Source of the DNA: Draconibacterium orientale
GTDB lineage: Bacteria > Bacteroidota > Bacteroidia > Bacteroidales > Prolixibacteraceae
Length of the DNA stretch: 64,000 bases
Direction: 5' to 3'
Assembly: GCF_000626635.1 (NCBI RefSeq)
Contig: NZ_CP007451.1
Location: 3,516,501 to 3,580,500, forward strand
Shown here: positions 1-64,000 of the stretch, in pieces
Numbering within the stretch: the first letter of the stretch is position 1
Layout: each line of letters opens with the position of its first letter
Notes under the pieces: generated by a model
What the model saw: only the letters and a program-made list of their open reading frames with translations
Database searches by the model: none
Told to the model about the DNA's origin: nothing
Made by a program: the position numbers and the translations under genes

Positions 1-241
1 TTTTCTTTTTTAAAGGAACAAAGAGCACAGGGCCGCTAATGAGCTGTTCGTTCGACCATTTACTCATCACTTCGTTCACAACCTGAAAGGAATTGCTCTG
101 GCGCTCGCCAATCAGCTCCATAATCATTACTTTGGGTATCAGCAGAATTAGGATGAGCATCCCGATCACTAAAAGTTTGAACGACAAAGTCCGGTGAAAG
201 CTGATTCCAAGGCGGTCTAAAATGTTGTCTTGTTTTTCCAT
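1..241 (-). CDS. creD: CreD family inner membrane protein, N-terminal part (cut by window edge)
   Basis: Reading leftward from the ATG at 241, 80 codons are visible before the window ends. The product begins with a short cytoplasmic stretch, then a hydrophobic segment (LLVIGMLILILLIPKVMI) followed by an E-R-Q-S region and SGPVLFVP, which matches the start of the CreD/cell envelope integrity family. In Bacteroidota CreD is often encoded beside a small winged-helix regulator, as here (293-604). It lies 52 bp downstream of that gene and has its own copy of a putative operator at 255-277. Function in envelope stress is known only from enterobacterial creD; here it is inferred. Confidence 0.75.
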   Translation of the reverse strand, partial: MEKQDNILDRLGISFHRTLSFKLLVIGMLILILLIPKVMIMELIGERQSNSFQVVNEVMSKWSNEQLISGPVLFVPLKKK

Positions 242-254
242 GTTTAATTGTTTT

Positions 255-277
255 AAAAGTACTTTCAAATACAAAGT
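255..277. promoter_or_regulatory. Candidate operator upstream of creD
   Basis: A 23-bp element containing the palindrome AAAGTACTTT followed by AAATACAAAGT lies 14 bp before the creD start. It is identical at 22 of 23 positions to the element at 1228-1250 in front of the first gene of the same cluster. The regulator encoded between them (293-604) is the obvious candidate ligand. That assignment is inference. Confidence 0.5.
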
Positions 278-292
278 AGAATGATAAAAAAA

Positions 293-604
293 TTATTTGT
301 TTGTAATATTCTGATTCTTTATTAAATCTTCCAATGCTTTTAAATGTAGCTCAAAAGCTTTACTCCCGCTTGACGTAACGGCATAAGTCGTATTGGGTTT
401 TTTGCCCACAAAGGTTTTGTTCACCGAAATGAATCGTTCCTTTTCCAATGCTTTAATGTGGCTGGCCAGGTTGCCGTCGGTTAATTCGAGCAAGTCTTTG
501 AGTTCGTTAAAACTTAAGCGCGAATTTACCATTAAAGCCGCCATAACGCCCAGCCTCACTTTGTTCTCAAAGGCCTTATTCAGATTTTGAATCGGATTCT
601 TCAC
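293..604 (-). CDS. Small winged-helix transcriptional regulator
   Basis: The protein has 103 residues and a single winged helix-turn-helix domain over nearly its whole length. The segment RLSFNELKDLLELTDGNLAS is the helix-turn-helix, followed by the wing GKKPNTTYAVT. This fits the small MarR/ArsR-like wHTH proteins (HTH_34 type) found next to creD in Bacteroidota. Its start overlaps the stop of the upstream membrane-protein gene by a few bases, so the two are co-translated. Likely a dimeric repressor of its own operon and creD, acting on the duplicated palindromes at 1228-1250 and 255-277; this is inferred from position. Confidence 0.8.
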   Translation of the reverse strand: MKNPIQNLNKAFENKVRLGVMAALMVNSRLSFNELKDLLELTDGNLASHIKALEKERFISVNKTFVGKKPNTTYAVTSSGSKAFELHLKALEDLIKNQNITNK

Positions 605-1224
605 GCTTCTGAATTTTTGTTTTCACGATTTAAAAACATGAATCCGTAAATAATGTGAAGGATACCAAAGCCGATGGCCCAGAAATACAGGCCATAACCC
701 GGAAATGTGGCCGCCAGTAATCCTAAAACGATCTCAACCAAACCAAGGCTTAAAATCTCGGGGCGGGTATATTTTGCAGCGTTTACCAATGCCAATCCGT
801 AAAAAATAAGAAAGCACGGACTTACAATGCCGTAGTAGCCGCGTAATGCCAGTATAGTTGTTAATATTCCGCCTGTTGCCAGTGGTATGAGCAGATTGAT
901 GAGTAGCAGTTTTGAGCCCGGTCCCCAAATGGGTTTTTGCTCTTTTTTAGCTTGTTTTACCGTTAAAACGTAAATGGTGAAAAGCGACAGAATCAATACA
1001 GTTATACCGATAACAAAAACGGAGGTGAGCACGTCGTTTAAATGCTCTTCTGGTATAGCATAGGGAAACTGATGCACGATACGGTTGGCAAAGAATGCGC
1101 CAACAAGGGCATAGATTCCCACCAAAATACCCGATAATCCGCTGAGAGACAGGAAACGGCTTGAGCGTTCCATTATGTTGCGGATGTCTTTTAATTCGCT
1201 TAAAAGCTTTTCTGATTCATTCAT
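601..1224 (-). CDS. Multi-span membrane protein of unknown function
   Basis: The protein has 207 residues with about six hydrophobic segments (for example LSGILVGIYALVGAFFA, VLTSVFVIGITVLILSLF and ILSLGLVEIVLGLLAATFPG) and short charged ends. No catalytic motif is visible. It is the first gene of the operon with the wHTH regulator (4-bp overlap) and creD. Proteins of this kind regularly accompany the wHTH regulator in Bacteroidota, but I do not know a function. It may sense or transmit a membrane signal to the regulator; that is speculation. Confidence 0.7.
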   Translation of the reverse strand: MNESEKLLSELKDIRNIMERSSRFLSLSGLSGILVGIYALVGAFFANRIVHQFPYAIPEEHLNDVLTSVFVIGITVLILSLFTIYVLTVKQAKKEQKPIWGPGSKLLLINLLIPLATGGILTTILALRGYYGIVSPCFLIFYGLALVNAAKYTRPEILSLGLVEIVLGLLAATFPGYGLYFWAIGFGILHIIYGFMFLNRENKNSEA

Positions 1225-1227
1225 TTC

Positions 1228-1250
1228 AAAAGTACTTTGAAATACAAAGT
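1228..1250. promoter_or_regulatory. Candidate operator/promoter of the wHTH-creD operon
   Basis: A 23-bp element with AAAGTACTTT overlapping ACTTTG-AAATA-CAAAGT, a perfect inverted repeat, ends 4 bp from the ATG at 1224. On the minus strand it contains TACTTTTG, matching the Bacteroidota -7 consensus TAnnTTTG. A regulator bound here would occlude the promoter. A near copy lies at 255-277. The rest of the gap up to 1533 is A+T-rich and holds a degenerate copy (1317-1350) of a dispersed repeat. Confidence 0.5.
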
Positions 1251-1316
1251 TGGTAATTATTTATCAGAAATAAAATAGTTGGTGCATTTTTTTTGCATTC
1301 AGCCTCCATAGTCACT

Positions 1317-1350
1317 TGTCATTCCGAACATAGCGGGGAATCGAAATCAC
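1317..1350. repeat. Degenerate dispersed repeat half-element (TGTCATTTCGA family)
   Basis: TGTCATTCCGAA followed after a short spacer by GGGAATCGAAATCA resembles the better preserved copies at 9048-9126, 13305-13331, 30976-31010 and 32408-32442. No other feature is seen in the 309-bp gap 1225-1533 apart from the operator at its left end. Confidence 0.45.
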
Positions 1351-1533
1351 CTGCAGAGAACACTATTAGTTTGATGAAATAAAATTTATATCGGATAGAA
1401 TTAGATTTAGTAAAATGAGGAGGTGTATTTTGTCCTAAACAGCAATTTCTTATTTATCAGAATTTTTTTTATAACGACAATATAATTATATTGGCTGGCA
1501 ATAAAACTAATGAAAAACTACTCTTAATAGAAC

Positions 1534-2670
1534 ATGAAAACTTTCTTTGTCATCTCATGTCTCCTCCTGGCCTCCAATGTTATGTTTGGGCAAAACTCGT
1601 GGTTGTTAATAAGTAAGGGAGATACGCTGAATGCTTCAATTCAAATTAAAAAAAAGAAATCGGAAGACCTTATATTTTTTAAATATGCTTATCATCACGA
1701 CTGGCATTTAATAACGGCCGATAATGCCGAAGCTGTTGAGCTGCCCGGAAAGGAAAAATATATTTCGGTAAAACTTCCGAAGGTAGAAAAGAAAGTTTGG
1801 GCAAAGTGTTTGTTTGATGGCACGTATAAATTGGTTAAATATAAACTGGCGTATTATATTATTACCGAAACTGATGTGTACTTGCTTGAACCGCCGACGA
1901 ATAATAAATCCAAACACCGGTTTAAAGGAGTATATGGATCGCTGTTTTTCGAGGATATTGATTTTGATGTTAATAGCCTGAGTTACAATTCTCAGTCGCT
2001 GGTAAAACCCCTTATTTTATTTCACAAAAAAAATAATTTGTGGTACAAAGATTATAACAGGTACGTGAAAAAAGATGCTTCAGTTTTACTGGAAGGTTCT
2101 TACGCGAATGTTGAGGGTGGCATGAACCTTCGTTTTAACGATTATTTTAGCTTAAGCGGACAGGCATTCACGTTGGGCATCCATCGGAGTGTGATGTATC
2201 CTGATTTTTCAAATAAAATATCGTTCTCGGTAGGAGCAAAAGTTAGCGCTTATGCATTTAACAACTATGTAAAGAATGTAAGCGTAGGCAAAACAAATTA
2301 TGTCGATATAAATCATTATTACTTCTCAGCAGGCGGAAACGGAGCGGTGTGTTTTCGTTTTCTGGATCTGTCTTCAGTTAAACTTTCGTTACGTTCAGGT
2401 ATTGATGTTTTGAAAATGTTCTCATCGGATCAGCAAATCAGACTGGAAACTCTTTTTGATAACGTTGTTGAAACTTCGGATGTTAATTTAGGTGTAGATG
2501 ACCGAATTTTGTTCTACCAGGTAAATCAACTCTTAATCGAAGTTCCTGATTTTAGCAAAAGACTACAGGCTGGAGTTGGCGTTAGTATTCCGCTTAATAA
2601 AAAGGTTTCGGAGCTTAATACTTTTGGTATTAATCATTCAATCATGTTTTCAGTAATTTATAAGTTTTAA
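1534..2670 (+). CDS. Secreted or outer-membrane protein of unknown function
   Basis: The protein has 378 residues. The first 20 form a typical signal peptide (MKTFFVISCLLLASNVMFGQ). The second half alternates polar and hydrophobic residues and ends in an aromatic (SIMFSVIYKF), as outer-membrane beta-strands do, so a small barrel is plausible. I do not recognise a family. The next gene starts two bases after its stop, so both are probably one transcription unit. Confidence 0.65.
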   Translation: MKTFFVISCLLLASNVMFGQNSWLLISKGDTLNASIQIKKKKSEDLIFFKYAYHHDWHLITADNAEAVELPGKEKYISVKLPKVEKKVWAKCLFDGTYKLVKYKLAYYIITETDVYLLEPPTNNKSKHRFKGVYGSLFFEDIDFDVNSLSYNSQSLVKPLILFHKKNNLWYKDYNRYVKKDASVLLEGSYANVEGGMNLRFNDYFSLSGQAFTLGIHRSVMYPDFSNKISFSVGAKVSAYAFNNYVKNVSVGKTNYVDINHYYFSAGGNGAVCFRFLDLSSVKLSLRSGIDVLKMFSSDQQIRLETLFDNVVETSDVNLGVDDRILFYQVNQLLIEVPDFSKRLQAGVGVSIPLNKKVSELNTFGINHSIMFSVIYKF

Positions 2671-2671
2671 T

Positions 2672-5125
2672 GTGGTTATGAGAGTATTACTGTATTTTTT
2701 AGTGTTTGTGCTGTTTATGTATGCATGCAACGATAAAGAAGAACGCGATTTTCCTTCGATACAAACCCATGCAAATGTTATAGTAGAAGAAGATGGAGTA
2801 ACTGCTTTTGGCTCTTTTGAGGGAGGATGGTCTTCGACGATTACTGATATTGGCTTTGTTTATTATTTGTCAGGTACCTCGGGCACCGACTACGAGATCG
2901 TTTCTTTAGGAGCTGTTGAAGCGGGTGTTAGTGATTTTAATGCAAAAATCGTTCGGAATTTGTTGATTGGAGCCGAGTACACGATAAAAGCCTATTTAAC
3001 CACCAGTAAATATACAGTTTACGGAGAAGAACAGCATTTTATAAGTAAAGGAGGAAAAGCACCTGTAATAGCCGGTTTTTCGCCCAATAATGTGTGGATT
3101 GGAGATACACTAACTATAACGGGGAGGTATTTCTCGGACAAAAACGATGATAATCATATTTATTTTGGTGAAGAAATTACACAGCCGATAGTATCAAACG
3201 ATTCCATTTTAAAGGTTATAATTCCAAATACAATTAAAACAGTTAAAAGCGATGTGCGCATTACAGTGGCCGGCAAAAGTTCGTCTTTTTCAGAAAAATT
3301 AATAATAGCACCTCCTGTAATTGACGAGATAGTTCCTAAAGATGTTTTGCCGGGAGAATCGCTTCGAATCAAAGGTCATGGTCTGTTATCTATAAAATCG
3401 TTAATTGTTGACCAGCAAAACTTTCCGGTGGTAACTAAAAGTGATACATCGTTGCTTTTTACCTTAACATACGATATTAACCCGGGGAGCAAAAATCTTA
3501 AGCTAATGATGCTTGATGAGTTGTTGGAGCCGGAAAAACAATACAATGTTATTTTACCCCAAATTACATCGGTTCAGCCCCAAATTGCCTGGATTGATAG
3601 CGTTTTAACCGTAAAAGGTACACACCTCGATAGGCTGACTAACTTTCAGATTGGAGGAATTCCATTGCAGGAAATAACAAAAACAGATAGTTTGGTTACA
3701 TTGCGAGTAACAGCTGTGTTTAATTCCGAAACGTTAAATGCCAGGTTTAGGTATAATGGCGATATTGATTCAGGACTTAAAATAACTTTTAATATGCCTG
3801 TTATTACTTCAATAACACCTGCAATTACTCACGCCGGAGAAACCATAGAACTGACTGGCGAACGTTTTTTCTATGGAATGGCACCAAGTATTGGTACGCT
3901 TACAGAGGTTAGTGAGAATAAGGCAAAGTTAACACTGCCCTGGATGATACCGGCAGGAAATCACACAATTGACCTGAGTTATATGTTCGATTTTTCGGCA
4001 GGAACTGTTGAGTTTACGATTCCACCAATAAAGATTATTGATTATTGGCCGAAAGAGATAAAAAGAGGAGACACGGTTAATGTTATTGTTGAAAATTTAC
4101 CCGAGAATTTGGCGGGTTACTATGCAGTTGCTTTTGACCGAAGACCGGGATATGTTATGGCACGTAACGGAAATGAGCTACAGTGCATCGTACCTTATGA
4201 TGCAGAAATTGGCAACAATCCTTCATTATCGGTATATGTAGGACTTCAGGAAGATATGATTGAAAATGCTTTTGTACTGACAGAAAAGTGGGAGAAAGTG
4301 GATAAAAATTTCGCTATGTCAGGTGGAAACTGCTTTTTCATTGATATGGATGGAGCGCATTATCTATTGTTCCAGGATCAACATTATTCATCGTTAAAGA
4401 AATTTGATTCTTCTGCCGAAGATTGGTTTCAATTGAGTCGGACTGATTTATTTAATGAATCAAATATTGTAACAACTTTTTCTATTGATGATGACTTGTA
4501 TTTTATTTCGTACAATTCCTCAGGAGAGAATTTAAATTATAAATATTCCATATCGAATAATGCATGGAGCCGAATTGCCGGTTTTCCGGTAGAAATGGAT
4601 GGTTCTTTTTCATTTAGTAATCAGGGTAGGGGCTTTGTAGGAACGATTAACAGCTTTTTTGAATATGATAAATTAAATGATCGTTGGATTACGCGACAGA
4701 CACTTCCTACAACTCATTATGAAGTGAGGAATACGCTAAACTTCAGCCATGAAAATTATGCGTACCTGGGCTTTTATACCTCAATAGTAAACAAGACTGA
4801 ATATAACGAATTCTGGCAATATAATATGGATACTGATGAGTGGATCGATTTGGGAGGAGCACCGGTAAATGTTTATACCGGAGGATCTGTATTTACAAAA
4901 GATAATATCGCCTATATCATGGGAAAGGGATACGAAGAAGTGGGAGAATTTAAGGCTTATAATTTGAATGCCAATAAAGCCCGAAACCTTCCATTGCCCC
5001 CAACACAATGGGCTCAGTATTATCAAATATTTTATGAAAATGGATATGTATATTTTATGATGCGACCAGATTTTTATTCAGGCTGGAGTTTATTTAAAAT
5101 AGCTATTTCTGAGCTATATGAATAA
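2672..5125 (+). CDS. Lipoprotein with five IPT/TIG domains and a Kelch-like C-terminal region
   Basis: The open frame starts at GTG 2672; ATG 2678 two codons later is an equally good start. The N-terminus is a lipoprotein signal with lipobox FMYAC. An Ig/FN3-like domain (to about residue 125) is followed by five IPT/TIG repeats, recognisable by starts such as PVIAGFSPNNVWIGDTLTI, PVIDEIVPKDVLPGESLRI and PVITSITPAITHAGETIEL. Residues from about 540 carry repeated W/Y-rich Kelch-like blades (YNMDTDEWIDLGGAP, FEYDKLNDRWITRQTLP). Such modular lipoproteins are usually cell-surface binding proteins; the ligand is unknown. It follows the gene ending at 2670 without a gap. Confidence 0.75.
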   Translation: MVMRVLLYFLVFVLFMYACNDKEERDFPSIQTHANVIVEEDGVTAFGSFEGGWSSTITDIGFVYYLSGTSGTDYEIVSLGAVEAGVSDFNAKIVRNLLIGAEYTIKAYLTTSKYTVYGEEQHFISKGGKAPVIAGFSPNNVWIGDTLTITGRYFSDKNDDNHIYFGEEITQPIVSNDSILKVIIPNTIKTVKSDVRITVAGKSSSFSEKLIIAPPVIDEIVPKDVLPGESLRIKGHGLLSIKSLIVDQQNFPVVTKSDTSLLFTLTYDINPGSKNLKLMMLDELLEPEKQYNVILPQITSVQPQIAWIDSVLTVKGTHLDRLTNFQIGGIPLQEITKTDSLVTLRVTAVFNSETLNARFRYNGDIDSGLKITFNMPVITSITPAITHAGETIELTGERFFYGMAPSIGTLTEVSENKAKLTLPWMIPAGNHTIDLSYMFDFSAGTVEFTIPPIKIIDYWPKEIKRGDTVNVIVENLPENLAGYYAVAFDRRPGYVMARNGNELQCIVPYDAEIGNNPSLSVYVGLQEDMIENAFVLTEKWEKVDKNFAMSGGNCFFIDMDGAHYLLFQDQHYSSLKKFDSSAEDWFQLSRTDLFNESNIVTTFSIDDDLYFISYNSSGENLNYKYSISNNAWSRIAGFPVEMDGSFSFSNQGRGFVGTINSFFEYDKLNDRWITRQTLPTTHYEVRNTLNFSHENYAYLGFYTSIVNKTEYNEFWQYNMDTDEWIDLGGAPVNVYTGGSVFTKDNIAYIMGKGYEEVGEFKAYNLNANKARNLPLPPTQWAQYYQIFYENGYVYFMMRPDFYSGWSLFKIAISELYE

Positions 5126-5183
5126 GGATAATATTGAATTTTTCCATTTATACTTGTGAGTAAATTTATCAGAATATAAAGAA

Positions 5184-6128
5184 ATGAAACATTTAACGCG
5201 TGCTTTCGACGGCCAAAATCAATGGTGGAAATACCTGGTAGTAATTATTGTTGCCGTTATTGTAGGGCAAATCGTTGGGGCTATTCCGCTCATTGTAGTA
5301 ATTGGCGTATCCGTAGCAATGAACGGTGGGCAGGTAGCCACTCCAGAGAATGCCATGGACTTATCGGCCTATGGAATTGATCCGAATCTGGGGCTGGCGC
5401 TTATGGTTATTCCATTTATTGTAATGCTGGTTTTAGCCATTGTGCTCATTAAAGCTTTTCATCAACGAACTTCGAAAGACGTTGTAAACGGAGGACGCTC
5501 ATTCAGGTGGAACCGGTTTGGGCTGGGAGTAGCAGTGTGGGGCGTCATTATGTTGGTGTTATTTTTCGCTCAGCTACTTATTAGTCCGGAAGATTTAGAG
5601 TTTCGTTTTGATCCGGCCGCATTTATTCCTCTGGTTTTTGTTGCTGTTTTGCTTATTCCAATCCAGTCGGGCACCGAAGAGTTTATCTTTCGTGGTTACC
5701 TGGCACAGGGCGTTGCCGGATGGACAAAACGCGTGTGGGCGGCAATTCTTATTCCTTCGGTTTTGTTTGCTTTAATGCACGCTGCCAATCCTGAAGTAAA
5801 GGAGCACGGTTTTTGGATGATGATGCCATCGTATTTTGTTTTTGGTGTTGCATTTGCAATTACAGCAGTTCTTGATGACGGAATTGAACTGGCTATCGGA
5901 ATACATGCCGTTAACAATACGCTGGGCGCACTATTGGTTACCAGTAAAGAATCGGCGATACAAGTTCCTTCCTTGTTTTTCCAGCAGGAAACCGATCCGG
6001 TAAATGACGCTGTTGTTCTGGTTGTTTCTTCGGTGATTATGCTGATAATTCTAAAAGTAATTTTGAAATGGGATTTTTCTATTCTTGCGAAGAAGATTGA
6101 AGCACCGATGGTTGTTGATGAGGCATAA
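5184..6128 (+). CDS. CPBP family intramembrane metalloprotease (Abi/CAAX-like)
   Basis: The protein has 314 residues with about eight membrane segments. The family motifs occur in order: EEFIFRGYL (EExxxR), FALMHAANP (FxxxH) and HAVNN (HxxxN/B), which provide the metal ligands and catalytic Glu of CPBP/Rce1-type proteases. These enzymes cleave within the membrane; the bacterial substrate is unknown in most cases. It stands alone and ends before the bidirectional terminator at 6181-6219. Confidence 0.85.
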   Translation: MKHLTRAFDGQNQWWKYLVVIIVAVIVGQIVGAIPLIVVIGVSVAMNGGQVATPENAMDLSAYGIDPNLGLALMVIPFIVMLVLAIVLIKAFHQRTSKDVVNGGRSFRWNRFGLGVAVWGVIMLVLFFAQLLISPEDLEFRFDPAAFIPLVFVAVLLIPIQSGTEEFIFRGYLAQGVAGWTKRVWAAILIPSVLFALMHAANPEVKEHGFWMMMPSYFVFGVAFAITAVLDDGIELAIGIHAVNNTLGALLVTSKESAIQVPSLFFQQETDPVNDAVVLVVSSVIMLIILKVILKWDFSILAKKIEAPMVVDEA

Positions 6129-6137
6129 ACATGCAAA

Positions 6138-6165
6138 GCGCTTAGCGGTTTGAACCGCTTAGCGC
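6138..6165. repeat. Hairpin after the CPBP protease gene
   Basis: The 13-bp arms GCGCTTAGCGGTT and AACCGCTTAGCGC pair with one mismatch and a two-base loop. There is no T-run after it, so it may be a mobile palindrome rather than the main terminator. Confidence 0.45.
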
Positions 6166-6180
6166 ATAAGAATAAGGCAA

Positions 6181-6219
6181 AAAAAGAACCGTTCTTTGAT
6201 GATGAGAACGGTTCTTTTT
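6181..6219. terminator. Bidirectional rho-independent terminator
   Basis: A perfect 15-bp stem (AAAAAGAACCGTTCT and its complement) with a 9-base loop has A-runs on one side and T-runs on the other. It separates the convergent CPBP protease and leuB genes and can end both transcripts. A small extra palindrome (GGCGATT-TAT-AATCGCC) follows at 6227-6243. Confidence 0.8.
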
Positions 6220-6275
6220 CGGGATTGGCGATTTATAATCGCCTGAGAGAATCACGAGGTTTAAACCTTATCTCC

Positions 6276-7340
6276 CTAGTTCTTCTCAATCCAGTGAGCG
6301 ATCCAGTCGCCAACTGCCGATGTACTTTGTGCTTGTCCTTCGGCGATGTCTTCAGTAACAAAACCTTCAGCCATTGACGCAGCAACAGCCTCACGAATTA
6401 ATTTCCCTTCATCTTTCAGGTCGAAAGCATATTCAAACATCATTGCAGCCGAAAGGATTGTCGCAATCGGGTTGGCAATGTTTTTACCGGCAGCCTGCGG
6501 GTACGAACCGTGAATTGGCTCGAAAACCGAAGTGTGGATACCAACTGATGCAGAAGGCAACAATCCCAGAGATCCGGTAATTACACTGGCCTCGTCAGTT
6601 AGAATATCGCCGAACATGTTTTCGGTAACCATTACATCAAAATTCTTTGGCCACTGAATAATCTGCATGGCAGCGTTATCCACAAACATGTATTCCGTTT
6701 TGATGTCAGGATAATTTGGTGCCATTTCCTGTGCAACTTCGCGCCACAAACGCGAGCTTTCCAGTACGTTGGCTTTGTCAACCACGGTAAGCTTTTTATT
6801 GCGTTTGGCAGCAAATTCGTATCCCAGTTTCAAAATTCGTTCTACTTCCTCGCGGGTGTAAATACAGGTATCGTAAGCAGTATTTCCATCGTCTTTACGA
6901 CCTTTGTCGCCAAAATACATTCCGCCTGTTAATTCCCGGATGCAAACAAAATCAGCTCCTTCAACCAACTCACGGCGAAGTGGCGATTTGTGCAACAACG
7001 ATTCGAAAGTTTCTACCGGACGTATGTTGGCATACAATCCCAACTTTTTACGCATGGCTAACAATCCCTGCTCAGGACGTACCGGTGCTTTTGGGTTATT
7101 ATCGAATTTTGGATCGCCAATGGCACCAAAAAGCACTGCATCCGATTTCATGCACAACTCGTGTGTTTCTTCCGGATAAGGATCGCCAACTGCGTCGATG
7201 GCACAAGCGCCGGTTAGAGCTTGTTTGTATTCTAATTCGTGATTAAATTTTTGTGCAACAGCTTTCACTGCTTTCATGGCCTGATCAACAATTTCAGGTC
7301 CGATCCCGTCGCCGGGCAATAATGCAATGTTCAGTTTCAT
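6276..7340 (-). CDS. leuB: 3-isopropylmalate dehydrogenase
   Basis: LeuB oxidises and decarboxylates 3-isopropylmalate to 2-ketoisocaproate with NAD+, the third leucine-specific step. The start chosen is the ATG at 7340 ([16 protein letters not shown]), because nine more in-frame codons upstream have no homology. Visible family motifs are the N-terminal [25 protein letters not shown], the metal-binding region [18 protein letters not shown] and FEPIHGSYP. The length of 354 residues is normal. It is the last gene of the leu operon, 49 bp after the DRE-TIM synthase gene. Confidence 0.97.
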
Positions 7341-7389
7341 TTTTTTTAGAAATTTTCGGACACACAAAACTGCAGGCCCGAGGTCGTTT

Positions 7390-8970
7390 TTATTTTTCGT
7401 TTTTTAATTCTTCCAGTTTTGTGGTGTTAAACTCGTTTTCAATCACGTTCAACATCCTTGTCGTTGCCAAAATTGCGGCAGCATTCTGATCGGGGTGCAG
7501 ACCTTTAGTCTTAAATTCGTGATCGTTTCGCCAGGTAATAACTGTTTCAACCAGGGCATTGGTATTTCCGCCTGGAGGAATCGTTACGACATAGTCAATC
7601 AGTTTAGGAAATACTTTATCTAGGCGTTCGTAAATTTTGCGTAAAGCTTTTACAAAAGCATCGTACTGTCCGTCGCCATCGCTGTATTCTTCGTAAATTT
7701 TTCCATCAATTTCAAGCGATACATTGGCCATTGGGCGCAATCCCATGGTGTAGCTTATCGAGTAATTCACCACTTTTACGCGTTGCTCAAAAAGATCATT
7801 TTCCAACACATCGGCAACAATGTACGGTAATTCATCGCTTGTGATGGTTTCTTTTTGATCGGCCAGTTCAATAACCTTGTCTGTAACTTTTTTCAGCGAT
7901 TCTTTATCCAACTCAATGCCAAGGTCTTCCAGGTTCTTTTTGATATTGGCTTTGCCCGAAGTTTTTCCCAAAGCGTACTGGCGTGTGCGGCCAAAACGTT
8001 CGGGAAGCAAGTCGTTAAAATACAGGTTGTTTTTGCTATCGCCGTCGGCATGAATTCCGCTACATTGCGTAAAAACAAATTCACCAATCAGCGGTTTGTT
8101 GGTCGGGATGCGAATACCGGAAAAAGATTCAACGAGCTTCGAAACCTTATTTAACTGAGCTTCGTTCACCCGTGTTTTCATTTTCAGGTGATCTTTTATG
8201 GTGGCAATCACACTTGATAGGGGAGCATTCCCTGCTCGTTCTCCCAAACCGTTTACTGTGGTGTGCACACAGCGGATTCCGGCTTTCATGGCATGAAAAA
8301 CATTGGCAATGGCCAGGTCGTAATCGTTGTGTGCATGAAAATCGAATTCAACGTCAGGAAAGTTTTCGATCATTTCGTGACAGAAATCGTAGGTCTCGTC
8401 CGGATCAAGGATTCCCAACGTATCGGGAAGCATAAATCGCTCCACCTTTTCGTCTTTCAGGCTCGATATCATATAGTGCACGTAGTTTTTAGAGCTGCGC
8501 ATACCGTTCGACCAGTCTTCGAGGTAAACGTTCACCCTGATTCCCATTTCGTCGGCATAGCAAAGTACTTGTTTGATATCTGCAACATGTTGTTCCGGCG
8601 TTTTCCGCAATTGCTCGGTAACGTGTTTGTACGATCCCTTGCAAAGCAGGTTAATCACTTTTCCTCCGGCTTTGGCAATCCATTCCAGCGAAATTCTACC
8701 ATCAACAAATCCGAGTACCTCAATTTTATCGAGGTGACCTTTTTGTGCGGCCCATTGCATTACCTTTTGGGTGCCTTTGAATTCTCCTTCCGACACACGT
8801 GCCGAGGCTATTTCAATGCGATCCACTTTCACGTCCTCAAGCAGCACCTTGGCTACACTTAGTTTTTCCCCGTCGCTGAACGAAACGCCTGACGTTTGTT
8901 CGCCATCGCGAAGGGTAGTATCCATAATGGTCAGGTGCTTACCTGAAATTTCTACTGCTTTGCCTGTCAT
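7390..8970 (-). CDS. DRE-TIM metallolyase, 2-isopropylmalate/citramalate synthase-like (second copy)
   Basis: The protein has 526 residues: a catalytic TIM barrel (about 12-290), a linker and a LeuA-type C-terminal dimer domain (about 390-510). It carries the acceptor motif [13 protein letters not shown], the metal HxH in [19 protein letters not shown], and ends with [12 protein letters not shown] in the regulatory domain. It is clearly different from LeuA at 11393-12898 in the same operon. Bacteroidota leu operons commonly include this paralog. The likeliest role is (R)-citramalate synthase (acetyl-CoA plus pyruvate), feeding isoleucine synthesis through LeuCD and LeuB, but substrate choice cannot be read with certainty; homocitrate-type activity is an alternative. 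Confidence 0.8.
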
Positions 8971-8984
8971 TTTTTTTATTCTTA

Positions 8985-9017
8985 AGTGAGGATTTCACTT
9001 GAAGTGAAGTCCTCACT
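8985..9017. repeat. Hairpin repeat AGTGAGGA...TCCTCACT inside the leu operon
   Basis: Two 16-bp arms (AGTGAGGATTTCACTT and its near complement) are separated by a single base, with one G-T wobble. Related but divergent hairpins occur at about 14457-14489 and 48609-48642. It sits between leuD and the second synthase gene. Confidence 0.6.
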
Positions 9018-9047
9018 ATTGTCTTGTCTGTCTGTTTCAAATTATCA

Positions 9048-9126
9048 TGTCATTTCGAGGAGGAACGACGAGAAATCTGCTCCTTGAAACAGATTTCTCT
9101 CCGTCAGTTGACGGATCGAAATGACA
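9048..9126. repeat. Complete dispersed palindromic repeat (TGTCATTTCGA family)
   Basis: The terminal arms TGTCATTTCGA and TCGAAATGACA are perfect complements, with an inner pair AGAAATCTG/CAGATTTCT and a small palindrome CCGTCAGTTGACGG. Half-elements of the same family are found at 1317, 13305, 30976 and 32408. It lies between leuD and the second synthase, within the transcribed operon, and could affect mRNA stability. Confidence 0.75.
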
Positions 9127-9130
9127 GCAA

Positions 9131-9718
9131 TTATTTTGCTTCAAATTCTGCAATTTGCTCTTTCATTTCAACCAGGTAGTCGATATCATCCAGTCCGTTT
9201 TGCAAACAATGCTTTTTGTACGGATTGATTTCGAAATCAGTCGATTCACCGGTAGCAGTTATCGTGAATTTCTGATTCGGCAGGTCAACCTCAAAAGTCG
9301 ATTCCGGATCTTTTTCAATCTGAACAAAGATTTTCTCAAGGAACTCTGGTGAAACAACAACCGGTAATAGTCCGTTGTTCAATGCGTTTCCTTTAAAGAT
9401 ATCGGCGAAAAAGCTTGAAACCACTACACGGAAACCATAATCGTAGATGGCCCATGCGGCGTGTTCGCGGCTCGATCCGCTACCAAAGTTTTTACCGCCT
9501 ACCAGGATTTTACCTGAATATTTATCGTTGTTTAACGGGAAATCAGCTTTCGGACTTCCGTCGTTTTCATACCGCCAGTCGCGGAAAAGGTTATCGCCAA
9601 ATCCTTTACGTTCCACAGCTTTCAGGAAACGTGCAGGAATGATCTGGTCAGTATCTACATTTTCGTAGGGCAGAGGTACTGCCGGTGAATTTATTTTTGA
9701 AAATTTATCGTATGCCAT
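9131..9718 (-). CDS. leuD: 3-isopropylmalate dehydratase small subunit
   Basis: LeuD pairs with LeuC to isomerise 2-isopropylmalate to 3-isopropylmalate. The 195-residue length is usual. Diagnostic stretches are [16 protein letters not shown] near the start and [20 protein letters not shown], the substrate-binding GSGSSREHA loop of the swivel domain. It lies downstream of leuC after a 140-bp gap filled by a dispersed repeat (9751-9846). Confidence 0.97.
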
Positions 9719-9750
9719 TTTTTTATTCTTTACTTATTATTGATTGAACC

Positions 9751-9846
9751 ACCCCGCCAACCTTATAGGTTGTCACCCCTCCTGGAAGGAGGGGAAAATT
9801 TCTCCTCCTTCCAGGAGGAGTACTCCGATAAAATCGGAGGGAGGTG
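9751..9846. repeat. Dispersed intergenic repeat rich in CTCCTTCC/GGAAGGAG
   Basis: Nested palindromes (CCCTCCTGGAAGGAGGG, CTCCTCCTTCCAGGAGGAG, TCCGATAAAATCGGA) are bounded by CCACCCCGCC and GGAGGTGG. Sequences of similar character are found at 11305-11362, 17036-17082 and 53424-53463. It occupies the leuC-leuD gap. Confidence 0.65.
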
Positions 9847-9858
9847 GTAAAAATATAT

Positions 9859-11259
9859 CTACATCATCTCTCGAGGATCTGCAATTACACCAGACACGGC
9901 AGCGGCAGCTGCAGTAAGCGGGCTTGCCAACAATGTGCGAGCACCCGGTCCCTGGCGACCTTCAAAGTTTCTGTTCGACGTTGAAACAGAATATTTCCCC
10001 ATTGGTATTTTATCGTCGTTCATTGCCAGACATGCAGAACATCCCGGCTGACGCAACTCAAAACCTGCTTCTTGCAAAATTGGAACAAGTCCTTCGGCTT
10101 CAATTTGGTTTTGTACCTGTTTTGATCCTGGTACCAACCACGCCGTAACGTTATCGGCTTTTTTCTTGCCTTTAACAAAAGCGGCAAATTCGCGGAAATC
10201 CTCAATACGACCGTTAGTACAGCTTCCGAGGAATACAAAATCAACCGGTTTGCCTTTCATGGCATCGCCTTCGTTGTATCCCATGTATTGTAACGATTTC
10301 TGATACGTTGTTTTATCTGTTCCCGACAATCCTTCCGATGTTGGAATAGTTTGCGAAACACCAATTCCCATTCCAGGGTTTGTACCGTAGGTGATCATCG
10401 GCTCAATGTCAGCAGCATCAAAAGTGTATTCCGTATCAAAAACGGCATCTTCGTCTGATTTTAACTCCGCCCATTTTTCCATGGCTTTGTCCCAGTCTTC
10501 ACCTTTTGGCGCAAACTGACGGCCTTTTACATAATTGAAAGTTGTTTCATCCGGAGCGATCATTCCGCCGCGGGCACCACTTTCAATACTCAGGTTACAC
10601 AATGTCATCCGGCCTTCCATTGTAAGGCTGGTGATTGCCGAACCTGCATACTCGATAAAGTGTCCGGTACCACCACTGGTCGATATTTTAGAAATAATGT
10701 ACAGTGCGATATCTTTTGCCGTTACACCTTTATCTAAAGTTCCGTTAACGGTGATGCGCATTTTCTTTGGTTTCGGCTGCATAATACACTGGCTGGCCAA
10801 AACCATTTCCACCTCGCTGGTACCAATTCCAAAAGCAATGGCACCAAAAGCTCCGTGGGTAGAAGTGTGGCTGTCGCCACAAACGATGGTCATTCCCGGC
10901 TGGGTTAATCCCATTTCGGGGCCGATAATGTGTACCACGCCGTGACCTTCAGTTCCCAGTCCGTGATAAACGATACCGTTCTCATCGCAGTTCTTTTTCA
11001 GCATGTCAACCTGGTTGCGCGAAAGTTCGTCTTTAATCGACATGTGCTGGTTGATAGTAGGAACGTTATGGTCGGGAGTAGCTGTAGTTTGATCCGGACG
11101 ATAAACTTTCAATCCGCGGTTTTTCAATCCTAAGAAGGCCACCGGACTCGTTACTTCGTGAATAAAGTGACGGTCGATATACAATACATTTGGGCCACCT
11201 TCGACCTGTTTCACCACGTGTGCATCCCAAATTTTATCAAATAATGTTTTTGCTGTCAT
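9859..11259 (-). CDS. leuC: 3-isopropylmalate dehydratase large subunit
   Basis: This is the catalytic subunit carrying the [4Fe-4S] cluster for isopropylmalate isomerisation. The cluster ligands are visible as FLGSCTNGR and CSAC in [12 protein letters not shown]. Other landmarks are [12 protein letters not shown] at the start, [22 protein letters not shown] and [12 protein letters not shown] near the end. The start is set at ATG 11259 ([11 protein letters not shown]); an upstream in-frame extension of 10 codons is not family-like. At 466 residues the length is normal. It is the second structural gene of the operon, between leuA and leuD. Confidence 0.97.
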
Positions 11260-11304
11260 GATTTCTTTCCATCTATTATATGGATTCAACTTTTATTCTT
11301 TCAA

Positions 11305-11362
11305 CACTCATCCCCCTGCTCCTTCGTCGCATTCCCCCTTCGAAGGGGGATAAAGGGGGATG
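11305..11362. repeat. Dispersed intergenic repeat between leuA and leuC
   Basis: CATCCCCCT and GGGGGATGA form outer arms around CCCCCTTCGAAGGGGG, a perfect palindrome. It is of the same general kind as the elements at 9751-9846 and 17036-17082. Confidence 0.6.
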
Positions 11363-11392
11363 AATTGTTTACATCTTTTATCCGTATTTAAT

Positions 11393-12898
11393 TTACACCG
11401 CTGCCGGCAGTTTGTTAATGGCATCCAAAAAGGCCTCAACCGAAGCCGTAATAATGTCGGTGTGAGCACCAAAACCATGGTAGATCGCATCTTCGTATTC
11501 CACCTGCATGTGTACTTTACCAATGTCATCGCTACCGCGGGTAATTGCTTGTACCAGGAATTCCTCGATAACTACCTGACGGTGAATAATCTTTTTAACC
11601 GCTTTAATTGCTGCATCAACCGGACCGTTACCATCAGAAGTGGCATCGAATTTCTCACCTGAAATGTTCAGGCGTACAGTTGCCATTGGTTTCAGGCTCT
11701 TTCCGGTAACAACTTGCAAGTAATCCAATTTAATGCGGTGTTCTTTACGTGTTGCATCGCCAACCAACAACGCGATATCGTCATCACGAATATCTTTTTT
11801 CTTGTCGGCCAGTTTCAGGAACTCTTCGTAAACCTCGTCAAGTTTTTCTTTATCCAGCTCAAAGCCTAATAACTCCAAACGGTGTTTCAACGCAGCGCGA
11901 CCACTTCGTGCAGTCAATAAAATTGCCGATTCGTTGATGCCCACGTCTGTTGGATCCATAATTTCGTAGTTCTCGCGGTTTTTCAATACACCATCCTGGT
12001 GAATACCCGACGAGTGGGCAAATGCGTTACGTCCAACAACTGCTTTGTTTGGCTGCACCGGCATGTTCATCAAAGTAGAAACCAATCGGCTTGTACCGTA
12101 AATTTTCTTGGTATTTACACCTGTTTCAATTCCCAGTGCTTTGTAATGTGTTTTTAATGTCATTACCACCTCTTCCAACGAGGTGTTTCCGGCGCGTTCG
12201 CCAATTCCGTTAATGGTAACCTCTGCCTGGCGGGCACCATTCAGGATTCCCGAAACAGTGTTGGCAGTTGCCATTCCCAAATCGTTATGACAGTGTGTTG
12301 AAATAATCGCTTTATGAATATTTGGTACGTTGTCCATCAGGTATTTGATTTTTGCACCAAATTCGTGTGGCAAAGTGTAACCGGTAGTATCCGGAATATT
12401 TACAACTGTAGCTCCGGCTTTAATTACCGCCTCTACCACGCGCGCCAGGTATTCGTTTTCGGTACGGCCGGCATCTTCGGCGTAAAACTCTACATCTTCA
12501 ACGTATTTTTTTGCGTATTTCACGGCCTCTACACCACGCTCGATAATTGCATCGGGATTGGAGTTGAGTTTGTGGTAAATATGAAAATCAGATGTTCCGA
12601 TTCCGGTGTGGATACGACCTTTTTTGGCGTACTTGAGTGATTCGGCTGCAACATCAATATCTTTTTGTACTGCGCGGGTTAAGGCTGTAATTGTTGGCCA
12701 TGTAACCGCTTTCGAAATCTCTACTACCGATTCAAAATCGCCGGGGCTCGAAATGGGGAATCCTGCTTCAATAACATCAACTCCCAATTCCTGCAATGCT
12801 TTGGCAACTTCAATCTTTTCTACCGTGTTCAACTGGCAACCGGGGACCTGTTCTCCGTCCCTCAAAGTTGTGTCGAAAATGTAAAGTCTGTCGCTCAT
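11393..12898 (-). CDS. leuA: 2-isopropylmalate synthase
   Basis: LeuA condenses acetyl-CoA with 2-ketoisovalerate, the committed step of leucine synthesis. The 501-residue protein has the catalytic barrel with [15 protein letters not shown], the metal motif [15 protein letters not shown] and [15 protein letters not shown], then a C-terminal allosteric domain (about 385-500) that in relatives binds leucine. It is the first structural gene of the operon. A leader peptide and terminator-antiterminator sequences precede it (12951-13087), so expression is probably controlled by attenuation. Confidence 0.97.
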
Positions 12899-12950
12899 GA
12901 TCTATTTGTTTTTCAATTTTTATTTTCTGTTAATCAAGCTTTCTGGTATG

Positions 12951-12981
12951 AAAAAAGCCATCCTCAAGGTGAGAATGGCTT
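12951..12981 (-). terminator. Attenuator terminator hairpin of the leu operon
   Basis: On the minus strand AAGCCATTCTC (12981-12971) pairs with GAGGATGGCTT (12965-12955) through 11 base pairs with one G-U, closed by a 5-base loop and followed by a run of T (to 12951). It stands 53 bases before the leuA start and 35 bases after the stop codon of the leader peptide. Its 5' arm can alternatively pair with the segment at 13018-13010. Confidence 0.85.
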
Positions 12982-13015
12982 CTTTATTCCAATATCGTAA
13001 ATCAACATACCATTC

Positions 13016-13087
13016 TCATTTCTGTCTTGTTAGAAGAAGAATACCAATGAGAAGGTTAAGAATAGAAATGTTGATATTTTTTGTCAT
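13016..13087 (-). CDS. Leucine operon leader peptide
   Basis: The frame ATG 13087 to TGA 13016 encodes 23 residues beginning MTKNINISILNLLIGILLLT. It has six leucines (positions 10, 12, 13, 17-19) and five isoleucines. Such a peptide has no role but to stall a ribosome when charged tRNA is scarce. Its position ahead of a terminator and leuA, and the overlap of its stop with the antiterminator segment, support the assignment. A weak -7-like element (CATATTTG, 13112-13105) lies just upstream. The mixture of Ile and Leu codons suggests it also responds to isoleucine, which would fit a citramalate branch in the operon. Confidence 0.8.
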   Translation of the reverse strand: MTKNINISILNLLIGILLLTRQK

Positions 13088-13207
13088 TTGCTTATGATTT
13101 GCTGCAAATATGAAAATATTATTTTAAAATGAAAATGAAATGGCCATTTTTTCTTGAAAAAAGAAGAATAATACTGAAATGTCTGTAATGCGTTAACATT
13201 GAAGTAA

Positions 13208-13331
13208 CTTTAAGGTTAAGGCAAAAGTTAAAAGTAAAAAGGCAAAAGTTGAGAACAGCTATGCAGGTCGAAATCCCGATTGAAAAGTCAGGAGCAAAAG
13301 TTAATGTCATCTCGAACGCAGTGAGGGATTT
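13208..13331. repeat. Tandem AAAAGTT-type simple repeats and a TGTCATTTCGA half-element
   Basis: Imperfect repeats of GGCAAAAGTTAAAAG run from about 13208 to 13260. At 13305-13331 TGTCATCTCGAACGCAGTGA is a half-copy of the palindromic family seen whole at 9048-9126. The stretch 13141-13792 otherwise holds the perfect palindrome at 13460-13492 and a possible coding relic at 13577-13735. Confidence 0.5.
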
Positions 13332-13459
13332 GTAGCTTGATGTTCGATGCTATCGGTCGGGTTTTGGCTGCGGCCGATTTTCAATTCACTTCGTTCAACT
13401 GGGTACTGGGTGCTTTATGAAGCAGGATTTATAGAAAACAGTCACAGTTATCCGCTTCC

Positions 13460-13492
13460 AGACCTTCAAGGTTTTTAAAACCTTGAAGGTCT
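13460..13492. repeat. Perfect 33-bp palindrome (GACCTTCAAGGTTTT family)
   Basis: The arms AGACCTTCAAGGTTTT and AAAACCTTGAAGGTCT are exact complements around one base. A shortened relative, ACCTTAAAGGTTT-TCTG-AAACCTTTAAGGT, lies at 14406-14435. Both flank the small lipoprotein gene 13793-14284. Confidence 0.7.
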
Positions 13493-13576
13493 ATATTCTG
13501 TACAATAAACCTGTGACTAAACATAAGCCCAAACCCTTGTATTAACGCAACCCTTTTTTACCTTTAAGCATCTTAA

Positions 13577-13735
13577 TTCCATAAACATAAAAATACAATC
13601 AACTATGAATACCTCGTAAAACCCAAAAAAACAAAACAAACCGTTTGGACAGTAAACCACCCACGCTGCCGCAAACCCTGCGTTGCCAAAGCAACAGGAA
13701 CCGACCTTTTTAATGTGCGCTTTTTCGGTTCTTAA
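13577..13735 (+). pseudogene. Possible coding relic with a paired-Cys motif
   Basis: An open frame without a start codon runs from 13577 to TAA 13733-13735. It reads YEYLVKPKKTKQTVWTV and then HPRCRKPCVAKATG. The amino-acid composition and the CxxxC motif look protein-like, but I cannot name a family and the frame lacks an ATG. It may be the remains of a decayed gene in this repeat-rich gap, or chance. Confidence 0.2.
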
Positions 13736-13792
13736 TTCTAAAGAACCTGTTTAAGTACCCTGTACTTTTTACTCATTACTAAAATAAAAAAA

Positions 13793-14284
13793 ATGAAACC
13801 AAAGATTTTAAAACTAAGTTTAGTATTCCTACTTTTTGCCTTAATTGGTGTAAGCTGTCAGGATGAAGAGGAATTACCACCATTAAAAGACAAACAACTT
13901 ACTGTAAGCGAAATAAAATCGCAGGGCTGTAAAGACCACCTAAAATCAACTGATACTGAACGGTATATTGAACTTAAGGCCGAAGGAGAAAATCGCCTTT
14001 GGGTTAAGTTTGTTAATGCCAGATTTAATTGTTGCCCGGGAGAGATTACTACTAATGCTTTTATCAAAAATGATACACTAAAAGTTGTATTTATTGAGCA
14101 ATATCCAGGTGGTTGTAATTGTATTTGTGATTTTGACCTTGAATGTGTAATCGACTCAATGGAAAACAGGAAATATAATATCGGAGTTTATGCACACAGG
14201 TCAATATATGAGGAGCCAAATTCAAAATTTACTTTTAATTATTCTAAAGGATTAGACACTACAATAAAAATTTCAAATAATTAA
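13793..14284 (+). CDS. Small lipoprotein of unknown function
   Basis: The protein has 163 residues with a lipoprotein signal (LIGVSC lipobox, residues 18-23) followed by an acidic stretch DEEELPP. The mature part has five or more cysteines (FNCCPG, GGCNCICDFDLEC), suggesting disulfides or a metal site in the periplasm. No family recognised. It is flanked by palindromic repeats on both sides and has no operon partner. Confidence 0.7.
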   Translation: MKPKILKLSLVFLLFALIGVSCQDEEELPPLKDKQLTVSEIKSQGCKDHLKSTDTERYIELKAEGENRLWVKFVNARFNCCPGEITTNAFIKNDTLKVVFIEQYPGGCNCICDFDLECVIDSMENRKYNIGVYAHRSIYEEPNSKFTFNYSKGLDTTIKISNN

Positions 14285-14294
14285 AAACTACGTT

Positions 14295-14378
14295 ATGAGA
14301 AAATATATTTTTCTTTCCTTCTTTCTTTCCTCGCTAGTGCGCGATTTCATCGCATTCCGTTTGGGAAGTCTTTTTTAG
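14295..14378 (+). pseudogene. Truncated secreted-protein start
   Basis: ATG 14295 opens a signal-peptide-like sequence (MRKYIFLSFFLSSL) that after 14 codons runs into repeat-like DNA (GCGCGATTTCATCGCATTCC) and stops at 14378. The same kind of repeat text recurs near 14519. It looks like a gene start cut by repeat insertion or deletion, 10 bp after the small lipoprotein gene. Weakly supported. Confidence 0.3.
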
Positions 14379-14405
14379 TAAACTTTAGCAAGTAACTGCT
14401 TGAAT

Positions 14406-14490
14406 ACCTTAAAGGTTTTCTGAAACCTTTAAGGTCTGACAAAAGAGCAGTGCTTAGTGATAGCCTCACTTCGAGTGGGACTATCACCGA
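14406..14490. repeat. Two palindromic repeats upstream of glyA
   Basis: ACCTTAAAGGTTT/AAACCTTTAAGGT (14406-14435) is followed by a hairpin GTGATAGCCTCACT-TCG-AGTGGGACTATCAC (about 14457-14489) related to that at 8985-9017. I see no gene in the 14379-14715 gap. Confidence 0.5.
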
Positions 14491-14678
14491 CTTGCAGTTA
14501 CCACTGGCTCCGCTTGTGCCCGATTGTATCGCGTTCCTTTATAACAAAAATTGCATCCGTGTTGGTGCACTATTCCGATGCGTTCCACTAATGAAACAAG
14601 ATTATTTCACCATATTAATTGTTCAAAAAATCTCCCAATTTCTAATCAATATCATCAAACGGCTGAATTAAAATGTAT

Positions 14679-14686
14679 TAACTTTG
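14679..14686 (+). promoter_or_regulatory. Probable -7 element of glyA
   Basis: TAACTTTG matches the Bacteroidota -7 consensus TAnnTTTG and lies 30 bp before the glyA ATG. No clear -33 TTTG is seen. Confidence 0.4.
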
Positions 14687-14715
14687 GGCTTTCATTAAAT
14701 TAATTCAATAACAAA

Positions 14716-15996
14716 ATGAAGAGAGATACTTTGGTTTTTGATATTATCAGGAAGGAACACGAACGTCAGTTGGGCGGAATTGAATTGATTGCTTCAGAGA
14801 ACTTTGTAAGTGAGCAGGTTATGGAAGCAATGGGTTCGGTAATGACCAACAAGTACGCTGAAGGTTATCCGGGAAAAAGATATTATGGTGGTTGTCAGTT
14901 TGTTGATATGACCGAGCAACTGGCCATCGACCGTATTAAGGAATTGTACGGAGCCGAATGGGCCAACGTTCAGCCACACTCGGGCGCACAGGCAAATGCT
15001 GCTGTATTGAGTGTTATTCTTAAGCCGGGCGATACTTTCCTCGGCCTCGACCTTTCGCACGGTGGTCACCTTTCGCATGGTTCGCATGTAAACTCATCGG
15101 GTATTCTTTACAATCCGGTTGCCTACAAGGTAAAAGAAGATACCGGAATGGTGGATTACGATGAGATGGAAGCGCTGGCCATCGAGCATAAACCAAAGTT
15201 GATTATCGGTGGGGCATCGGCATACAGCCGCGAGTGGGATTACAAACGCATGCGCGAAATTGCTGATAAAGTTGGTGCATTGTTTATGGTGGATATGGCT
15301 CACCCGGCCGGATTAATTGCTGCCGGTTTGCTCGATAATCCTGTAAAATATGCGCACGTAGTAACATCAACAACACATAAAACACTACGCGGACCCCGCG
15401 GCGGTATCATCCTTATTGGTAAAGATTTTGAAAATCCATGGGGTATTACTACTCCAAAAGGTGTGGTTCGAAAAATGTCGTCGTTGTTGGATTCTGCGGT
15501 ATTCCCTGGCCAGCAAGGCGGGCCGCTTGAGCACGTAATTGCTGCAAAAGCTGTTGCATTTGGCGAGGCACTGGAGCCGGAGTACAAAGAGTACCAGGCA
15601 CAGGTGAAAAAGAATGCTGCTGTTATGGCACAGGCTTTTGTTGACCTGGGCTACAAAGTAATTTCGGGCGGTACTGATAATCACTCGATGCTGATCGACC
15701 TGCGTACCAAATACCCTGAAATCACCGGTAAACTGGTTGAAAATACTATTGTAAATGCCGAAATTACCATTAACAAAAACATGGTGCCTTTTGATAGCCG
15801 TTCGCCATTCCAAACTTCAGGTTTGCGTGTAGGCACACCGGCTATTACAACCCGTGGTGTAAAAGAAGACCTGATGCCGGAGATCGTTCAGCTGATCGAC
15901 GACTCGATTGCACACATTAACGACGAGGCATACATTAAAGCAGTTGGCGAAAAAGTTCACAAACTGATGAAGGACTTCCCGCTGTTTGCCTACTAG
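14716..15996 (+). CDS. glyA: Serine hydroxymethyltransferase
   Basis: This PLP enzyme interconverts serine and glycine with tetrahydrofolate and supplies one-carbon units. The 426-residue sequence shows [45 protein letters not shown], the PLP-lysine motif [14 protein letters not shown], and [17 protein letters not shown]. Length and start are normal. It is monocistronic, with its own -7 element and a terminator at 16057-16092. Confidence 0.97.
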
Positions 15997-16056
15997 GTCT
16001 CAGTATAGAGTTTAAAGTTCAGTGTTCAAAGTTGGGCGCTGACAAGACATAAAATT

Positions 16057-16092
16057 AACCCGGAAGGTAAGCTTAACTTTCCGGGTTTTTGT
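16057..16092 (+). terminator. Terminator of glyA
   Basis: AACCCGGAAGGT pairs with ACTTTCCGGGTT (one G-U) around an AAGCTTA loop and is followed by TTTTTG. It lies 61 bp after the glyA stop. Confidence 0.75.
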
Positions 16093-16215
16093 TTACTTTG
16101 AACTGAGCGAAGATGAGGACTGAAGAGGTGAAGGATTAAAGCATCAATAAATTTTAAGATTATTGAATTGTGCGCGCAACTCTGAACTTTGAACTCAAAA
16201 CTAAAAGAACTACGG

Positions 16216-16971
16216 ATGGAATGGTACATGATACTGGCACTTGTTGGAACCGGAATTGCCGCCGGATTTATTAATACCACTGCAGGAGGCGGCTCTATGC
16301 TAACCATGCCTTTACTGATGTTTATCGGGCTGCCCGCCAATATTGCCAATGGCACTAACCGTATCGCCATTTTGCTTCAGAATGTTATTGCCGTAAAAAC
16401 GTTCAAACAAAAACATGTACTTGATTTTACCAAGGATTACCGGCTGGCCATTCCGGCCATCGTCGGATCGATTATCGGGGCACTGTTTGCTGTTGAAATT
16501 GATCCCAACCTCTTAAAAAATATCATTGCCGGACTAATGGTGCTTTTGTTGCTGCTGGTGGTCTTAAAACCCGAAGTATGGATTACCGATCAGATCGGGA
16601 AAGTGAATCCCAAACCGTCGCCGCTGCAATACATCATTTTCTTTGCAATAGGTTTGTTCGGAGGCTTTATTCAAATGGGCGTAGGATTTTTTCTGCTGGC
16701 CGGATTGGTTTTGGGCTGCGGACATAACCTGGTGCGTGCCAATGCAATAAAGGTTTTTATTATTTTGATCTATACCATATTTTCGCTGGGGATATTTATT
16801 TATAATAAACAAGTTGACATTGTTGCGGGTTTAATACTGGCTGCCGGCAATATGCTCGGAGCATGGCTGGGCGCCAACTTTACCGTAAAAGGAGGCGCAA
16901 AATATGTTCGCTACATACTTATTCTGGCCATGCTAATTGTGATTTTGAATTTGTTTGGAGTTTTTGGTTAG
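16216..16971 (+). CDS. TauE/SafE family sulfite exporter-like permease
   Basis: The 251-residue membrane protein has about eight segments. The N-terminal signature GFINTTAGGGSMLTMPLLM and the repeated GLFGGFIQMGVGFFLLAGLV are the two inverted halves typical of TauE/SafE permeases, which export sulfite, sulfoacetate or related small anions. The start is the ATG at 16216; an upstream TTG frame reads through tandem GAACTTTGA repeats. The substrate is not predictable. Repeats separate it from the downstream GTPase gene. Confidence 0.85.
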   Translation: MEWYMILALVGTGIAAGFINTTAGGGSMLTMPLLMFIGLPANIANGTNRIAILLQNVIAVKTFKQKHVLDFTKDYRLAIPAIVGSIIGALFAVEIDPNLLKNIIAGLMVLLLLLVVLKPEVWITDQIGKVNPKPSPLQYIIFFAIGLFGGFIQMGVGFFLLAGLVLGCGHNLVRANAIKVFIILIYTIFSLGIFIYNKQVDIVAGLILAAGNMLGAWLGANFTVKGGAKYVRYILILAMLIVILNLFGVFG

Positions 16972-17082
16972 TTTCAAGCTACAAGTTGCAAGTTGCAAGT
17001 CACAAGCGATAAGCTGTTTTGGAAAAAGAATTATCTCCCCTCTGTGAGGGGAGTGTCCGTCAATTGACGGACGAGGGGTGAA
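16972..17082. repeat. Intergenic repeats: CAAGTTG tandem and CTCCCC hairpins
   Basis: Tandem copies of CAAGTTG (16980-17005) are followed by CTCCCCTCTGTGAGGGGAG and the perfect 18-bp palindrome GTCCGTCAATTGACGGAC (17055-17072). They fill the gap between the TauE permease and the CobW-type gene. Confidence 0.6.
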
Positions 17083-17105
17083 CGTCATCAAATTATAAAA
17101 GTAGA

Positions 17106-18032
17106 TTGGAGCATCAGAATAAAATACCAGTAACCATCATCACCGGCTTTCTCGGAGCCGGGAAGACTACTTTTATCAACTTCCTGCTGAAATCAAATCC
17201 GGACAAGCAGTTTGCTTTGGTAGAAAATGAATTTGGCGCTGTACCCATCGACACGAAACTGATAAAAGGTGTTGATGCCAGCCAGATGTTCGAATTAAAA
17301 CAGGGCTGTATTTGTTGCACCATTTCCGATGAATACGAGCTGGTGCTAAAAGAACTGGCTGAGCGTTTCCCGGATGTAGATCACCTGTTGATAGAAACAA
17401 CAGGAATTGCTGATCCGGCACCTGTAATTCAACCTTTTTTTGCTGATGAAGACCTGAAAGAGCTGTACGAATACAATGGCGCCATTTGTTTGGTTGATGC
17501 CCTGAATTTCGAAAATCTACCGGAAGAGGAGATGGCGTATAAGCAGTTGAATGTTGCCGATCTGATTCTGCTAAATAAAACGGAAAACATTGATGAAAAG
17601 CAGCAAGGAGAGCTTACCACAAAAATGAATCGACTGGCTCCGCTGGCAAAAATTCAATCAACAAGTTTTGGTGAAGCAAAAACGCTTGATTTGAATGAAC
17701 TGAAACAACATACGTTTAATGCGTATTCATTTCTTTCGTACAAAAGCAATCATGTACTGGTGCGAACCAAAACACTTTCGTTTTCTGCTTCGCTGAATCG
17801 GGCCGCTTTCCTGTATTGGCTGGAATATACACTCGATATTTATAAAAGCCAGGTTTATCGCTGCAAAGGAGTGGTGTGTTTTCAGAACGAACCTTTTGAA
17901 TATATTTTGCAGGGCGTTGGCGGCCGTTTTGAACTGGAAGAAGGGGATTTAATAATGGAAGCACCCGAAAGTCATATTGCTTTTATAGGCAAGCTTGATG
18001 GTTTGGCTTTAGATTTTAATCCTCCATTATAA
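17106..18032 (+). CDS. CobW/COG0523-family metal-trafficking GTPase
   Basis: The G3E GTPase has P-loop GFLGAGKTT (residues 14-22), the metal-binding GCICC motif with Cys 68, 70 and 71, ETTGIADPAPV (switch II/base region) and LLNKTE as the guanine-specificity NKxE. A CobW C-terminal domain follows (about 205-300). Relatives insert Zn, Co or Fe-type metals into client proteins, often under Zn control. No ATG precedes the P-loop, so the start is TTG 17106, placed directly after repeat DNA; this is unusual and decides the N-terminus. The specific client is unknown. Confidence 0.85.
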   Translation: MEHQNKIPVTIITGFLGAGKTTFINFLLKSNPDKQFALVENEFGAVPIDTKLIKGVDASQMFELKQGCICCTISDEYELVLKELAERFPDVDHLLIETTGIADPAPVIQPFFADEDLKELYEYNGAICLVDALNFENLPEEEMAYKQLNVADLILLNKTENIDEKQQGELTTKMNRLAPLAKIQSTSFGEAKTLDLNELKQHTFNAYSFLSYKSNHVLVRTKTLSFSASLNRAAFLYWLEYTLDIYKSQVYRCKGVVCFQNEPFEYILQGVGGRFELEEGDLIMEAPESHIAFIGKLDGLALDFNPPL

Positions 18033-18037
18033 TTGCA

Positions 18038-18111
18038 CGCAGATTTCGCGGATGGCGCAGAATTTTATTTGGGGGCATATCTCGTATCTGCGAAAATCCG
18101 CGCTATCTGCG
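18038..18111. repeat. CGCAGATTTCGCGGAT hairpin repeat between convergent genes
   Basis: CGCAGATTTCGCGGAT (18038-18053) and ATCCGCGCTATCTGCG (18096-18111) are complementary at 14 of 16 positions. This repeat type is widespread in Bacteroidota intergenic DNA. Here it separates the ends of the CobW-like and AEC transporter genes and may serve as terminator. Confidence 0.6.
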
Positions 18112-18123
18112 AGAACCAATTCC

Positions 18124-19053
18124 TTACCCAAGAAACGCGATCCAAAGCGGAATTATAAGCACCGAAAGCAGTGTGCCCAGCACCACAATTCGAGCTACCA
18201 GTTTTGTTTCCAGTTTATACTGAACAGCCAGCGCGTACGGAGTAAGCCCAAGTGGCATTGCCGAATCGAGAATAGTGGCTTTAAATTGTAGGTCGTTCAG
18301 GCCGGCAGTACGGATGCCAAAATAAAGCAAAATCGGCAGAGCAATCATCGTTAGCACCACAAAAACGGAAACCCTGATCCATTCGCGGGGAGCGCCAATT
18401 TTGTTTTGCCCCAGGAATATGCCCAGCGAGAATAATACTATGGCCGTTACCGATTCGGCAAAAAGACTAACGGTTTTATCGATAAACGACGGCACTTTTA
18501 GTTGAAATAAAACGATGCACACACCCACAAAAACAGATATCAGCAGTGGGTTTTTTACCAGGCTCAGCATTAATTTCTTCGGCTGAATGCTTTCCTCTCC
18601 AGTTGCTTCGATAAGGATAACGCCAAGCGTTAGCAGCCAGAAAACATAAACAGCTGAAAGAACAGCTGCAACCGGTAAAATTTCGTCGACAAAGCTGCTG
18701 CGAAGAACCGGAATGCCCAGGTAAGCCACGTTTCCAAACGAAAGAATAAGGAAGAGCGAACTGCGTAAACGCTTCGAAAATCGAAAAATCCGTGCTATGG
18801 GGAAAGCCAGTAACATGCACACCGCAATGTATGCCGAATTAATAAAAATAAGTTGGGTATAGGATTCGCCTTGCGGGTCGAGGTGCATCAGCGAGGCAAT
18901 AACCAGAGCCGGGAAGCCGATCCACAATGCGTATTTGTTTAGCACGTCAACCCACGGCCCGTGAGCGGCTTTTGTACGCGAAAAAAGTGTTCCGGTAAAA
19001 ATAACGAGAAACAAGGGCGCAACAGTCTTCAGCGCCAGTAAAAAATGTGCCAT
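18124..19053 (-). CDS. AEC family transporter
   Basis: The 309-residue protein has about ten membrane segments in two halves, each with a P-rich broken helix (NKYALWIGFPALVIASLMHL; LDSAMPLGLTPYALAVQY). This is the pattern of auxin efflux carrier/malonate transporter-like permeases, which move organic acids or similar anions. Nine bases separate it from the upstream HAD phosphatase gene, so they form one unit. Substrate unknown. Confidence 0.85.
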   Translation of the reverse strand: MAHFLLALKTVAPLFLVIFTGTLFSRTKAAHGPWVDVLNKYALWIGFPALVIASLMHLDPQGESYTQLIFINSAYIAVCMLLAFPIARIFRFSKRLRSSLFLILSFGNVAYLGIPVLRSSFVDEILPVAAVLSAVYVFWLLTLGVILIEATGEESIQPKKLMLSLVKNPLLISVFVGVCIVLFQLKVPSFIDKTVSLFAESVTAIVLFSLGIFLGQNKIGAPREWIRVSVFVVLTMIALPILLYFGIRTAGLNDLQFKATILDSAMPLGLTPYALAVQYKLETKLVARIVVLGTLLSVLIIPLWIAFLG

Positions 19054-19062
19054 AAATCCCTT

Positions 19063-19677
19063 TTATTTGTTTTCAGTCATGGCCCAGTCGCCATAAATAA
19101 TGTGTTCGCGCACGTCGGTAACAAACATACCAACTTCTTTGGCTGCTGAAATTCCCAGGTCTCCGTCTTCAAAAACCTGGCAAAATTGTGGTTCAACACC
19201 CATCAATTCAGCACATTTTAGAAAGGTTTCAGGATGTGGTTTGTGCTTCTGCACGTCGTCGGCTGAAACTACAAAATCGAAATATTCACGAATGCCCAGC
19301 TCTTTTAACTGCACTTCGGCACTTTTCCCGCTAGCACCTGTTCCCACCGCCATGGGCAGTTTTCCGTGGTAATTTTTTACAATCGCGATTACCTCTTCAA
19401 TTGGTTGCAGCAAATGTGCCGAGTCCCAGAACGATTGTTGTTTCATACGAACCAGTATTTCAGGCTGTTCATCCACATTGTATTGCTCAACAATTCGTTT
19501 GGCAAATTCAATGGTCGGGCGGCCTGTCATTTCATGAATAATATTCGGATCAAAATCGAAATTATATTTTTTGCCTACGATATTCCAGGTTTCTACATGC
19601 ACCGGAAGCGAGTTCGACAGGGTTCCGTCTAAATCAAAAATCAAGGCTTTTGCCTCGGGATGAACTGTAATTGCCAT
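19063..19677 (-). CDS. HAD family hydrolase, beta-phosphoglucomutase-like subfamily
   Basis: The HAD motif I is FDLDGTLSNSLPVH with nucleophile Asp and acid Asp two residues later. Motif II is VGTGASGKS, the lysine is in KHKPHPETFLK and the metal aspartates are in VFEDGDLGISAA. The cap domain lies between motifs I and II, as in beta-PGM and phosphatases such as YqaB. The start is taken at ATG 19677 (MAITVHPEAKA). It is co-transcribed with the AEC transporter gene. The substrate is probably a sugar phosphate. Confidence 0.87.
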   Translation of the reverse strand: MAITVHPEAKALIFDLDGTLSNSLPVHVETWNIVGKKYNFDFDPNIIHEMTGRPTIEFAKRIVEQYNVDEQPEILVRMKQQSFWDSAHLLQPIEEVIAIVKNYHGKLPMAVGTGASGKSAEVQLKELGIREYFDFVVSADDVQKHKPHPETFLKCAELMGVEPQFCQVFEDGDLGISAAKEVGMFVTDVREHIIYGDWAMTENK

Positions 19678-19858
19678 ATTTTCAAATTTGCCGTAAATGT
19701 AACAGAACCCCGGCACAGCGTGAAAGTTCAATTGCTAATACATGAAGATTTAATCATCAGTTAAAAAAGTCATTCTGATTATGTTTGTGCGAATTGTAAA
19801 ATAAATAGATAAAATCTATTAATCATTGGTAATAAGTAATTAAGATATTGTAAGTTAA

Positions 19859-22111
<2,253 letters not shown>

Positions 22112-22131
22112 TTGGTAACTCATTCAAAACT

Positions 22132-22168
22132 AAAAGGCTGTCCGGTATTACTTTGGACAGCCTTTTTT
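22132..22168 (+). terminator. Terminator of katG
   Basis: AAAAGGCTGTCC pairs perfectly with GGACAGCCTTTT around an 11-base loop, with a T-run after it. The A-run on the other side lets it also end the convergent SIMPL gene. Confidence 0.85.
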
Positions 22169-22190
22169 ATGTCTTTAACAATTTTGCTTT

Positions 22191-22916
22191 TCAGATTTCC
22201 CAGGCAATAACAATATTTGTTCGCATTTCAATTTCGTTGGGTGATAGTACTGATGTAATATCAGCTTTGGCATTACGGGTCATTGGCAATATTTCAGCAT
22301 TCATGAGTTCCATATTTGTATTGAAAGTTCCAATCATCCGGGGTTCGCCGTACTGGATTGATTTGATTTTGCCCAGTTGAACATCGGCGCTTTGGGCAAT
22401 CACGGTTGCTTTTTGTTTGGCATCTTCTACGGCCAGCTGAATGAGTTTTTCTTTTACCATTTCCATTTGTTCCTCCGAAAGGGCAAAGTTCAGATTGAAA
22501 TTCGACTGCAGATTGTCTTTGATCAGTTCAAAAATTTTATCATTTTTTTCATAATCTTTTTGTGTACGGATGGTAACCGGAATATTTGCCTCGTAGCCTT
22601 CAAACACCGGCTGCCGCAATTGGGGATCATATTTTTGTACTTCGTGAATAGCAAAACTGTTTGTTTTTATCAGTTCTTCGTCAATCCCGTTTTTAATAAA
22701 CAGCTTTTTTATTTTGTCAATTTTTTCAACCGACATTTCCGCGCACTGCTTGTAATTTTCGTCTTTAACACTAAAATTTACAGTGAATGATATTTCTTCA
22801 GGAGCCAATTTAACTGATGATTTTCCTTCAACAGTAATAATTCCATTTTGATTATTTTGAGCGAAAGAGCCAAATGCAAAAAGCATAACGGCAAGGGATA
22901 AAATAATTTTCTTCAT
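22191..22916 (-). CDS. SIMPL domain (DUF541) periplasmic protein
   Basis: The 241-residue protein has a signal peptide (FAFGSFAQ cleavage region near residue 20) and one SIMPL/DUF541 domain. ITVEGKSSVKLAPEEISFTV is the family start, and the LAVEDAKQKATVIAQSADVQLGKI helix region is conserved. Family members act in the periplasm or envelope (for example BP26/OMP28) and form oligomeric channels or stress proteins; the role here is not known. Confidence 0.87.
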   Translation of the reverse strand: MKKIILSLAVMLFAFGSFAQNNQNGIITVEGKSSVKLAPEEISFTVNFSVKDENYKQCAEMSVEKIDKIKKLFIKNGIDEELIKTNSFAIHEVQKYDPQLRQPVFEGYEANIPVTIRTQKDYEKNDKIFELIKDNLQSNFNLNFALSEEQMEMVKEKLIQLAVEDAKQKATVIAQSADVQLGKIKSIQYGEPRMIGTFNTNMELMNAEILPMTRNAKADITSVLSPNEIEMRTNIVIAWEI

Positions 22917-22919
22917 GAC

Positions 22920-23099
22920 TTAATTTTTAATGATTTTAATTGTTTGTCTGTTACTCTGATTTTGTAAAGTTACAAAGTATATGCCAGAAGAAAGTTCATC
23001 TTGAATAATCTCATTTGTGTAGCTTGTAAATACCTTTTGAAATGGCTGGTTTTGAGAATAATCGTCAAAATAAGACAACAAAAAATTTAAATCCCTGTG
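22920..23099 (-). pseudogene. Orphan type IX secretion C-terminal sorting domain fragment
   Basis: On the minus strand a frame without a start codon ends at TAA 22922-22920. It reads FDDYSQNQPFQKVF, then ELSSGIYFVTLQNQ and RQTIKIIKN at the stop. L-xx-GIY-xV-x(n)-KIIK is the hallmark of the T9SS type A sorting domain. The rest of the cargo protein is absent, as the divergent peptidase gene lies immediately upstream. It looks like the surviving tail of a deleted secreted-protein gene, and indirectly indicates that this organism has a type IX secretion system. Confidence 0.55.
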
Positions 23100-23163
23100 T
23101 TATCTCATAGCTTGAAAATCGTAACTTTTGCTACTTTCGGGCTTCAAATTAAAAATCAAAAAA

Positions 23164-25287
23164 ATGCGTCTAATTGTAATTATTCTTTTACTTCTTGTTC
23201 AAACTTTTGCTTTTGCCCAAACCAAACAAATGAGTCTGGAAGATGCCGTTTACGGGCGTTATACCTATTTGTATCCCGAGTCAATGTCGGGTTTGCAATG
23301 GATGGATGATGAACATTTTTCTTTTATTGAAGACAAATCGATTGTTGCCGAATCGGCAAAATCAGGCGAGAAAAGTACTGTTTTTTCGCTCAATGAGTTA
23401 AACGAAATTACCGGTGCAAACTTACAACGCATTCCATCATACCGCTGGATCGGCCAAACCGACCTTTTGATTTCGGATGCTAAAAAATATTGGTTGGTTG
23501 ACAGTAACACGAAGAATGTAAAATATAAAATTGAACTTCCTGAAAATGCTGATAATGCAAGTTTTTCAGAAGAAGGACAATATGTGGCTTTCACTCAGGG
23601 CCACGATTTATTTGTGGCGCTGGCCAACGGAACAACAAAACAAATTACAAGCGATGGCGGTAACGGAATTGTAAACGGACAAACCGTACACCGTAACGAA
23701 TTTGGCATATCAGGTGGTATTTTTAATTCGCCCAAAGGAAATTTTGTGGCTTTTTACCGCAAAGATGAAAGTATGGTGAAAGATTATCCGCTGGTGGATT
23801 TTATGGCACGTCAGGCAGAACTCACGCCGGTAAAATACCCGATGGCCGGAATGGCAAGTCATCATGTAACTTTAGGTGTTTACAATATTGAAAGCGGAGT
23901 AACAACATTTCTGAAAACCGGAGAACCGCTCGATCATTTTCTTACCAACGTAGCCTGGTCGCCCGATGAAAAAAGCATTTACATGGCCGAGTTGAACCGC
24001 GAACAAAACCACATGCAACTAAATTGCTACGATGTGGTAACAGGCGAAAAAGTGAAAACACTTTTTGAAGAATCGTCGGATACCTATGTAGAACCATTGT
24101 ATCCGGTTCAGTTTTCGAAAGTGAATCCCGGCGAATTTTATTACCTCAGCCGTCTGGATGGCTGGTTTCATGTGTACAAATACAATACCGACGGAAAGTT
24201 GGTGCAGCAAATTACAAAAGGCGAATGGGAAGTTACAAACATACTGGGTTTCGATGCTAAAGAAAAGACACTTTTTGTTGAAGCTACCCTCGACGATCCG
24301 CTGCAAAACAATATTTACAAGGTGGATGTGAAATCGGGGGAAACAGAGCGACTCTCGAAAGAAGACGGTGTTCATGGCGGAACTTTAAGTCCTGATGCTG
24401 CTTATGTTTTAGATCGTTGGTCAGGCACGGAAGTACCCGGAAAAGTAGATTTAATTTCATCAAACGGAAAAAATACACGAACAATTTTTGCGTCGGAAGA
24501 TCCGCTAAAAGACTACCAGTTGGGCGAAAATAAGCTGGTATCGTTAAAAACGAAAGACGGGAAATACGATTTGTTTGGACGATTAATTTTGCCGAATGAT
24601 TTTGATCCGGCGAAAAAATACCCGGTAGTAGTTTACGTTTATGGCGGACCACACTCGCAACTGGTAACCAAAGGCTGGCAAAACCAGGCGCGCTGGTGGC
24701 AGTATTACATGGCATCGCAGGGCTATATTGCTTTTACGCTCGATAACCGCGGCACAAACAACCGTGGCCGTGCTTTTGAAACAGCTATTCACCGAAATTT
24801 AGGTGTATTGGAAACTGAAGACCAGATGCAGGGGATTGAATACCTGCTTTCGCTGCCTTATGTTGATGCTGATCGCATTGGCGTTCACGGATGGAGTTAC
24901 GGTGGTTTTATGACACTAAATTTAAAATTAAAACATCCCGAAATTTTTAAAGTGGCAGCTGCCGGTGGCCCGGTGGTTGACTGGAGCATGTACGAAATTA
25001 TGTATGGCGAGCGTTACATGGATATGCCGCAGGAAAATCCGGAGGGTTATAAAAATTCAGATATGACCAAATACGTGGAAAATCTCGATGGAAAACTGAT
25101 GCTGATTCATGGCGTGCAAGACGCAACAGTGGTGATGCAACACAGTATGAAATTTCTGCGCGAGTGTGTGAAACAAAACAAGCAGGTCGACTTTTTTGCT
25201 TACCCGATTCATGAGCATAATGTGCGCGGAAAAGACCGTGTGCACCTGATGGAGAAAGTGAGCCGCTATTTCTTCGAAAACCTGTAA
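23164..25287 (+). CDS. S9 family dipeptidyl peptidase IV-like protein
   Basis: The 707-residue exported serine peptidase starts at ATG 23164 with a clear signal peptide (MRLIVIILLLLVQTFAFAQ). The N-terminal beta-propeller domain (about 30-440) is followed by an alpha/beta hydrolase domain with nucleophile Ser in GWSYGGF (about residue 578), Asp in HGVQDATV (about 653) and His in HEHNV (about 685). DPP IV-type enzymes release X-Pro dipeptides from peptides in the periplasm. No operon partner. Confidence 0.93.
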   Translation: MRLIVIILLLLVQTFAFAQTKQMSLEDAVYGRYTYLYPESMSGLQWMDDEHFSFIEDKSIVAESAKSGEKSTVFSLNELNEITGANLQRIPSYRWIGQTDLLISDAKKYWLVDSNTKNVKYKIELPENADNASFSEEGQYVAFTQGHDLFVALANGTTKQITSDGGNGIVNGQTVHRNEFGISGGIFNSPKGNFVAFYRKDESMVKDYPLVDFMARQAELTPVKYPMAGMASHHVTLGVYNIESGVTTFLKTGEPLDHFLTNVAWSPDEKSIYMAELNREQNHMQLNCYDVVTGEKVKTLFEESSDTYVEPLYPVQFSKVNPGEFYYLSRLDGWFHVYKYNTDGKLVQQITKGEWEVTNILGFDAKEKTLFVEATLDDPLQNNIYKVDVKSGETERLSKEDGVHGGTLSPDAAYVLDRWSGTEVPGKVDLISSNGKNTRTIFASEDPLKDYQLGENKLVSLKTKDGKYDLFGRLILPNDFDPAKKYPVVVYVYGGPHSQLVTKGWQNQARWWQYYMASQGYIAFTLDNRGTNNRGRAFETAIHRNLGVLETEDQMQGIEYLLSLPYVDADRIGVHGWSYGGFMTLNLKLKHPEIFKVAAAGGPVVDWSMYEIMYGERYMDMPQENPEGYKNSDMTKYVENLDGKLMLIHGVQDATVVMQHSMKFLRECVKQNKQVDFFAYPIHEHNVRGKDRVHLMEKVSRYFFENL

Positions 25288-25380
25288 ATTACCTCGCCGA
25301 AAAACGTTTTTTGCTGTTTCCGGGGGAGCCGGAAAGAGGCAATGATGAACTGATATTGTATATTTAGGTGCAAAAACCAA

Positions 25381-25388
25381 TAACTTTG
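25381..25388 (+). promoter_or_regulatory. Probable -7 element for the XRE-cupin/ligase operon
   Basis: TAACTTTG matches TAnnTTTG and lies 32 bp before the ATG at 25420. A TTTG-like -33 box is not obvious. Confidence 0.4.
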
Positions 25389-25419
25389 CAGATAGCTAAC
25401 CAATAGAAAATAAATTATT

Positions 25420-25974
25420 ATGAACGGACAAATTAAAGAGATAGCCATGAGGCTAAGAGGTTTACGGGATGTGCTCAATATTTCAGTTGACGAAATAGCA
25501 ACTGCATGCAAAGTGTCCGCCGAAGAATACGAGAGCTATGAAAGTGGAAAAACAGATATTCCGGTTGGTGTTCTCGAAAATATATCAAAGAAATATGATA
25601 TTGGGTTAACTGCATTGCTTTTTGGCGATGAACCTCACATGAAATCATTTTATCTCACCCGGGCAGGCGAGGGAACAGCTATGGAGCGTACCCGGGCCTA
25701 TAAATATCAGGCGCTGGCATCAGGGTTTATCGGACGGAAAGCTGATCCGTTTGTTGTAACTGTGGAGCCGGATGCTGAAGAAAAACCAATTCATCTGAAT
25801 AGTCATAGTGGACAGGAATTGAACTTTGTTTTGGAAGGCAAATTATTGTTGAGTGTTGATGGACATGAAATGATACTCAACCAGGGAGACAGCCTTTATT
25901 TTGATGCAACTCTTCCGCACGGAATGAAAGCATTAGAGGGGAAACCAGTAAAATTCCTGGCTGTAATTCTATAA
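25420..25974 (+). CDS. XRE-family regulator with cupin sensor domain
   Basis: The 184-residue protein has an N-terminal helix-turn-helix of XRE/HTH_3 type (residues 8-65, with VDEIATACKVSAEEYESYES) and a C-terminal cupin_2 barrel (about 110-180, HLNSHSGQELNFVLEGKLLL and GDSLYFDATLPHGM). Such proteins bind DNA and sense a small ligand in the cupin. The ligase gene follows after 16 bp, so it probably autoregulates this two-gene operon in response to a carboxylate or its CoA ester; that is inference. Confidence 0.88.
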   Translation: MNGQIKEIAMRLRGLRDVLNISVDEIATACKVSAEEYESYESGKTDIPVGVLENISKKYDIGLTALLFGDEPHMKSFYLTRAGEGTAMERTRAYKYQALASGFIGRKADPFVVTVEPDAEEKPIHLNSHSGQELNFVLEGKLLLSVDGHEMILNQGDSLYFDATLPHGMKALEGKPVKFLAVIL

Positions 25975-25990
25975 TAAAACTTGATGCTAC

Positions 25991-27652
25991 ATGATTGAAA
26001 AATACTTAAAACAGACTGCTTTTACCGATTTTGAGGATTTTAAAGCCAATTACGAGTTGATTATTCCGGAAGATTTCAACTTTGCCTACGACGTGGTTGA
26101 CGGCTGGGCAGCAAAAGATCCCAACAAAAGAGCATTGCTTTGGACAAACGATAAAGGCGAAAGCCGAACATACACCTTTGGCGAATTGAAAGAAATAACC
26201 GACCGCACTGCCGGCTATTTTTCGTCGCTGGGAATTGGAAAAGGCGATATGGTTATGGCTATTTTAAAACGCCGTGCCGAGTTTTGGTTTACCATTATTG
26301 CGCTGCATAAAATTGGCGCCGTTATTATTCCGGCAACGCATTTGCTCACTAAAAAAGATATAATTTACCGTAACAATGCCGCCACCATTAAAGCCATTGT
26401 TTGCGACGGCGATGAACTGATAACCAAAAATGTGAACGATGCTTCGCCCGAGTCGCCGTCTGTTGAAAAGCTTGTTTCAATCGGCCCGGTTATTCCTGAA
26501 GGATGGGAAGATTTTCATAAAGGAATTGAAAATGCTGAGCCATTTCAACGTCCTGCTGAGCCTACAAAAAATGATGATCCGATTATTGTAAGTTTTACAT
26601 CGGGAACTACCGGCGATCCGAAAATGGTAGTGCTCGACAGTGTTTATCCGCTGGCGCACATTGTTACGGCAAAATACTGGCAAAACCTGCACCACGGTAG
26701 TCTTCACCTTACCATTGCCGACACCGGCTGGCTAAAAGCTGTTTGGGGGAAATTGTACGGACAATGGCTGGTTGGCGCATCGGTATTTGTTTACGATCAT
26801 GAAAAATTTACACCTTCCGATATTCTGGAAGTGCTTTCAAAATACCAGGTAACTTCGCTTTGTGCACCGCCAACAATTTTCCGATTTCTTATCAGGGAAG
26901 ATTTTGAAAAATACGATCTCTCGGCACTGGAATGGTGTACCATTGCCGGCGAAGCGTTAAATCCGGAGGTTTACAACCGTTTTTACGACTTAACAGGAAT
27001 AAAACTACGCGAGGGGTACGGACAAAGTGAAACTACCTTGTCAGTGTTTACTTCGCCATGGGTAGAACCCAAGCCGGGATCGATGGGACTTCCAAGTCCG
27101 CATTACGATATTGATTTGCTGACATCGGAAGGACGATCGGCCGAAGCCGGTGAGCAGGGGCAAATTGTAATACGTATCGACAAAAATTATCCGGCCGGAT
27201 TGTTTGGCGGATACTACCGCAATCAACAACTGACCGACGAAGCTATGTCGGATGGAATATATTACACCGGCGATTTGGCCTGGAAAGATGAGGATGGCTA
27301 CTTGTGGTTTGTGGGCCGTGCCGACGATGTAATTAAAAGTTCGGGTTACCGTATCGGGCCTTTCGAGGTGGAAAGTGCATTGATGACACACCCCGCCGTG
27401 GTAGAATGTGCCATTACAGGTGTGCCCGACGAAATACGTGGGCAGATTGTAAAAGCAACGGTTGTGTTGGCTAAAGACTACAAGGATAAAGCCGGCGTGG
27501 CCTTGGTGAAAACCTTACAGGATCACGTAAAAAAGGTAACAGCTCCTTATAAATACCCACGCCAGATCCAATTTGTGGAGGAACTGCCAAAAACTATTAG
27601 CGGAAAAATCCGACGCGTAGAAATCCGCGAGCGCGATGATTCAACAAAATAG
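25991..27652 (+). CDS. AMP-dependent acyl-CoA synthetase
   Basis: The 553-residue member of the ANL superfamily activates a carboxylate to acyl-AMP and then acyl-CoA. Core motifs are VSFTSGTTGDPKMV (P-loop), REGYGQSETT, YYTGDLAWKDEDGYLWFVGR, DDVIKSSGYRIGPFEVESAL (hinge) and the C-terminal lysine in PKTISGKIRR. The overall pattern resembles acetyl/medium-chain acyl-CoA synthetases. The chain length accepted cannot be read from sequence. It is the second gene of the operon with the XRE-cupin regulator. Confidence 0.9.
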   Translation: MIEKYLKQTAFTDFEDFKANYELIIPEDFNFAYDVVDGWAAKDPNKRALLWTNDKGESRTYTFGELKEITDRTAGYFSSLGIGKGDMVMAILKRRAEFWFTIIALHKIGAVIIPATHLLTKKDIIYRNNAATIKAIVCDGDELITKNVNDASPESPSVEKLVSIGPVIPEGWEDFHKGIENAEPFQRPAEPTKNDDPIIVSFTSGTTGDPKMVVLDSVYPLAHIVTAKYWQNLHHGSLHLTIADTGWLKAVWGKLYGQWLVGASVFVYDHEKFTPSDILEVLSKYQVTSLCAPPTIFRFLIREDFEKYDLSALEWCTIAGEALNPEVYNRFYDLTGIKLREGYGQSETTLSVFTSPWVEPKPGSMGLPSPHYDIDLLTSEGRSAEAGEQGQIVIRIDKNYPAGLFGGYYRNQQLTDEAMSDGIYYTGDLAWKDEDGYLWFVGRADDVIKSSGYRIGPFEVESALMTHPAVVECAITGVPDEIRGQIVKATVVLAKDYKDKAGVALVKTLQDHVKKVTAPYKYPRQIQFVEELPKTISGKIRRVEIRERDDSTK

Positions 27653-27709
27653 CTTATAAATCATCCAATCCTCACGGGGTTGTTATTGTGATGATTTTGA
27701 TTGGTATTT

Positions 27710-27821
27710 TACTATAAACGAACACCTACAGCGTTCTCTTTTATTCAAATAGAACCCGGTACGGGTTCGCTTATAGTAGTAGCAAGGTTAAGGACATTCG
27801 TTTGATAACCCGGTACGGGTT
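27710..27821. repeat. Inverted-repeat element plus duplicated AACCCGGTACGGGTT
   Basis: TACTATAAACGAAC (27710-27723) and GTTCGCTTATAGTA (27765-27778) are complementary at 13 of 14 positions and enclose a 69-bp element. The 15-bp palindrome AACCCGGTACGGGTT occurs at its right end (27753-27767) and again at 27807-27821, 54 bp on. It lies just upstream of the LysM gene and may be a small mobile palindrome or an operator pair. Confidence 0.45.
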
Positions 27822-27831
27822 AGATGTTTTT

Positions 27832-29439
27832 ATGAAATTCCTTCCGGATAATTGCAGGCTGTTTAATCGGAAATCATATTTTTGCGTAACATTTTTGCAA
27901 AAGTTGTATTTGAAACGATTCGAACAAAATAAACCGGGTTCTTTAATTGGAATTTTTGTGGTTTTGCTGTTGTTGGTTCCCCTGTTAAATTGGGGGCAGA
28001 GCAGTATTAACGGCGAAGATTTCCAATCGCGATTGTTGCAAAATATTCATCAGCAGGTTTTTGAATATCCCTGGAGCAGTGCTGCTTTTTTCCCGGGCAA
28101 TCTGGAGTTGGCCAGTCGTCAGACCATAAAACGGCAACTGAAAAGCGCGAAAGAATATGCACATAATCCGGATGCATTTGAGACCTGTTTTTCGACTTTA
28201 AATAATTTGCCTGCACCCGATAAAGCAATTTTCATCAAAAACTTTTATTTCTATCGGCCGGGAATAGTAAGCGAATTGGCCAAAGCCGGGTTGAGCGAAG
28301 AATTGCAATATTTGCCGGCAACACTATCGGCATTTAACATCGAAGCAAAAAGTCCGTTTAAACGAGCAGGCGCATGGCAGCTAACACATTTTCAGGGTGT
28401 ATTGAATGGTTTGCAAATCAATAAGCTGATCGATGAACGACTGAATGTTTCTAAAGCGACGCATGCTGCTGTTCAGGAGTTGAAGAAGAATGAAGCGTTG
28501 TTCGATCATCCGAAAAAAGCGATGCTGGCGTTTGTTTTTGGAAAAACGCAGATTAAAAATTTGTGTCGTCGTGCCGGTGGCGATAAGTGTTCTGTAAACG
28601 AATTGCTGGAAGTGGCACCAAAAGAAATGACTGATTTTATGGCAGCCTACCAGGCAACAGCAGCATTTTTAAGCCAGAACAAATTTATTCCGGAACAGGA
28701 ACTTCCAAAAACAGCAGAAGCAAAAGTACGTATTCAAACGCATTTCGACCAAATAAGTGCTGTGCTGCCAATTTCAACCGATGAACTTCGCTTTTTAAAT
28801 CCGCAGTTTCCATATTCTATCATCCCAGAACAGGCTTCGATTACTTTGCCTGAAAAATTGAAGCAAGACTTTTTGTTTCTGCAGGATTCCATTTACAATG
28901 GTGTTGATTCAACGCTGTTTGAGGTGGTGGCGCAAAAAATTGAATATCCGCCGGCACCCAACCGTCAGTATGTGGGCGAGAAGGTAAAGGATCTGGAAAT
29001 AGAAGGAAAAACAAAAATCAAATACACCATAAAATCGGGCGATGTGCTGGGATTTATTGCCGAAGATTACGATGTGCGGGTAGCCGATTTAAAATACTGG
29101 AACAATATTTACGACGAACGCAAAATTCAGGCGGGTAAAACGCTTGATATTTTTATTGACGATGAAAATGCCGATTATTACCGCAACCTTCAGCAAGAAA
29201 CAGCTAAGAAGGAGGAGCAAAAAACTGTAGTTCCGGATTTTGCATCCGCAACTTTGCCGGGGATTGTTGTTCCCGAATCGGCAAAAAAAGTAGAGCACAT
29301 TGTAAAAAGTGGTGAGTCGCCATATGTAATTGCACAAAAATACGATGGCGTAACGCCCGAGAAAATACTGGAATGGAACAGCGTTAGCGATGCGCGTAGA
29401 ATCCAAATTGGTCAGAAATTAATTATATACCTACAATGA
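27832..29439 (+). CDS. LysM protein with a degenerate (probably inactive) MltD-like transglycosylase domain
   Basis: An N-terminal hydrophobic anchor or signal (LIGIFVVLLLLVPLLNWG) is followed by a lytic-transglycosylase-like region (about residues 155-275 counting from an in-frame TTG at 27802), recognisable by EELQYLPATLSAF, GAWQL and IDERLNVSKAT. In active MltD-type enzymes the first motif carries the catalytic Glu (ESAF); here the codon at 28324-28326 gives Leu. The AYNxG motif is also lost (LAFVFGK). Two LysM domains end the protein (IKYTIKSGDVLGFIAEDY; VEHIVKSGESPYVIAQKY). The start is uncertain: ATG 27832, or TTG 27904 just after a -7-like TATTTTTG (27877-27884). It overlaps the next gene by 4 bp and probably anchors to peptidoglycan. 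Confidence 0.8.
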   Translation: MKFLPDNCRLFNRKSYFCVTFLQKLYLKRFEQNKPGSLIGIFVVLLLLVPLLNWGQSSINGEDFQSRLLQNIHQQVFEYPWSSAAFFPGNLELASRQTIKRQLKSAKEYAHNPDAFETCFSTLNNLPAPDKAIFIKNFYFYRPGIVSELAKAGLSEELQYLPATLSAFNIEAKSPFKRAGAWQLTHFQGVLNGLQINKLIDERLNVSKATHAAVQELKKNEALFDHPKKAMLAFVFGKTQIKNLCRRAGGDKCSVNELLEVAPKEMTDFMAAYQATAAFLSQNKFIPEQELPKTAEAKVRIQTHFDQISAVLPISTDELRFLNPQFPYSIIPEQASITLPEKLKQDFLFLQDSIYNGVDSTLFEVVAQKIEYPPAPNRQYVGEKVKDLEIEGKTKIKYTIKSGDVLGFIAEDYDVRVADLKYWNNIYDERKIQAGKTLDIFIDDENADYYRNLQQETAKKEEQKTVVPDFASATLPGIVVPESAKKVEHIVKSGESPYVIAQKYDGVTPEKILEWNSVSDARRIQIGQKLIIYLQ

Positions 29440-30902
29440 AGCCACTTCAAACATTAACATTTACTTTGGGTGTAATTGCCTTGCTGGCTGGCGCCATGTG
29501 GCTGATGCCCGACGATGGTTTCGAGGTGGGGGAAATGACCTTACATATGCCTACATTCTCTGAAATGATTGTTGGGGATGATTTGGAATATGCCGACGTT
29601 TCAGAGATTATTGCGCAACAATTTGAAATTGATTCGCTGGTAGATATTGAAGTGGATACCATTGCCGGCGATACGGTTGTTGAAGTGATTCACCGGGCAG
29701 ATTATGATACACTCGTGCAATCGGTTCGGCGAATAGAAATGACAGATTTGGGCAAAGAAAACCTGTACCGCTTTTTCGATCATTTAAAAAGCGACTCACT
29801 GGTTCGGATAATGCATTACGGCGACAGCCAGATTGAAGGCGACCGCATTACTGCTTTTCTGCGAAATAAACTGCAGGTAAAATTTGGCGGAAGAGGAGTT
29901 GGTTTGCGTCCGGCCTTGCAACCTTACGACTATGTTTTTAGCGCCAATCAAACGAATTCCGACAATTGGAAACGTTACCCGATTTACGGGAAAGTGGATT
30001 CAACGGTTGAGCACAGTCGTTACGGAGTTATGGGAGCTTTTTCGCGTTACGCCCCTTTGGCCAACGACACCATTCCGTTTAAAGATTCGATGATTTACGA
30101 GGCTGAAATGAATGTCTCGAAATCAGATATCTCCTACAAACGTACGCGCGAATACGAAAATATGCGTTTGTTTTACGGGCATACCAAACGCCCGGTTGCG
30201 GTGCAGTTAATCGCACGCGGCGATACCGTTTTAAGCGATACGCTTTTGGCCGACACCACCTACGCAGTGCTCGAATGCGAACTGCCCGATTCAACGAGTA
30301 GTGTTACACTAAAATTCTCGGGATACGATGGCCCTGATGTTTATGGAATTGAGCTGGCTTCGAAAAAAGGAGTGATTATGGATAATATTGCCCTAAGAGG
30401 CAGTTCAGGAACAATTTTCACAAAAGCCGACTACGAGCACAGCCTGAAAATGTATAACGACCTCAATCCTAAGTTTTTTATCCTGCAGTTTGGTGGTAAC
30501 GTAATTCCATACATTAAGGATAAAAAGGCGATTGAGCGTTATGGCCGGTGGTTCGGCAGTCAGATTCAGCGAATTAATTCCTTGTGTCCCGATGCAGCCA
30601 TTCTTGTAATTGGCCCAAGCGATATGTCGACAAAGAAAAAGGACAAGTACGTAACTTATAAACATTTGCCACAGGTGGTGGAAATGCTTAAACAAGTAGC
30701 GTTGGAAAATAACTGCGCTTATTGGGATATGTACCAGGCAATGGGCGGACACAACAGTATGCCCTCGTGGGTGAATGCGCAACCCGAATTGGCGCGTCCC
30801 GATTATGTGCATTTTTCGGCACGCGGAGCACGTTTGGTGGCCAATATGTTCTACAATGCATTGATTCTGGAATACAACAATTATTTGGAGGAGGAGATGT
30901 AA
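29436..30902 (+). CDS. SGNH/GDSL-hydrolase-like membrane-anchored protein
   Basis: The 488-residue protein has one N-terminal membrane anchor (LGVIALLAGAMWLMP), an extended periplasmic linker, then an SGNH fold. Block I is HYGDSQIEGD with Ser131, block III is QFGGNVIPY with Asn355, and block V is RPDYVHFSARG with Asp456 and His459, so the catalytic set appears complete. Such domains act as acetyl esterases or transferases on glycans. Its ATG overlaps the stop of the LysM gene by 4 bp. Together with the second SGNH protein and the MBOAT acyltransferase it suggests envelope glycan O-acetylation. Confidence 0.82.
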   Translation: MKPLQTLTFTLGVIALLAGAMWLMPDDGFEVGEMTLHMPTFSEMIVGDDLEYADVSEIIAQQFEIDSLVDIEVDTIAGDTVVEVIHRADYDTLVQSVRRIEMTDLGKENLYRFFDHLKSDSLVRIMHYGDSQIEGDRITAFLRNKLQVKFGGRGVGLRPALQPYDYVFSANQTNSDNWKRYPIYGKVDSTVEHSRYGVMGAFSRYAPLANDTIPFKDSMIYEAEMNVSKSDISYKRTREYENMRLFYGHTKRPVAVQLIARGDTVLSDTLLADTTYAVLECELPDSTSSVTLKFSGYDGPDVYGIELASKKGVIMDNIALRGSSGTIFTKADYEHSLKMYNDLNPKFFILQFGGNVIPYIKDKKAIERYGRWFGSQIQRINSLCPDAAILVIGPSDMSTKKKDKYVTYKHLPQVVEMLKQVALENNCAYWDMYQAMGGHNSMPSWVNAQPELARPDYVHFSARGARLVANMFYNALILEYNNYLEEEM

Positions 30903-30908
30903 TGGGGG

Positions 30909-31046
30909 AGAAAGTTCAGAGTTCAACGTTTAGAGTTCAGAGTTCAGGGTTCAGGGTTCATAGTTCCAATACAGCTGTCATTTCGAACGCAGTGAGAAAT
31001 CTGTTACAGGGAAGTTACAAGTTACAAGTTGCAAGTTACAAGTGGT
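30909..31046. repeat. Three different dispersed repeats inside the envelope operon
   Basis: Tandem AGTTCAG units (30912-30965), a half-element TGTCATTTCGAACGCAGTGA (30976-31010) and tandem ACAAGTT/GCAAGTT units (31013-31046) lie side by side between the two SGNH genes. The frame of the downstream gene stays open through all three. An inverted half-element of the second family lies at the far end of that gene (32408-32442). Confidence 0.7.
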
Positions 31047-31102
31047 TAATTAATCTTGTTCTTCAATCTCTATTCAATCTCCATCAATCTCCATCAATCT
31101 TA

Positions 31103-32440
31103 GTGCAATCGGTAAAGGTTCGAGGCTTGTCTTTGCTGCTTTTTAGCTTCGTCATGCTGCTTTCCACATCTGTTTCAGCGCAGCAAGACAGCTACTTTTA
31201 CCACGTTAATCAATACAATTTTGTTCGTTACGATCGGAATGAAATGCATTACCCCGGAGACCGGACAAATGCGGAAAGGTTTTATGCAAAATTGGAGCAG
31301 CTGGTAACTACCGGCGAAGGACGAGTGAATATTGTACAAATTGGTGGCTCACACATTCAGGCCGGCTCGTTTTCGGGGCAAATGCGCAACCGTTTTCAGC
31401 AGCTTAACGGCGAAATGAATGCCGGTTGGGGATTTATGTTTCCGTACCGTATTGCACGCACCAACTCGCCTTTTGGTTATTACATTCGTTACAACGGTTA
31501 CTGGAAAACATTCCGAAATGTAGAGGGACGAAAAAGCGGAACATTGGGCGTGGGCGGAATTTCGGCAACAACATCTTCTCCAAAAGCGGAGTTGACGATA
31601 CTGTTGGAGGAAGAAAACGAATTGGATTACAGCTTTAATAAACTGAGAATTTATTACGAGAACACAGCTAAAAATTACAGCATAAATATTGATTCGGATT
31701 TGGTGAAAAACAAGGTGGAAGCCAACGGATACATCGATTTTGAATTGAATGAGTGGGTAGATAGTTTACAGATTACACTGGAGAAAGATTACAACTCGCA
31801 AGGCAATTTTACGTTGCTGGGAATGACCACCGAATCGAATCCAAACGGGATCATGTATCACAGTATTGGAGTGAATGGGGCACATGTTCCGGCATTTTTG
31901 CGCTGCCAGCTTTTTGCAGAGCAACTGGCCGACCTTAGTCCTGACTTGGTCATTCTCGGACTGGGAATAAACGATGCCTACGGACGCCGTTTTTCGCAGG
32001 CTCGTTTCGAAGATCATTACGGACAACTCATTGATAAAATAAAAACTGCGGCACCCAATGCGCTTATTGTGTTTACCACCAATAACGACAGTTACATGTA
32101 TCGCCGGTATGTGAACAAAAATGGCGCGAAGGTTCAGGACAGCATGTTTAAAATGGCCAAAAAATACAATGCCGGCGTTTGGGATATGTTTTCGGTAATG
32201 GGAGGATTAAATTCCATTGTGCTGTGGCAAAACAACGGCCTGGCGCAAAGCGATAAAATCCACTTTACCCGCGAGGGGTATTTAATGATTGCAGACCTGT
32301 TTTTTGGTGCGCTGATGAAGGATTTTGAGAACTTTTTGATTGATAAAAAAGAAATTACAATAAACAGTTATTTCGAGGATGGAGGAGAGGAAGGAAGCTA
32401 TGAGGGGCAGATTTCTCAGTCGCTTACTCCTTCGAAATGA
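31103..32440 (+). CDS. Second SGNH/GDSL-hydrolase-like secreted protein
   Basis: The start is taken at GTG 31103, directly before a good signal peptide (LSLLLFSFVMLLSTSVSAQ). An ATG at 30902 overlapping the previous stop is in frame, but the 67 codons between are translated repeat DNA. SGNH features, counted from GTG: Ser83 in QIGGSHIQAG, Gly256 in SIGVNGAHVP, Asn290 in LGLGINDAY, and Asp384/His387 in SDKIHFTREG. The active-site set is complete. The last ten codons (QISQSLTPSK) are encoded by an inverted repeat half-element. It is the third gene of the LysM-SGNH-SGNH-MBOAT cluster. Confidence 0.82.
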   Translation: MQSVKVRGLSLLLFSFVMLLSTSVSAQQDSYFYHVNQYNFVRYDRNEMHYPGDRTNAERFYAKLEQLVTTGEGRVNIVQIGGSHIQAGSFSGQMRNRFQQLNGEMNAGWGFMFPYRIARTNSPFGYYIRYNGYWKTFRNVEGRKSGTLGVGGISATTSSPKAELTILLEEENELDYSFNKLRIYYENTAKNYSINIDSDLVKNKVEANGYIDFELNEWVDSLQITLEKDYNSQGNFTLLGMTTESNPNGIMYHSIGVNGAHVPAFLRCQLFAEQLADLSPDLVILGLGINDAYGRRFSQARFEDHYGQLIDKIKTAAPNALIVFTTNNDSYMYRRYVNKNGAKVQDSMFKMAKKYNAGVWDMFSVMGGLNSIVLWQNNGLAQSDKIHFTREGYLMIADLFFGALMKDFENFLIDKKEITINSYFEDGGEEGSYEGQISQSLTPSK

Positions 32441-32442
32441 CA
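32408..32442. repeat. TGTCATTTCGA half-element overlapping a gene end
   Basis: CAGATTTCTCAGTCGCTTAC and TTCGAAATGACA form an inverted copy of the half-element at 30976-31010. It supplies the last codons and stop of the second SGNH gene and the spacer before the MBOAT gene. Confidence 0.6.
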
Positions 32443-32459
32443 ATATAAACTAGAACTGC

Positions 32460-34148
32460 TTGGATTTACTGCAACAAATAGAAATAAAAGAACTGCTACG
32501 GAATATTTTTCTGTACGATAAAATGGCGCCGCTAATTTTTACGCGCTTTTTCTTTTGGGCATTTTTTGCTATTGTGCTGGCTGGTTATTCATTGGTTTAT
32601 AAAAACAAAAACCGCAGCGTTCGTGCCGGGTATCTGTTCCTTGTAAGTTTATTTTTCTATTACAAATCCAGCGGATTCTTTTTCTTCATATTATTATTTA
32701 GTACGCTCACCGATTTTTTTATTGGCAAGGGAATTTACAAATCGAAGAGTGAGTTGATTCGAAAAATGCTGGTAGCAGCAAGTGTTGTTATTAACCTCAC
32801 CTTGTTGGCCTATTTTAAATATGCTTACTTTTTTATCGATAGTATAAACCTGATGCTGGGCACCGATTTGCATGTGATTAATCACCTTGCACTGTGGGCC
32901 AACGAAGCAACCGGAACACATTTCGAGGTGAACCAGATTTTGCTGCCGGTGGGTATTTCGTTCTTCACCTTTCAAACCATTAGTTACTCGGTTGATGTGT
33001 ATTGGGGCGAAACCAAACCCGTAAATAATTTAATCGATTTTGGTTTTTATGTATCGTTTTTCCCACAGTTGGTTGCCGGACCGATTGTTCGTGCATCGGG
33101 ATTTGTAAAACAGATTTACGAAGATTACCGCCTTTCGAAAGAAGAATTTGGCTGGGCCATTTTCTTCATTCTCAAGGGCTTGATCAAGAAAATATTTATT
33201 GGCGATTACATTGCCGTAAACTTTGTCGATCGGGTTTTCTCCAACCCGGTTACCCATTCGGGATTTGAGAATCTGATGGCATTATTTGGCTATTCGTTGC
33301 AGGTTTATGTCGATTTTTCGGGCTATACCGACATCGCGATTGGAGTGGCGCTGTTAATGGGCTACCGCTTGCCGCAAAACTTTAATTCGCCCTACAAGGC
33401 AAAAAGTGTTGCCGAATTCTGGAAACGCTGGCACATGTCGCTTTCGTCGTGGCTGAAAGATTATTTGTATATTCCCATTGGCGGAAACCGCGAAGGCTCG
33501 GTATTTAGTTATATCAGCCTCGGCATTATTCTGGCCATCATTGTCCTTTTGGCTGGAAAGTTGATACTGGTACCGATATTTGCCGTTCTTGTGCTGTTGT
33601 TTGCTTTGCTGGCGCATTTCTTTCCCAACATAAAACGCCACATCAATACCAACATCAACCTGATGCTTACCATGTTGCTCGGGGGGCTCTGGCACGGTGC
33701 ATCGTGGCAGTTTATTATTTGGGGAGGCCTCAATGGTGTTGGTTTGGTCGTTTATAAATTCTGGCGCAAGATAAGCCCGTGGGAAAAACGCAGTAACTGG
33801 CTGGTGAATATCTGGAAGATTGCGATAACCTTTACTTTCATCACCTTTACACGCGTATTTTTCCGCTCCGAATCGATGGACGTTGTACGCGGAATGCTGC
33901 ACCAAATTGCTACCGACCTTAAAATTTCGATGATTCCTGAAGTAGTAGTAGCCTACAAATGGGTGTTTTTAATGATGTTGTTTGGTTTTGTTACCCACTG
34001 GCTGAGTTACGATTTAAAAGACCGCGCAAAAAACTGGTTTATCGCATCGCCCATGTGGGTTAAGGCAGCTATTTCTGCAATTGTGGTTATCATTGTTTAC
34101 CAATCCATTTCGGCCGATATGCAACCGTTTATTTATTTCCAGTTTTAA
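32460..34148 (+). CDS. MBOAT family O-acyltransferase
   Basis: The 562-residue protein has about a dozen membrane spans. It belongs to the AlgI/DltB/PatA group, seen from FFPQLVAGPIVRA, VAEFWKRWHMSLSSWLKDYL and IPIGGNR, and the catalytic His in LGGLWHGASWQF. These proteins move acetyl (or D-Ala) groups across the inner membrane to SGNH-type partners. The start is TTG 32460, because the N-terminal LRNIFLYDKMAPLIF is typical of the family and would be lost at ATG 32523. It closes the cluster with two SGNH proteins and the LysM pseudo-transglycosylase. The acceptor is probably peptidoglycan or a surface glycan. Confidence 0.92.
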   Translation: MDLLQQIEIKELLRNIFLYDKMAPLIFTRFFFWAFFAIVLAGYSLVYKNKNRSVRAGYLFLVSLFFYYKSSGFFFFILLFSTLTDFFIGKGIYKSKSELIRKMLVAASVVINLTLLAYFKYAYFFIDSINLMLGTDLHVINHLALWANEATGTHFEVNQILLPVGISFFTFQTISYSVDVYWGETKPVNNLIDFGFYVSFFPQLVAGPIVRASGFVKQIYEDYRLSKEEFGWAIFFILKGLIKKIFIGDYIAVNFVDRVFSNPVTHSGFENLMALFGYSLQVYVDFSGYTDIAIGVALLMGYRLPQNFNSPYKAKSVAEFWKRWHMSLSSWLKDYLYIPIGGNREGSVFSYISLGIILAIIVLLAGKLILVPIFAVLVLLFALLAHFFPNIKRHINTNINLMLTMLLGGLWHGASWQFIIWGGLNGVGLVVYKFWRKISPWEKRSNWLVNIWKIAITFTFITFTRVFFRSESMDVVRGMLHQIATDLKISMIPEVVVAYKWVFLMMLFGFVTHWLSYDLKDRAKNWFIASPMWVKAAISAIVVIIVYQSISADMQPFIYFQF

Positions 34149-34158
34149 AGGTTTGATC

Positions 34159-36006
34159 TTATTCAAAACGCATTGGTTCCGGCCCTGTAGGAGCAAAAGA
34201 GATAAACCGTTTTTTCGATTGTTCGTCGAGTGAAAATCCAACAAAGCTCATATCATCCGGATGGAAAGGGTAGAAAGCCAGGCGTAGCCGGAAAGTTTCG
34301 AAAACAAGGTTCTCGTTGTGTAAACGAATGCCAATACCAATGCCACTGTAGTAATCCTGTTTAAAAATAAGCTCGCGGTTCGAGCCAATAACACCAAAGT
34401 CGGCAAAACCAAAAATGGCCACATTGAATTTGTAGAACTGTGCTGGCAGAAATACAACATGTTCCAGTTTTAGGTTTAAACGCTGTTTGCCGATGGCCAT
34501 GTCGCTATCAAAACTTCGGATATGGTCATGATCGCCCAGTGTTAAATGTTCAATGTCAAAGCGCCGGAAACCCAGGGTGTAATTCAGATCGGCAAATGTT
34601 CGAACGCGCTTTTTACCAGCTGCATGTAGCTTCGAAATAAAGTTTAAATCGCCATGAATCATTCCTTCTTCAAAACGAGCATCTTTTAAATACCCGCTAA
34701 TTCCTAACGATGTAAACAGGTATCCGCGCCTGCTTAGCAGCAAATTGCCGTTCGATGTTAAAAAATGCAGGTAGTGCCGGTCGCCAAATTCATTGGCATC
34801 GTAGCCATAAATAAATTCGTTTTTAAAACCTTCGGGAATATCTTCGGTAATTCCGTAGCTGTAAATCAACTGGTCCTGAATATACCGGCGTTGCGAAATA
34901 GTGAGGCTGGCCAGGTACAAGGTGTGGTTGGAGAAAAAGTGACTATTTTCGGGGGCAACTGCCGGATCGTCAAAATAGTTCCAGTTATTCATTCCTGCCG
35001 AAAAAGCCAGTTCGGTAATGTTTTCGCGCTGCGGACTGATATTAAAACTTCGGCCGCCCCAAAGGTAATTTACCGAAAGATCCATCGGTTCCTCCACTTT
35101 TACCGGATCGTTATTGGTAATTCGGTCGGTGCGGAACATGCGTGCCGAATAACCGCCATAACCCCACTTTGTATTTTGCGTTAAAAAGGGCTTGGTTACC
35201 TCCGTTATAAAACCCTCGCGCCTATAGGTATTTAAATACCCCAGGCGAATGTCGAGAAATCGTCCGCCAATGTTTTTTATGTTGTAAAAAGTTTCAACTC
35301 CCAGGTAAGGTTCCTTCTCAACATGGCCAACAAACTTTACCGAAACCTCGTGGCCAACACCAAAAATATTACGGTTGTATATCTCTACATCGCCCGAGCT
35401 GGTGCCGTTTACACCTCCTGAAACCCCAAATGAAAAACGGTCTTTTGTTAAAACCAAAACATTCACCAGGCCCGGATAATCAGGATCCTGCTCCACATAA
35501 ATACGTACATCTTTAATGTATGGTAAGTCCCTGATAATCCTTTCGTTTTCGTACATCAGCTCAGGCTTTAACATGTCGCCGATTTTGAAGAGCAACAATT
35601 TGCGAATGGTTTTCAGGTTCGATTTGGTGTGAATTTTATTGGCTGCACGCTCGGCCCAATGATTGGCTTCTTTTGTGGTGTCGGTGCAAGTGGGGCCAAA
35701 AACATCAAGTGCGTTAATGTTTATTTCGGCAATAATCTTGCCTTCGTAGTCTTTAAAATAATCGAGTGCAAGCGCTTTTTTATCAACGTAAGGACGGGGG
35801 GGGGTAATTATAGCATCGTATAGCCAGCCGGTAAGTTTGCGACGGTTGGCCCGGTTTTCCAAACTGTCGTAAAATTGTTCCTGCTGTAGGTTGGCGGGGG
35901 GAATAAGCAATGAAGTATCAAGTGGTGGAATTTGTGCCTTCACTTTGTTTGCCGACAACAGTGCCAGCATTACCGAAATAGTTATGATAAGCCCCTTCAA
36001 CTTCAC
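34159..36006 (-). CDS. BamA/TamA-type outer membrane protein with POTRA region
   Basis: The 615-residue protein has a signal peptide (to KVKAQ, residue 25) and a POTRA-like region (about 80-200, with RKLLLFKIGDMLKPE and NERIIRDLPYIKDVRI). A C-terminal beta-barrel of the Omp85 type follows (FGVSGGVNGTSSGDVEIYN, YYSGIGIGIRLHNENLVFE). Omp85 proteins insert or translocate proteins or lipids at the outer membrane. Its coding strand has nine consecutive C (35804-35796, codons 68-71), a potential slippage site. It is convergent with the MBOAT gene, 10 bp away, and not part of that cluster. Confidence 0.82.
   Translation of the reverse strand: MKLKGLIITISVMLALLSANKVKAQIPPLDTSLLIPPANLQQEQFYDSLENRANRRKLTGWLYDAIITPPRPYVDKKALALDYFKDYEGKIIAEININALDVFGPTCTDTTKEANHWAERAANKIHTKSNLKTIRKLLLFKIGDMLKPELMYENERIIRDLPYIKDVRIYVEQDPDYPGLVNVLVLTKDRFSFGVSGGVNGTSSGDVEIYNRNIFGVGHEVSVKFVGHVEKEPYLGVETFYNIKNIGGRFLDIRLGYLNTYRREGFITEVTKPFLTQNTKWGYGGYSARMFRTDRITNNDPVKVEEPMDLSVNYLWGGRSFNISPQRENITELAFSAGMNNWNYFDDPAVAPENSHFFSNHTLYLASLTISQRRYIQDQLIYSYGITEDIPEGFKNEFIYGYDANEFGDRHYLHFLTSNGNLLLSRRGYLFTSLGISGYLKDARFEEGMIHGDLNFISKLHAAGKKRVRTFADLNYTLGFRRFDIEHLTLGDHDHIRSFDSDMAIGKQRLNLKLEHVVFLPAQFYKFNVAIFGFADFGVIGSNRELIFKQDYYSGIGIGIRLHNENLVFETFRLRLAFYPFHPDDMSFVGFSLDEQSKKRFISFAPTGPEPMRFE
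35796..35804. repeat. Poly-G/C 9-mer inside an outer membrane protein gene
   Basis: Nine G on the plus strand (nine C in the coding strand) encode part of ITPPRPYV near the N-terminus of the Omp85-like gene. Gain or loss of one base would truncate the protein. It is the longest G/C homopolymer I noticed in the window. Confidence 0.8.
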
Positions 36007-36292
36007 AGTTTCCCCTTTTACATCAGCAAATGAATAAGTTTTTTTGAAAGTAAGAATTTTATTATTTATAGTTTTTAAATTATACTGTTAATTTTCGTTA
36101 AACACAGCTCGCGAGAACCGATATTCGGGGTGCCTTATTGTAAAAAATACTTGAATGCTTTATTTATTGAGGCTTTAGCTGAAAGGATTTATATAATTAC
36201 TTTCGACTTATTAAAAAAATTAACAAACATTTGCTTTTGAATTAAATATTTCTTTAAATTGCAAACACATTACTTAACTACACTAATTAAAA

Positions 36293-37519
36293 ATGATCCT
36301 TCTTGAAAATATAAAAGGAAAGAAACTTACCGGTAATGCCTTAAAAAATTATCGCCGGAAAAAGAAAATTCTAAGTCTTTTATATGAAAACGACACACTT
36401 TCAGCAACATTTCTTTCCAAACAAATTGGGGTTAGTTTACCTACAGCCCTATCATTATTAAAAGATTTGGGGGCAAGCCAGCTGGTTGAAGTCAGAGGCA
36501 GTGGCGAGTCGAAAGGCGGACGACGCCCTACTTTATTTGGCCTAAAACGCGACAGCATTTTTGTTATTTCGTGCGAGTTAGGACGGTTTAGGGGCAAGAT
36601 AGGAGTGTATAATTCGCATAATGAGCTTGTGGCGCCAGTTGTTGTCATTCAAACTTCAATTGATGATGATGACCTTGTTGATAAACTTTACGCAGAATCA
36701 AAACATGTAATCGACGACAACGGAATTGATTTTAACAATGTATATGCAGTTGGAATTGCAATGCCTGGTCTGATCGATTCGAAGGAGGGAATAAATTACA
36801 CAATTAAAAAGGAAGCTTACAGAAATGTTGGTGAAAGATTAAGGTCAAAATTTAACAAAATCGTTTACATCAACAACGATGCCCGAATGGAGGCTTATGG
36901 CGAGTTTGTTTTTGGTGAAGCCAAAGGGTATAAAAATGCCATGATTATAAACTGGAACTGGGGTGTTGGTTTAGGGATGGTTCTTGATGGGAAACTATAC
37001 AATGGAGGAAGTGGTTTTGCCGGCGAACTCTCGCATATAAAATTTGTTGAAGATGGTGACCTTTGTATATGTGGGAAACGGGGTTGTTTGGAAACAGAAA
37101 TTTCGGCCTATGTTTTAATAAACAGAGCCCGTCAGGCAGTAGAACAAAACAGGATTTCGCAACTCACCGAAAAGTTTAAAAACCACGAGAAAGAAATTCG
37201 CGTACAGGATATTATATCAGCAGCAAAGTTAGGCGATGAGCTTTCTATTTCGTTACTAAATAATGTGGGACAAGCGCTCGGAAAGGCATTGTCAAATACC
37301 ATACAGTTATTAAATCCGGATATTATCGTTATAGGAGGATTGGTATCAGAAGCCAACCAATACATATTAAATCCTATTCAGCAATCGATAAACCAGTACT
37401 GTCTGGAACAAATTTCCGGAAATACAAAAATTGTAATCTCAAATAACTGGCGACATTCAGGTCTGTTAGGGATTACAGCAAAATTATTTCAAAAATTATT
37501 TAGCGATATGAATAAATAA
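36293..37519 (+). CDS. ROK family transcriptional regulator
   Basis: The 408-residue protein has an N-terminal winged helix (about 20-85, with SATFLSKQIGVSLPTALSLL and the wing KGGRRPTLFGL) and a ROK sugar-binding domain. The zinc motif is SHIKFVEDGDLCICGKRGC, and the phosphate-type loops are in VGIAMPGLID and INNDARMEAYGE. NagC/Mlc-like relatives are repressors released by a sugar or sugar phosphate. It lies 43 bp upstream of susC in the same direction and is the likely controller of the susCD pair. The 286-bp gap before it holds the promoter region shared with the divergent OMP gene; no clear operator was found. Confidence 0.9.
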   Translation: MILLENIKGKKLTGNALKNYRRKKKILSLLYENDTLSATFLSKQIGVSLPTALSLLKDLGASQLVEVRGSGESKGGRRPTLFGLKRDSIFVISCELGRFRGKIGVYNSHNELVAPVVVIQTSIDDDDLVDKLYAESKHVIDDNGIDFNNVYAVGIAMPGLIDSKEGINYTIKKEAYRNVGERLRSKFNKIVYINNDARMEAYGEFVFGEAKGYKNAMIINWNWGVGLGMVLDGKLYNGGSGFAGELSHIKFVEDGDLCICGKRGCLETEISAYVLINRARQAVEQNRISQLTEKFKNHEKEIRVQDIISAAKLGDELSISLLNNVGQALGKALSNTIQLLNPDIIVIGGLVSEANQYILNPIQQSINQYCLEQISGNTKIVISNNWRHSGLLGITAKLFQKLFSDMNK

Positions 37520-37562
37520 TCTAAGTATTAATCTATTTCTAGTTCATTTAAATTCAAAATCT

Positions 37563-40500
37563 ATGCGAAAGATTTTTTTGATTTTAGGAATGTGCTTTGC
37601 ATTACTAGGTAGTGCATACGCGCAGCAAACGGTGACAGGGACAGTTACCGGCGATGATGGCCTCGGGATTCCCGGAGTCACTATAGTTCAGCAAGGAACA
37701 GGTAATGGTACTACCACCAATATGGATGGTAATTATACCATAAATGTTCCGGCAGATGCAGTTTTGGTATTTTCTTTTGTGGGTATGAAAACCGTAGAAG
37801 AAACCGTAAACAACAGAACTACTATAAACATTAGCATGCAGTCAGACGCTGTAGGTATTGACGAAGTAGTTGTTACAGCATTAGGTATTCAGCGCGAAAA
37901 AAAATCGCTGGGCTATGCCATGCAGGAAATTGGCGGTACTGAACTTGTTGATGCCAGAGAACCGAACCTGGCAAATACGTTGTCAGGTAAAGTATCAGGA
38001 TTGCAGGTTGTAAGAGGAGCAGGTGGTCCAGCCGGTTCTTCAAAAATCATTCTCCGGGGTAATAACTCGTTAACAGGAAGTAACCAGCCTTTGGTTGTTG
38101 TTGATGGAATGCCAATTGATAACTTTACAGATGGTGCACAGGTTGACATGTGGGGATCTGGTGCCGGTAGGGATTTTGGTAGTGGTATCGGAGACCTTAA
38201 CCCTGATGATATTGAATCAATGTCAGTTCTTAAAGGGGCATCAGCAGCAGCGCTTTACGGATCACGAGCAGGTAACGGGGTAATACTTATTACAACGAAA
38301 AAGGGACGGAAAACAAAAGGAGCAGGTATTACCATTAACTCACGGGTTGGTTTTGAGTCGCTTTTAACACAGCCTGATATTCAGAAAGATTTTGGACAAG
38401 GTTCATACGGAACCTACGACAGGTTGTCACGGCAGTCGTGGGGGCCAAAAGCAGAGGGACAGATGGTTGAAGACTGGCAAGGAAATCAATCGCCGTTGCA
38501 AACGTACGATAACCTGGATAATTTTTTGAGAACAGGGATCGTATCCAACCAGAATGTTTCCTACTCACAAATGATTAACAAAACAAATATTTTTGCTTCT
38601 GTAACCCGTTATGATAACCGAAGTGTTATTCCGGAAACTCACATTGACAGAAGTACCTTTACAATGCGTGCAACAAGTTTGTTTGGCGAAAACGAAAGGT
38701 GGAAATTCGATACCAAGGCAACATTTATTAAATCGAATGCCGAAAACAGACCATTAGCAGGTATTGCCGCTCAAAACAACTCGTTTTATACCATGTACAC
38801 CTTGCCGGTGTCGCTTGATATCAGAGACTTTAATCCTTCAATTGATGAAGATGGAAACCAGGTATGGTGGGACGATGCCAGTACTCCGCAAGGAAACCCC
38901 TGGTGGAATTTACAATATGGTAAAAACACGGATACGAGAGATCGTTTGATTGGTTTTATGTCGTTGGCATATGATTTTACCGATTGGTTAAATGCTGAAG
39001 TAAAAGGAGGAACAGATTATTATACCACCAAAAAGGAAGAAAAAATCCATTCAGGAGGTATTGTTCGTCCATCTGGTGTTTATTCAAAAAATATCGATGA
39101 AGCTTTTGAAAACAATTTCAGTTTTCTCGTTAAAGCACAAAAAGACCAGTTAATTGACAGGTTAGGAGGTTTCCTTACCGTTGGTGGAAACATGATGCAT
39201 CAAAAAAGTAACGGAATGGGTGCTAATTCAGGAGATTTGGTAGTGCCCAACCTGTTCAGCCTTAATAACGGAGTGGATAAACCTTCGGTATCACAAAGGT
39301 ATTCCGAGAAAAAGATTAATTCGTTATACGGAGCCTTGCAATTAAATTGGGATGGTTATATCTTCCTTGATGCGACACTGCGAAACGATTGGTCATCAAC
39401 AATGCATAAAGATAACCGCTCATTTCTTTATCCGTCTTTAAGCCTGTCGGGTATTATTACTGACATGATTACACAAAATGGAGGCTCGCTACCAGAATGG
39501 ATAACGTTTGCAAAAGTAAGAGGTTCTTATGCTGAGGTAGGTAACGATTTGCCACCTTACCAGTTGTATAACACATACAGCATTGGAAAGTCAAACTCTC
39601 CACATGATCAAACTACTGCTGCTCCGGGAAGTATTTTATACGATCCGTCGGTGGTAAATGAGTTGATAAAATCTTATGAAGCAGGTTTTGATTTGCGCTT
39701 TGTTGACAATCGTTTGGGTTTAGACTTTACCTGGTATAAGACCAATGCCACCAACCAGTTGATTAACCTGCCAATGGATTCTTTCAGCGGATACCAATCC
39801 AAGAAGATAAATGCAGGTAATATTCAGAATAAGGGTATCGAAATCATGTTTACTGCTGATATTTTCAGACAGCAAGGTGGTTTTAACTGGACTGTTAATG
39901 CTAATATGTCTAAGAATGAGAATAAAATTCTTGAGCTTGCCGATGGTGTTGAAGAATATAGTTTGGGAACAGTTGACGACCTGAAAATAGTTGCCATGGT
40001 AGGTGGAAATTATGGTGAAATGTACGGCAAAAAAATGGTTCGGGTTGACGACGAAGCCAGCCAGTACTATGGAATGGTAGTAGTAGATGAAAGCGGTTTG
40101 CCACTAAAAGGATCGGATTGGGAATATCTAGGAAACCAACAACCAGACTGGATGCTTGGTATAACCAATATGTTCTCGTATAGGAACGTAAGTTTAAGTG
40201 TGTTGTTGGATATGAAGTTTGGTGGAAAAATATTCTCAGGTACTACGGCTTTTACACATAGTCGGGGTACTGCAGCAGCAACAGTTGTTAATGGAGAACG
40301 CGAAGACTTTGTTGTAGAAGGAGTTATTCAGAATGAAGATGGTTCTTACTCAATGAACGACGTGGCTGTATCGCCGCAAGATTATTGGGGCCGTGTTTCG
40401 GCAACCGGAAACCTGGGAATTACCGACGAATTTACTTACGATGCTTCAAGTATTCGAATTCGAAATATAAAACTGGGCTACAAACTTCCTTCTCGTTGGT

Positions 40501-40688
40501 TTAACAATATCCCGATTAATGGTGCCGATATTTCTGTAATTGGAAATAATATTTGGCTGATTCACAGCGATACTCCCGGAATAGATCCGGAATCAGTTAT
40601 TGGTGTTGGTACCAACGCAATTGGTATGGAGATGGGATCTCCTCCAACTATGAAGTCTTATACATTTAATGTATCACTTAAATTCTAA
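37563..40688 (+). CDS. SusC/RagA family TonB-linked outer membrane transporter
   Basis: The 1041-residue protein has a signal peptide (FALLGSAYAQ), a carboxypeptidase-D-like domain (about 22-98, VTGTVTGDDGLGIPGVT), then the SusC signature EVVVTALGIQREKKSLGYA. A plug (SGLQVVRGAGGPAGSSKIIL, MSVLKGASAAALYGSRAGNG) and a 22-strand barrel ending in FNVSLKF follow. It imports oligosaccharides or peptides with its SusD partner, powered by TonB. The SusD gene follows after 15 bp. Confidence 0.97.
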   Translation: MRKIFLILGMCFALLGSAYAQQTVTGTVTGDDGLGIPGVTIVQQGTGNGTTTNMDGNYTINVPADAVLVFSFVGMKTVEETVNNRTTINISMQSDAVGIDEVVVTALGIQREKKSLGYAMQEIGGTELVDAREPNLANTLSGKVSGLQVVRGAGGPAGSSKIILRGNNSLTGSNQPLVVVDGMPIDNFTDGAQVDMWGSGAGRDFGSGIGDLNPDDIESMSVLKGASAAALYGSRAGNGVILITTKKGRKTKGAGITINSRVGFESLLTQPDIQKDFGQGSYGTYDRLSRQSWGPKAEGQMVEDWQGNQSPLQTYDNLDNFLRTGIVSNQNVSYSQMINKTNIFASVTRYDNRSVIPETHIDRSTFTMRATSLFGENERWKFDTKATFIKSNAENRPLAGIAAQNNSFYTMYTLPVSLDIRDFNPSIDEDGNQVWWDDASTPQGNPWWNLQYGKNTDTRDRLIGFMSLAYDFTDWLNAEVKGGTDYYTTKKEEKIHSGGIVRPSGVYSKNIDEAFENNFSFLVKAQKDQLIDRLGGFLTVGGNMMHQKSNGMGANSGDLVVPNLFSLNNGVDKPSVSQRYSEKKINSLYGALQLNWDGYIFLDATLRNDWSSTMHKDNRSFLYPSLSLSGIITDMITQNGGSLPEWITFAKVRGSYAEVGNDLPPYQLYNTYSIGKSNSPHDQTTAAPGSILYDPSVVNELIKSYEAGFDLRFVDNRLGLDFTWYKTNATNQLINLPMDSFSGYQSKKINAGNIQNKGIEIMFTADIFRQQGGFNWTVNANMSKNENKILELADGVEEYSLGTVDDLKIVAMVGGNYGEMYGKKMVRVDDEASQYYGMVVVDESGLPLKGSDWEYLGNQQPDWMLGITNMFSYRNVSLSVLLDMKFGGKIFSGTTAFTHSRGTAAATVVNGEREDFVVEGVIQNEDGSYSMNDVAVSPQDYWGRVSATGNLGITDEFTYDASSIRIRNIKLGYKLPSRWFNNIPINGADISVIGNNIWLIHSDTPGIDPESVIGVGTNAIGMEMGSPPTMKSYTFNVSLKF

Positions 40689-40703
40689 CAGGGAGGGCGA
40701 AAA

Positions 40704-42641
40704 ATGAAAAATATTAAAATTATACAGATAATAGTCACACTCGTGACGGTTGTGTTCTTCACGAATTGTAACGATTTTGAAGAAATAAATACCAGCCCAA
40801 CAGCTGTGGGGCCAGATAAAGTTCAAATCGAATACCTTATAAATAATTCAATAATCAAAGCGCAGCAAAACCCGCATATTGCCGAGCGTATGTTTATTCT
40901 GAACTGGAAAGCCGCGGCGCATTACGAAACTGGTGGCTATGCAATAACAGGAAGCGATATTAACGGTTGGTCTGAAGATTATTGGAAAGATTATGTGGGC
41001 ACCTGGATTAACCTGGCTCAACAGGCAATAACACTTGGCACCGAATCAATGGAAGCCGGAACAGCTTATTCGTATACCAGCAACCTGGTTCAAATTGCAC
41101 GTATTTGGAGAGCTTATTTAATTAGCGAAGTAAGTGATAACTTTGGTCCAAACCCGTCTATTAATGCATTTCAGGGTGAAAATCCTGACTCTTATAGTTT
41201 GCAGGAAATTTACCATTTTATAATTGAAGAACTGGAAGATGCACAAAGCATGCTGGATGAGAGTGTCGACATGTCGAGTGTGGCAGACTACGACTACATG
41301 TTAAATTTCGATGTGGTAAACTGGAAGCAGTACGCCAACTCGTTGCGATTGAGATTTGCCATGCGTTTATCGGAAGCAGAACCATCGTATGCAAAAACTG
41401 CATTTGAAAAAGCGGTAAGTGATGCCGGAGGTATAAATGGCTTTGTGAACACGCTCGAAAGTATGCCAACCGTACCGGAAGATGGTGGATGGAAAGACTT
41501 AACACGTGTGATGTCTCGCCCATGGAACCGACAGTTCTTAACCGCTACAATGTCAAATATTACGTTCGGTTTAGGAGGTGTTCCTTCTCGTGATCTTGCA
41601 ACTGTTCCAGGAACATCGGTATACAATCTAAGCGCTGAAATATTTGATGAGTACGAAAAACCAGTACACGACTACCTGGGATTGTATTTGCCTGATAATA
41701 TTGCCACTGCTGTAAATAATCCGGCAAAAGGACACTTTTTTGATGGAATTCCTGATAAAATTGATCCGCGTATTCTTAAAATGTTCGCACTCCCTGGTTA
41801 TGATGATGGTACGGTAATGTTTAGATACGACCCTACAGGTGATGCGTATACTGTAAAAACCTGGAATATGGAGAGCGATACCGCCTTATTTAATGTGCGC
41901 TATAGCTTCAATGCTTTTACAAATGGTGATGTAGGCGAAAAAGGATCAAGAACTGATAAATTATATTGGTCATATAATCAGCCGCATATTTCAAATGTTT
42001 ATCATGAAGGACCGACAGAGCGTGTTTGGTTTGGTCCATGGGAAACGTATTTTCTTTTAGCAGAAGCTGCTACCTATGGATGGAATGCAGGTGGTACTGC
42101 AAAGGAACATTATGAAAATGGTGTGCGAATTAGTTTTGACTATCACGGACTGTCAGAATTTGCTGAAGATTACCTGGCTTCAACGGAATATAGCAGGGCA
42201 GGAACATCGGTAAGTTTTGATCATACTGATGAGGCTACAAGTTATACGATTAATAATTACGATCCATATGATGAAACTGCTGGAACTGTAACTTACGAAT
42301 ATCCAGAGAACTTTGGATCAGTAACGAATAACGATGTTTTATCAAAGATTATAACACAAAAATACATCGCCAACTGTCCGTGGCAACCGCTTGAGGCATG
42401 GAATGATCACAGAAGGCTGGGATTACCTTTCTTTGTAAATCCGGCTGCAGAAAATATTCTTCCGAATTTGCCCGGGGCTACTCCAACCGGTGTACTTGAA
42501 AGCAAAAGAGCGTTTTTCCCACAGCGGTTGCGCTATCCGGTTTCGTTACAAAATACCAATCCGGAAAGTTACGATCAGGCATTACAATATTTAAATGGCG
42601 AAGATTTGGTAACTACTCCTTTATGGTGGGCAAAACAGTAA
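40704..42641 (+). CDS. SusD/RagB family outer membrane lipoprotein
   Basis: The 645-residue protein has a lipobox FFTNC and the SusD_2-type start FEEINTSPTAV. Helical TPR-like segments (LQEIYHFIIEELEDAQSML, NWKQYANSLRLRFAMRLSEAE) and a C-terminal LEAWNDHRRLGLP are typical. It is the substrate-binding lid of the SusC channel. A Shine-Dalgarno-like GGGAGG (40691-40697), rare in this phylum, precedes its ATG by 7 bases. The ligand cannot be told from sequence. Confidence 0.93.
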   Translation: MKNIKIIQIIVTLVTVVFFTNCNDFEEINTSPTAVGPDKVQIEYLINNSIIKAQQNPHIAERMFILNWKAAAHYETGGYAITGSDINGWSEDYWKDYVGTWINLAQQAITLGTESMEAGTAYSYTSNLVQIARIWRAYLISEVSDNFGPNPSINAFQGENPDSYSLQEIYHFIIEELEDAQSMLDESVDMSSVADYDYMLNFDVVNWKQYANSLRLRFAMRLSEAEPSYAKTAFEKAVSDAGGINGFVNTLESMPTVPEDGGWKDLTRVMSRPWNRQFLTATMSNITFGLGGVPSRDLATVPGTSVYNLSAEIFDEYEKPVHDYLGLYLPDNIATAVNNPAKGHFFDGIPDKIDPRILKMFALPGYDDGTVMFRYDPTGDAYTVKTWNMESDTALFNVRYSFNAFTNGDVGEKGSRTDKLYWSYNQPHISNVYHEGPTERVWFGPWETYFLLAEAATYGWNAGGTAKEHYENGVRISFDYHGLSEFAEDYLASTEYSRAGTSVSFDHTDEATSYTINNYDPYDETAGTVTYEYPENFGSVTNNDVLSKIITQKYIANCPWQPLEAWNDHRRLGLPFFVNPAAENILPNLPGATPTGVLESKRAFFPQRLRYPVSLQNTNPESYDQALQYLNGEDLVTTPLWWAKQ

Positions 42642-42680
42642 CAGTACTATTTTCAATAGATTAATAAGTTTGGTTAGGTT

Positions 42681-42718
42681 AAACCGTCGTTCATTGAGTT
42701 GAACGGCGGTTTTTTTTG
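42681..42718 (+). terminator. Terminator of the ROK-susC-susD unit
   Basis: AAACCGTCGTTCA pairs with TGAACGGCGGTTT (one G-U) and is followed by eight T. A second palindrome AAGCCGCCG/CGGCGGTTT lies at 42805-42832. The 331-bp gap to the GH109 gene holds only these and the hairpin at 42918-42954. Confidence 0.85.
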
Positions 42719-42917
42719 TTTTTCCAATAAGGGTATTTCTGCCGTTAGCTGTCTGCTATAAAACGAAGGTTAATTTTTTTTCATAGATAAAGCGTTTGAT
42801 TAGCAAGCCGCCGGTGAATAAATCGGCGGTTTCTCCAATGAAACTAAAATTGCAGGAAACAATAAAACAACAACAGAAAACATTGTATTCTATTACCCGG
42901 GGTAATAGCGTGAGTAA

Positions 42918-42954
42918 AAAAAGAAAGGGCAATAGTTTACCGCCCTTTCTTTTA
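42918..42954 (-). terminator. Terminator of the GH109 gene
   Basis: AAAGAAAGGGC and GCCCTTTCTTT form a perfect 11-bp stem around an 11-base loop. On the minus strand a T-run follows (from AAAAA at 42916-42920). It lies 18 bp past the GH109 stop codon. Confidence 0.75.
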
Positions 42955-42972
42955 TATTGTAGTTGGTATAGA

Positions 42973-44457
42973 TTATACGTCTAGTTGTCCTTTACCATCT
43001 GCACCATTAAGGTTTCTAACTTTGGTGGTTCCGCCGCCTGCTAAAGTCAATTCAATTGGTTTATTGGTTTTCCAGGCACCACGCGTAAAATCGGGCACTT
43101 CAATAGGTGCCGATCCATTTGCGATCGACCACTCGCTTAGCGGTGTTAACGAACTCCACGCTGCGGCATCGTAAACATCCATATCAACCGGAAGTCCGTT
43201 GCGCAGGCAATCAATCAGGCGCCAGTCCATAATAAAGTCCATTCCGCCATGTCCGCCAACTTGTTTGGCCATTTCGCCAACACGTTTTACAATTTCAGGC
43301 TCGTACTTTTCGCGCAGTTCTTCCATTCCGGCTTCATCAACCACATCATGACCAAAAGCAATGTGTTGAAGTGGCCATTTTTGCGCAAAACATTTTGTTC
43401 CGCTAAGCAGGTGAATACGCGAGTAGGGACGTGGCGAAGAAATATCGTGCTGAATAAGAATAGTACGACCTTTGTTGGTACGAATCATTTGCATATCCAT
43501 ATTTCCGCGCATATCCATTCCTACAAACTTCTCGAAGAACGGATCTTCCTTGGCTTTTTCTTCAATGCGGTTTTTCAGCGTAAAATCGTCCGATATCATC
43601 GCTGTCAGGTAGTCCATTTTATCGCCACGGTTGATATTCATGGCCTGGCAAATTGGCCCCAATCCGTGTGTTGGATAAACATTTGCCTGACGCTGGTTTT
43701 CGTACAAACGCCACATTTTGGTGTAGGCACCATCGGTCATTTTTTCATCCTGAGGCTTGCTGAAGTGCCAGTAATCCAAATCGTGAATATAGGCTCCTTC
43801 ACCATGAATAAGGTCGCCAAAAACACCCTGACGAACCATGTTTAGCGTGAGCAATTCAAAAAAGTCGTAGCAACAGTTTTCAAGAATTACACAGTGCTTT
43901 TTTGTACGTTCGGAAGTTTCAACCATTTGCCAGCACTCATCCATGGTTTTGGCCGCCGATACTTCAAGCGCTGCATGTGCACCACCTTCCATGGCTGCCA
44001 GTCCAACGGGTACGTGCCATTCCCAGGGGGTGGCGGTGTAAACCAGGTCGCACAAGCCACTATCACACAGTTTTTTAAATTCCTGCTCGTTGCCAACAAA
44101 TTCTTTGGCTTTTGGTAAGCCGGCATCGGCAAGAATTTTCTGAGCGCCGTCAACCGCAGCCTGGCGAATATCGCACAAGGCTACAATTTCAACGCCGTCA
44201 ATATAAGTCATTCGTTTTACCGCACCCGAGCCGCGGTCGCCTATACCCACAAATCCTACACGCACTTTATCGAGTTTTGGTGCGGCATAACCACACATAT
44301 TAAACTGTTGCGGATTAGTGTTTACGGCTGCATCTTTTATAAATTGCATGGCCGATGGCTCTGCTTGTGGCTGGCTGCACGATGTTAGTCCTCCGGCTGC
44401 GATTCCTGCTCCTACTGCACCGGTTACTTTAAAAAAATCCCTGCGATTTGTTTTCAT
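42973..44457 (-). CDS. GH109-like Gfo/Idh/MocA family glycosidase, Tat-exported
   Basis: The 494-residue protein has a twin-arginine signal (TNRRDFFKVTGAVGAGIAAG) ending in a lipobox-like GLTSC, so it is probably a Tat-exported lipoprotein. The Rossmann domain begins KVRVGFVGIGDRGSG. ATPWEWHVPVGLAAM, ALEVSAAKTMDECWQ, VYPTHGLGPICQAMNINRGD and GGHGGMDFIMDWRLIDCLRN closely follow the GH109 alpha-N-acetylgalactosaminidases that use NAD+ in a redox-elimination mechanism. Substrate specificity within the family varies. It faces the susD gene and lies in the same glycan-use neighbourhood. Confidence 0.87.
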   Translation of the reverse strand: MKTNRRDFFKVTGAVGAGIAAGGLTSCSQPQAEPSAMQFIKDAAVNTNPQQFNMCGYAAPKLDKVRVGFVGIGDRGSGAVKRMTYIDGVEIVALCDIRQAAVDGAQKILADAGLPKAKEFVGNEQEFKKLCDSGLCDLVYTATPWEWHVPVGLAAMEGGAHAALEVSAAKTMDECWQMVETSERTKKHCVILENCCYDFFELLTLNMVRQGVFGDLIHGEGAYIHDLDYWHFSKPQDEKMTDGAYTKMWRLYENQRQANVYPTHGLGPICQAMNINRGDKMDYLTAMISDDFTLKNRIEEKAKEDPFFEKFVGMDMRGNMDMQMIRTNKGRTILIQHDISSPRPYSRIHLLSGTKCFAQKWPLQHIAFGHDVVDEAGMEELREKYEPEIVKRVGEMAKQVGGHGGMDFIMDWRLIDCLRNGLPVDMDVYDAAAWSSLTPLSEWSIANGSAPIEVPDFTRGAWKTNKPIELTLAGGGTTKVRNLNGADGKGQLDV

Positions 44458-44668
44458 TTTGGTTCAGACTTAATGTTGAGTTTTGAAAAAATTATTAAAC
44501 ACTTGTAAAAGAAAGTAAAATTATTAAAAAAGACAAGAAGAAAGCCCGGAAAGCGGAAGCAATTATAAAATCATTCCATTTTTACTTATATTCGGCGAGT
44601 TATTTCGATATCAAACAAAAAGATGTTTTACTTAAATTACTCTCTTAGTCGAACTAAAATCAATTAAC

Positions 44669-46015
44669 ATGAAACGTTTTCTGTTTTTAAGCGCATTCTT
44701 AATGGCTTTTTTATTTACGGTAGCGCAGGAAAGTGTAACCAAACAGGGGTGGAATTTTGGTGCATTGCCGGCCGTAACTTTCGATACCGATCTTGGATTT
44801 CAGTATGGTGGTTTGGTAAATCTTTATCACTATGGCGACGGAAGTCGCTATCCGAAGTACGATCATAGCATCTATTTCGAAGTATCGCGATTTACCAAAG
44901 GAAGCGGAATTAACCGTTTTAATTACGATTCGGATAAATTGATTCCCGGACTGCAAACTTCGGTTGATATTAGTTACCTGAGCGACCGCGCCTACGATTT
45001 TTATGGATTTAACGGTTACGATGCTGTTGTAAACAAAGATTGGTACGACGATGAAACCGCAGACTACAGAACCCGGATGTTTTATAAATACGACCGCAAA
45101 CTATTTCGTTTTAAAGTGGATTTGCGCGGAGATTTGGCCGGCGAAAAGTTTGACTGGGTTGCTGGTTTTAACCTCCTGAATTTTAAACTCGACTACGTTG
45201 ATATCGAAAAGCTGAATAAAAATAAAGACGATGAAGACTTATTGCCTCCGCACAGCGAAGAGCCCGGACTTTACGAGAAATACCGTGAATGGGGAATTAT
45301 ATCGGATGAAGATGCTGATGGCGGTTTTGTGCCAACAGTAAAAGCCGGTATTGTTTACGATACCCGCGATAATGAACCCAACCCAATGAAAGGAATGTGG
45401 ACCGAAGCTGTTTTACTGGGCTCGCCCGAGTTTTTGGGAGGAGAGCATAGTTTTACCAAATTATCGCTTATTCACCGCCAGTATTTTACTATTGTGCCAA
45501 ACGACCTTTCTTTTGCCTACCGGCTGTCCTACCAAACTACGCTTACCGGCGATGTTCCTTTTTACTATCAAACACAACTGATTACTTCAATAATGAAAAG
45601 TTCTACTTCTGAAGGATTGGGAGGTGCCAATTCATTACGCGGAATATTGCGAAACCGGGTTGTTGGCGATGCTGTTTTTTTAGGAAATGTTGAAGCGCGC
45701 TGGAAATTTGCCCGCTTTCAGTTTAAAAACAACAACTTTTACCTGGGACTGAATGCATTTACCGATTTTGGCCGGGTAACAAAAAAAGTTGATTTTGAAA
45801 TTCCTGATTTTCCCTTTGGGGAAAATATGTTGGATGAAGTAGATAATGAAGTCAATTATTTCGATGATGATTCTGAGGCCATGCACTATTCATTCGGTGT
45901 AGGTTTACGCGTTGCCATGAACGAAAACTTTATCATTCGCTGCGACTATGGTATGGCTGCCGATGAACGCGATGGTGATTCCGGTATTTATATCGGATTG
46001 AATTACTTATTTTAA
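44669..46015 (+). CDS. Omp85/BamA-like outer membrane barrel without POTRA domains
   Basis: The 448-residue protein has a signal peptide (MAFLFTVAQ, residues 11-19). The whole mature part is beta-barrel: it starts with GWNFGALPAVTFDTDLGFQYG and shows the Omp85 signature VKAGIVYDTRDNEPNPMKG, GGANSLRGILRNRVVGDA (the RGY-like loop) and a terminal IGLNYLF. No POTRA region precedes the barrel. Such stand-alone barrels are common in Bacteroidota; function unknown. It stands alone between repeat DNA on the right and a 211-bp unremarkable gap on the left. Confidence 0.82.
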   Translation: MKRFLFLSAFLMAFLFTVAQESVTKQGWNFGALPAVTFDTDLGFQYGGLVNLYHYGDGSRYPKYDHSIYFEVSRFTKGSGINRFNYDSDKLIPGLQTSVDISYLSDRAYDFYGFNGYDAVVNKDWYDDETADYRTRMFYKYDRKLFRFKVDLRGDLAGEKFDWVAGFNLLNFKLDYVDIEKLNKNKDDEDLLPPHSEEPGLYEKYREWGIISDEDADGGFVPTVKAGIVYDTRDNEPNPMKGMWTEAVLLGSPEFLGGEHSFTKLSLIHRQYFTIVPNDLSFAYRLSYQTTLTGDVPFYYQTQLITSIMKSSTSEGLGGANSLRGILRNRVVGDAVFLGNVEARWKFARFQFKNNNFYLGLNAFTDFGRVTKKVDFEIPDFPFGENMLDEVDNEVNYFDDDSEAMHYSFGVGLRVAMNENFIIRCDYGMAADERDGDSGIYIGLNYLF

Positions 46016-46025
46016 TCTGAATAAT

Positions 46026-46048
46026 TCCCCGTGGCTTTGCCTCGGGGA
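46026..46048. repeat. Short CCCCG/CGGGG hairpin
   Basis: TCCCCG and CGGGGA pair around TGGCTTTGCCT right after the barrel gene. It may serve as a weak terminator. Confidence 0.4.
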
Positions 46049-46158
46049 TAGTCAACTTCAAGAATTTTATTTATTCGTTTCGGCAGGTTTTCATTTTGCT
46101 GCTAAGCAGTGGTTTTTTATCTCAACGATAAAAAGCCACATCTCAACGAAAAAATTCT

Positions 46159-46186
46159 TTTGGGGCGTTAAAGTCCTGTAAATTTG
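46159..46186 (+). promoter_or_regulatory. Probable promoter of the lipoprotein-LytS-LytTR operon
   Basis: TTTG (46159-46162) and TAAATTTG (46179-46186) are separated by 16 bp, close to the Bacteroidota -33/-7 arrangement. The ATG at 46212 lies 25 bp downstream of the -7 box. Confidence 0.5.
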
Positions 46187-46211
46187 AGTAGAAATTTAAA
46201 AAACAAACAAA

Positions 46212-46846
46212 ATGAAAACACGTAATATTCTGCTCATTGCTACAATCACACTTCTGTTGTCGGGGTGTGTGGTTTATTCGTTCTACCCTTTATATACCGA
46301 CAGCGATCTGTTTGAAAACGATTTGCTGTTGGGCGAATGGTTTGAAGACGATGATAATGATGTCGTTTTTAGTGGTTCTGATGATTCGTGGATTTTTACC
46401 CATCCGTTTCTTGGCGATAAAAACGATGGAATACGTGACAAAAAAGATACGTGCTAAGACTTACTTCAAACGAGGATGGCGTAGTGAAAGAATCGAAATT
46501 TGAAGTGCATGTAATTAAATTGGCCGATGAATATTTCCTGGATTTTTACATTGACGATTACGGCGATGACGATAACATTACTTTAGTTGATCTGCACCTG
46601 GTTCCGGTTCATACTTTTGCCAAACTATCGGTTTCTGATGACAAACTCGAAATCCGTTGGTTCGATCCGGAGTGGCTGGAAGATTTGATTAAGGAAAACA
46701 AGATAAGAATTCATCATGAAGACAACGGTGATTATATTCTACTCACCGCCAAGCCTAAAGAGTTGCAAAAATTTGTAAGCAAATATGTAGATTCGGAAGA
46801 GGCTTTTGAAGACGGACTATCCGTAGAGTTATTTCGAAGAAAATGA
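46212..46846 (+). pseudogene. Lipoprotein gene split by a frameshift in an A-run
   Basis: The first part (ATG 46212) encodes a lipoprotein signal (LLLSGC) and an acidic domain up to GIRDKK, then meets a stop at 46455-46457. The rest of the protein (RYVLRLTSNEDG to ELFRRK, stop at 46844-46846) continues in another frame. Adding one A to the six-A run at 46440-46445 would join both into one protein of about 211 residues. Options are a real mutation, a sequencing error in the homopolymer, or transcriptional slippage. The second frame's stop overlaps the ATG of the sensor kinase gene by 4 bp, so the gene belongs to that operon. No family recognised. Confidence 0.75.
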
Positions 46847-47874
46847 ACACTTACTTAAAAATTACGCTTGGGCGGCTTATTAAAAACAGGGTGTTACAAC
46901 ATATCCTGTTTTGGTGTTTGTCGTTTTTAATACTGATGAACGTGCTAAAAGTATCGGCCGAAGTAAAACAGATCGACCTTATTTATACGGCTGTTTTTCA
47001 CCTGCCCATTGTTTGTGTGGTTTACCTGAATTTAAAACTGCTTTTTCCGCTACTTTGGGAGCGTGGCAATTATTTTAGCTACGCTATGGCTGTAATTGCG
47101 GCTACAGCTTTTGGCTCGGGCTTTTACCTGCTTCTGTTCAGCAGCCTGATCGATTACATTTTCAAGGGCTATTATTTTATTGCCTACTACAGCTTTTGGG
47201 ATATTTCGCTGTTCTTCGCTATTTATCTGTTCATCTCTGGTTTATTGCACCTGGCGCGTGGCTATTTCCGAGCCGAGGAACTGGAAAAGGAAAAATCGCA
47301 GGCCGAGCTAAAAGCTTTGAAATCGCAGATTAACCCGCATTTTCTTTTTAATTCGTTGAACAGCATTTACAGTATGGCTCGAAAAGAAGCGAAAGAAGTG
47401 CCGGAAAAGATCGTTCAGCTTAGCGATTTAATGCGCCATATAATTTATGAATCGGATGCCGATTTTATTGCGCTGGAAAAGGAAGTGGAAATGCTGCAGA
47501 ATTATATTGATATGCAGAACCTTCGGTCAAGGGAAAACAAAATAGTATTCAATCTCATCGGCGAAATAAAAGGAAAGAGAATTGCTCCGTTGTTGTTCCT
47601 TCCTTTTGTAGAGAACAGCTTTAAGTACGGAATGAAAGGTGGTGCCGATAATGCTTTTGTAAACATTAAGATTGAAGTAGTGGGGAAAGTTTTGCATTTC
47701 GAGGTGGAAAACAGTAAAGGACAGGCCAGCGATCCGTTTTCGGCTAAATACCACGGTATCGGAATTGAAAACGTAAAAAAGCGCCTGGAAATGATTTATC
47801 CCAACCAACACAAGCTTAAGATTGTGGATAACGAAGAAACTTTTAAAGTACTTTTACAAGTGCAATTGAATTAG
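46843..47874 (+). CDS. LytS/YehU-type sensor histidine kinase
   Basis: The 343-residue protein has four membrane segments (about 17-140), a short coiled coil (EELEKEKSQAELKALKSQ) and a His_kinase domain. The phospho-acceptor is His166 in QINPHFLFNSLNSIY. The ATP-binding part includes IAPLLFLPFVENSFKYG and GIGIENVKKRLEMIY. The absence of a periplasmic sensor domain suggests it reads a membrane signal or the adjacent lipoprotein. It overlaps the lipoprotein gene by 4 bp and is followed by its response regulator after 4 bp. Confidence 0.92.
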   Translation: MNTYLKITLGRLIKNRVLQHILFWCLSFLILMNVLKVSAEVKQIDLIYTAVFHLPIVCVVYLNLKLLFPLLWERGNYFSYAMAVIAATAFGSGFYLLLFSSLIDYIFKGYYFIAYYSFWDISLFFAIYLFISGLLHLARGYFRAEELEKEKSQAELKALKSQINPHFLFNSLNSIYSMARKEAKEVPEKIVQLSDLMRHIIYESDADFIALEKEVEMLQNYIDMQNLRSRENKIVFNLIGEIKGKRIAPLLFLPFVENSFKYGMKGGADNAFVNIKIEVVGKVLHFEVENSKGQASDPFSAKYHGIGIENVKKRLEMIYPNQHKLKIVDNEETFKVLLQVQLN

Positions 47875-47878
47875 CATC

Positions 47879-48574
47879 ATGGGCAAAACAAAAACATTAA
47901 GCTGTATAATTGTTGATGACGAGCCTTTATCGCAGGATGTGATCCGCGATTTTGTTGAGGCTTGTCCGGAGCTGGAGCTTGCCGGAGTTTGTAACGATGC
48001 CTTGGAAGCCGGCCAGCTGCTAAACGAGAAACACATCGACTTGCTGTTTTTAGATATAAACATGCCCAAATTAAGCGGAATCGGTTTTGTAAAAAGTTTA
48101 AAAGAACCACCGCTGTTTATTTTGGTTACTGCCTATCCGGAATTTGCTTTGGACGGTTTTGAGGTTGATGCCGTGGACTATTTGCTAAAACCGGTTTCGT
48201 TCGAACGATTCAGAACAGCAGTGAACCGGGCACTTGAACGTTTTTCCTCACGCGAAGAGAGCGGTGGGCAACATTTAATGGTACGTGCCAATAAAAAGGA
48301 TTACCGGCTTAATCTCGACGAAATTATTTACCTGGAAGCGCAGGGCGATTATGTACGTTTTGTTACAGAAACACAATCGTTAATGGTACACGGGCGGTTT
48401 AAAGATTTTATTGCCCAGCTACCGGAAAACCGATTCGCCCGCATTCATAAATCGTATGTGGTTTCGCTTGCCAAAGTGGTTTATCTCGAGGGTAACAGCG
48501 TTAAACTCGGCGATGTAAAATTGCCGGTTAGTTTGAGTTTTAAAGAGGCTTTTGTAACTAAACTAAATGCATAA
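47879..48574 (+). CDS. LytTR-family response regulator
   Basis: The 231-residue protein has a receiver domain (residues 8-120) with acidic pocket Asp13/Asp14, phospho-acceptor Asp59 in LLFLDINMP and Lys in YLLKPVSFERF. A LytTR DNA-binding domain follows (about 135-230), with EIIYLEAQGDYVRFVTE and FARIHKSYVVSLAKV. It is the partner of the LytS-type kinase directly upstream. Targets are unknown; the adjacent lipoprotein operon is a candidate. Confidence 0.93.
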   Translation: MGKTKTLSCIIVDDEPLSQDVIRDFVEACPELELAGVCNDALEAGQLLNEKHIDLLFLDINMPKLSGIGFVKSLKEPPLFILVTAYPEFALDGFEVDAVDYLLKPVSFERFRTAVNRALERFSSREESGGQHLMVRANKKDYRLNLDEIIYLEAQGDYVRFVTETQSLMVHGRFKDFIAQLPENRFARIHKSYVVSLAKVVYLEGNSVKLGDVKLPVSLSFKEAFVTKLNA

Positions 48575-48608
48575 TAAGCTACATGTTATAGAGATGTCAT
48601 TTCCTTCC

Positions 48609-48642
48609 ATTAGTGATACACTTACTCAGAGTGAGAGCATCA
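48609..48642. repeat. Degenerate AGTGAT hairpin
   Basis: AGTGATACACTTACTC and GAGTGAGAGCATCACT are partly complementary and related to the hairpins at 8985 and 14457. Confidence 0.35.
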
Positions 48643-48656
48643 CTATTTAAAAGCAC

Positions 48657-48692
48657 AAAAAAAGACACAACCCAAAAGGAATGTGTCTTTCT
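48657..48692. terminator. Bidirectional terminator between LytTR and FadL-like genes
   Basis: AAAGACACA and TGTGTCTTT form a perfect 9-bp stem with an A-run on the left and T-rich DNA on the right. It lies 20 bp past the stop of the minus-strand gene. Confidence 0.7.
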
Positions 48693-48711
48693 TGAAATAT
48701 CTTTTGTTTTA

Positions 48712-50262
48712 CTAGAATTTAAATCCCAGTGTAAACATTACGTCGTGAGTTAGACCATCGAATTTCGCGGCTTCCGGTACCGGATAGTAACCTGAACTAG
48801 GTGCACTATACGGAAGTTCGTATTCCATCATATCAGTCATTCGGTAGGCAAGGTCGAAAGTGAAACTGCCAAAACGGTAACCTAAACCGGCTGAGTACAC
48901 ATTCAGTTCGTCGTTCGATTTGAATTGATCGTTTCCTAATGAGGTGGATTTATACGCTGTTGGATAATACTCGTAACCGGCACGTAAACTTAAGTTGTTG
49001 GTTGCGCGCAATTCGCCACCAACACGGATGTTTCCAACCGATTTATAGGCATCCTTAATTTCCTGATTTTCGGGAGTAAATCCGTAACCATCGCCACCTT
49101 TTCTGAGTTTTGCCGACGAATAATCAACATATTCATAATCAACACTGATCAAACCTTTTTTTGCAATAACAAAAGCACCGCTAAATGTTGCACGAAGTGG
49201 CGTATGCAATTGATAATCGTAATTGTTTAGAGGTGAATATCCGGCATCATCAACTACGCCAGTGTCTTCAAAATCATTTTTTGAATACATCGATGTATGG
49301 AAGAAATCGTGCATGTCATAAAATGTTGGCGTGTGAATCGATGCACCCAAACGAACTTCGTTAATAGGCTTGTAGATTAGTCCAAATTTAAAGTTGTAAC
49401 CAGTTCCTGTTGTTCTCAGGTAGCTGTCGAATTGCATGTCAACAAAGTTTGGAATTACGTTCTGATCGTCCCATTCCTCGTAAGTGCTCGATTCTCGGTA
49501 ATAAATATCAGTCACGCCTAAGGTGGCTCCTAAATATATTTTGTGGTTGAAGTTTAATCCAACGGCAAAGTTGTATTCATCTATTGATCCGGTACGGGAA
49601 ATACTTTTCCTTTGCGATACCGGGTAGTTCTCAACATTCTGGTCAAAAGGATTTTTTTGAATATCACTTCTCCAAAATCCTGCATCTTCATCGTAATACA
49701 TTATATCGGCACCCGAATTTGTCTCCGAATTGTAATAGGCCAACTCTTCGTAGTAATCGCTCCATCCTGCATTTGGATCTTCTCCATTTCCATTTTCAAT
49801 CAGGTCATCCAAAAATGAACTTGTTACTCCAGAAGCTCCCATAAGCGAGTTGCTGTTAAAGTCTTTCAGGCGGTTGTAGCCAATTCCAAGGTTAACGCTG
49901 ATCAAACCAACATCGCTGCGCGAAGCTGTTGGAATAACTGTTACATAGCTCAAATTATTTAAGGCAACGTTGTATTTGTTATCTTCCATCAAGGTATTCA
50001 TGTAGTTGCCTTCCGTTTTGCCATAAGTGAATTTTGGCGTAACGGTTAATTCCGACGATCGGTAAACTCCCAAACCGGCAGGATTAATACTGATGGAAGT
50101 AAAGTCGCCGCCTAATGCTCCAAATGCATTACCCATTGCACCGGCACGGGCGGTTCCGCTAACTTGAATGTTGGAATAACGAAGTGCATCGAGCAAGTCT
50201 TGTGCCTGCATAAAAAAGGGCATAAATAGAGCCAGTAATAGTATGCTGAAATATTTTTTCAT
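48712..50262 (-). CDS. OmpP1/FadL/TodX-family outer membrane protein
   Basis: The 516-residue protein has a signal peptide (ALFMPFFMQAQ). The N-terminal hatch-like region (GTARAGAMGNAFGALGGDFTSISINPAGLGVYRSS) is diagnostic of the OmpP1/FadL/PorV group. The barrel ends in FTLGFKF. Relatives transport hydrophobic compounds; in Bacteroidota some (PorV-like) serve type IX secretion, but this one is closer to generic FadL proteins. It follows the low-complexity lipoprotein gene by 34 bp and is probably co-transcribed with it. Confidence 0.9.
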   Translation of the reverse strand: MKKYFSILLLALFMPFFMQAQDLLDALRYSNIQVSGTARAGAMGNAFGALGGDFTSISINPAGLGVYRSSELTVTPKFTYGKTEGNYMNTLMEDNKYNVALNNLSYVTVIPTASRSDVGLISVNLGIGYNRLKDFNSNSLMGASGVTSSFLDDLIENGNGEDPNAGWSDYYEELAYYNSETNSGADIMYYDEDAGFWRSDIQKNPFDQNVENYPVSQRKSISRTGSIDEYNFAVGLNFNHKIYLGATLGVTDIYYRESSTYEEWDDQNVIPNFVDMQFDSYLRTTGTGYNFKFGLIYKPINEVRLGASIHTPTFYDMHDFFHTSMYSKNDFEDTGVVDDAGYSPLNNYDYQLHTPLRATFSGAFVIAKKGLISVDYEYVDYSSAKLRKGGDGYGFTPENQEIKDAYKSVGNIRVGGELRATNNLSLRAGYEYYPTAYKSTSLGNDQFKSNDELNVYSAGLGYRFGSFTFDLAYRMTDMMEYELPYSAPSSGYYPVPEAAKFDGLTHDVMFTLGFKF

Positions 50263-50296
50263 GGCAAATAGTTTTTGTCGTTAATGATCTTTAATA

Positions 50297-51691
50297 CTAT
50301 CTTCTTCCACCACCACTACGTGATGAACCACCAGAACTTCTTGATGAACTGCCGCTGCTTCTTGATCCGCCTGAAGAGCTGCCGCTGCTTCTGTAACTGC
50401 TACTGCTGCCACTGCTTCTGTAACTGCTGCTGCTACTGCTTCGGGTAGGAGAGCTGCTGTATGTGCTGCTTGATTTGGTAGAAGACGGTGCACGATATGA
50501 CCGTGAAGAGCTTCCACTACTTGAACTACGGTTGTAGGTAGAACTTGAACGATATGATCTGTTGTAAGTTGAAGTCGACTTTGGTGTCGTGTAATCTGAA
50601 CTTGATCGATTATTGTTCGAAGTAACTACCCGTGGTTTTGTGTAGTTTGTACGTGCATCGCTACTTGGTCGTGTATAGCTTCGGGTTGTTGTTGCCGAAC
50701 CCGGACGAGTGTAACTTTGCGTACGTGTAGTAGCCGATTTTGATGTAGTTGTTGCCGGACGAGTAGTTGCACTCGTTGTTCTCCTTTGTTCGGTAAGAAC
50801 TCTTGCGTTATTTGTTCGCGATCTGTCGGATGTAGCCCTGGTTCTGTCGGTAGTTCCCGATTTGGTTACAGTGCTTGATCCGCGTCGGTTGTTACTAGCC
50901 GAAACTGCTGCTGCAGATGATGATCTGCGGCTTGCATCTCCACGGTATACATTGGTACCTGTTGAACGGCGTTGGCCATAAGCATAACCTCTTCCGTAAT
51001 CGTTGTAGTAACCGCCGCCGCCGTAATAGCCGCCGCCGTACCATCCTCCATAGTAGCCTCCGCCGTACCATCCACCGTAGTATGGTGGGTAATAACCATA
51101 GCCCCAGCCATAATATGGGTAATTCCAACCCCAACCCCAGCCGGAATAGAATCCACCCCAGCCAAGCGACCAGCTAAGTGACCATGAAGGGTAGTACCAT
51201 GACGAGTAATAATAAGGATCGTAGTAAAACGGATCGTAATAACTCCAACTATCCCAATAGAACGGATCATAGAAGGACGGACGGTGGAAACGACGGATAC
51301 GGTAAGCGTAATCCAGTTCGTCGCCATCGTAATAGTTGTTTATTACGTATTTCATTTCATCGTCGTTGTAGTATACTGTTGTGTCGCTGCCTTCCAGTTC
51401 CATTTGGTCCATGTTGTAGCGCAACACATCGGCATCTTCTTCCGAGCCTTCGAAAATATAGTTGTTCATGGTATTGGTACCATCTTCCCCTTTTTCAATA
51501 TTGCTGATGATCATGGTGTTGGCCGATTTTTCAACCGGTTGTTCCACAACCTCTTCAACTGCTATCGGAGGAGGAACATCACCCGGATTAAAGTAGATGT
51601 CGTCGGAATACGTACCAGACACATATCCTCCCGTCGTACAAGCTCCAAGAATGATAGCCAGTAATCCTAAAAATGTTAATCTTGATTTCAT
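50297..51691 (-). CDS. Low-complexity Tyr/Gly/Trp- and Ser/Arg-rich lipoprotein
   Basis: The 464-residue protein starts with a lipobox (IILGAC). It has an acidic N-terminal third, then a zone extremely rich in Tyr, Gly, Trp and Pro (about 140-245, e.g. YYDPFYYDPYYYSSW and GGWYGGGYYGG). A long Ser/Arg/Thr/Gly tail follows (about 250-464, SSSSRSYRAPSS, SSGGSSRSGGG). No folded domain is recognised. The composition recalls adhesive or cross-linkable surface proteins. It lies head to head with proS and upstream of the FadL-like gene. Synonymous codon variation across the repeats suggests a real gene rather than a simple repeat. Confidence 0.75.
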   Translation of the reverse strand: MKSRLTFLGLLAIILGACTTGGYVSGTYSDDIYFNPGDVPPPIAVEEVVEQPVEKSANTMIISNIEKGEDGTNTMNNYIFEGSEEDADVLRYNMDQMELEGSDTTVYYNDDEMKYVINNYYDGDELDYAYRIRRFHRPSFYDPFYWDSWSYYDPFYYDPYYYSSWYYPSWSLSWSLGWGGFYSGWGWGWNYPYYGWGYGYYPPYYGGWYGGGYYGGWYGGGYYGGGGYYNDYGRGYAYGQRRSTGTNVYRGDASRRSSSAAAVSASNNRRGSSTVTKSGTTDRTRATSDRSRTNNARVLTEQRRTTSATTRPATTTSKSATTRTQSYTRPGSATTTRSYTRPSSDARTNYTKPRVVTSNNNRSSSDYTTPKSTSTYNRSYRSSSTYNRSSSSGSSSRSYRAPSSTKSSSTYSSSPTRSSSSSSYRSSGSSSSYRSSGSSSGGSRSSGSSSRSSGGSSRSGGGRR

Positions 51692-51789
51692 AAGGTATCC
51701 TCCGTTTATTTAATGTCAATAATAATTACTTTCTTTGTAAGCTCAAAATTTATAGTAGTAAAAACAAAATCTATACCAAATATTAGATT

Positions 51790-53265
51790 ATGGCGAAAGA
51801 ATTGACCTCGCGTAGCGAGAATTATTCACAATGGTACCAGGATTTGGTGATTAAAGCAGACCTCGCTGAGAATTCGGCAGTTAGGGGCTGTATGGTGATT
51901 AAGCCTTATGGCTACGCCATTTGGGAGAAAATGCAGGCCGAGCTCGACCGTATGTTTAAAGAGACCGGACACGTTAATGCTTATTTCCCGCTTTTTATAC
52001 CAAAATCTTTTTTTAGTAAAGAAGCCGATCACGTTGAGGGCTTTGCAAAAGAGTGTGCAGTAGTTACACACTACCGATTAAAGAACGATGAGGAGAATGG
52101 CGGCGTGGTTGTTGACCCGGATGCCAAACTGGAAGAGGAACTGATTGTACGACCGACTTCTGAAACCATAATCTGGAATACGTATAAAAACTGGATACAG
52201 TCGTACCGCGACCTGCCAATTCTGGTTAACCAGTGGGCCAATGTTGTGCGTTGGGAAATGCGTACGCGTTTGTTTTTGCGTACTGCCGAGTTTTTGTGGC
52301 AGGAAGGACACACGGCTCACGCCACTAAAGCAGAGGCGATTGAGGAGACCGAAAAGATCATTAATGTATATGCTGATTTTGCTGAGAATTTTATGGCTGT
52401 TCCGGTTGTAAAAGGTTTAAAATCGGCCAACGAGCGTTTTGCCGGTGCTTTGGAAACGTATTCTATTGAGGCACTAATGCAGGATGGAAAAGCATTGCAG
52501 TCAGGAACTTCACACTTCCTGGGGCAGAACTTTGCCAAAGCTTTTGATGTAACTTTTGCCACAAAAGAAGGAAAAGAGGATTACGTTTGGGCAACATCGT
52601 GGGGTGTTTCAACCCGTTTGATGGGAGCGTTAATTATGGCGCACTCTGATGACAACGGTTTGGTACTGCCTCCAAAATTAGCGCCTTACCAGGTTGTAAT
52701 TGTTCCAATTTACCGGAACGAGGAACAACTGGCTGAAATCACTGAAAAGGTGGACGAGATCATCGCCAAATTAAAAGCAAAAGGTATTTCAGTAAAATAC
52801 GACGACCGTGATACACGTAAACCGGGATGGAAATTTGCTGAATACGAATTAAAAGGTGTTCCGGTACGTTTGGCAATGGGACCACGCGATTTGGAGAACG
52901 GAACAGTGGAAGTTGCCCGTCGTGACAACCTGACAAAGGAAGTTACTTCGCTTGACAATATCGACGAGTACGTAGAAAATTTATTGGAAGACATTCAGCA
53001 AAATATTTTCAAAAAAGCCTACGATTTCCGTGCTGAAAATACACGCAAAGCTGATACCTGGGAAGAGTTTAAAGAAATATTAACTACAAAAGGTGGTTTT
53101 ATTTCGGCACACTGGGATGGAACACCAGAAACCGAGGACCTCATTAAAAACGAAACCAAGGCAACTATTCGTTGTATGCCTTTGGAATACGAAGAGGAGG
53201 AAGGAAAGTGTATTTACTCGGGTAAACCTTCAAAACGCAGGGTGTTATTTGCATTAGCTTACTAA
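51790..53265 (+). CDS. proS: Prolyl-tRNA synthetase (short, archaeal/eukaryotic type)
   Basis: The class II synthetase charges tRNA-Pro. The 491-residue length and the absence of the INS editing insertion identify the short ProRS type common in Bacteroidota. Motifs include [38 protein letters not shown] (motif 2), [20 protein letters not shown] (motif 3 region) and VVIVPIYRN starting the anticodon-binding domain. The C-terminal ProRS-C domain ends in [12 protein letters not shown]. Divergent from the low-complexity lipoprotein gene. Confidence 0.97.
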
Positions 53266-53423
53266 TTTGACGTCATTCCGAGAATCCATTCAAGATATTT
53301 TCGATAGAAAGTTGATATGGTCATTTGTACCCCTTTGGCTGTAGCCATTTCCCCTTTTTAGGGGAAACAGTATTTAAGAAAAGTCAGAGGCCATAATATG
53401 AAGTAGGAAGATTTTTAGAACTC

Positions 53424-53538
53424 GCTCTCCTCGTGAGGGGAGCTCCCGGCAGGGTGAGGGGTAAATAACTCCTCGCAAATTAATCAAAATGACAAGAAAA
53501 ATATAAAAGCAGCTCAAAAGGGCTGCTTTCTTTTTTTT
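53424..53538 (+). terminator. Repeat tract and terminator after proS
   Basis: The gap 53266-53577 holds a repeat of the CTCCCC/GGGGAG type (CTCTCCTCGTGAGGGGAG, about 53424-53463). A terminator follows in which AAAGCAGCTC pairs with GGGCTGCTTT (53506-53529), with a T-run to 53538. The terminator is about 240 bp past proS and immediately upstream of the next gene. I see no gene in the gap. Confidence 0.65.
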
Positions 53539-53577
53539 CAGTATTTGTGTACATTTAAAAGCTAATATTTGTACGCT

Positions 53578-54264
53578 ATGACTGAAAAAGAAGTTCGGGC
53601 TTCATTCCTTGAAGCACTGGTAATAAAATCAACAGTAAAACAGCAGGTTTACGAGAATACGCAGCAAACGTTCACCATCCTGAAAAAGGTGTTGAATCAG
53701 CTTGAAAAGGATTATATAAAGGCGGTAAAAGGGAAGGTGCCCGATGTGGCTTTGCCGCAATACCACGACCGTGGACCGTTTGAGGTGGAGTTTAAAGTAG
53801 GCGGCGATTTGCTGATATTTAGTATGCACTCCAATGTTTTTGAGTTCGATGATAAGCATCCGGTTTGGAAAACAAAATACATCGAAGAAGATTCGTTGCG
53901 ATCGTATTGCGGAGTGATTAATATTTATAATTTCCTGGCCGATTCGTTTAAATACAACCGTGTTAACGACATTGGATACCTGGTGGCACGCATTTTTATC
54001 AACAAAGACAAACACTTTTTCGTTGAAGGAAAGCGGCAGTCAGACGAGGTGGTAAAAGATTTTGCCATCGATACCATTTCGCCTGGATTTATTCGGCAAA
54101 TTGTTGAAACTGCCATTCAGTACAGTATTGAGTTTGATGCCTTAATGCCGGTTTACGATCAGGTTAAAGTGGCCACGGTCGATCAAATGCGGCAAAAAAT
54201 GAGTCATTCTAAAATGGTTACAGGCAAACGTTTGGGATTTACCTTTAATTCGGATGATGTTTAG
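53578..54264 (+). CDS. Conserved protein of unknown function
   Basis: The 228-residue protein starts at ATG 53578 (MTEKEVRASF; a TTG three codons upstream is less likely). It has no signal peptide or membrane span and is presumably cytoplasmic. The first 50 residues look helical (VKQQVYENTQQTFTILKKVLNQLEKDY), followed by alternating strands (FEVEFKVGGDLLIFSMHSNVFEF). I do not recognise a domain. It has no operon partner. Confidence 0.7.
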   Translation: MTEKEVRASFLEALVIKSTVKQQVYENTQQTFTILKKVLNQLEKDYIKAVKGKVPDVALPQYHDRGPFEVEFKVGGDLLIFSMHSNVFEFDDKHPVWKTKYIEEDSLRSYCGVINIYNFLADSFKYNRVNDIGYLVARIFINKDKHFFVEGKRQSDEVVKDFAIDTISPGFIRQIVETAIQYSIEFDALMPVYDQVKVATVDQMRQKMSHSKMVTGKRLGFTFNSDDV

Positions 54265-54275
54265 AGCCAGATACA

Positions 54276-54390
54276 GGATACTAGATACTGGATGCTGGAT
54301 GTGAAAAAAGGATGTCATCTTTATTTTCAGCGTATAGAAAGATGACATCCCTGAATTATGGATGTTTGATACTGGATGCTGGATGCCAAT
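54276..54390. repeat. TACTGGATGCTGGATG repeats around a hairpin
   Basis: Two copies of ATACTGGATGCTGGATG (about 54284-54300 and 54369-54386) flank a perfect 13-bp hairpin GGATGTCATCTTT/AAAGATGACATCC (54310-54350). Inverted copies of the first motif are found at 57217-57260, and a similar hairpin lies at 57912-57961. Confidence 0.6.
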
Positions 54391-54428
54391 TTGAAAGCTT
54401 TATCAGTTTTTATCCGGTGTAAAAAATA

Positions 54429-54436
54429 TAAATTTG
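54429..54436 (+). promoter_or_regulatory. Probable -7 element of pepT-tilS
   Basis: TAAATTTG matches TAnnTTTG and lies 43 bp before the pepT ATG. Confidence 0.4.
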
Positions 54437-54479
54437 CACATCACGTTGAAAATAGAATATTTTAAAGTCAGATAACAGA

Positions 54480-55706
54480 ATGGAAAAAGTAGTAGAACGA
54501 TTTATCAATTACGCAAAACAATACACCACTTCCGATCCAAAAAGTAAAACATACCCAAGTACCGACCGCCAACTGGTTTTTATGAAAAAACTGGTTGAGG
54601 AGTTGAAACAGATTGGACTGAGTGAAGTGGAAATGGATAAATACGGTTACGTAACCGCAACCATCCCCGCCAAGGGGATTAGCGATTGTCCGGTGGTTGG
54701 ATTTATTTCGCATGTGGATACCAGTCCTGATTTTTCGGGCGAAAGTGTAGAGCCGCAAATTATAGAGAATTACGACGGCTGTACCATATATCTGAAAAAC
54801 AAGGTTTGTATCGATCCAAAACAATTTCCTGAGCTGTTGAACTACAAGGGGCAGGATATTATTACTGCCGACGGAACAACGTTGTTGGGTGCCGACGATA
54901 AAGCCGGAGTAGCCGAGATTGTTACCGCTGCCGAGCTGTTGTTAAATTCGCCGGATTTAAAGCACGGCAAAATCCGCATTGCTTTTACTCCCGACGAGGA
55001 GATTGGCAAAGGAACCGACTATTTTGATGTGAAGAAGTTTGGTGCCGACTTTGCCTACACGCTCGATGGCGGCGAAATTGGCGAGCTGGAGTATGAAAAC
55101 TTTAATGCTGCCGGAGCTACTATTAAAATTAAAGGATTGAGCGTACATCCGGGTGCCGCCAAAAATAAAATGATCAATGCCTTGTTGGTAGCGCATAAAT
55201 TAATTGCCATGCTTCCTCCGACACAGCGTCCGGAACATACCGAGAAATATGAAGGTTTTTACCATCTCTTATCCATGAATGGTGGGGTGGATGCAGCAGA
55301 ATTACTGTACTTTATCCGTGATCACGATAAAACCAAATTTGAAGAGAAAAAGCAGTTTCTTACTGAAGTGGTGAAACTGATCAATACCGAATACGGAAGC
55401 GAAGTTGTGGAGATGGAAATGGCCGACCAGTACTACAACATGCGCGAAAAGGTGGAGCCGGTAAAATACATTATTGATATTGCAGAGAAGGCAATGATTG
55501 ATGCCGGTGTGGAACCTAAAATAAAAGCCATTCGCGGTGGTACCGACGGCGCACGACTTTCGTACGAAGGACTGCCTTGCCCGAATATTTTTGCCGGTGG
55601 TCATAATTTTCACGGGCCGTTTGAGTTTGTGCCAATTCCGTCAATGTTAAAATCGGTTGAGGTGATTCTGAACATTGCGCAGGCGGTTGGAAAAGTGAAA
55701 AAGTAG
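54480..55706 (+). CDS. pepT: Peptidase T (tripeptide aminopeptidase)
   Basis: This M20B metallopeptidase removes the N-terminal residue of tripeptides. Metal and catalytic residues are visible in FISHVDTSPD (His), LLGADDKAGVAE (bridging Asp), TPDEEIGKG (catalytic Glu), TLDGGEIGE and the final His in FAGGHNFHGPFEF. At 408 residues the length is standard. No signal peptide. The tilS gene follows after 28 bp. Confidence 0.95.
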   Translation: MEKVVERFINYAKQYTTSDPKSKTYPSTDRQLVFMKKLVEELKQIGLSEVEMDKYGYVTATIPAKGISDCPVVGFISHVDTSPDFSGESVEPQIIENYDGCTIYLKNKVCIDPKQFPELLNYKGQDIITADGTTLLGADDKAGVAEIVTAAELLLNSPDLKHGKIRIAFTPDEEIGKGTDYFDVKKFGADFAYTLDGGEIGELEYENFNAAGATIKIKGLSVHPGAAKNKMINALLVAHKLIAMLPPTQRPEHTEKYEGFYHLLSMNGGVDAAELLYFIRDHDKTKFEEKKQFLTEVVKLINTEYGSEVVEMEMADQYYNMREKVEPVKYIIDIAEKAMIDAGVEPKIKAIRGGTDGARLSYEGLPCPNIFAGGHNFHGPFEFVPIPSMLKSVEVILNIAQAVGKVKK

Positions 55707-55734
55707 AATAAAGGCAATCGTATAAAAGCAGTCC

Positions 55735-57054
55735 ATGTTCGATCAATTCATCATCAATAGTAAGGAAAAGCAGCTGATAAAGTCCGGGCAAAAAATATTG
55801 CTGGCTATTAGCGGCGGAATCGACAGCATGGTACTGCTGCATTTATTCGAGCGCTCGGAATTTGAATATGGCATTGCCCATTGCAATTTCAGGTTGCGTG
55901 GTGATGAGTCGGATGGCGACGAGGCCTTTGTGCGCGAGCAGGTGGAACAACACGGAACTGCTGCTCATTTTGAAACGTTCGACACCATCGAATACGCATC
56001 GCTTAAAGGCATATCTATTGAAATGGCCGCGCGTGAGTTACGTTACGGGTTTTTCGAGCGCATCAGCAAAGAGTATGAATACGACTGTATTGTAACAGCT
56101 CATCACCAGGACGATCTGATTGAAACTTTCTTTTTAAACCTGTCGCGGAAAACCGGCATAAAAGGGCTTACCGGGATAAAAGAGAAAAAGGGGAAACTGA
56201 TTCGTCCGTTGTTATTCGCCAGTCGCGAAGATATTGAAAGATATGCTGCTGAAAATTCTATTTCCTACCGAGAAGATTCATCGAATAACGAAGTAGTTTT
56301 CCAACGAAACTTTTTGCGACATAAGATTCTGCCTTTGTTTTCGGAGTTAAATCCGGCTTTTAAAAAGAACTTTATGGCCAGTGTCGACAATCTGAAAGTG
56401 GCATACGATGTATATAAGGATGCTATTGGTGATGAGATAAAGGCGGTGCTGACCAATGATAAAGAGCAGTCGGTAATTTCCATTCCGGTTTTGCAGAATT
56501 CACAACATCCTAAAACTGTTTTGCTGGAAATTCTTTCCGGCTATGGTTTTAATGCCAGTATTGTTGACGCGGTTTATCAAAGCCTGGAAACACATTCAGG
56601 GAAGCAGTTTTTCTCGAAAACACACCGGCTGGTAAAAGACCGGGACGCATTATTCATTCAGGAGCTTACTGATGATGAAGACCGCGTTTATTACATCGAA
56701 GAGGATGACATGGAGTTATTTGCCCCATTCGATATTTCTATTGAGCGTTTGGATGCCAAAGGTTTTTCGATCATAAAAGAGGCGAATACTGCCTGCGTTG
56801 ATTTGGAGAAAGTGCAGTTTCCGTTGTTGATGCGCAAATGGAAGCAGGGCGATTATTTCCAACCGCTGGGAATGACAGGTTTTAAAAAGGTGAGCGATTT
56901 CTTTATCGACCGGAAAATGCCACTTCACGAAAAGGAAAACACCTGGCTACTGTGCAGCGGCAAAAATATTGTTTGGATTATGGGCCAGCGATTGGACAAT
57001 CGTTTTAAAGTAACACCATCAACAAAGCAGGTGCTAAAAATTGAAATAGGGTAG
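55735..57054 (+). CDS. tilS: tRNA(Ile)-lysidine synthase
   Basis: TilS attaches lysine to C34 of the tRNA-Ile reading AUA, changing its decoding from AUG to AUA. The PP-loop ATPase motif is LAISGGIDSMVLLH (about residues 21-34). HCNFRLRGDESDGDE and TAHHQDDLIETFFLNLSRKTG complete the N-terminal domain. The C-terminal TilS domain lies at about 365-435 (MRKWKQGDYFQPLGMTGFKK). Essential in most bacteria. Likely co-transcribed with pepT. Confidence 0.96.
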   Translation: MFDQFIINSKEKQLIKSGQKILLAISGGIDSMVLLHLFERSEFEYGIAHCNFRLRGDESDGDEAFVREQVEQHGTAAHFETFDTIEYASLKGISIEMAARELRYGFFERISKEYEYDCIVTAHHQDDLIETFFLNLSRKTGIKGLTGIKEKKGKLIRPLLFASREDIERYAAENSISYREDSSNNEVVFQRNFLRHKILPLFSELNPAFKKNFMASVDNLKVAYDVYKDAIGDEIKAVLTNDKEQSVISIPVLQNSQHPKTVLLEILSGYGFNASIVDAVYQSLETHSGKQFFSKTHRLVKDRDALFIQELTDDEDRVYYIEEDDMELFAPFDISIERLDAKGFSIIKEANTACVDLEKVQFPLLMRKWKQGDYFQPLGMTGFKKVSDFFIDRKMPLHEKENTWLLCSGKNIVWIMGQRLDNRFKVTPSTKQVLKIEIG

Positions 57055-57216
57055 AAGCCGGTATTCTTTAGTCAATATTTGCCCAATATCCAATTTGCGA
57101 TATCAGGAATCCAGGCTCTTCGTAAAAAGTGAAGGGATTATTGATTAAGGATGAATTGGTTGTTATAAGACAGAACGTTAAGAACTACAATTTTACAATT
57201 CAACAGTTTAACATTC

Positions 57217-57260
57217 TGTAGTATCCAGCATCCAGAAGCCAGTATCCAGCATCCAATCCT
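57217..57260. repeat. Tandem AGTATCCAGCATCCA repeats
   Basis: Two copies of AGTATCCAGCATCCA, 13 bp apart, lie downstream of tilS in inverted orientation relative to those near 54284 and 54369. The rest of the 57055-57321 gap shows no gene. Confidence 0.6.
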
Positions 57261-57321
57261 CCAGGGGCACGAATATGCAACCGTTTTCACAGTGTTATCC
57301 CAAAGGGGCACAAAGATAAAT

Positions 57322-57705
57322 CTATCCCTTTGAGTGCAAAGCAACCCGGTTGCCCTCGCTGTCGATAAGCAAGGCCATAAAACCATATTCGTCCGAGATT
57401 TTTGTTTTGGGCTGCAGCACCTTGCCTCCAGCACCTTCAACCCGCGAAAGTTCGTTGTTCAGCTCGCCCGAGCGTGCTGTAAAATAAATAACAACACCTT
57501 CGGCCGATGGCTTTTGAAAATTGGGGTGGCATACCAGCGATCCGGCAGAGCCGTAGCTTTCATCTATCATCGGGAACCATGCCATATCCAGCGGCCCCAT
57601 TTGGTTACGATCGAGTTTGATGTCCAATACTGTTTCATAAAATTTTATGGCCCGTTCCATGTCGGTAACCGGCACTTCAAACCAGCCTACTGCGTTACTT
57701 TGCAT
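57322..57705 (-). CDS. VOC superfamily (glyoxalase/bleomycin-resistance-like) protein
   Basis: The 127-residue protein has a single VOC fold of two beta-alpha-beta3 units. The start NAVGWFEVPVTDMERAIKFY and the C-terminal VLQPKTKISDEYGFMALLIDSEGNRVALHS are characteristic of the PhnB/glyoxalase-like subfamily. The role (small-molecule lyase, dioxygenase-like or binding) cannot be assigned. Separate from both neighbours. Confidence 0.87.
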   Translation of the reverse strand: MQSNAVGWFEVPVTDMERAIKFYETVLDIKLDRNQMGPLDMAWFPMIDESYGSAGSLVCHPNFQKPSAEGVVIYFTARSGELNNELSRVEGAGGKVLQPKTKISDEYGFMALLIDSEGNRVALHSKG

Positions 57706-57911
57706 AATCGTTTAATTAAAAGGTTGTTGATATAAAACGAAAATCAAAACAACAGGGTTTTGAAACAAGTTGATTTTTAATCAAATGCCGGAAATTTACT
57801 TTTGGGAAAGGAGTTGGATACACTAAGATGGGGTAGGTATAAATGTTGTTGATAGGTAGTAAAAAGAACTTTCTACGATACTGAAATAGACATAGCCGGA
57901 AAGCGTATACA

Positions 57912-57961
57912 AAAAAGGATGCCATCTGTTAAAAGTACTGAACAGAGATGGCATCCTTTTT
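57912..57961 (-). terminator. Strong hairpin downstream of the first GH92 gene
   Basis: AAAAGGATGCCATCT and AGATGGCATCCTTTT are perfectly complementary, extended by GTT/AAC past a small bulge. A-runs and T-runs on either side make it bidirectional. It lies about 37 bp past the stop of the GH92 gene at 57998. The remainder of the 57706-57997 gap is featureless. Confidence 0.8.
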
Positions 57962-57997
57962 ATAATTTAACAATTCTGCAATTTCGCAGTTTGTCAA

Positions 57998-60295
57998 TTA
58001 ATCTTCAAAAGTCATCGAGTAGGGGAAACTGCTTGTTTCCGTTCCTCTATTTTTATTGGGTTGGCTGGCCATATCAAAAACCAGCTCCCCGCCATTTTGA
58101 ATGGTAGCGTGTTTCAGGAAATTTTTATTGTACGATTCACCGTTCAGCACCACATCGTTTACATAAACGTTTTCCTTCGAGTTATTGGTAGCATCAATCA
58201 CAAACTCGTTGCCGTTTTCAAGCGTTAGCGTAATTTTGTTGAACAGTGGAGAACCCAATACATACTCGTCGGTTCCCGGACAAACCGGATAGAAGCCCAT
58301 AGAACTGAAAACATACCATGCCGAAGTCTGGCCGTTGTCTTCGTCGCCACAATAACCATCAGCCTGGTACGAGTACAACTTTGTCAGCACTTCGCGAACA
58401 TGCGCCTGTGTTTTCCAGGGCTGATCAGAATAGTTATACAGGTAAATCATATGCTGAATAGGCTGGTTTCCATGTGCATAGTTACCCATTCCTGCAATCT
58501 GCATTTCGCGAATTTCGTGGATGGTACCGCCATAATAGGAATCGTCGAAAATAGGCGGAACAACAAATACCGAGTCGAGCATAGCCACAAAATCATCGTT
58601 GCCACCCATCAGTTGTTTCAGGCCTTCAATATCCTGGAAAACACTCCACGTATAGTGCCAGCTGTTTCCTTCAGTAAAAGCATCACCCCATTTATAGGGG
58701 CTGAATGGCGACTGGAAAGTTCCATCTTCGTTTTTGCCGCGCATTAACTTGCTTTCAGCATCGTAAACATTGTGGAAATTGCGGGCACGTTGTTTATAAA
58801 GGTCAATCTCTTCCTGTGGTTTTCCCAGTTCCTGCGCCAGTTTCCAAATGCAGTAATCGGCATAAGCATATTCCAGTGTGCGCGCTGTGTTTTCGTTAAT
58901 GCCAACGTTGTAGGGCACGTAGCCCAGCTTGTTGTAATAATCGGCACCATAACGGCCAACAGAATGAATCTGCTCCATGTAGCCCTTGGTGTTTTTTATC
59001 ATGGCTTCGTATAAAGTCTCAATGTCGTAACCACGAATTCCTTTCAAATAAGAATCAGTGATCAACGATGCCGAGTTGGAGCCGATCATACATCCACGGT
59101 GACCCGGACTCGCCCATTCCGGTAGCCAGCCACTTTCTTTGTAAGTATTTACAAGCCCTTCCATAATCTGGCTGTTCAGATCAGGATACATTAGTGTAAA
59201 GAACGGGAACACAGCACGGAAAGTATCCCAGAAACCATTGTCGGTAAACATGTAGCCAGGTAATACTTCGCCGTTGTACGGACTGTAGTGTACGATATTA
59301 TTGTCGGCATCAAATTCGTAAAATTTACGCGGGAAAAGCAAAGTGCGGTACAGGCACGAGTAAAAGGTTTTTTGTTCGGCTTCGCTTCCGCCTTCCACTT
59401 TTATCCGGCCCAGTTCTTTTTCCCAAATCTGTTCGCCTTCGGCTTTAATCGTTTCAAACGATTTGTCGCTAATCTCGCGGCTCAGGTTTAATTCAGCTTG
59501 TTCGGCACTGATAAACGATGAAGCCAGTTTTACATTTACTTCTTCACCTTTTTGGGTTTTGAAACCAACAATGCCGCCAACGTGAAAGCTTTTAGCTTCG
59601 GAACTCTCCAGCAGATTTTCGTCTTTCCAGGTTTTTACCACCTCGAAATCCTTATCGAAAACGGCCACAAAATAATTTTTGAAGTTGGCAGGTACACCGC
59701 CATGATTGTTCTGGCAGTAACCAACAATTTTGCGTTCTTCAGGAATAATTTTCACCATCGATCCGCCATCGAAAGCATCCAAAAGAATGTACGAATTGTC
59801 GTTCTCAGGAAAAGTAAAACGGAATGATACGGCACGGTCGGTTGGGGTGAACTCGGTGGTTACATCGTAATCGGCCAGATAAACTTTGTAGTAGTGCGGT
59901 TGGGTCACTTCGGCTTTGTGCGAAAACCACGATGCACGTTCAGCACCTTTAAATTTCAGTTCGCCGGTAACCGGCATCAGCGAAAATGCGGCGTAATCGT
60001 TAATCCACGGACTCGGCTGATGCGTTTGTTTAAATCCCTGAATTTTGTACGAATCGTAGGTGTAACCCCAGCCATCGCCCATGCGGCCGGTTTGCGGTGT
60101 CCAGAAATTCATTCCCCACGGACGCGCAATGGCAGGATAGGTATTACCGTTTGAAAGTTTGAATTCCGAATCGGTACCCATTAGCGGGTTTACCAGTTCC
60201 ACCAGTTTTGTGGGCGTAGTTGTTGGTTGCGTGCTGACTTTTGCAGTGCAGCTAAATAGAATTGCGCCAAGGCAAAACAATAAAAAATACTTCAT
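57998..60295 (-). CDS. GH92 glycosidase with Gln at the usual catalytic-acid position
   Basis: The 765-residue lipoprotein (lipobox LFSC) has the N-terminal beta-sandwich (VNPLMGTDSEFKLSNGNTYP) and the (alpha/alpha)6 barrel of GH92 exo-alpha-mannosidases. GH92 landmarks are EGNSWHYTWSVFQD, DGYCGDEDNGQTSAWYV and SMGFYPVCPGTDEY, with candidate base residues Asp651 and Asp653. The motif that in canonical alpha-mannosidases reads HGNEP is HGNQP (Gln611, codon 58463-58465). GH92 enzymes with Gln there have been associated with mannosyl-phosphodiester hydrolysis, so this may act on phosphomannan. A -7 element TATTTTTG is at 60346-60339. Confidence 0.93.
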   Translation of the reverse strand: MKYFLLFCLGAILFSCTAKVSTQPTTTPTKLVELVNPLMGTDSEFKLSNGNTYPAIARPWGMNFWTPQTGRMGDGWGYTYDSYKIQGFKQTHQPSPWINDYAAFSLMPVTGELKFKGAERASWFSHKAEVTQPHYYKVYLADYDVTTEFTPTDRAVSFRFTFPENDNSYILLDAFDGGSMVKIIPEERKIVGYCQNNHGGVPANFKNYFVAVFDKDFEVVKTWKDENLLESSEAKSFHVGGIVGFKTQKGEEVNVKLASSFISAEQAELNLSREISDKSFETIKAEGEQIWEKELGRIKVEGGSEAEQKTFYSCLYRTLLFPRKFYEFDADNNIVHYSPYNGEVLPGYMFTDNGFWDTFRAVFPFFTLMYPDLNSQIMEGLVNTYKESGWLPEWASPGHRGCMIGSNSASLITDSYLKGIRGYDIETLYEAMIKNTKGYMEQIHSVGRYGADYYNKLGYVPYNVGINENTARTLEYAYADYCIWKLAQELGKPQEEIDLYKQRARNFHNVYDAESKLMRGKNEDGTFQSPFSPYKWGDAFTEGNSWHYTWSVFQDIEGLKQLMGGNDDFVAMLDSVFVVPPIFDDSYYGGTIHEIREMQIAGMGNYAHGNQPIQHMIYLYNYSDQPWKTQAHVREVLTKLYSYQADGYCGDEDNGQTSAWYVFSSMGFYPVCPGTDEYVLGSPLFNKITLTLENGNEFVIDATNNSKENVYVNDVVLNGESYNKNFLKHATIQNGGELVFDMASQPNKNRGTETSSFPYSMTFED

Positions 60296-60338
60296 GGTAG
60301 TGAGTTTATTAAGTTGTTGTATAGGTATAAATAAGGCG

Positions 60339-60346
60339 CAAAAATA
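60339..60346 (-). promoter_or_regulatory. Probable -7 element of the first GH92 gene
   Basis: TATTTTTG on the minus strand matches TAnnTTTG and lies 43 bp before the ATG at 60295. It implies that the two tandem GH92 genes have separate promoters. Confidence 0.4.
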
Positions 60347-60367
60347 GAATTATTTTGTTCAATCCTG

Positions 60368-62590
60368 TTATTCGTAGCCCGATTTCGGACGACTATCCGT
60401 AGCTTGTCCAAATTCCTTATTTGCTTCTGCAGCCATGGTAAATTCCAGCACTCCGCCTTTCACAATATCAGCATGTGTGATATAACTTTTTCCGTAAGGC
60501 TCGCCGTTCAGTGTAACCGAATCGATATAAATATTTGTCTTGTTCAGGTTTTTAGCCTTTATCTGAAAGGTTTTGTTGCCCGGCAATTCAATGGTAGCCG
60601 ATTCAAACAGCGGACTGCCAAAAACATAAACTCCATTGGCCGCATTAACCGGGTAGAATCCCATCGACGATAATACGTACCAGGCCGACATTTGTCCGCA
60701 GTCTTCGTTTCCGCAAAGTCCGTCGGGTTGGTCGGTGTACATTTCATTCATAATGAAATTAACCTTTTCTGCCGTTTTCCATTGCTGGCCGGCGAACGCG
60801 TACATGTAAGGGATGTGGTGCCCCGGTTCGTTTCCGTGTGCGTACATGCCAATCAATCCCGAAATGTCGCTTGATGCCCCTTCGTTTAATGTTTCTTCGG
60901 TAGTAAAAAGCTCATCCAGTTTTTCTGCAAAAGCAGTTTCGCTTTCAAAAAGACCGATCAAACCATTAATGTCGTGCGGAACCAGCCAGGTGTATTGCCA
61001 GGCATTTCCTTCGCAAAAATCGTCGGCACGGTGCTCCGAGTGAACCGGGTTAAAAGGAGTACGCCAGCTGTCGTCGGCAATTCTACCTCGCATAAAACCG
61101 GTTTCTTTATTGAAATAGTTCTCGTAATATTTTGCTCGTTTGGCAAATAGTTCAAAGTCTTCGGTTTTCCCCAGTTTCTTGGCCATAGCGGCCACACACC
61201 AGTCGTCGATAGCATATTCCAGCGCCATTGCCACCGATTCAACAGTTGAATCAGCCGGAATGTAACCTTTTTCTTTTATGAAGTTCAGGCCGCGCTCGTC
61301 CATCAACATGGTCGATTTTACGGCTTCAAAAGCTTTCTCCGTATCAAAACCGGTGAAACCTTTCAGATAGGCATCAACAATTACCGGAATAGCGTGGTTA
61401 CCTACCATGGTGTTGGTTTCGTTGCCATGCAGGTGCCACACCGGAAGTTTGCCTTGCTGATCGTAAATGGCTAGCATTGTATTTACCATATCGTTCACAC
61501 GATTGGGTTGAACCAGCGTAAGCAGCGGATGGGCTGCGCGATAGGTATCCCACAACGAAAAAGTGGTGTAGGTGTCGTAACCCGGATCGGTATAGTTTTT
61601 ACCGTCGGCACCGCGGTAATCGCCGTTAACATCGTCGAACAACGATGGTGCAATCATAGTATGATACAACGCGGTGTAAAAGGTAGTTTTTGTTGATGGA
61701 TCAGTATTTCCAATTTTTATTTTGCCCAATTCGGTATTCCATTTGGTGCGGGCTTGTGCTTTTGTGGCATCAAAATCCCATTGGGCCAATTCGGCGTTCA
61801 GGTTATTTTTTGCGCCATCGGCACTCACCGGAGAGATGGCCGTTTTAACCAATAATTCGCCGTTTCCTTCAAATTCAATTTCAACGGTGTTAATTCCTTT
61901 GTCGTTTTGGCGTAGAATTTTTAGGCCTTTAATTTCTTTCGAAAACACGCTGTGGAAATACACTTTCTGATCGGCAGCCCATCCTTTTGAATAGCGAAAT
62001 CCACTGATGCTATTGTCGCCTTCCTGTTGAAGATCGGCTTGGGTGAGTGCATCCCAACCTGTTCCGTACGCCAGGTCGATGATTAATTTTGAATTACCCG
62101 AGGCATTAAAGTTGTATCGATGAAAACCTACACGTTCGGTGGCTGTTAGCTCTGCCTGAACATCGTATTTGCTGATATTAATGGCGTAATAACCGGGGCT
62201 AACCTGTTCATCATCGTGCGTGTAAAGAGCACTCCATGGGTAAGGTTCATTGGATGATTGTTCGTAGTTGAAATCATCGGAAACAGGCATAAAAAGTAAA
62301 TCGCCCAAATCGCCGATACCTGTGCCGCTTAAATGGGTGTGTGCAAATCCGATCAGAAGTGAGTCGGAATAATGATAGCCTGAGCACCAGTCCCAGGTTT
62401 CCTGTGCATTGTTGGGACCAAGCTGAACGGCTCCAAAAGGCACGTTGGCTCCTACAAAAACATGGCCATGATAATCACTTCCGATATACGGATCTACATA
62501 AGCTGAAAAATCTTCAGGTATTGGTGCCTGTGAGCACGATAAGATGATGAACGCAAAAAATGCGTTTACAATTAAAATAAGACGGTTCAT
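60368..62590 (-). CDS. GH92 alpha-mannosidase-like glycosidase
   Basis: The 740-residue lipoprotein (lipobox IILSC) has full GH92 architecture: YVDPYIGSDYHGHVFVGANV, CSGYHYSDSLLIGFAHTHLSGTG, GNAWQYTWLVPHD, YAHGNEPGHHIPYMY with the catalytic-acid Glu588, and DGLCGNEDCGQMSAWYVLSS. It therefore looks like an ordinary Ca2+-dependent exo-alpha-mannosidase of the outer membrane or periplasm. A -7 element TAATTTTG lies at 62659-62652. It is 72 bp from the second GH92 gene, and both probably serve the same mannan or N-glycan. Confidence 0.95.
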   Translation of the reverse strand: MNRLILIVNAFFAFIILSCSQAPIPEDFSAYVDPYIGSDYHGHVFVGANVPFGAVQLGPNNAQETWDWCSGYHYSDSLLIGFAHTHLSGTGIGDLGDLLFMPVSDDFNYEQSSNEPYPWSALYTHDDEQVSPGYYAINISKYDVQAELTATERVGFHRYNFNASGNSKLIIDLAYGTGWDALTQADLQQEGDNSISGFRYSKGWAADQKVYFHSVFSKEIKGLKILRQNDKGINTVEIEFEGNGELLVKTAISPVSADGAKNNLNAELAQWDFDATKAQARTKWNTELGKIKIGNTDPSTKTTFYTALYHTMIAPSLFDDVNGDYRGADGKNYTDPGYDTYTTFSLWDTYRAAHPLLTLVQPNRVNDMVNTMLAIYDQQGKLPVWHLHGNETNTMVGNHAIPVIVDAYLKGFTGFDTEKAFEAVKSTMLMDERGLNFIKEKGYIPADSTVESVAMALEYAIDDWCVAAMAKKLGKTEDFELFAKRAKYYENYFNKETGFMRGRIADDSWRTPFNPVHSEHRADDFCEGNAWQYTWLVPHDINGLIGLFESETAFAEKLDELFTTEETLNEGASSDISGLIGMYAHGNEPGHHIPYMYAFAGQQWKTAEKVNFIMNEMYTDQPDGLCGNEDCGQMSAWYVLSSMGFYPVNAANGVYVFGSPLFESATIELPGNKTFQIKAKNLNKTNIYIDSVTLNGEPYGKSYITHADIVKGGVLEFTMAAEANKEFGQATDSRPKSGYE

Positions 62591-62651
62591 TTTGTTGAAT
62601 TAGGTATGCAATTAAAAAATGCGGAAAAATATCAGTATAATTCCGATGCCG

Positions 62652-62659
62652 CAAAATTA
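62652..62659 (-). promoter_or_regulatory. Probable -7 element of the second GH92 gene
   Basis: TAATTTTG on the minus strand fits TAnnTTTG; it lies 61 bp before the ATG at 62590. Confidence 0.35.
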
Positions 62660-62722
62660 ATTAAATTTTGAAACGCTGGGGTGAAAGTTGTCATGTAAAG
62701 AGTTGGTGCGTAAGCTAAATTC

Positions 62723-64000
62723 TTATAACTCCGGGAAACGATCCGGTTCCACTTCGCGCATCATTTCATAAACATTTCGGAAAAGCAATTCTACGTTGGG
62801 TTTCGAGAAATATTCGCCATCGATACCATAAGCAGGGCGGTGCTCCTGAGCCGAAAGTGTTCGTGGTGCGGTGTCTAAATAATCAAACGCTTTTTGTTCC
62901 TCGATCACTTTTTGCATCATATATGCCGTTCCTCCACCGGGCACATCTTCGTCCATAAAAATTACTTTTCCTGTTTTTTTTATGGATTCCAGAATGATAT
63001 GATTAACATCAAAAGGCATCAGAGTTTGCACATCGATCACTTCGATTGAGATACCTTTAAAATCCTGTAAAAGTTTTGCTGCTTTCACTGCATGGTGCAC
63101 GTTCCACGCATAAGTAACAACGGTAACGTCTGTTCCTTCCTGCATAATTTCCGGAACGCCAAGCGGCACTTTGTATTCACCGTGGTTGGCCGGCAATTTT
63201 TCTTTTACATTATAAGCCTTGAGCGGCTCAATCACCAATGCCGGGTCGTTGCCTTCCAAAAGGGTATTGTAAAAGCCTGCAGCTTGTGTCATGTTGCGGG
63301 GTACACACAAGTACACGCCACGCATCGATCCCAGTAGCATTTGCATGGGCGAACCGGCGTGCCAGATTCCCTGTAGCTGATGACCACGCGTACGCACAAT
63401 CAGCGGTGCAGCTTGTCGGCCTTTGGTGCGGTATTGCAGTGTAGCCAAATCGTCGCTTAACTGCGACTGAGCATAAATCAGGTAATCGAGGTATTGAATT
63501 TCGGCAATGGGGCGGAAACCACGCATGGCCAAACCAATTCCCTGGCCAATGATTGTTGCCTCGCGGATACCGGCATCATCAACACGTACTTTGCCGTATT
63601 TCTCCTGCATGCCTTTCATTCCCTGGTTTACATCGCCCAGTTTTCCGGTGTCTTCACCAAAAGTTACCAGGTTCGGGTATTTTGTAAATAGCGCATCAAA
63701 GTTTTTATTTACAACCACCGATCCGTTTACTTCGCTTGCATTATCATCGTATTCTACTGCCACTTCTTTTACATTCAGGGCAGCGTCAGCTCCGGTGCGG
63801 TATAATTCTCCATTGTAAAAACCGGCTGTACGTTCTTCAAAACGACTGATCCATTCTTTTAAAATGTCGCGTTCATCTTCCAGCTCGGGCATGGTATGAA
63901 GTTCCAACTTTAGTCTTTTTGCAAAACTAAGGTGCGATCTTCGCGTTGGAAAAATTTTATCGGTTACTTTTTCAAAGCGTCGTAAACTCTGCAGTTCACT
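62723..64000 (-). CDS. 2-oxoacid dehydrogenase E1, fused alpha-beta type, C-terminal (beta) part, cut by window edge
   Basis: The frame is open without a break from the right edge to the stop at 62723, so a TTG at 63907 is not the start; the N-terminal alpha half lies outside the window. Visible is the beta/transketolase C part: LVTFGEDTGKLGDVNQG, RVDDAGIREATIIGQGIGLA, EIQYLDYLIYAQSQLSDDLA, RTRGHQLQGIWHAGSPMQML and VVTYAWNVHHAVKAAK, ending EPDRFPEL. This is the ThDP-dependent E1 of a branched-chain or pyruvate-like dehydrogenase complex. Fused E1 proteins of this kind are common in Bacteroidota. Confidence 0.9.
   Translation of the reverse strand, partial: SELQSLRRFEKVTDKIFPTRRSHLSFAKRLKLELHTMPELEDERDILKEWISRFEERTAGFYNGELYRTGADAALNVKEVAVEYDDNASEVNGSVVVNKNFDALFTKYPNLVTFGEDTGKLGDVNQGMKGMQEKYGKVRVDDAGIREATIIGQGIGLAMRGFRPIAEIQYLDYLIYAQSQLSDDLATLQYRTKGRQAAPLIVRTRGHQLQGIWHAGSPMQMLLGSMRGVYLCVPRNMTQAAGFYNTLLEGNDPALVIEPLKAYNVKEKLPANHGEYKVPLGVPEIMQEGTDVTVVTYAWNVHHAVKAAKLLQDFKGISIEVIDVQTLMPFDVNHIILESIKKTGKVIFMDEDVPGGGTAYMMQKVIEEQKAFDYLDTAPRTLSAQEHRPAYGIDGEYFSKPNVELLFRNVYEMMREVEPDRFPEL

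Follow-up and report, generated by a model that had tools for sequence, protein, structure and literature searches.

The DNA analyzed here, referred to as the window, is a stretch of 64,000 nucleotides from Draconibacterium orientale (contig NZ_CP007451.1, positions 3,516,501 to 3,580,500), whose genome of 5.13 Mb consists of a single contig. Its minus strand carries five genes in the order leuA-leuC-leuD-cimA-like-leuB. The gene for 2-isopropylmalate synthase, leuA (11393..12898), matches NF002086 with 749 bits; leuC (9859..11289, true start uncertain) and leuD (9131..9718), for the large and small subunits of isopropylmalate dehydratase, match NF004016 with 738 and NF002458 with 244 bits; and leuB (6276..7340), for 3-isopropylmalate dehydrogenase, matches TIGR00169 with 456 bits, each over the cut-off. 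About 2.5 kb downstream of leuA lies a cimA-like gene (7390..8970) for a probable (R)-citramalate synthase of the isoleucine route, which has NF042433 as its best match, with 673 bits and twice the score of the next family, yet below the cut-off of 950. A CimA-like gene is present in 108 of 120 genomes of the family, none of them above the model cut-off, and shares the contig of leuA in 99 of these 108. Since the source genome also encodes a threonine deaminase-like protein, itself below the cut-off of its model, citramalate may not be the sole route to isoleucine.

Upstream of leuA, at 13087-12951 of the minus strand, lie the components of a candidate attenuator. The leader ORF (13016..13087) starts with ATG at 13087, comprises 23 codons plus TGA (13018-13016), and reads MTKNINISILNLLIGILLLTRQK from the minus strand, in agreement with the 23-residue peptide of six Leu and five Ile announced in a preliminary description of this DNA. 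Codons 12-19 (13031..13054), LLIGILLL (CTT CTC ATT GGT ATT CTT CTT CTA), are assigned as its control block from the conservation of Leu, Ile, and Val relative to the stop codon, from which four spacer codons separate the block in the window sequence. A probable -7 promoter element, CATATTTG (13105..13112), precedes the leader and follows the consensus TAnnTTTG (PMC9723704).

The RNA can be divided into four segments followed by a T-run. Segment 1 (13057..13073, codons 5-11) is the partner of an extended segment 2 in the minimum free energy fold, a pairing largely kept among 61 relatives. Segment 2, TGAGAATGGTATGTTG (13003..13018), was delimited from the sequence and the alignment of relatives; the TGA forms its first three bases, so that the stop codon does overlap it as previously claimed. 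The same alignment defines segment 3, AAGCCATTCTCA (12970..12981), as the 5' arm of the terminator as well as the antiterminator partner, and segment 4, TGAGGATGGCTT (12955..12966), as the 3' arm. The T-run (12951..12956) is the place at which a terminated leader RNA is predicted to end; T-runs occupy the matching place in the aligned relatives and are broken in two rows. Two measures of the preliminary description needed correction: the T-run indeed extends to 12951, but is followed by 52 rather than 53 bases before the leuA ATG at 12898, and the 3:4 hairpin exists, with 12 bp including one G-U (AAGCCATTCTCA/TGAGGATGGCTT) in place of the 11 bp given. Further upstream, between the leader and a divergent ORF at 13793, we also noticed a perfect 15-bp inverted repeat, AGACCTTCAAGGTTTTTAAAACCTTGAAGGTCT (13460-13492).

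Conservation of the leader in the family

In order to compare relatives, leuA was sought in 120 genomes of the family and found in 115. Upstream regions were fetched from 110 of these, and after setting aside four regions shorter than 300 nt, a family set of 106 regions with at least 300 nt was retained. A motif search gave 71 leaders, to which four were added, and three leader starts were reassigned to an internal ATG. Altogether, leader and terminator are present in 75 of the 106 regions and in 16 of 23 genera, in an all-or-none fashion that leaves no genus mixed. The closest named leuA relatives belong to Draconibacterium, Maribellus, Mariniphaga, Sunxiuqinia, and several Prolixibacteraceae records, in line with Prolixibacteraceae as the family named in the preliminary description. 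A strong terminator with an ORF of at least 40% Leu, Ile, and Val just ahead of it was found in 72 of the 106 real regions vs. none of 1060 dinucleotide shuffles, and every one of the 72 regions with a strong terminator also carries such a branched-chain-rich ORF immediately before it. Conservation extends to the geometry of the leader: position -5 from the stop is Leu, Ile, or Val in all 75 leaders, and the Leu/Ile run ends four codons ahead of the stop in 52 of them.

In each of the 31 leaderless regions, an ORF of 90 or more codons on the strand of leuA ends 5-277 nt before this gene, an arrangement also seen in four of the 75 regions with a leader; in three of the 31, this ORF is a fragment of ilvC, ilvN, or again ilvC. 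In six of the seven leaderless genera, ilvD lies upstream of leuA on the same contig. As a gene directly precedes leuA in the leaderless regions, the attenuator appears to be missing wherever leuA occupies an internal position in an ilv-leu cluster, although four further genera have ilvD near leuA and nevertheless keep the leuA leader. An RNA model, built from an alignment of 46 of the 75 leaders, was searched against 13 leaderless genomes: seven have a match just upstream of a located ilvD, three a match without a located ilvD, and three no match, with nearly all matches weak (E about 1e-5 to 0.008).

The start regions are equally characteristic. In 72 of the 75 family leaders, the distance from the end of a TATTTG-type box to the leader start is 16-26 nt; any such match is found in 73, one of these at 4 nt from the start. 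The region around the start is A-rich, and none of the 75 leaders has a Shine-Dalgarno 4-mer (GGAG, GAGG, or AGGA) at -14 to -4, while 18 have one anywhere in -20 to -4. Shine-Dalgarno sequences are reported not to be recognized by the ribosomes of Bacteroidia (PMC6847099; PMC9976891).

RNA pairings and the predicted switch

The leader region of the window folds at -41.3 kcal/mol (z = -5.9), and none of 200 shuffles is equally stable. Its pairings were followed through a structure alignment of 61 of the 75 leaders, from which close duplicates and one divergent short leader were omitted. Segments 3 and 4 are paired in 99.3% of the cells of this alignment, and two-sided changes occur in 13 cells vs. 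3.0 in shuffles, spread over three pairs; the predicted terminator thus covaries in relatives. A simple terminator scan of the window did not list this hairpin, which we think is due to its stem rule running on into the T-run.

The antiterminator pairing proposed earlier, 9 bp and perfect, stands as described, with TGAGAATGG (13018-13010) against CCATTCTCA (12978-12970). It is paired in 99.6% of cells vs. 35-46% when the register is slid, and its duplex energy in family leaders is -13.4 vs. -6.9 kcal/mol for shuffled sequences; in 67 of 72 leaders, no more than 10 of 200 shuffles match the real duplex. No two-sided change was found for 2:3 in the 61 aligned leaders, which makes it too invariant for a covariation test. 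Segments 2 and 3 have a core (TGAGAATGG, CCATTCTC) that is almost constant across the family, plausibly because each segment must fit two partners (1 and 3 in the case of segment 2, 2 and 4 in that of segment 3), so that changes would be locked.

For 1:2, the letters of the 8-bp pairing given previously are correct (TTCTCATT at 13053-13046, AATGAGAA at 13020-13013), but folding prefers a longer pairing of CAACAT..CTATTCTTA (13073-13057) with TGAGAATGG.ATGTTG (13018-13003). This longer version, which involves codons 5-11, is better supported by the fold and is largely retained by relatives, and the 8-bp version was set aside. It is paired in 81.9% of cells (79.2% in shuffles, 37-49% when slid). 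Two-sided cells number 31 vs. 14.3 in shuffles, with none of 500 shuffles as high, yet the register slid by +1 also gives 29, and the five pairs with two-sided changes do not exceed the shuffles (4.2; 191 of 500 as high) or the slid registers (3-6). Of the 61 rows, 23-30 lack the outer pairs and 31 lack one particular inner pair. The support for 1:2 therefore comes mainly from the frequency of its retention and in part from covariation. The preliminary description had suggested checking the Leu/Ile codons and the three pairings against relatives; the leader proves to be conserved (75 of 106) and 3:4 covaries, whereas 1:2 does so in part and 2:3 is too invariant. Its central reading, a leader-peptide attenuator ahead of the leucine operon, is supported by this conservation and by the covariation of the terminator.

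Folding with a masking ribosome was then used to model the switch. The mean probability of 2:3 is 0.91 for an A site seven codons ahead of the stop, only 0.59 at five codons ahead, the position of the last control codon, and 0.01 once the ribosome has reached the stop. In the ribosome-free short transcript the mean is 0.45; the window's own sequence gives 0.05, and 32 of the 75 relatives still prefer 2:3 (P > 0.5). The predicted folding hence switches with ribosome position in partial agreement with an attenuator. For the full leader at equilibrium, the terminator dominates every ribosome state (P of 3:4 0.87-0.90), which implies that the switch must be a kinetic one.

On these grounds, the element is very probably a ribosome-mediated transcription attenuator, acting through a leader peptide on the leuA-leuC-leuD-cimA-leuB operon. 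Transcription would begin shortly past the box at 13112-13105, and a ribosome would load at the A-rich start, free of a Shine-Dalgarno sequence, and translate the 23-codon leader close behind RNA polymerase. With plentiful charged Leu- and Ile-tRNA, the ribosome would reach the TGA and cover segment 2, permitting 3:4 to form and transcription to terminate near 12951. With scarce Leu- or Ile-tRNA, it would stall within codons 12-19 and block segment 1; 2:3 would then form and transcription read through into the operon. Without any ribosome, 1:2 would form and 3:4 terminate. The usual dimensions of a ribosome leave segment 2 free when it stalls in the Leu/Ile run and cover it when it stands at the stop. 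Leader translation, termination, the joint action of Leu and Ile, and the proximity of ribosome and polymerase are all inferred from sequence features.

Leader codons and alternative readings

The composition of the leaders bears directly on what is sensed. The 75 leu leaders of the family contain 25.7% Leu, 24.6% Ile, and 1.1% Val, while leaders before other operons, in sets chosen by composition, show 17.3% Leu, 17.6% Ile, and 21.4% Val at ilvD, 26.2% His at hisG, and 16.5% Trp at trpE. A repeat without this filter gave 1.1% Val at leu, 19.2% Val at ilvD, 20.1% His at hisG, and 14.3% Trp at trpE; the ilvD set covered 29 of 30 loci and the trpE set 26 of 28, the others having too little upstream sequence. 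Since the leaders had been selected for Leu, Ile, and Val jointly, the near absence of Val at leu is the strongest argument for Ile being intended. A reason for the Ile codons is offered by the CimA-like isoleucine gene, and the composition fits a leucine operon that also holds such a gene. We infer a dual sensor, in which the shortage of either amino acid alone might open the switch.

A leucine-only attenuator would be the most serious alternative. Under this reading, the Ile codons (AUU), together with CUN, are present because they complement segment 2 (GAGAAU), and isoleucine is not sensed. Segment 1 is indeed made of leader codons, Ile codons 7 and 9 included, and ATT, which provides the letters for pairing with segment 2, makes up 313 of 395 Ile codons. 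The control block, however, lies outside the preferred 1:2 stem and still has Ile in 57 of 75 leaders at -8, 37 at -10, and 35 at -11, with interchange of Leu and Ile and almost no Val. Against the pairing argument also speak the CimA-like gene within the operon and 24 leuA leaders of more distant named loci, which keep Ile at 19.2% and Val at 2.5%, although three of these 24 fall under the threshold of the looser rule applied to named loci. We consider a leucine-only sensor possible but rather doubtful.

Other explanations question the attenuator itself. The dominance of the terminator in every state at equilibrium would suit a terminator that is constitutive or controlled by a protein or ligand, with the ORF being incidental. 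This is very unlikely in view of the branched-chain-rich ORF ahead of each strong terminator, the stop codon and segment 2 being locked together in most leaders, and a composition that tracks the operon product at four operons. Similarly, the leader could encode a functional small hydrophobic peptide, active in the membrane or in trans, with RNA pairing as a secondary matter: the 23-residue leaders are strongly conserved (Gly15 in 39, Asn6 in 35, and Ser8 in 35 of 40), the peptide could form a short membrane helix, and a trans-acting attenuator peptide, peTrpL, is known (PMC7298713). Yet Leu and Ile are freely swapped, the conserved N-I-S-I-L codons fall in segment 1, leuA has no leader in the seven genera where another gene directly precedes it, and distant loci change the sequence while keeping its Leu/Ile content, all of which makes a peptide function highly improbable. 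Finally, an action on leuA translation or RNA stability has hardly any likelihood: the 3' hairpin has a T-run, and the gap between the end of this T-run and the leuA ATG varies from 7 to 216 nt (median 51), a pattern that suits a terminator rather than a start-site blocker.

Other leaders, breadth, and known systems

Besides the leuA attenuator, comparable leaders were observed at other operons of the source genome. Before trpE (1011034) lie two Trp leader ORFs in series, MQKINTIWLPWWGLLT and MRTNNNIWWWHSNFLQIS, each with its own terminator. Such tandem Trp leaders are present in 12 of 26 family regions from nine genera; in 11 of them, 11-33 nt separate the first terminator from the next ATG (88 nt in the remaining one), a gap that leaves little room for a promoter. 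The duplex test did not support an antiterminator at trp, with four of 22 leaders passing. Upstream of ilvD (4040585-4040697, minus strand), an Ile/Val/Leu leader, MKVLSINIIVLLVVILGNTEKGH, precedes a terminator and has a strong antiterminator, unmatched by any of 200 shuffles; 20 of 26 family ilvD leaders pass the duplex test. Two serial branched-chain leaders with terminators precede ilvD in five of 29 regions. At hisG (3994494, minus strand), a His leader, MTVITLHHGHHWKNQPSGRL, is likewise followed by a terminator. In the family, the antiterminator is supported by the duplex test for 19 of 24 his leaders, and under the unfiltered rule four of 26 hisG regions contain two units of terminator and ORF. 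At four loci of another family (f47), Thr/Ile leaders such as MTINNTTIITIITTGINFGGR, much like the thr leader of Escherichia coli, precede an aspartokinase-like gene, and at six loci branched-chain leaders with terminators precede genes resembling branched-chain aminotransferases by their first residues. No Thr leader was found at thrA in the window's family (20 regions, 19 with an identifiable start); the sole Thr/Ile candidate there was taken for the end of the upstream gene and rejected.

Beyond the family, 38 of 99 genomes in an order sample had leuA, and 27 upstream regions were read. A strong terminator with a preceding ORF was found in 14 of the 27, eight of these ORFs having at least 40% Leu, Ile, and Val, and the antiterminator was better than shuffles in six of the 14, which is weaker than within the family. 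A looser rule finds a leader in 42 of 77 named loci, namely 21 close relatives and 21 more distant loci that include gut genera. The distant leuA leaders come from records of Bacteroides, Parabacteroides, Phocaeicola, Mediterranea, and Prevotella, among others; further records from these same genera have none. In a class sample, 35 of 159 genomes had leuA at the limit used; of the 27 regions looked at, three carry a leader, all of them from the window's order, so that no leuA leader was found outside that order. The RNA model matches 19 of 395 genomes of the class, at leuA, ilvD, aspartokinase-like, and aminotransferase-like genes (by first residues), a few matches being chance-like, and a plasmid collection gave no leader match. 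Rfam release 15 has no family at gathering score on either strand of the window, T-box and amino-acid riboswitches included, nor in 20 loci with leu, ilv, his, thr-like, and ilvE-like leaders. Its best weak match, STnc150 (29.6 of 60 bits), was rejected as a chance effect of AU-rich composition.

We see evenly balanced prospects for the broader proposal that these leaders form an order-wide set of leu, ilv, his, and trp attenuators missed by Rfam, in which the leu type would lack a Shine-Dalgarno sequence, reach gut Bacteroides, and sense Leu or Ile to suit a leu-cimA operon, and in which trp and some ilv leaders would be tandem. If true, two attenuators in series, as at trp and some ilv operons, would multiply their effects, and ribosome and RNA polymerase would be closely coupled in Bacteroidota. 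The leuA element is of interest as a well-formed attenuator with wide conservation among bacteria whose ribosomes do not respond to Shine-Dalgarno sequences. Attenuation demands fast initiation on a very short 5' end and a ribosome that paces RNA polymerase; the leader therefore makes initiation speed and coupling in Bacteroidota directly testable. Similar leuA leaders occur in some records of Bacteroides, Parabacteroides, and Phocaeicola, which are accessible to genetics and term-seq. The presence of Leu and Ile without Val would also provide a clean case of leader codons that track a leucine-isoleucine operon.

The leu, ilv, trp, and his attenuators of enterobacteria combine a short ORF rich in codons of the product, a stop codon in segment 2, mutually exclusive 1:2, 2:3, and 3:4 pairings, and a terminator with a T-run, and the leader described here shares these features, with 1:2 as a predicted and partly supported pairing. 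Unlike its enterobacterial counterparts, it has no Shine-Dalgarno 4-mer at -14 to -4 (none in the family leaders), a probable promoter box that usually lies only 17-22 nt before the start codon, Leu and Ile codons together, segments 2 and 3 that are nearly invariant over the family, and no Rfam family at gathering score. Attenuators of amino-acid operons were reportedly predicted in some Bacteroidetes/Chlorobi by Vitreschak et al. in 2004. The transcriptome of Flavobacterium psychrophilum is described as strongly hinting that leader peptides attenuate amino-acid operons, with structured elements at pheA and hisG that have no Rfam hits (PMC9723704). This is a likeness in another member of Bacteroidota, although the section on attenuation in that report does not name leuA. 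The remark of the preliminary description that attenuation has mostly been studied in Proteobacteria accordingly needs qualification, since for the phylum the idea is not new (PMC9723704). Small ORFs reminiscent of attenuation leaders are also mentioned for Bacteroides (PMC7366714). A search of the open-access literature retrieved no paper on this leuA element.

Among more distant systems, the ilv-leu operon of Staphylococcus aureus is reported to have a Leu-rich attenuator peptide, supported by a suppressor mutation in a Leu codon (PMC5794164). It resembles the present case in its branched-chain-rich leader, with Leu and three Ile codons, and its terminator; it differs in belonging to Firmicutes and in acting at ilvD of an ilv-leu operon, beside CodY (PMC5794164), whereas the leader here precedes leuA of a separate leu-cimA operon. 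The tandem trp and ilv leaders may be compared with the Salmonella mgtCBR operon, reported to have tandem attenuators with two short ORFs in one leader region (PMC3641672); mgtCBR is, however, a Mg2+ and virulence operon, while the trp and ilv pairs carry the codons of their own product twice. Overall, the mechanism is classical, and the leuA element is very probably a further instance of it.
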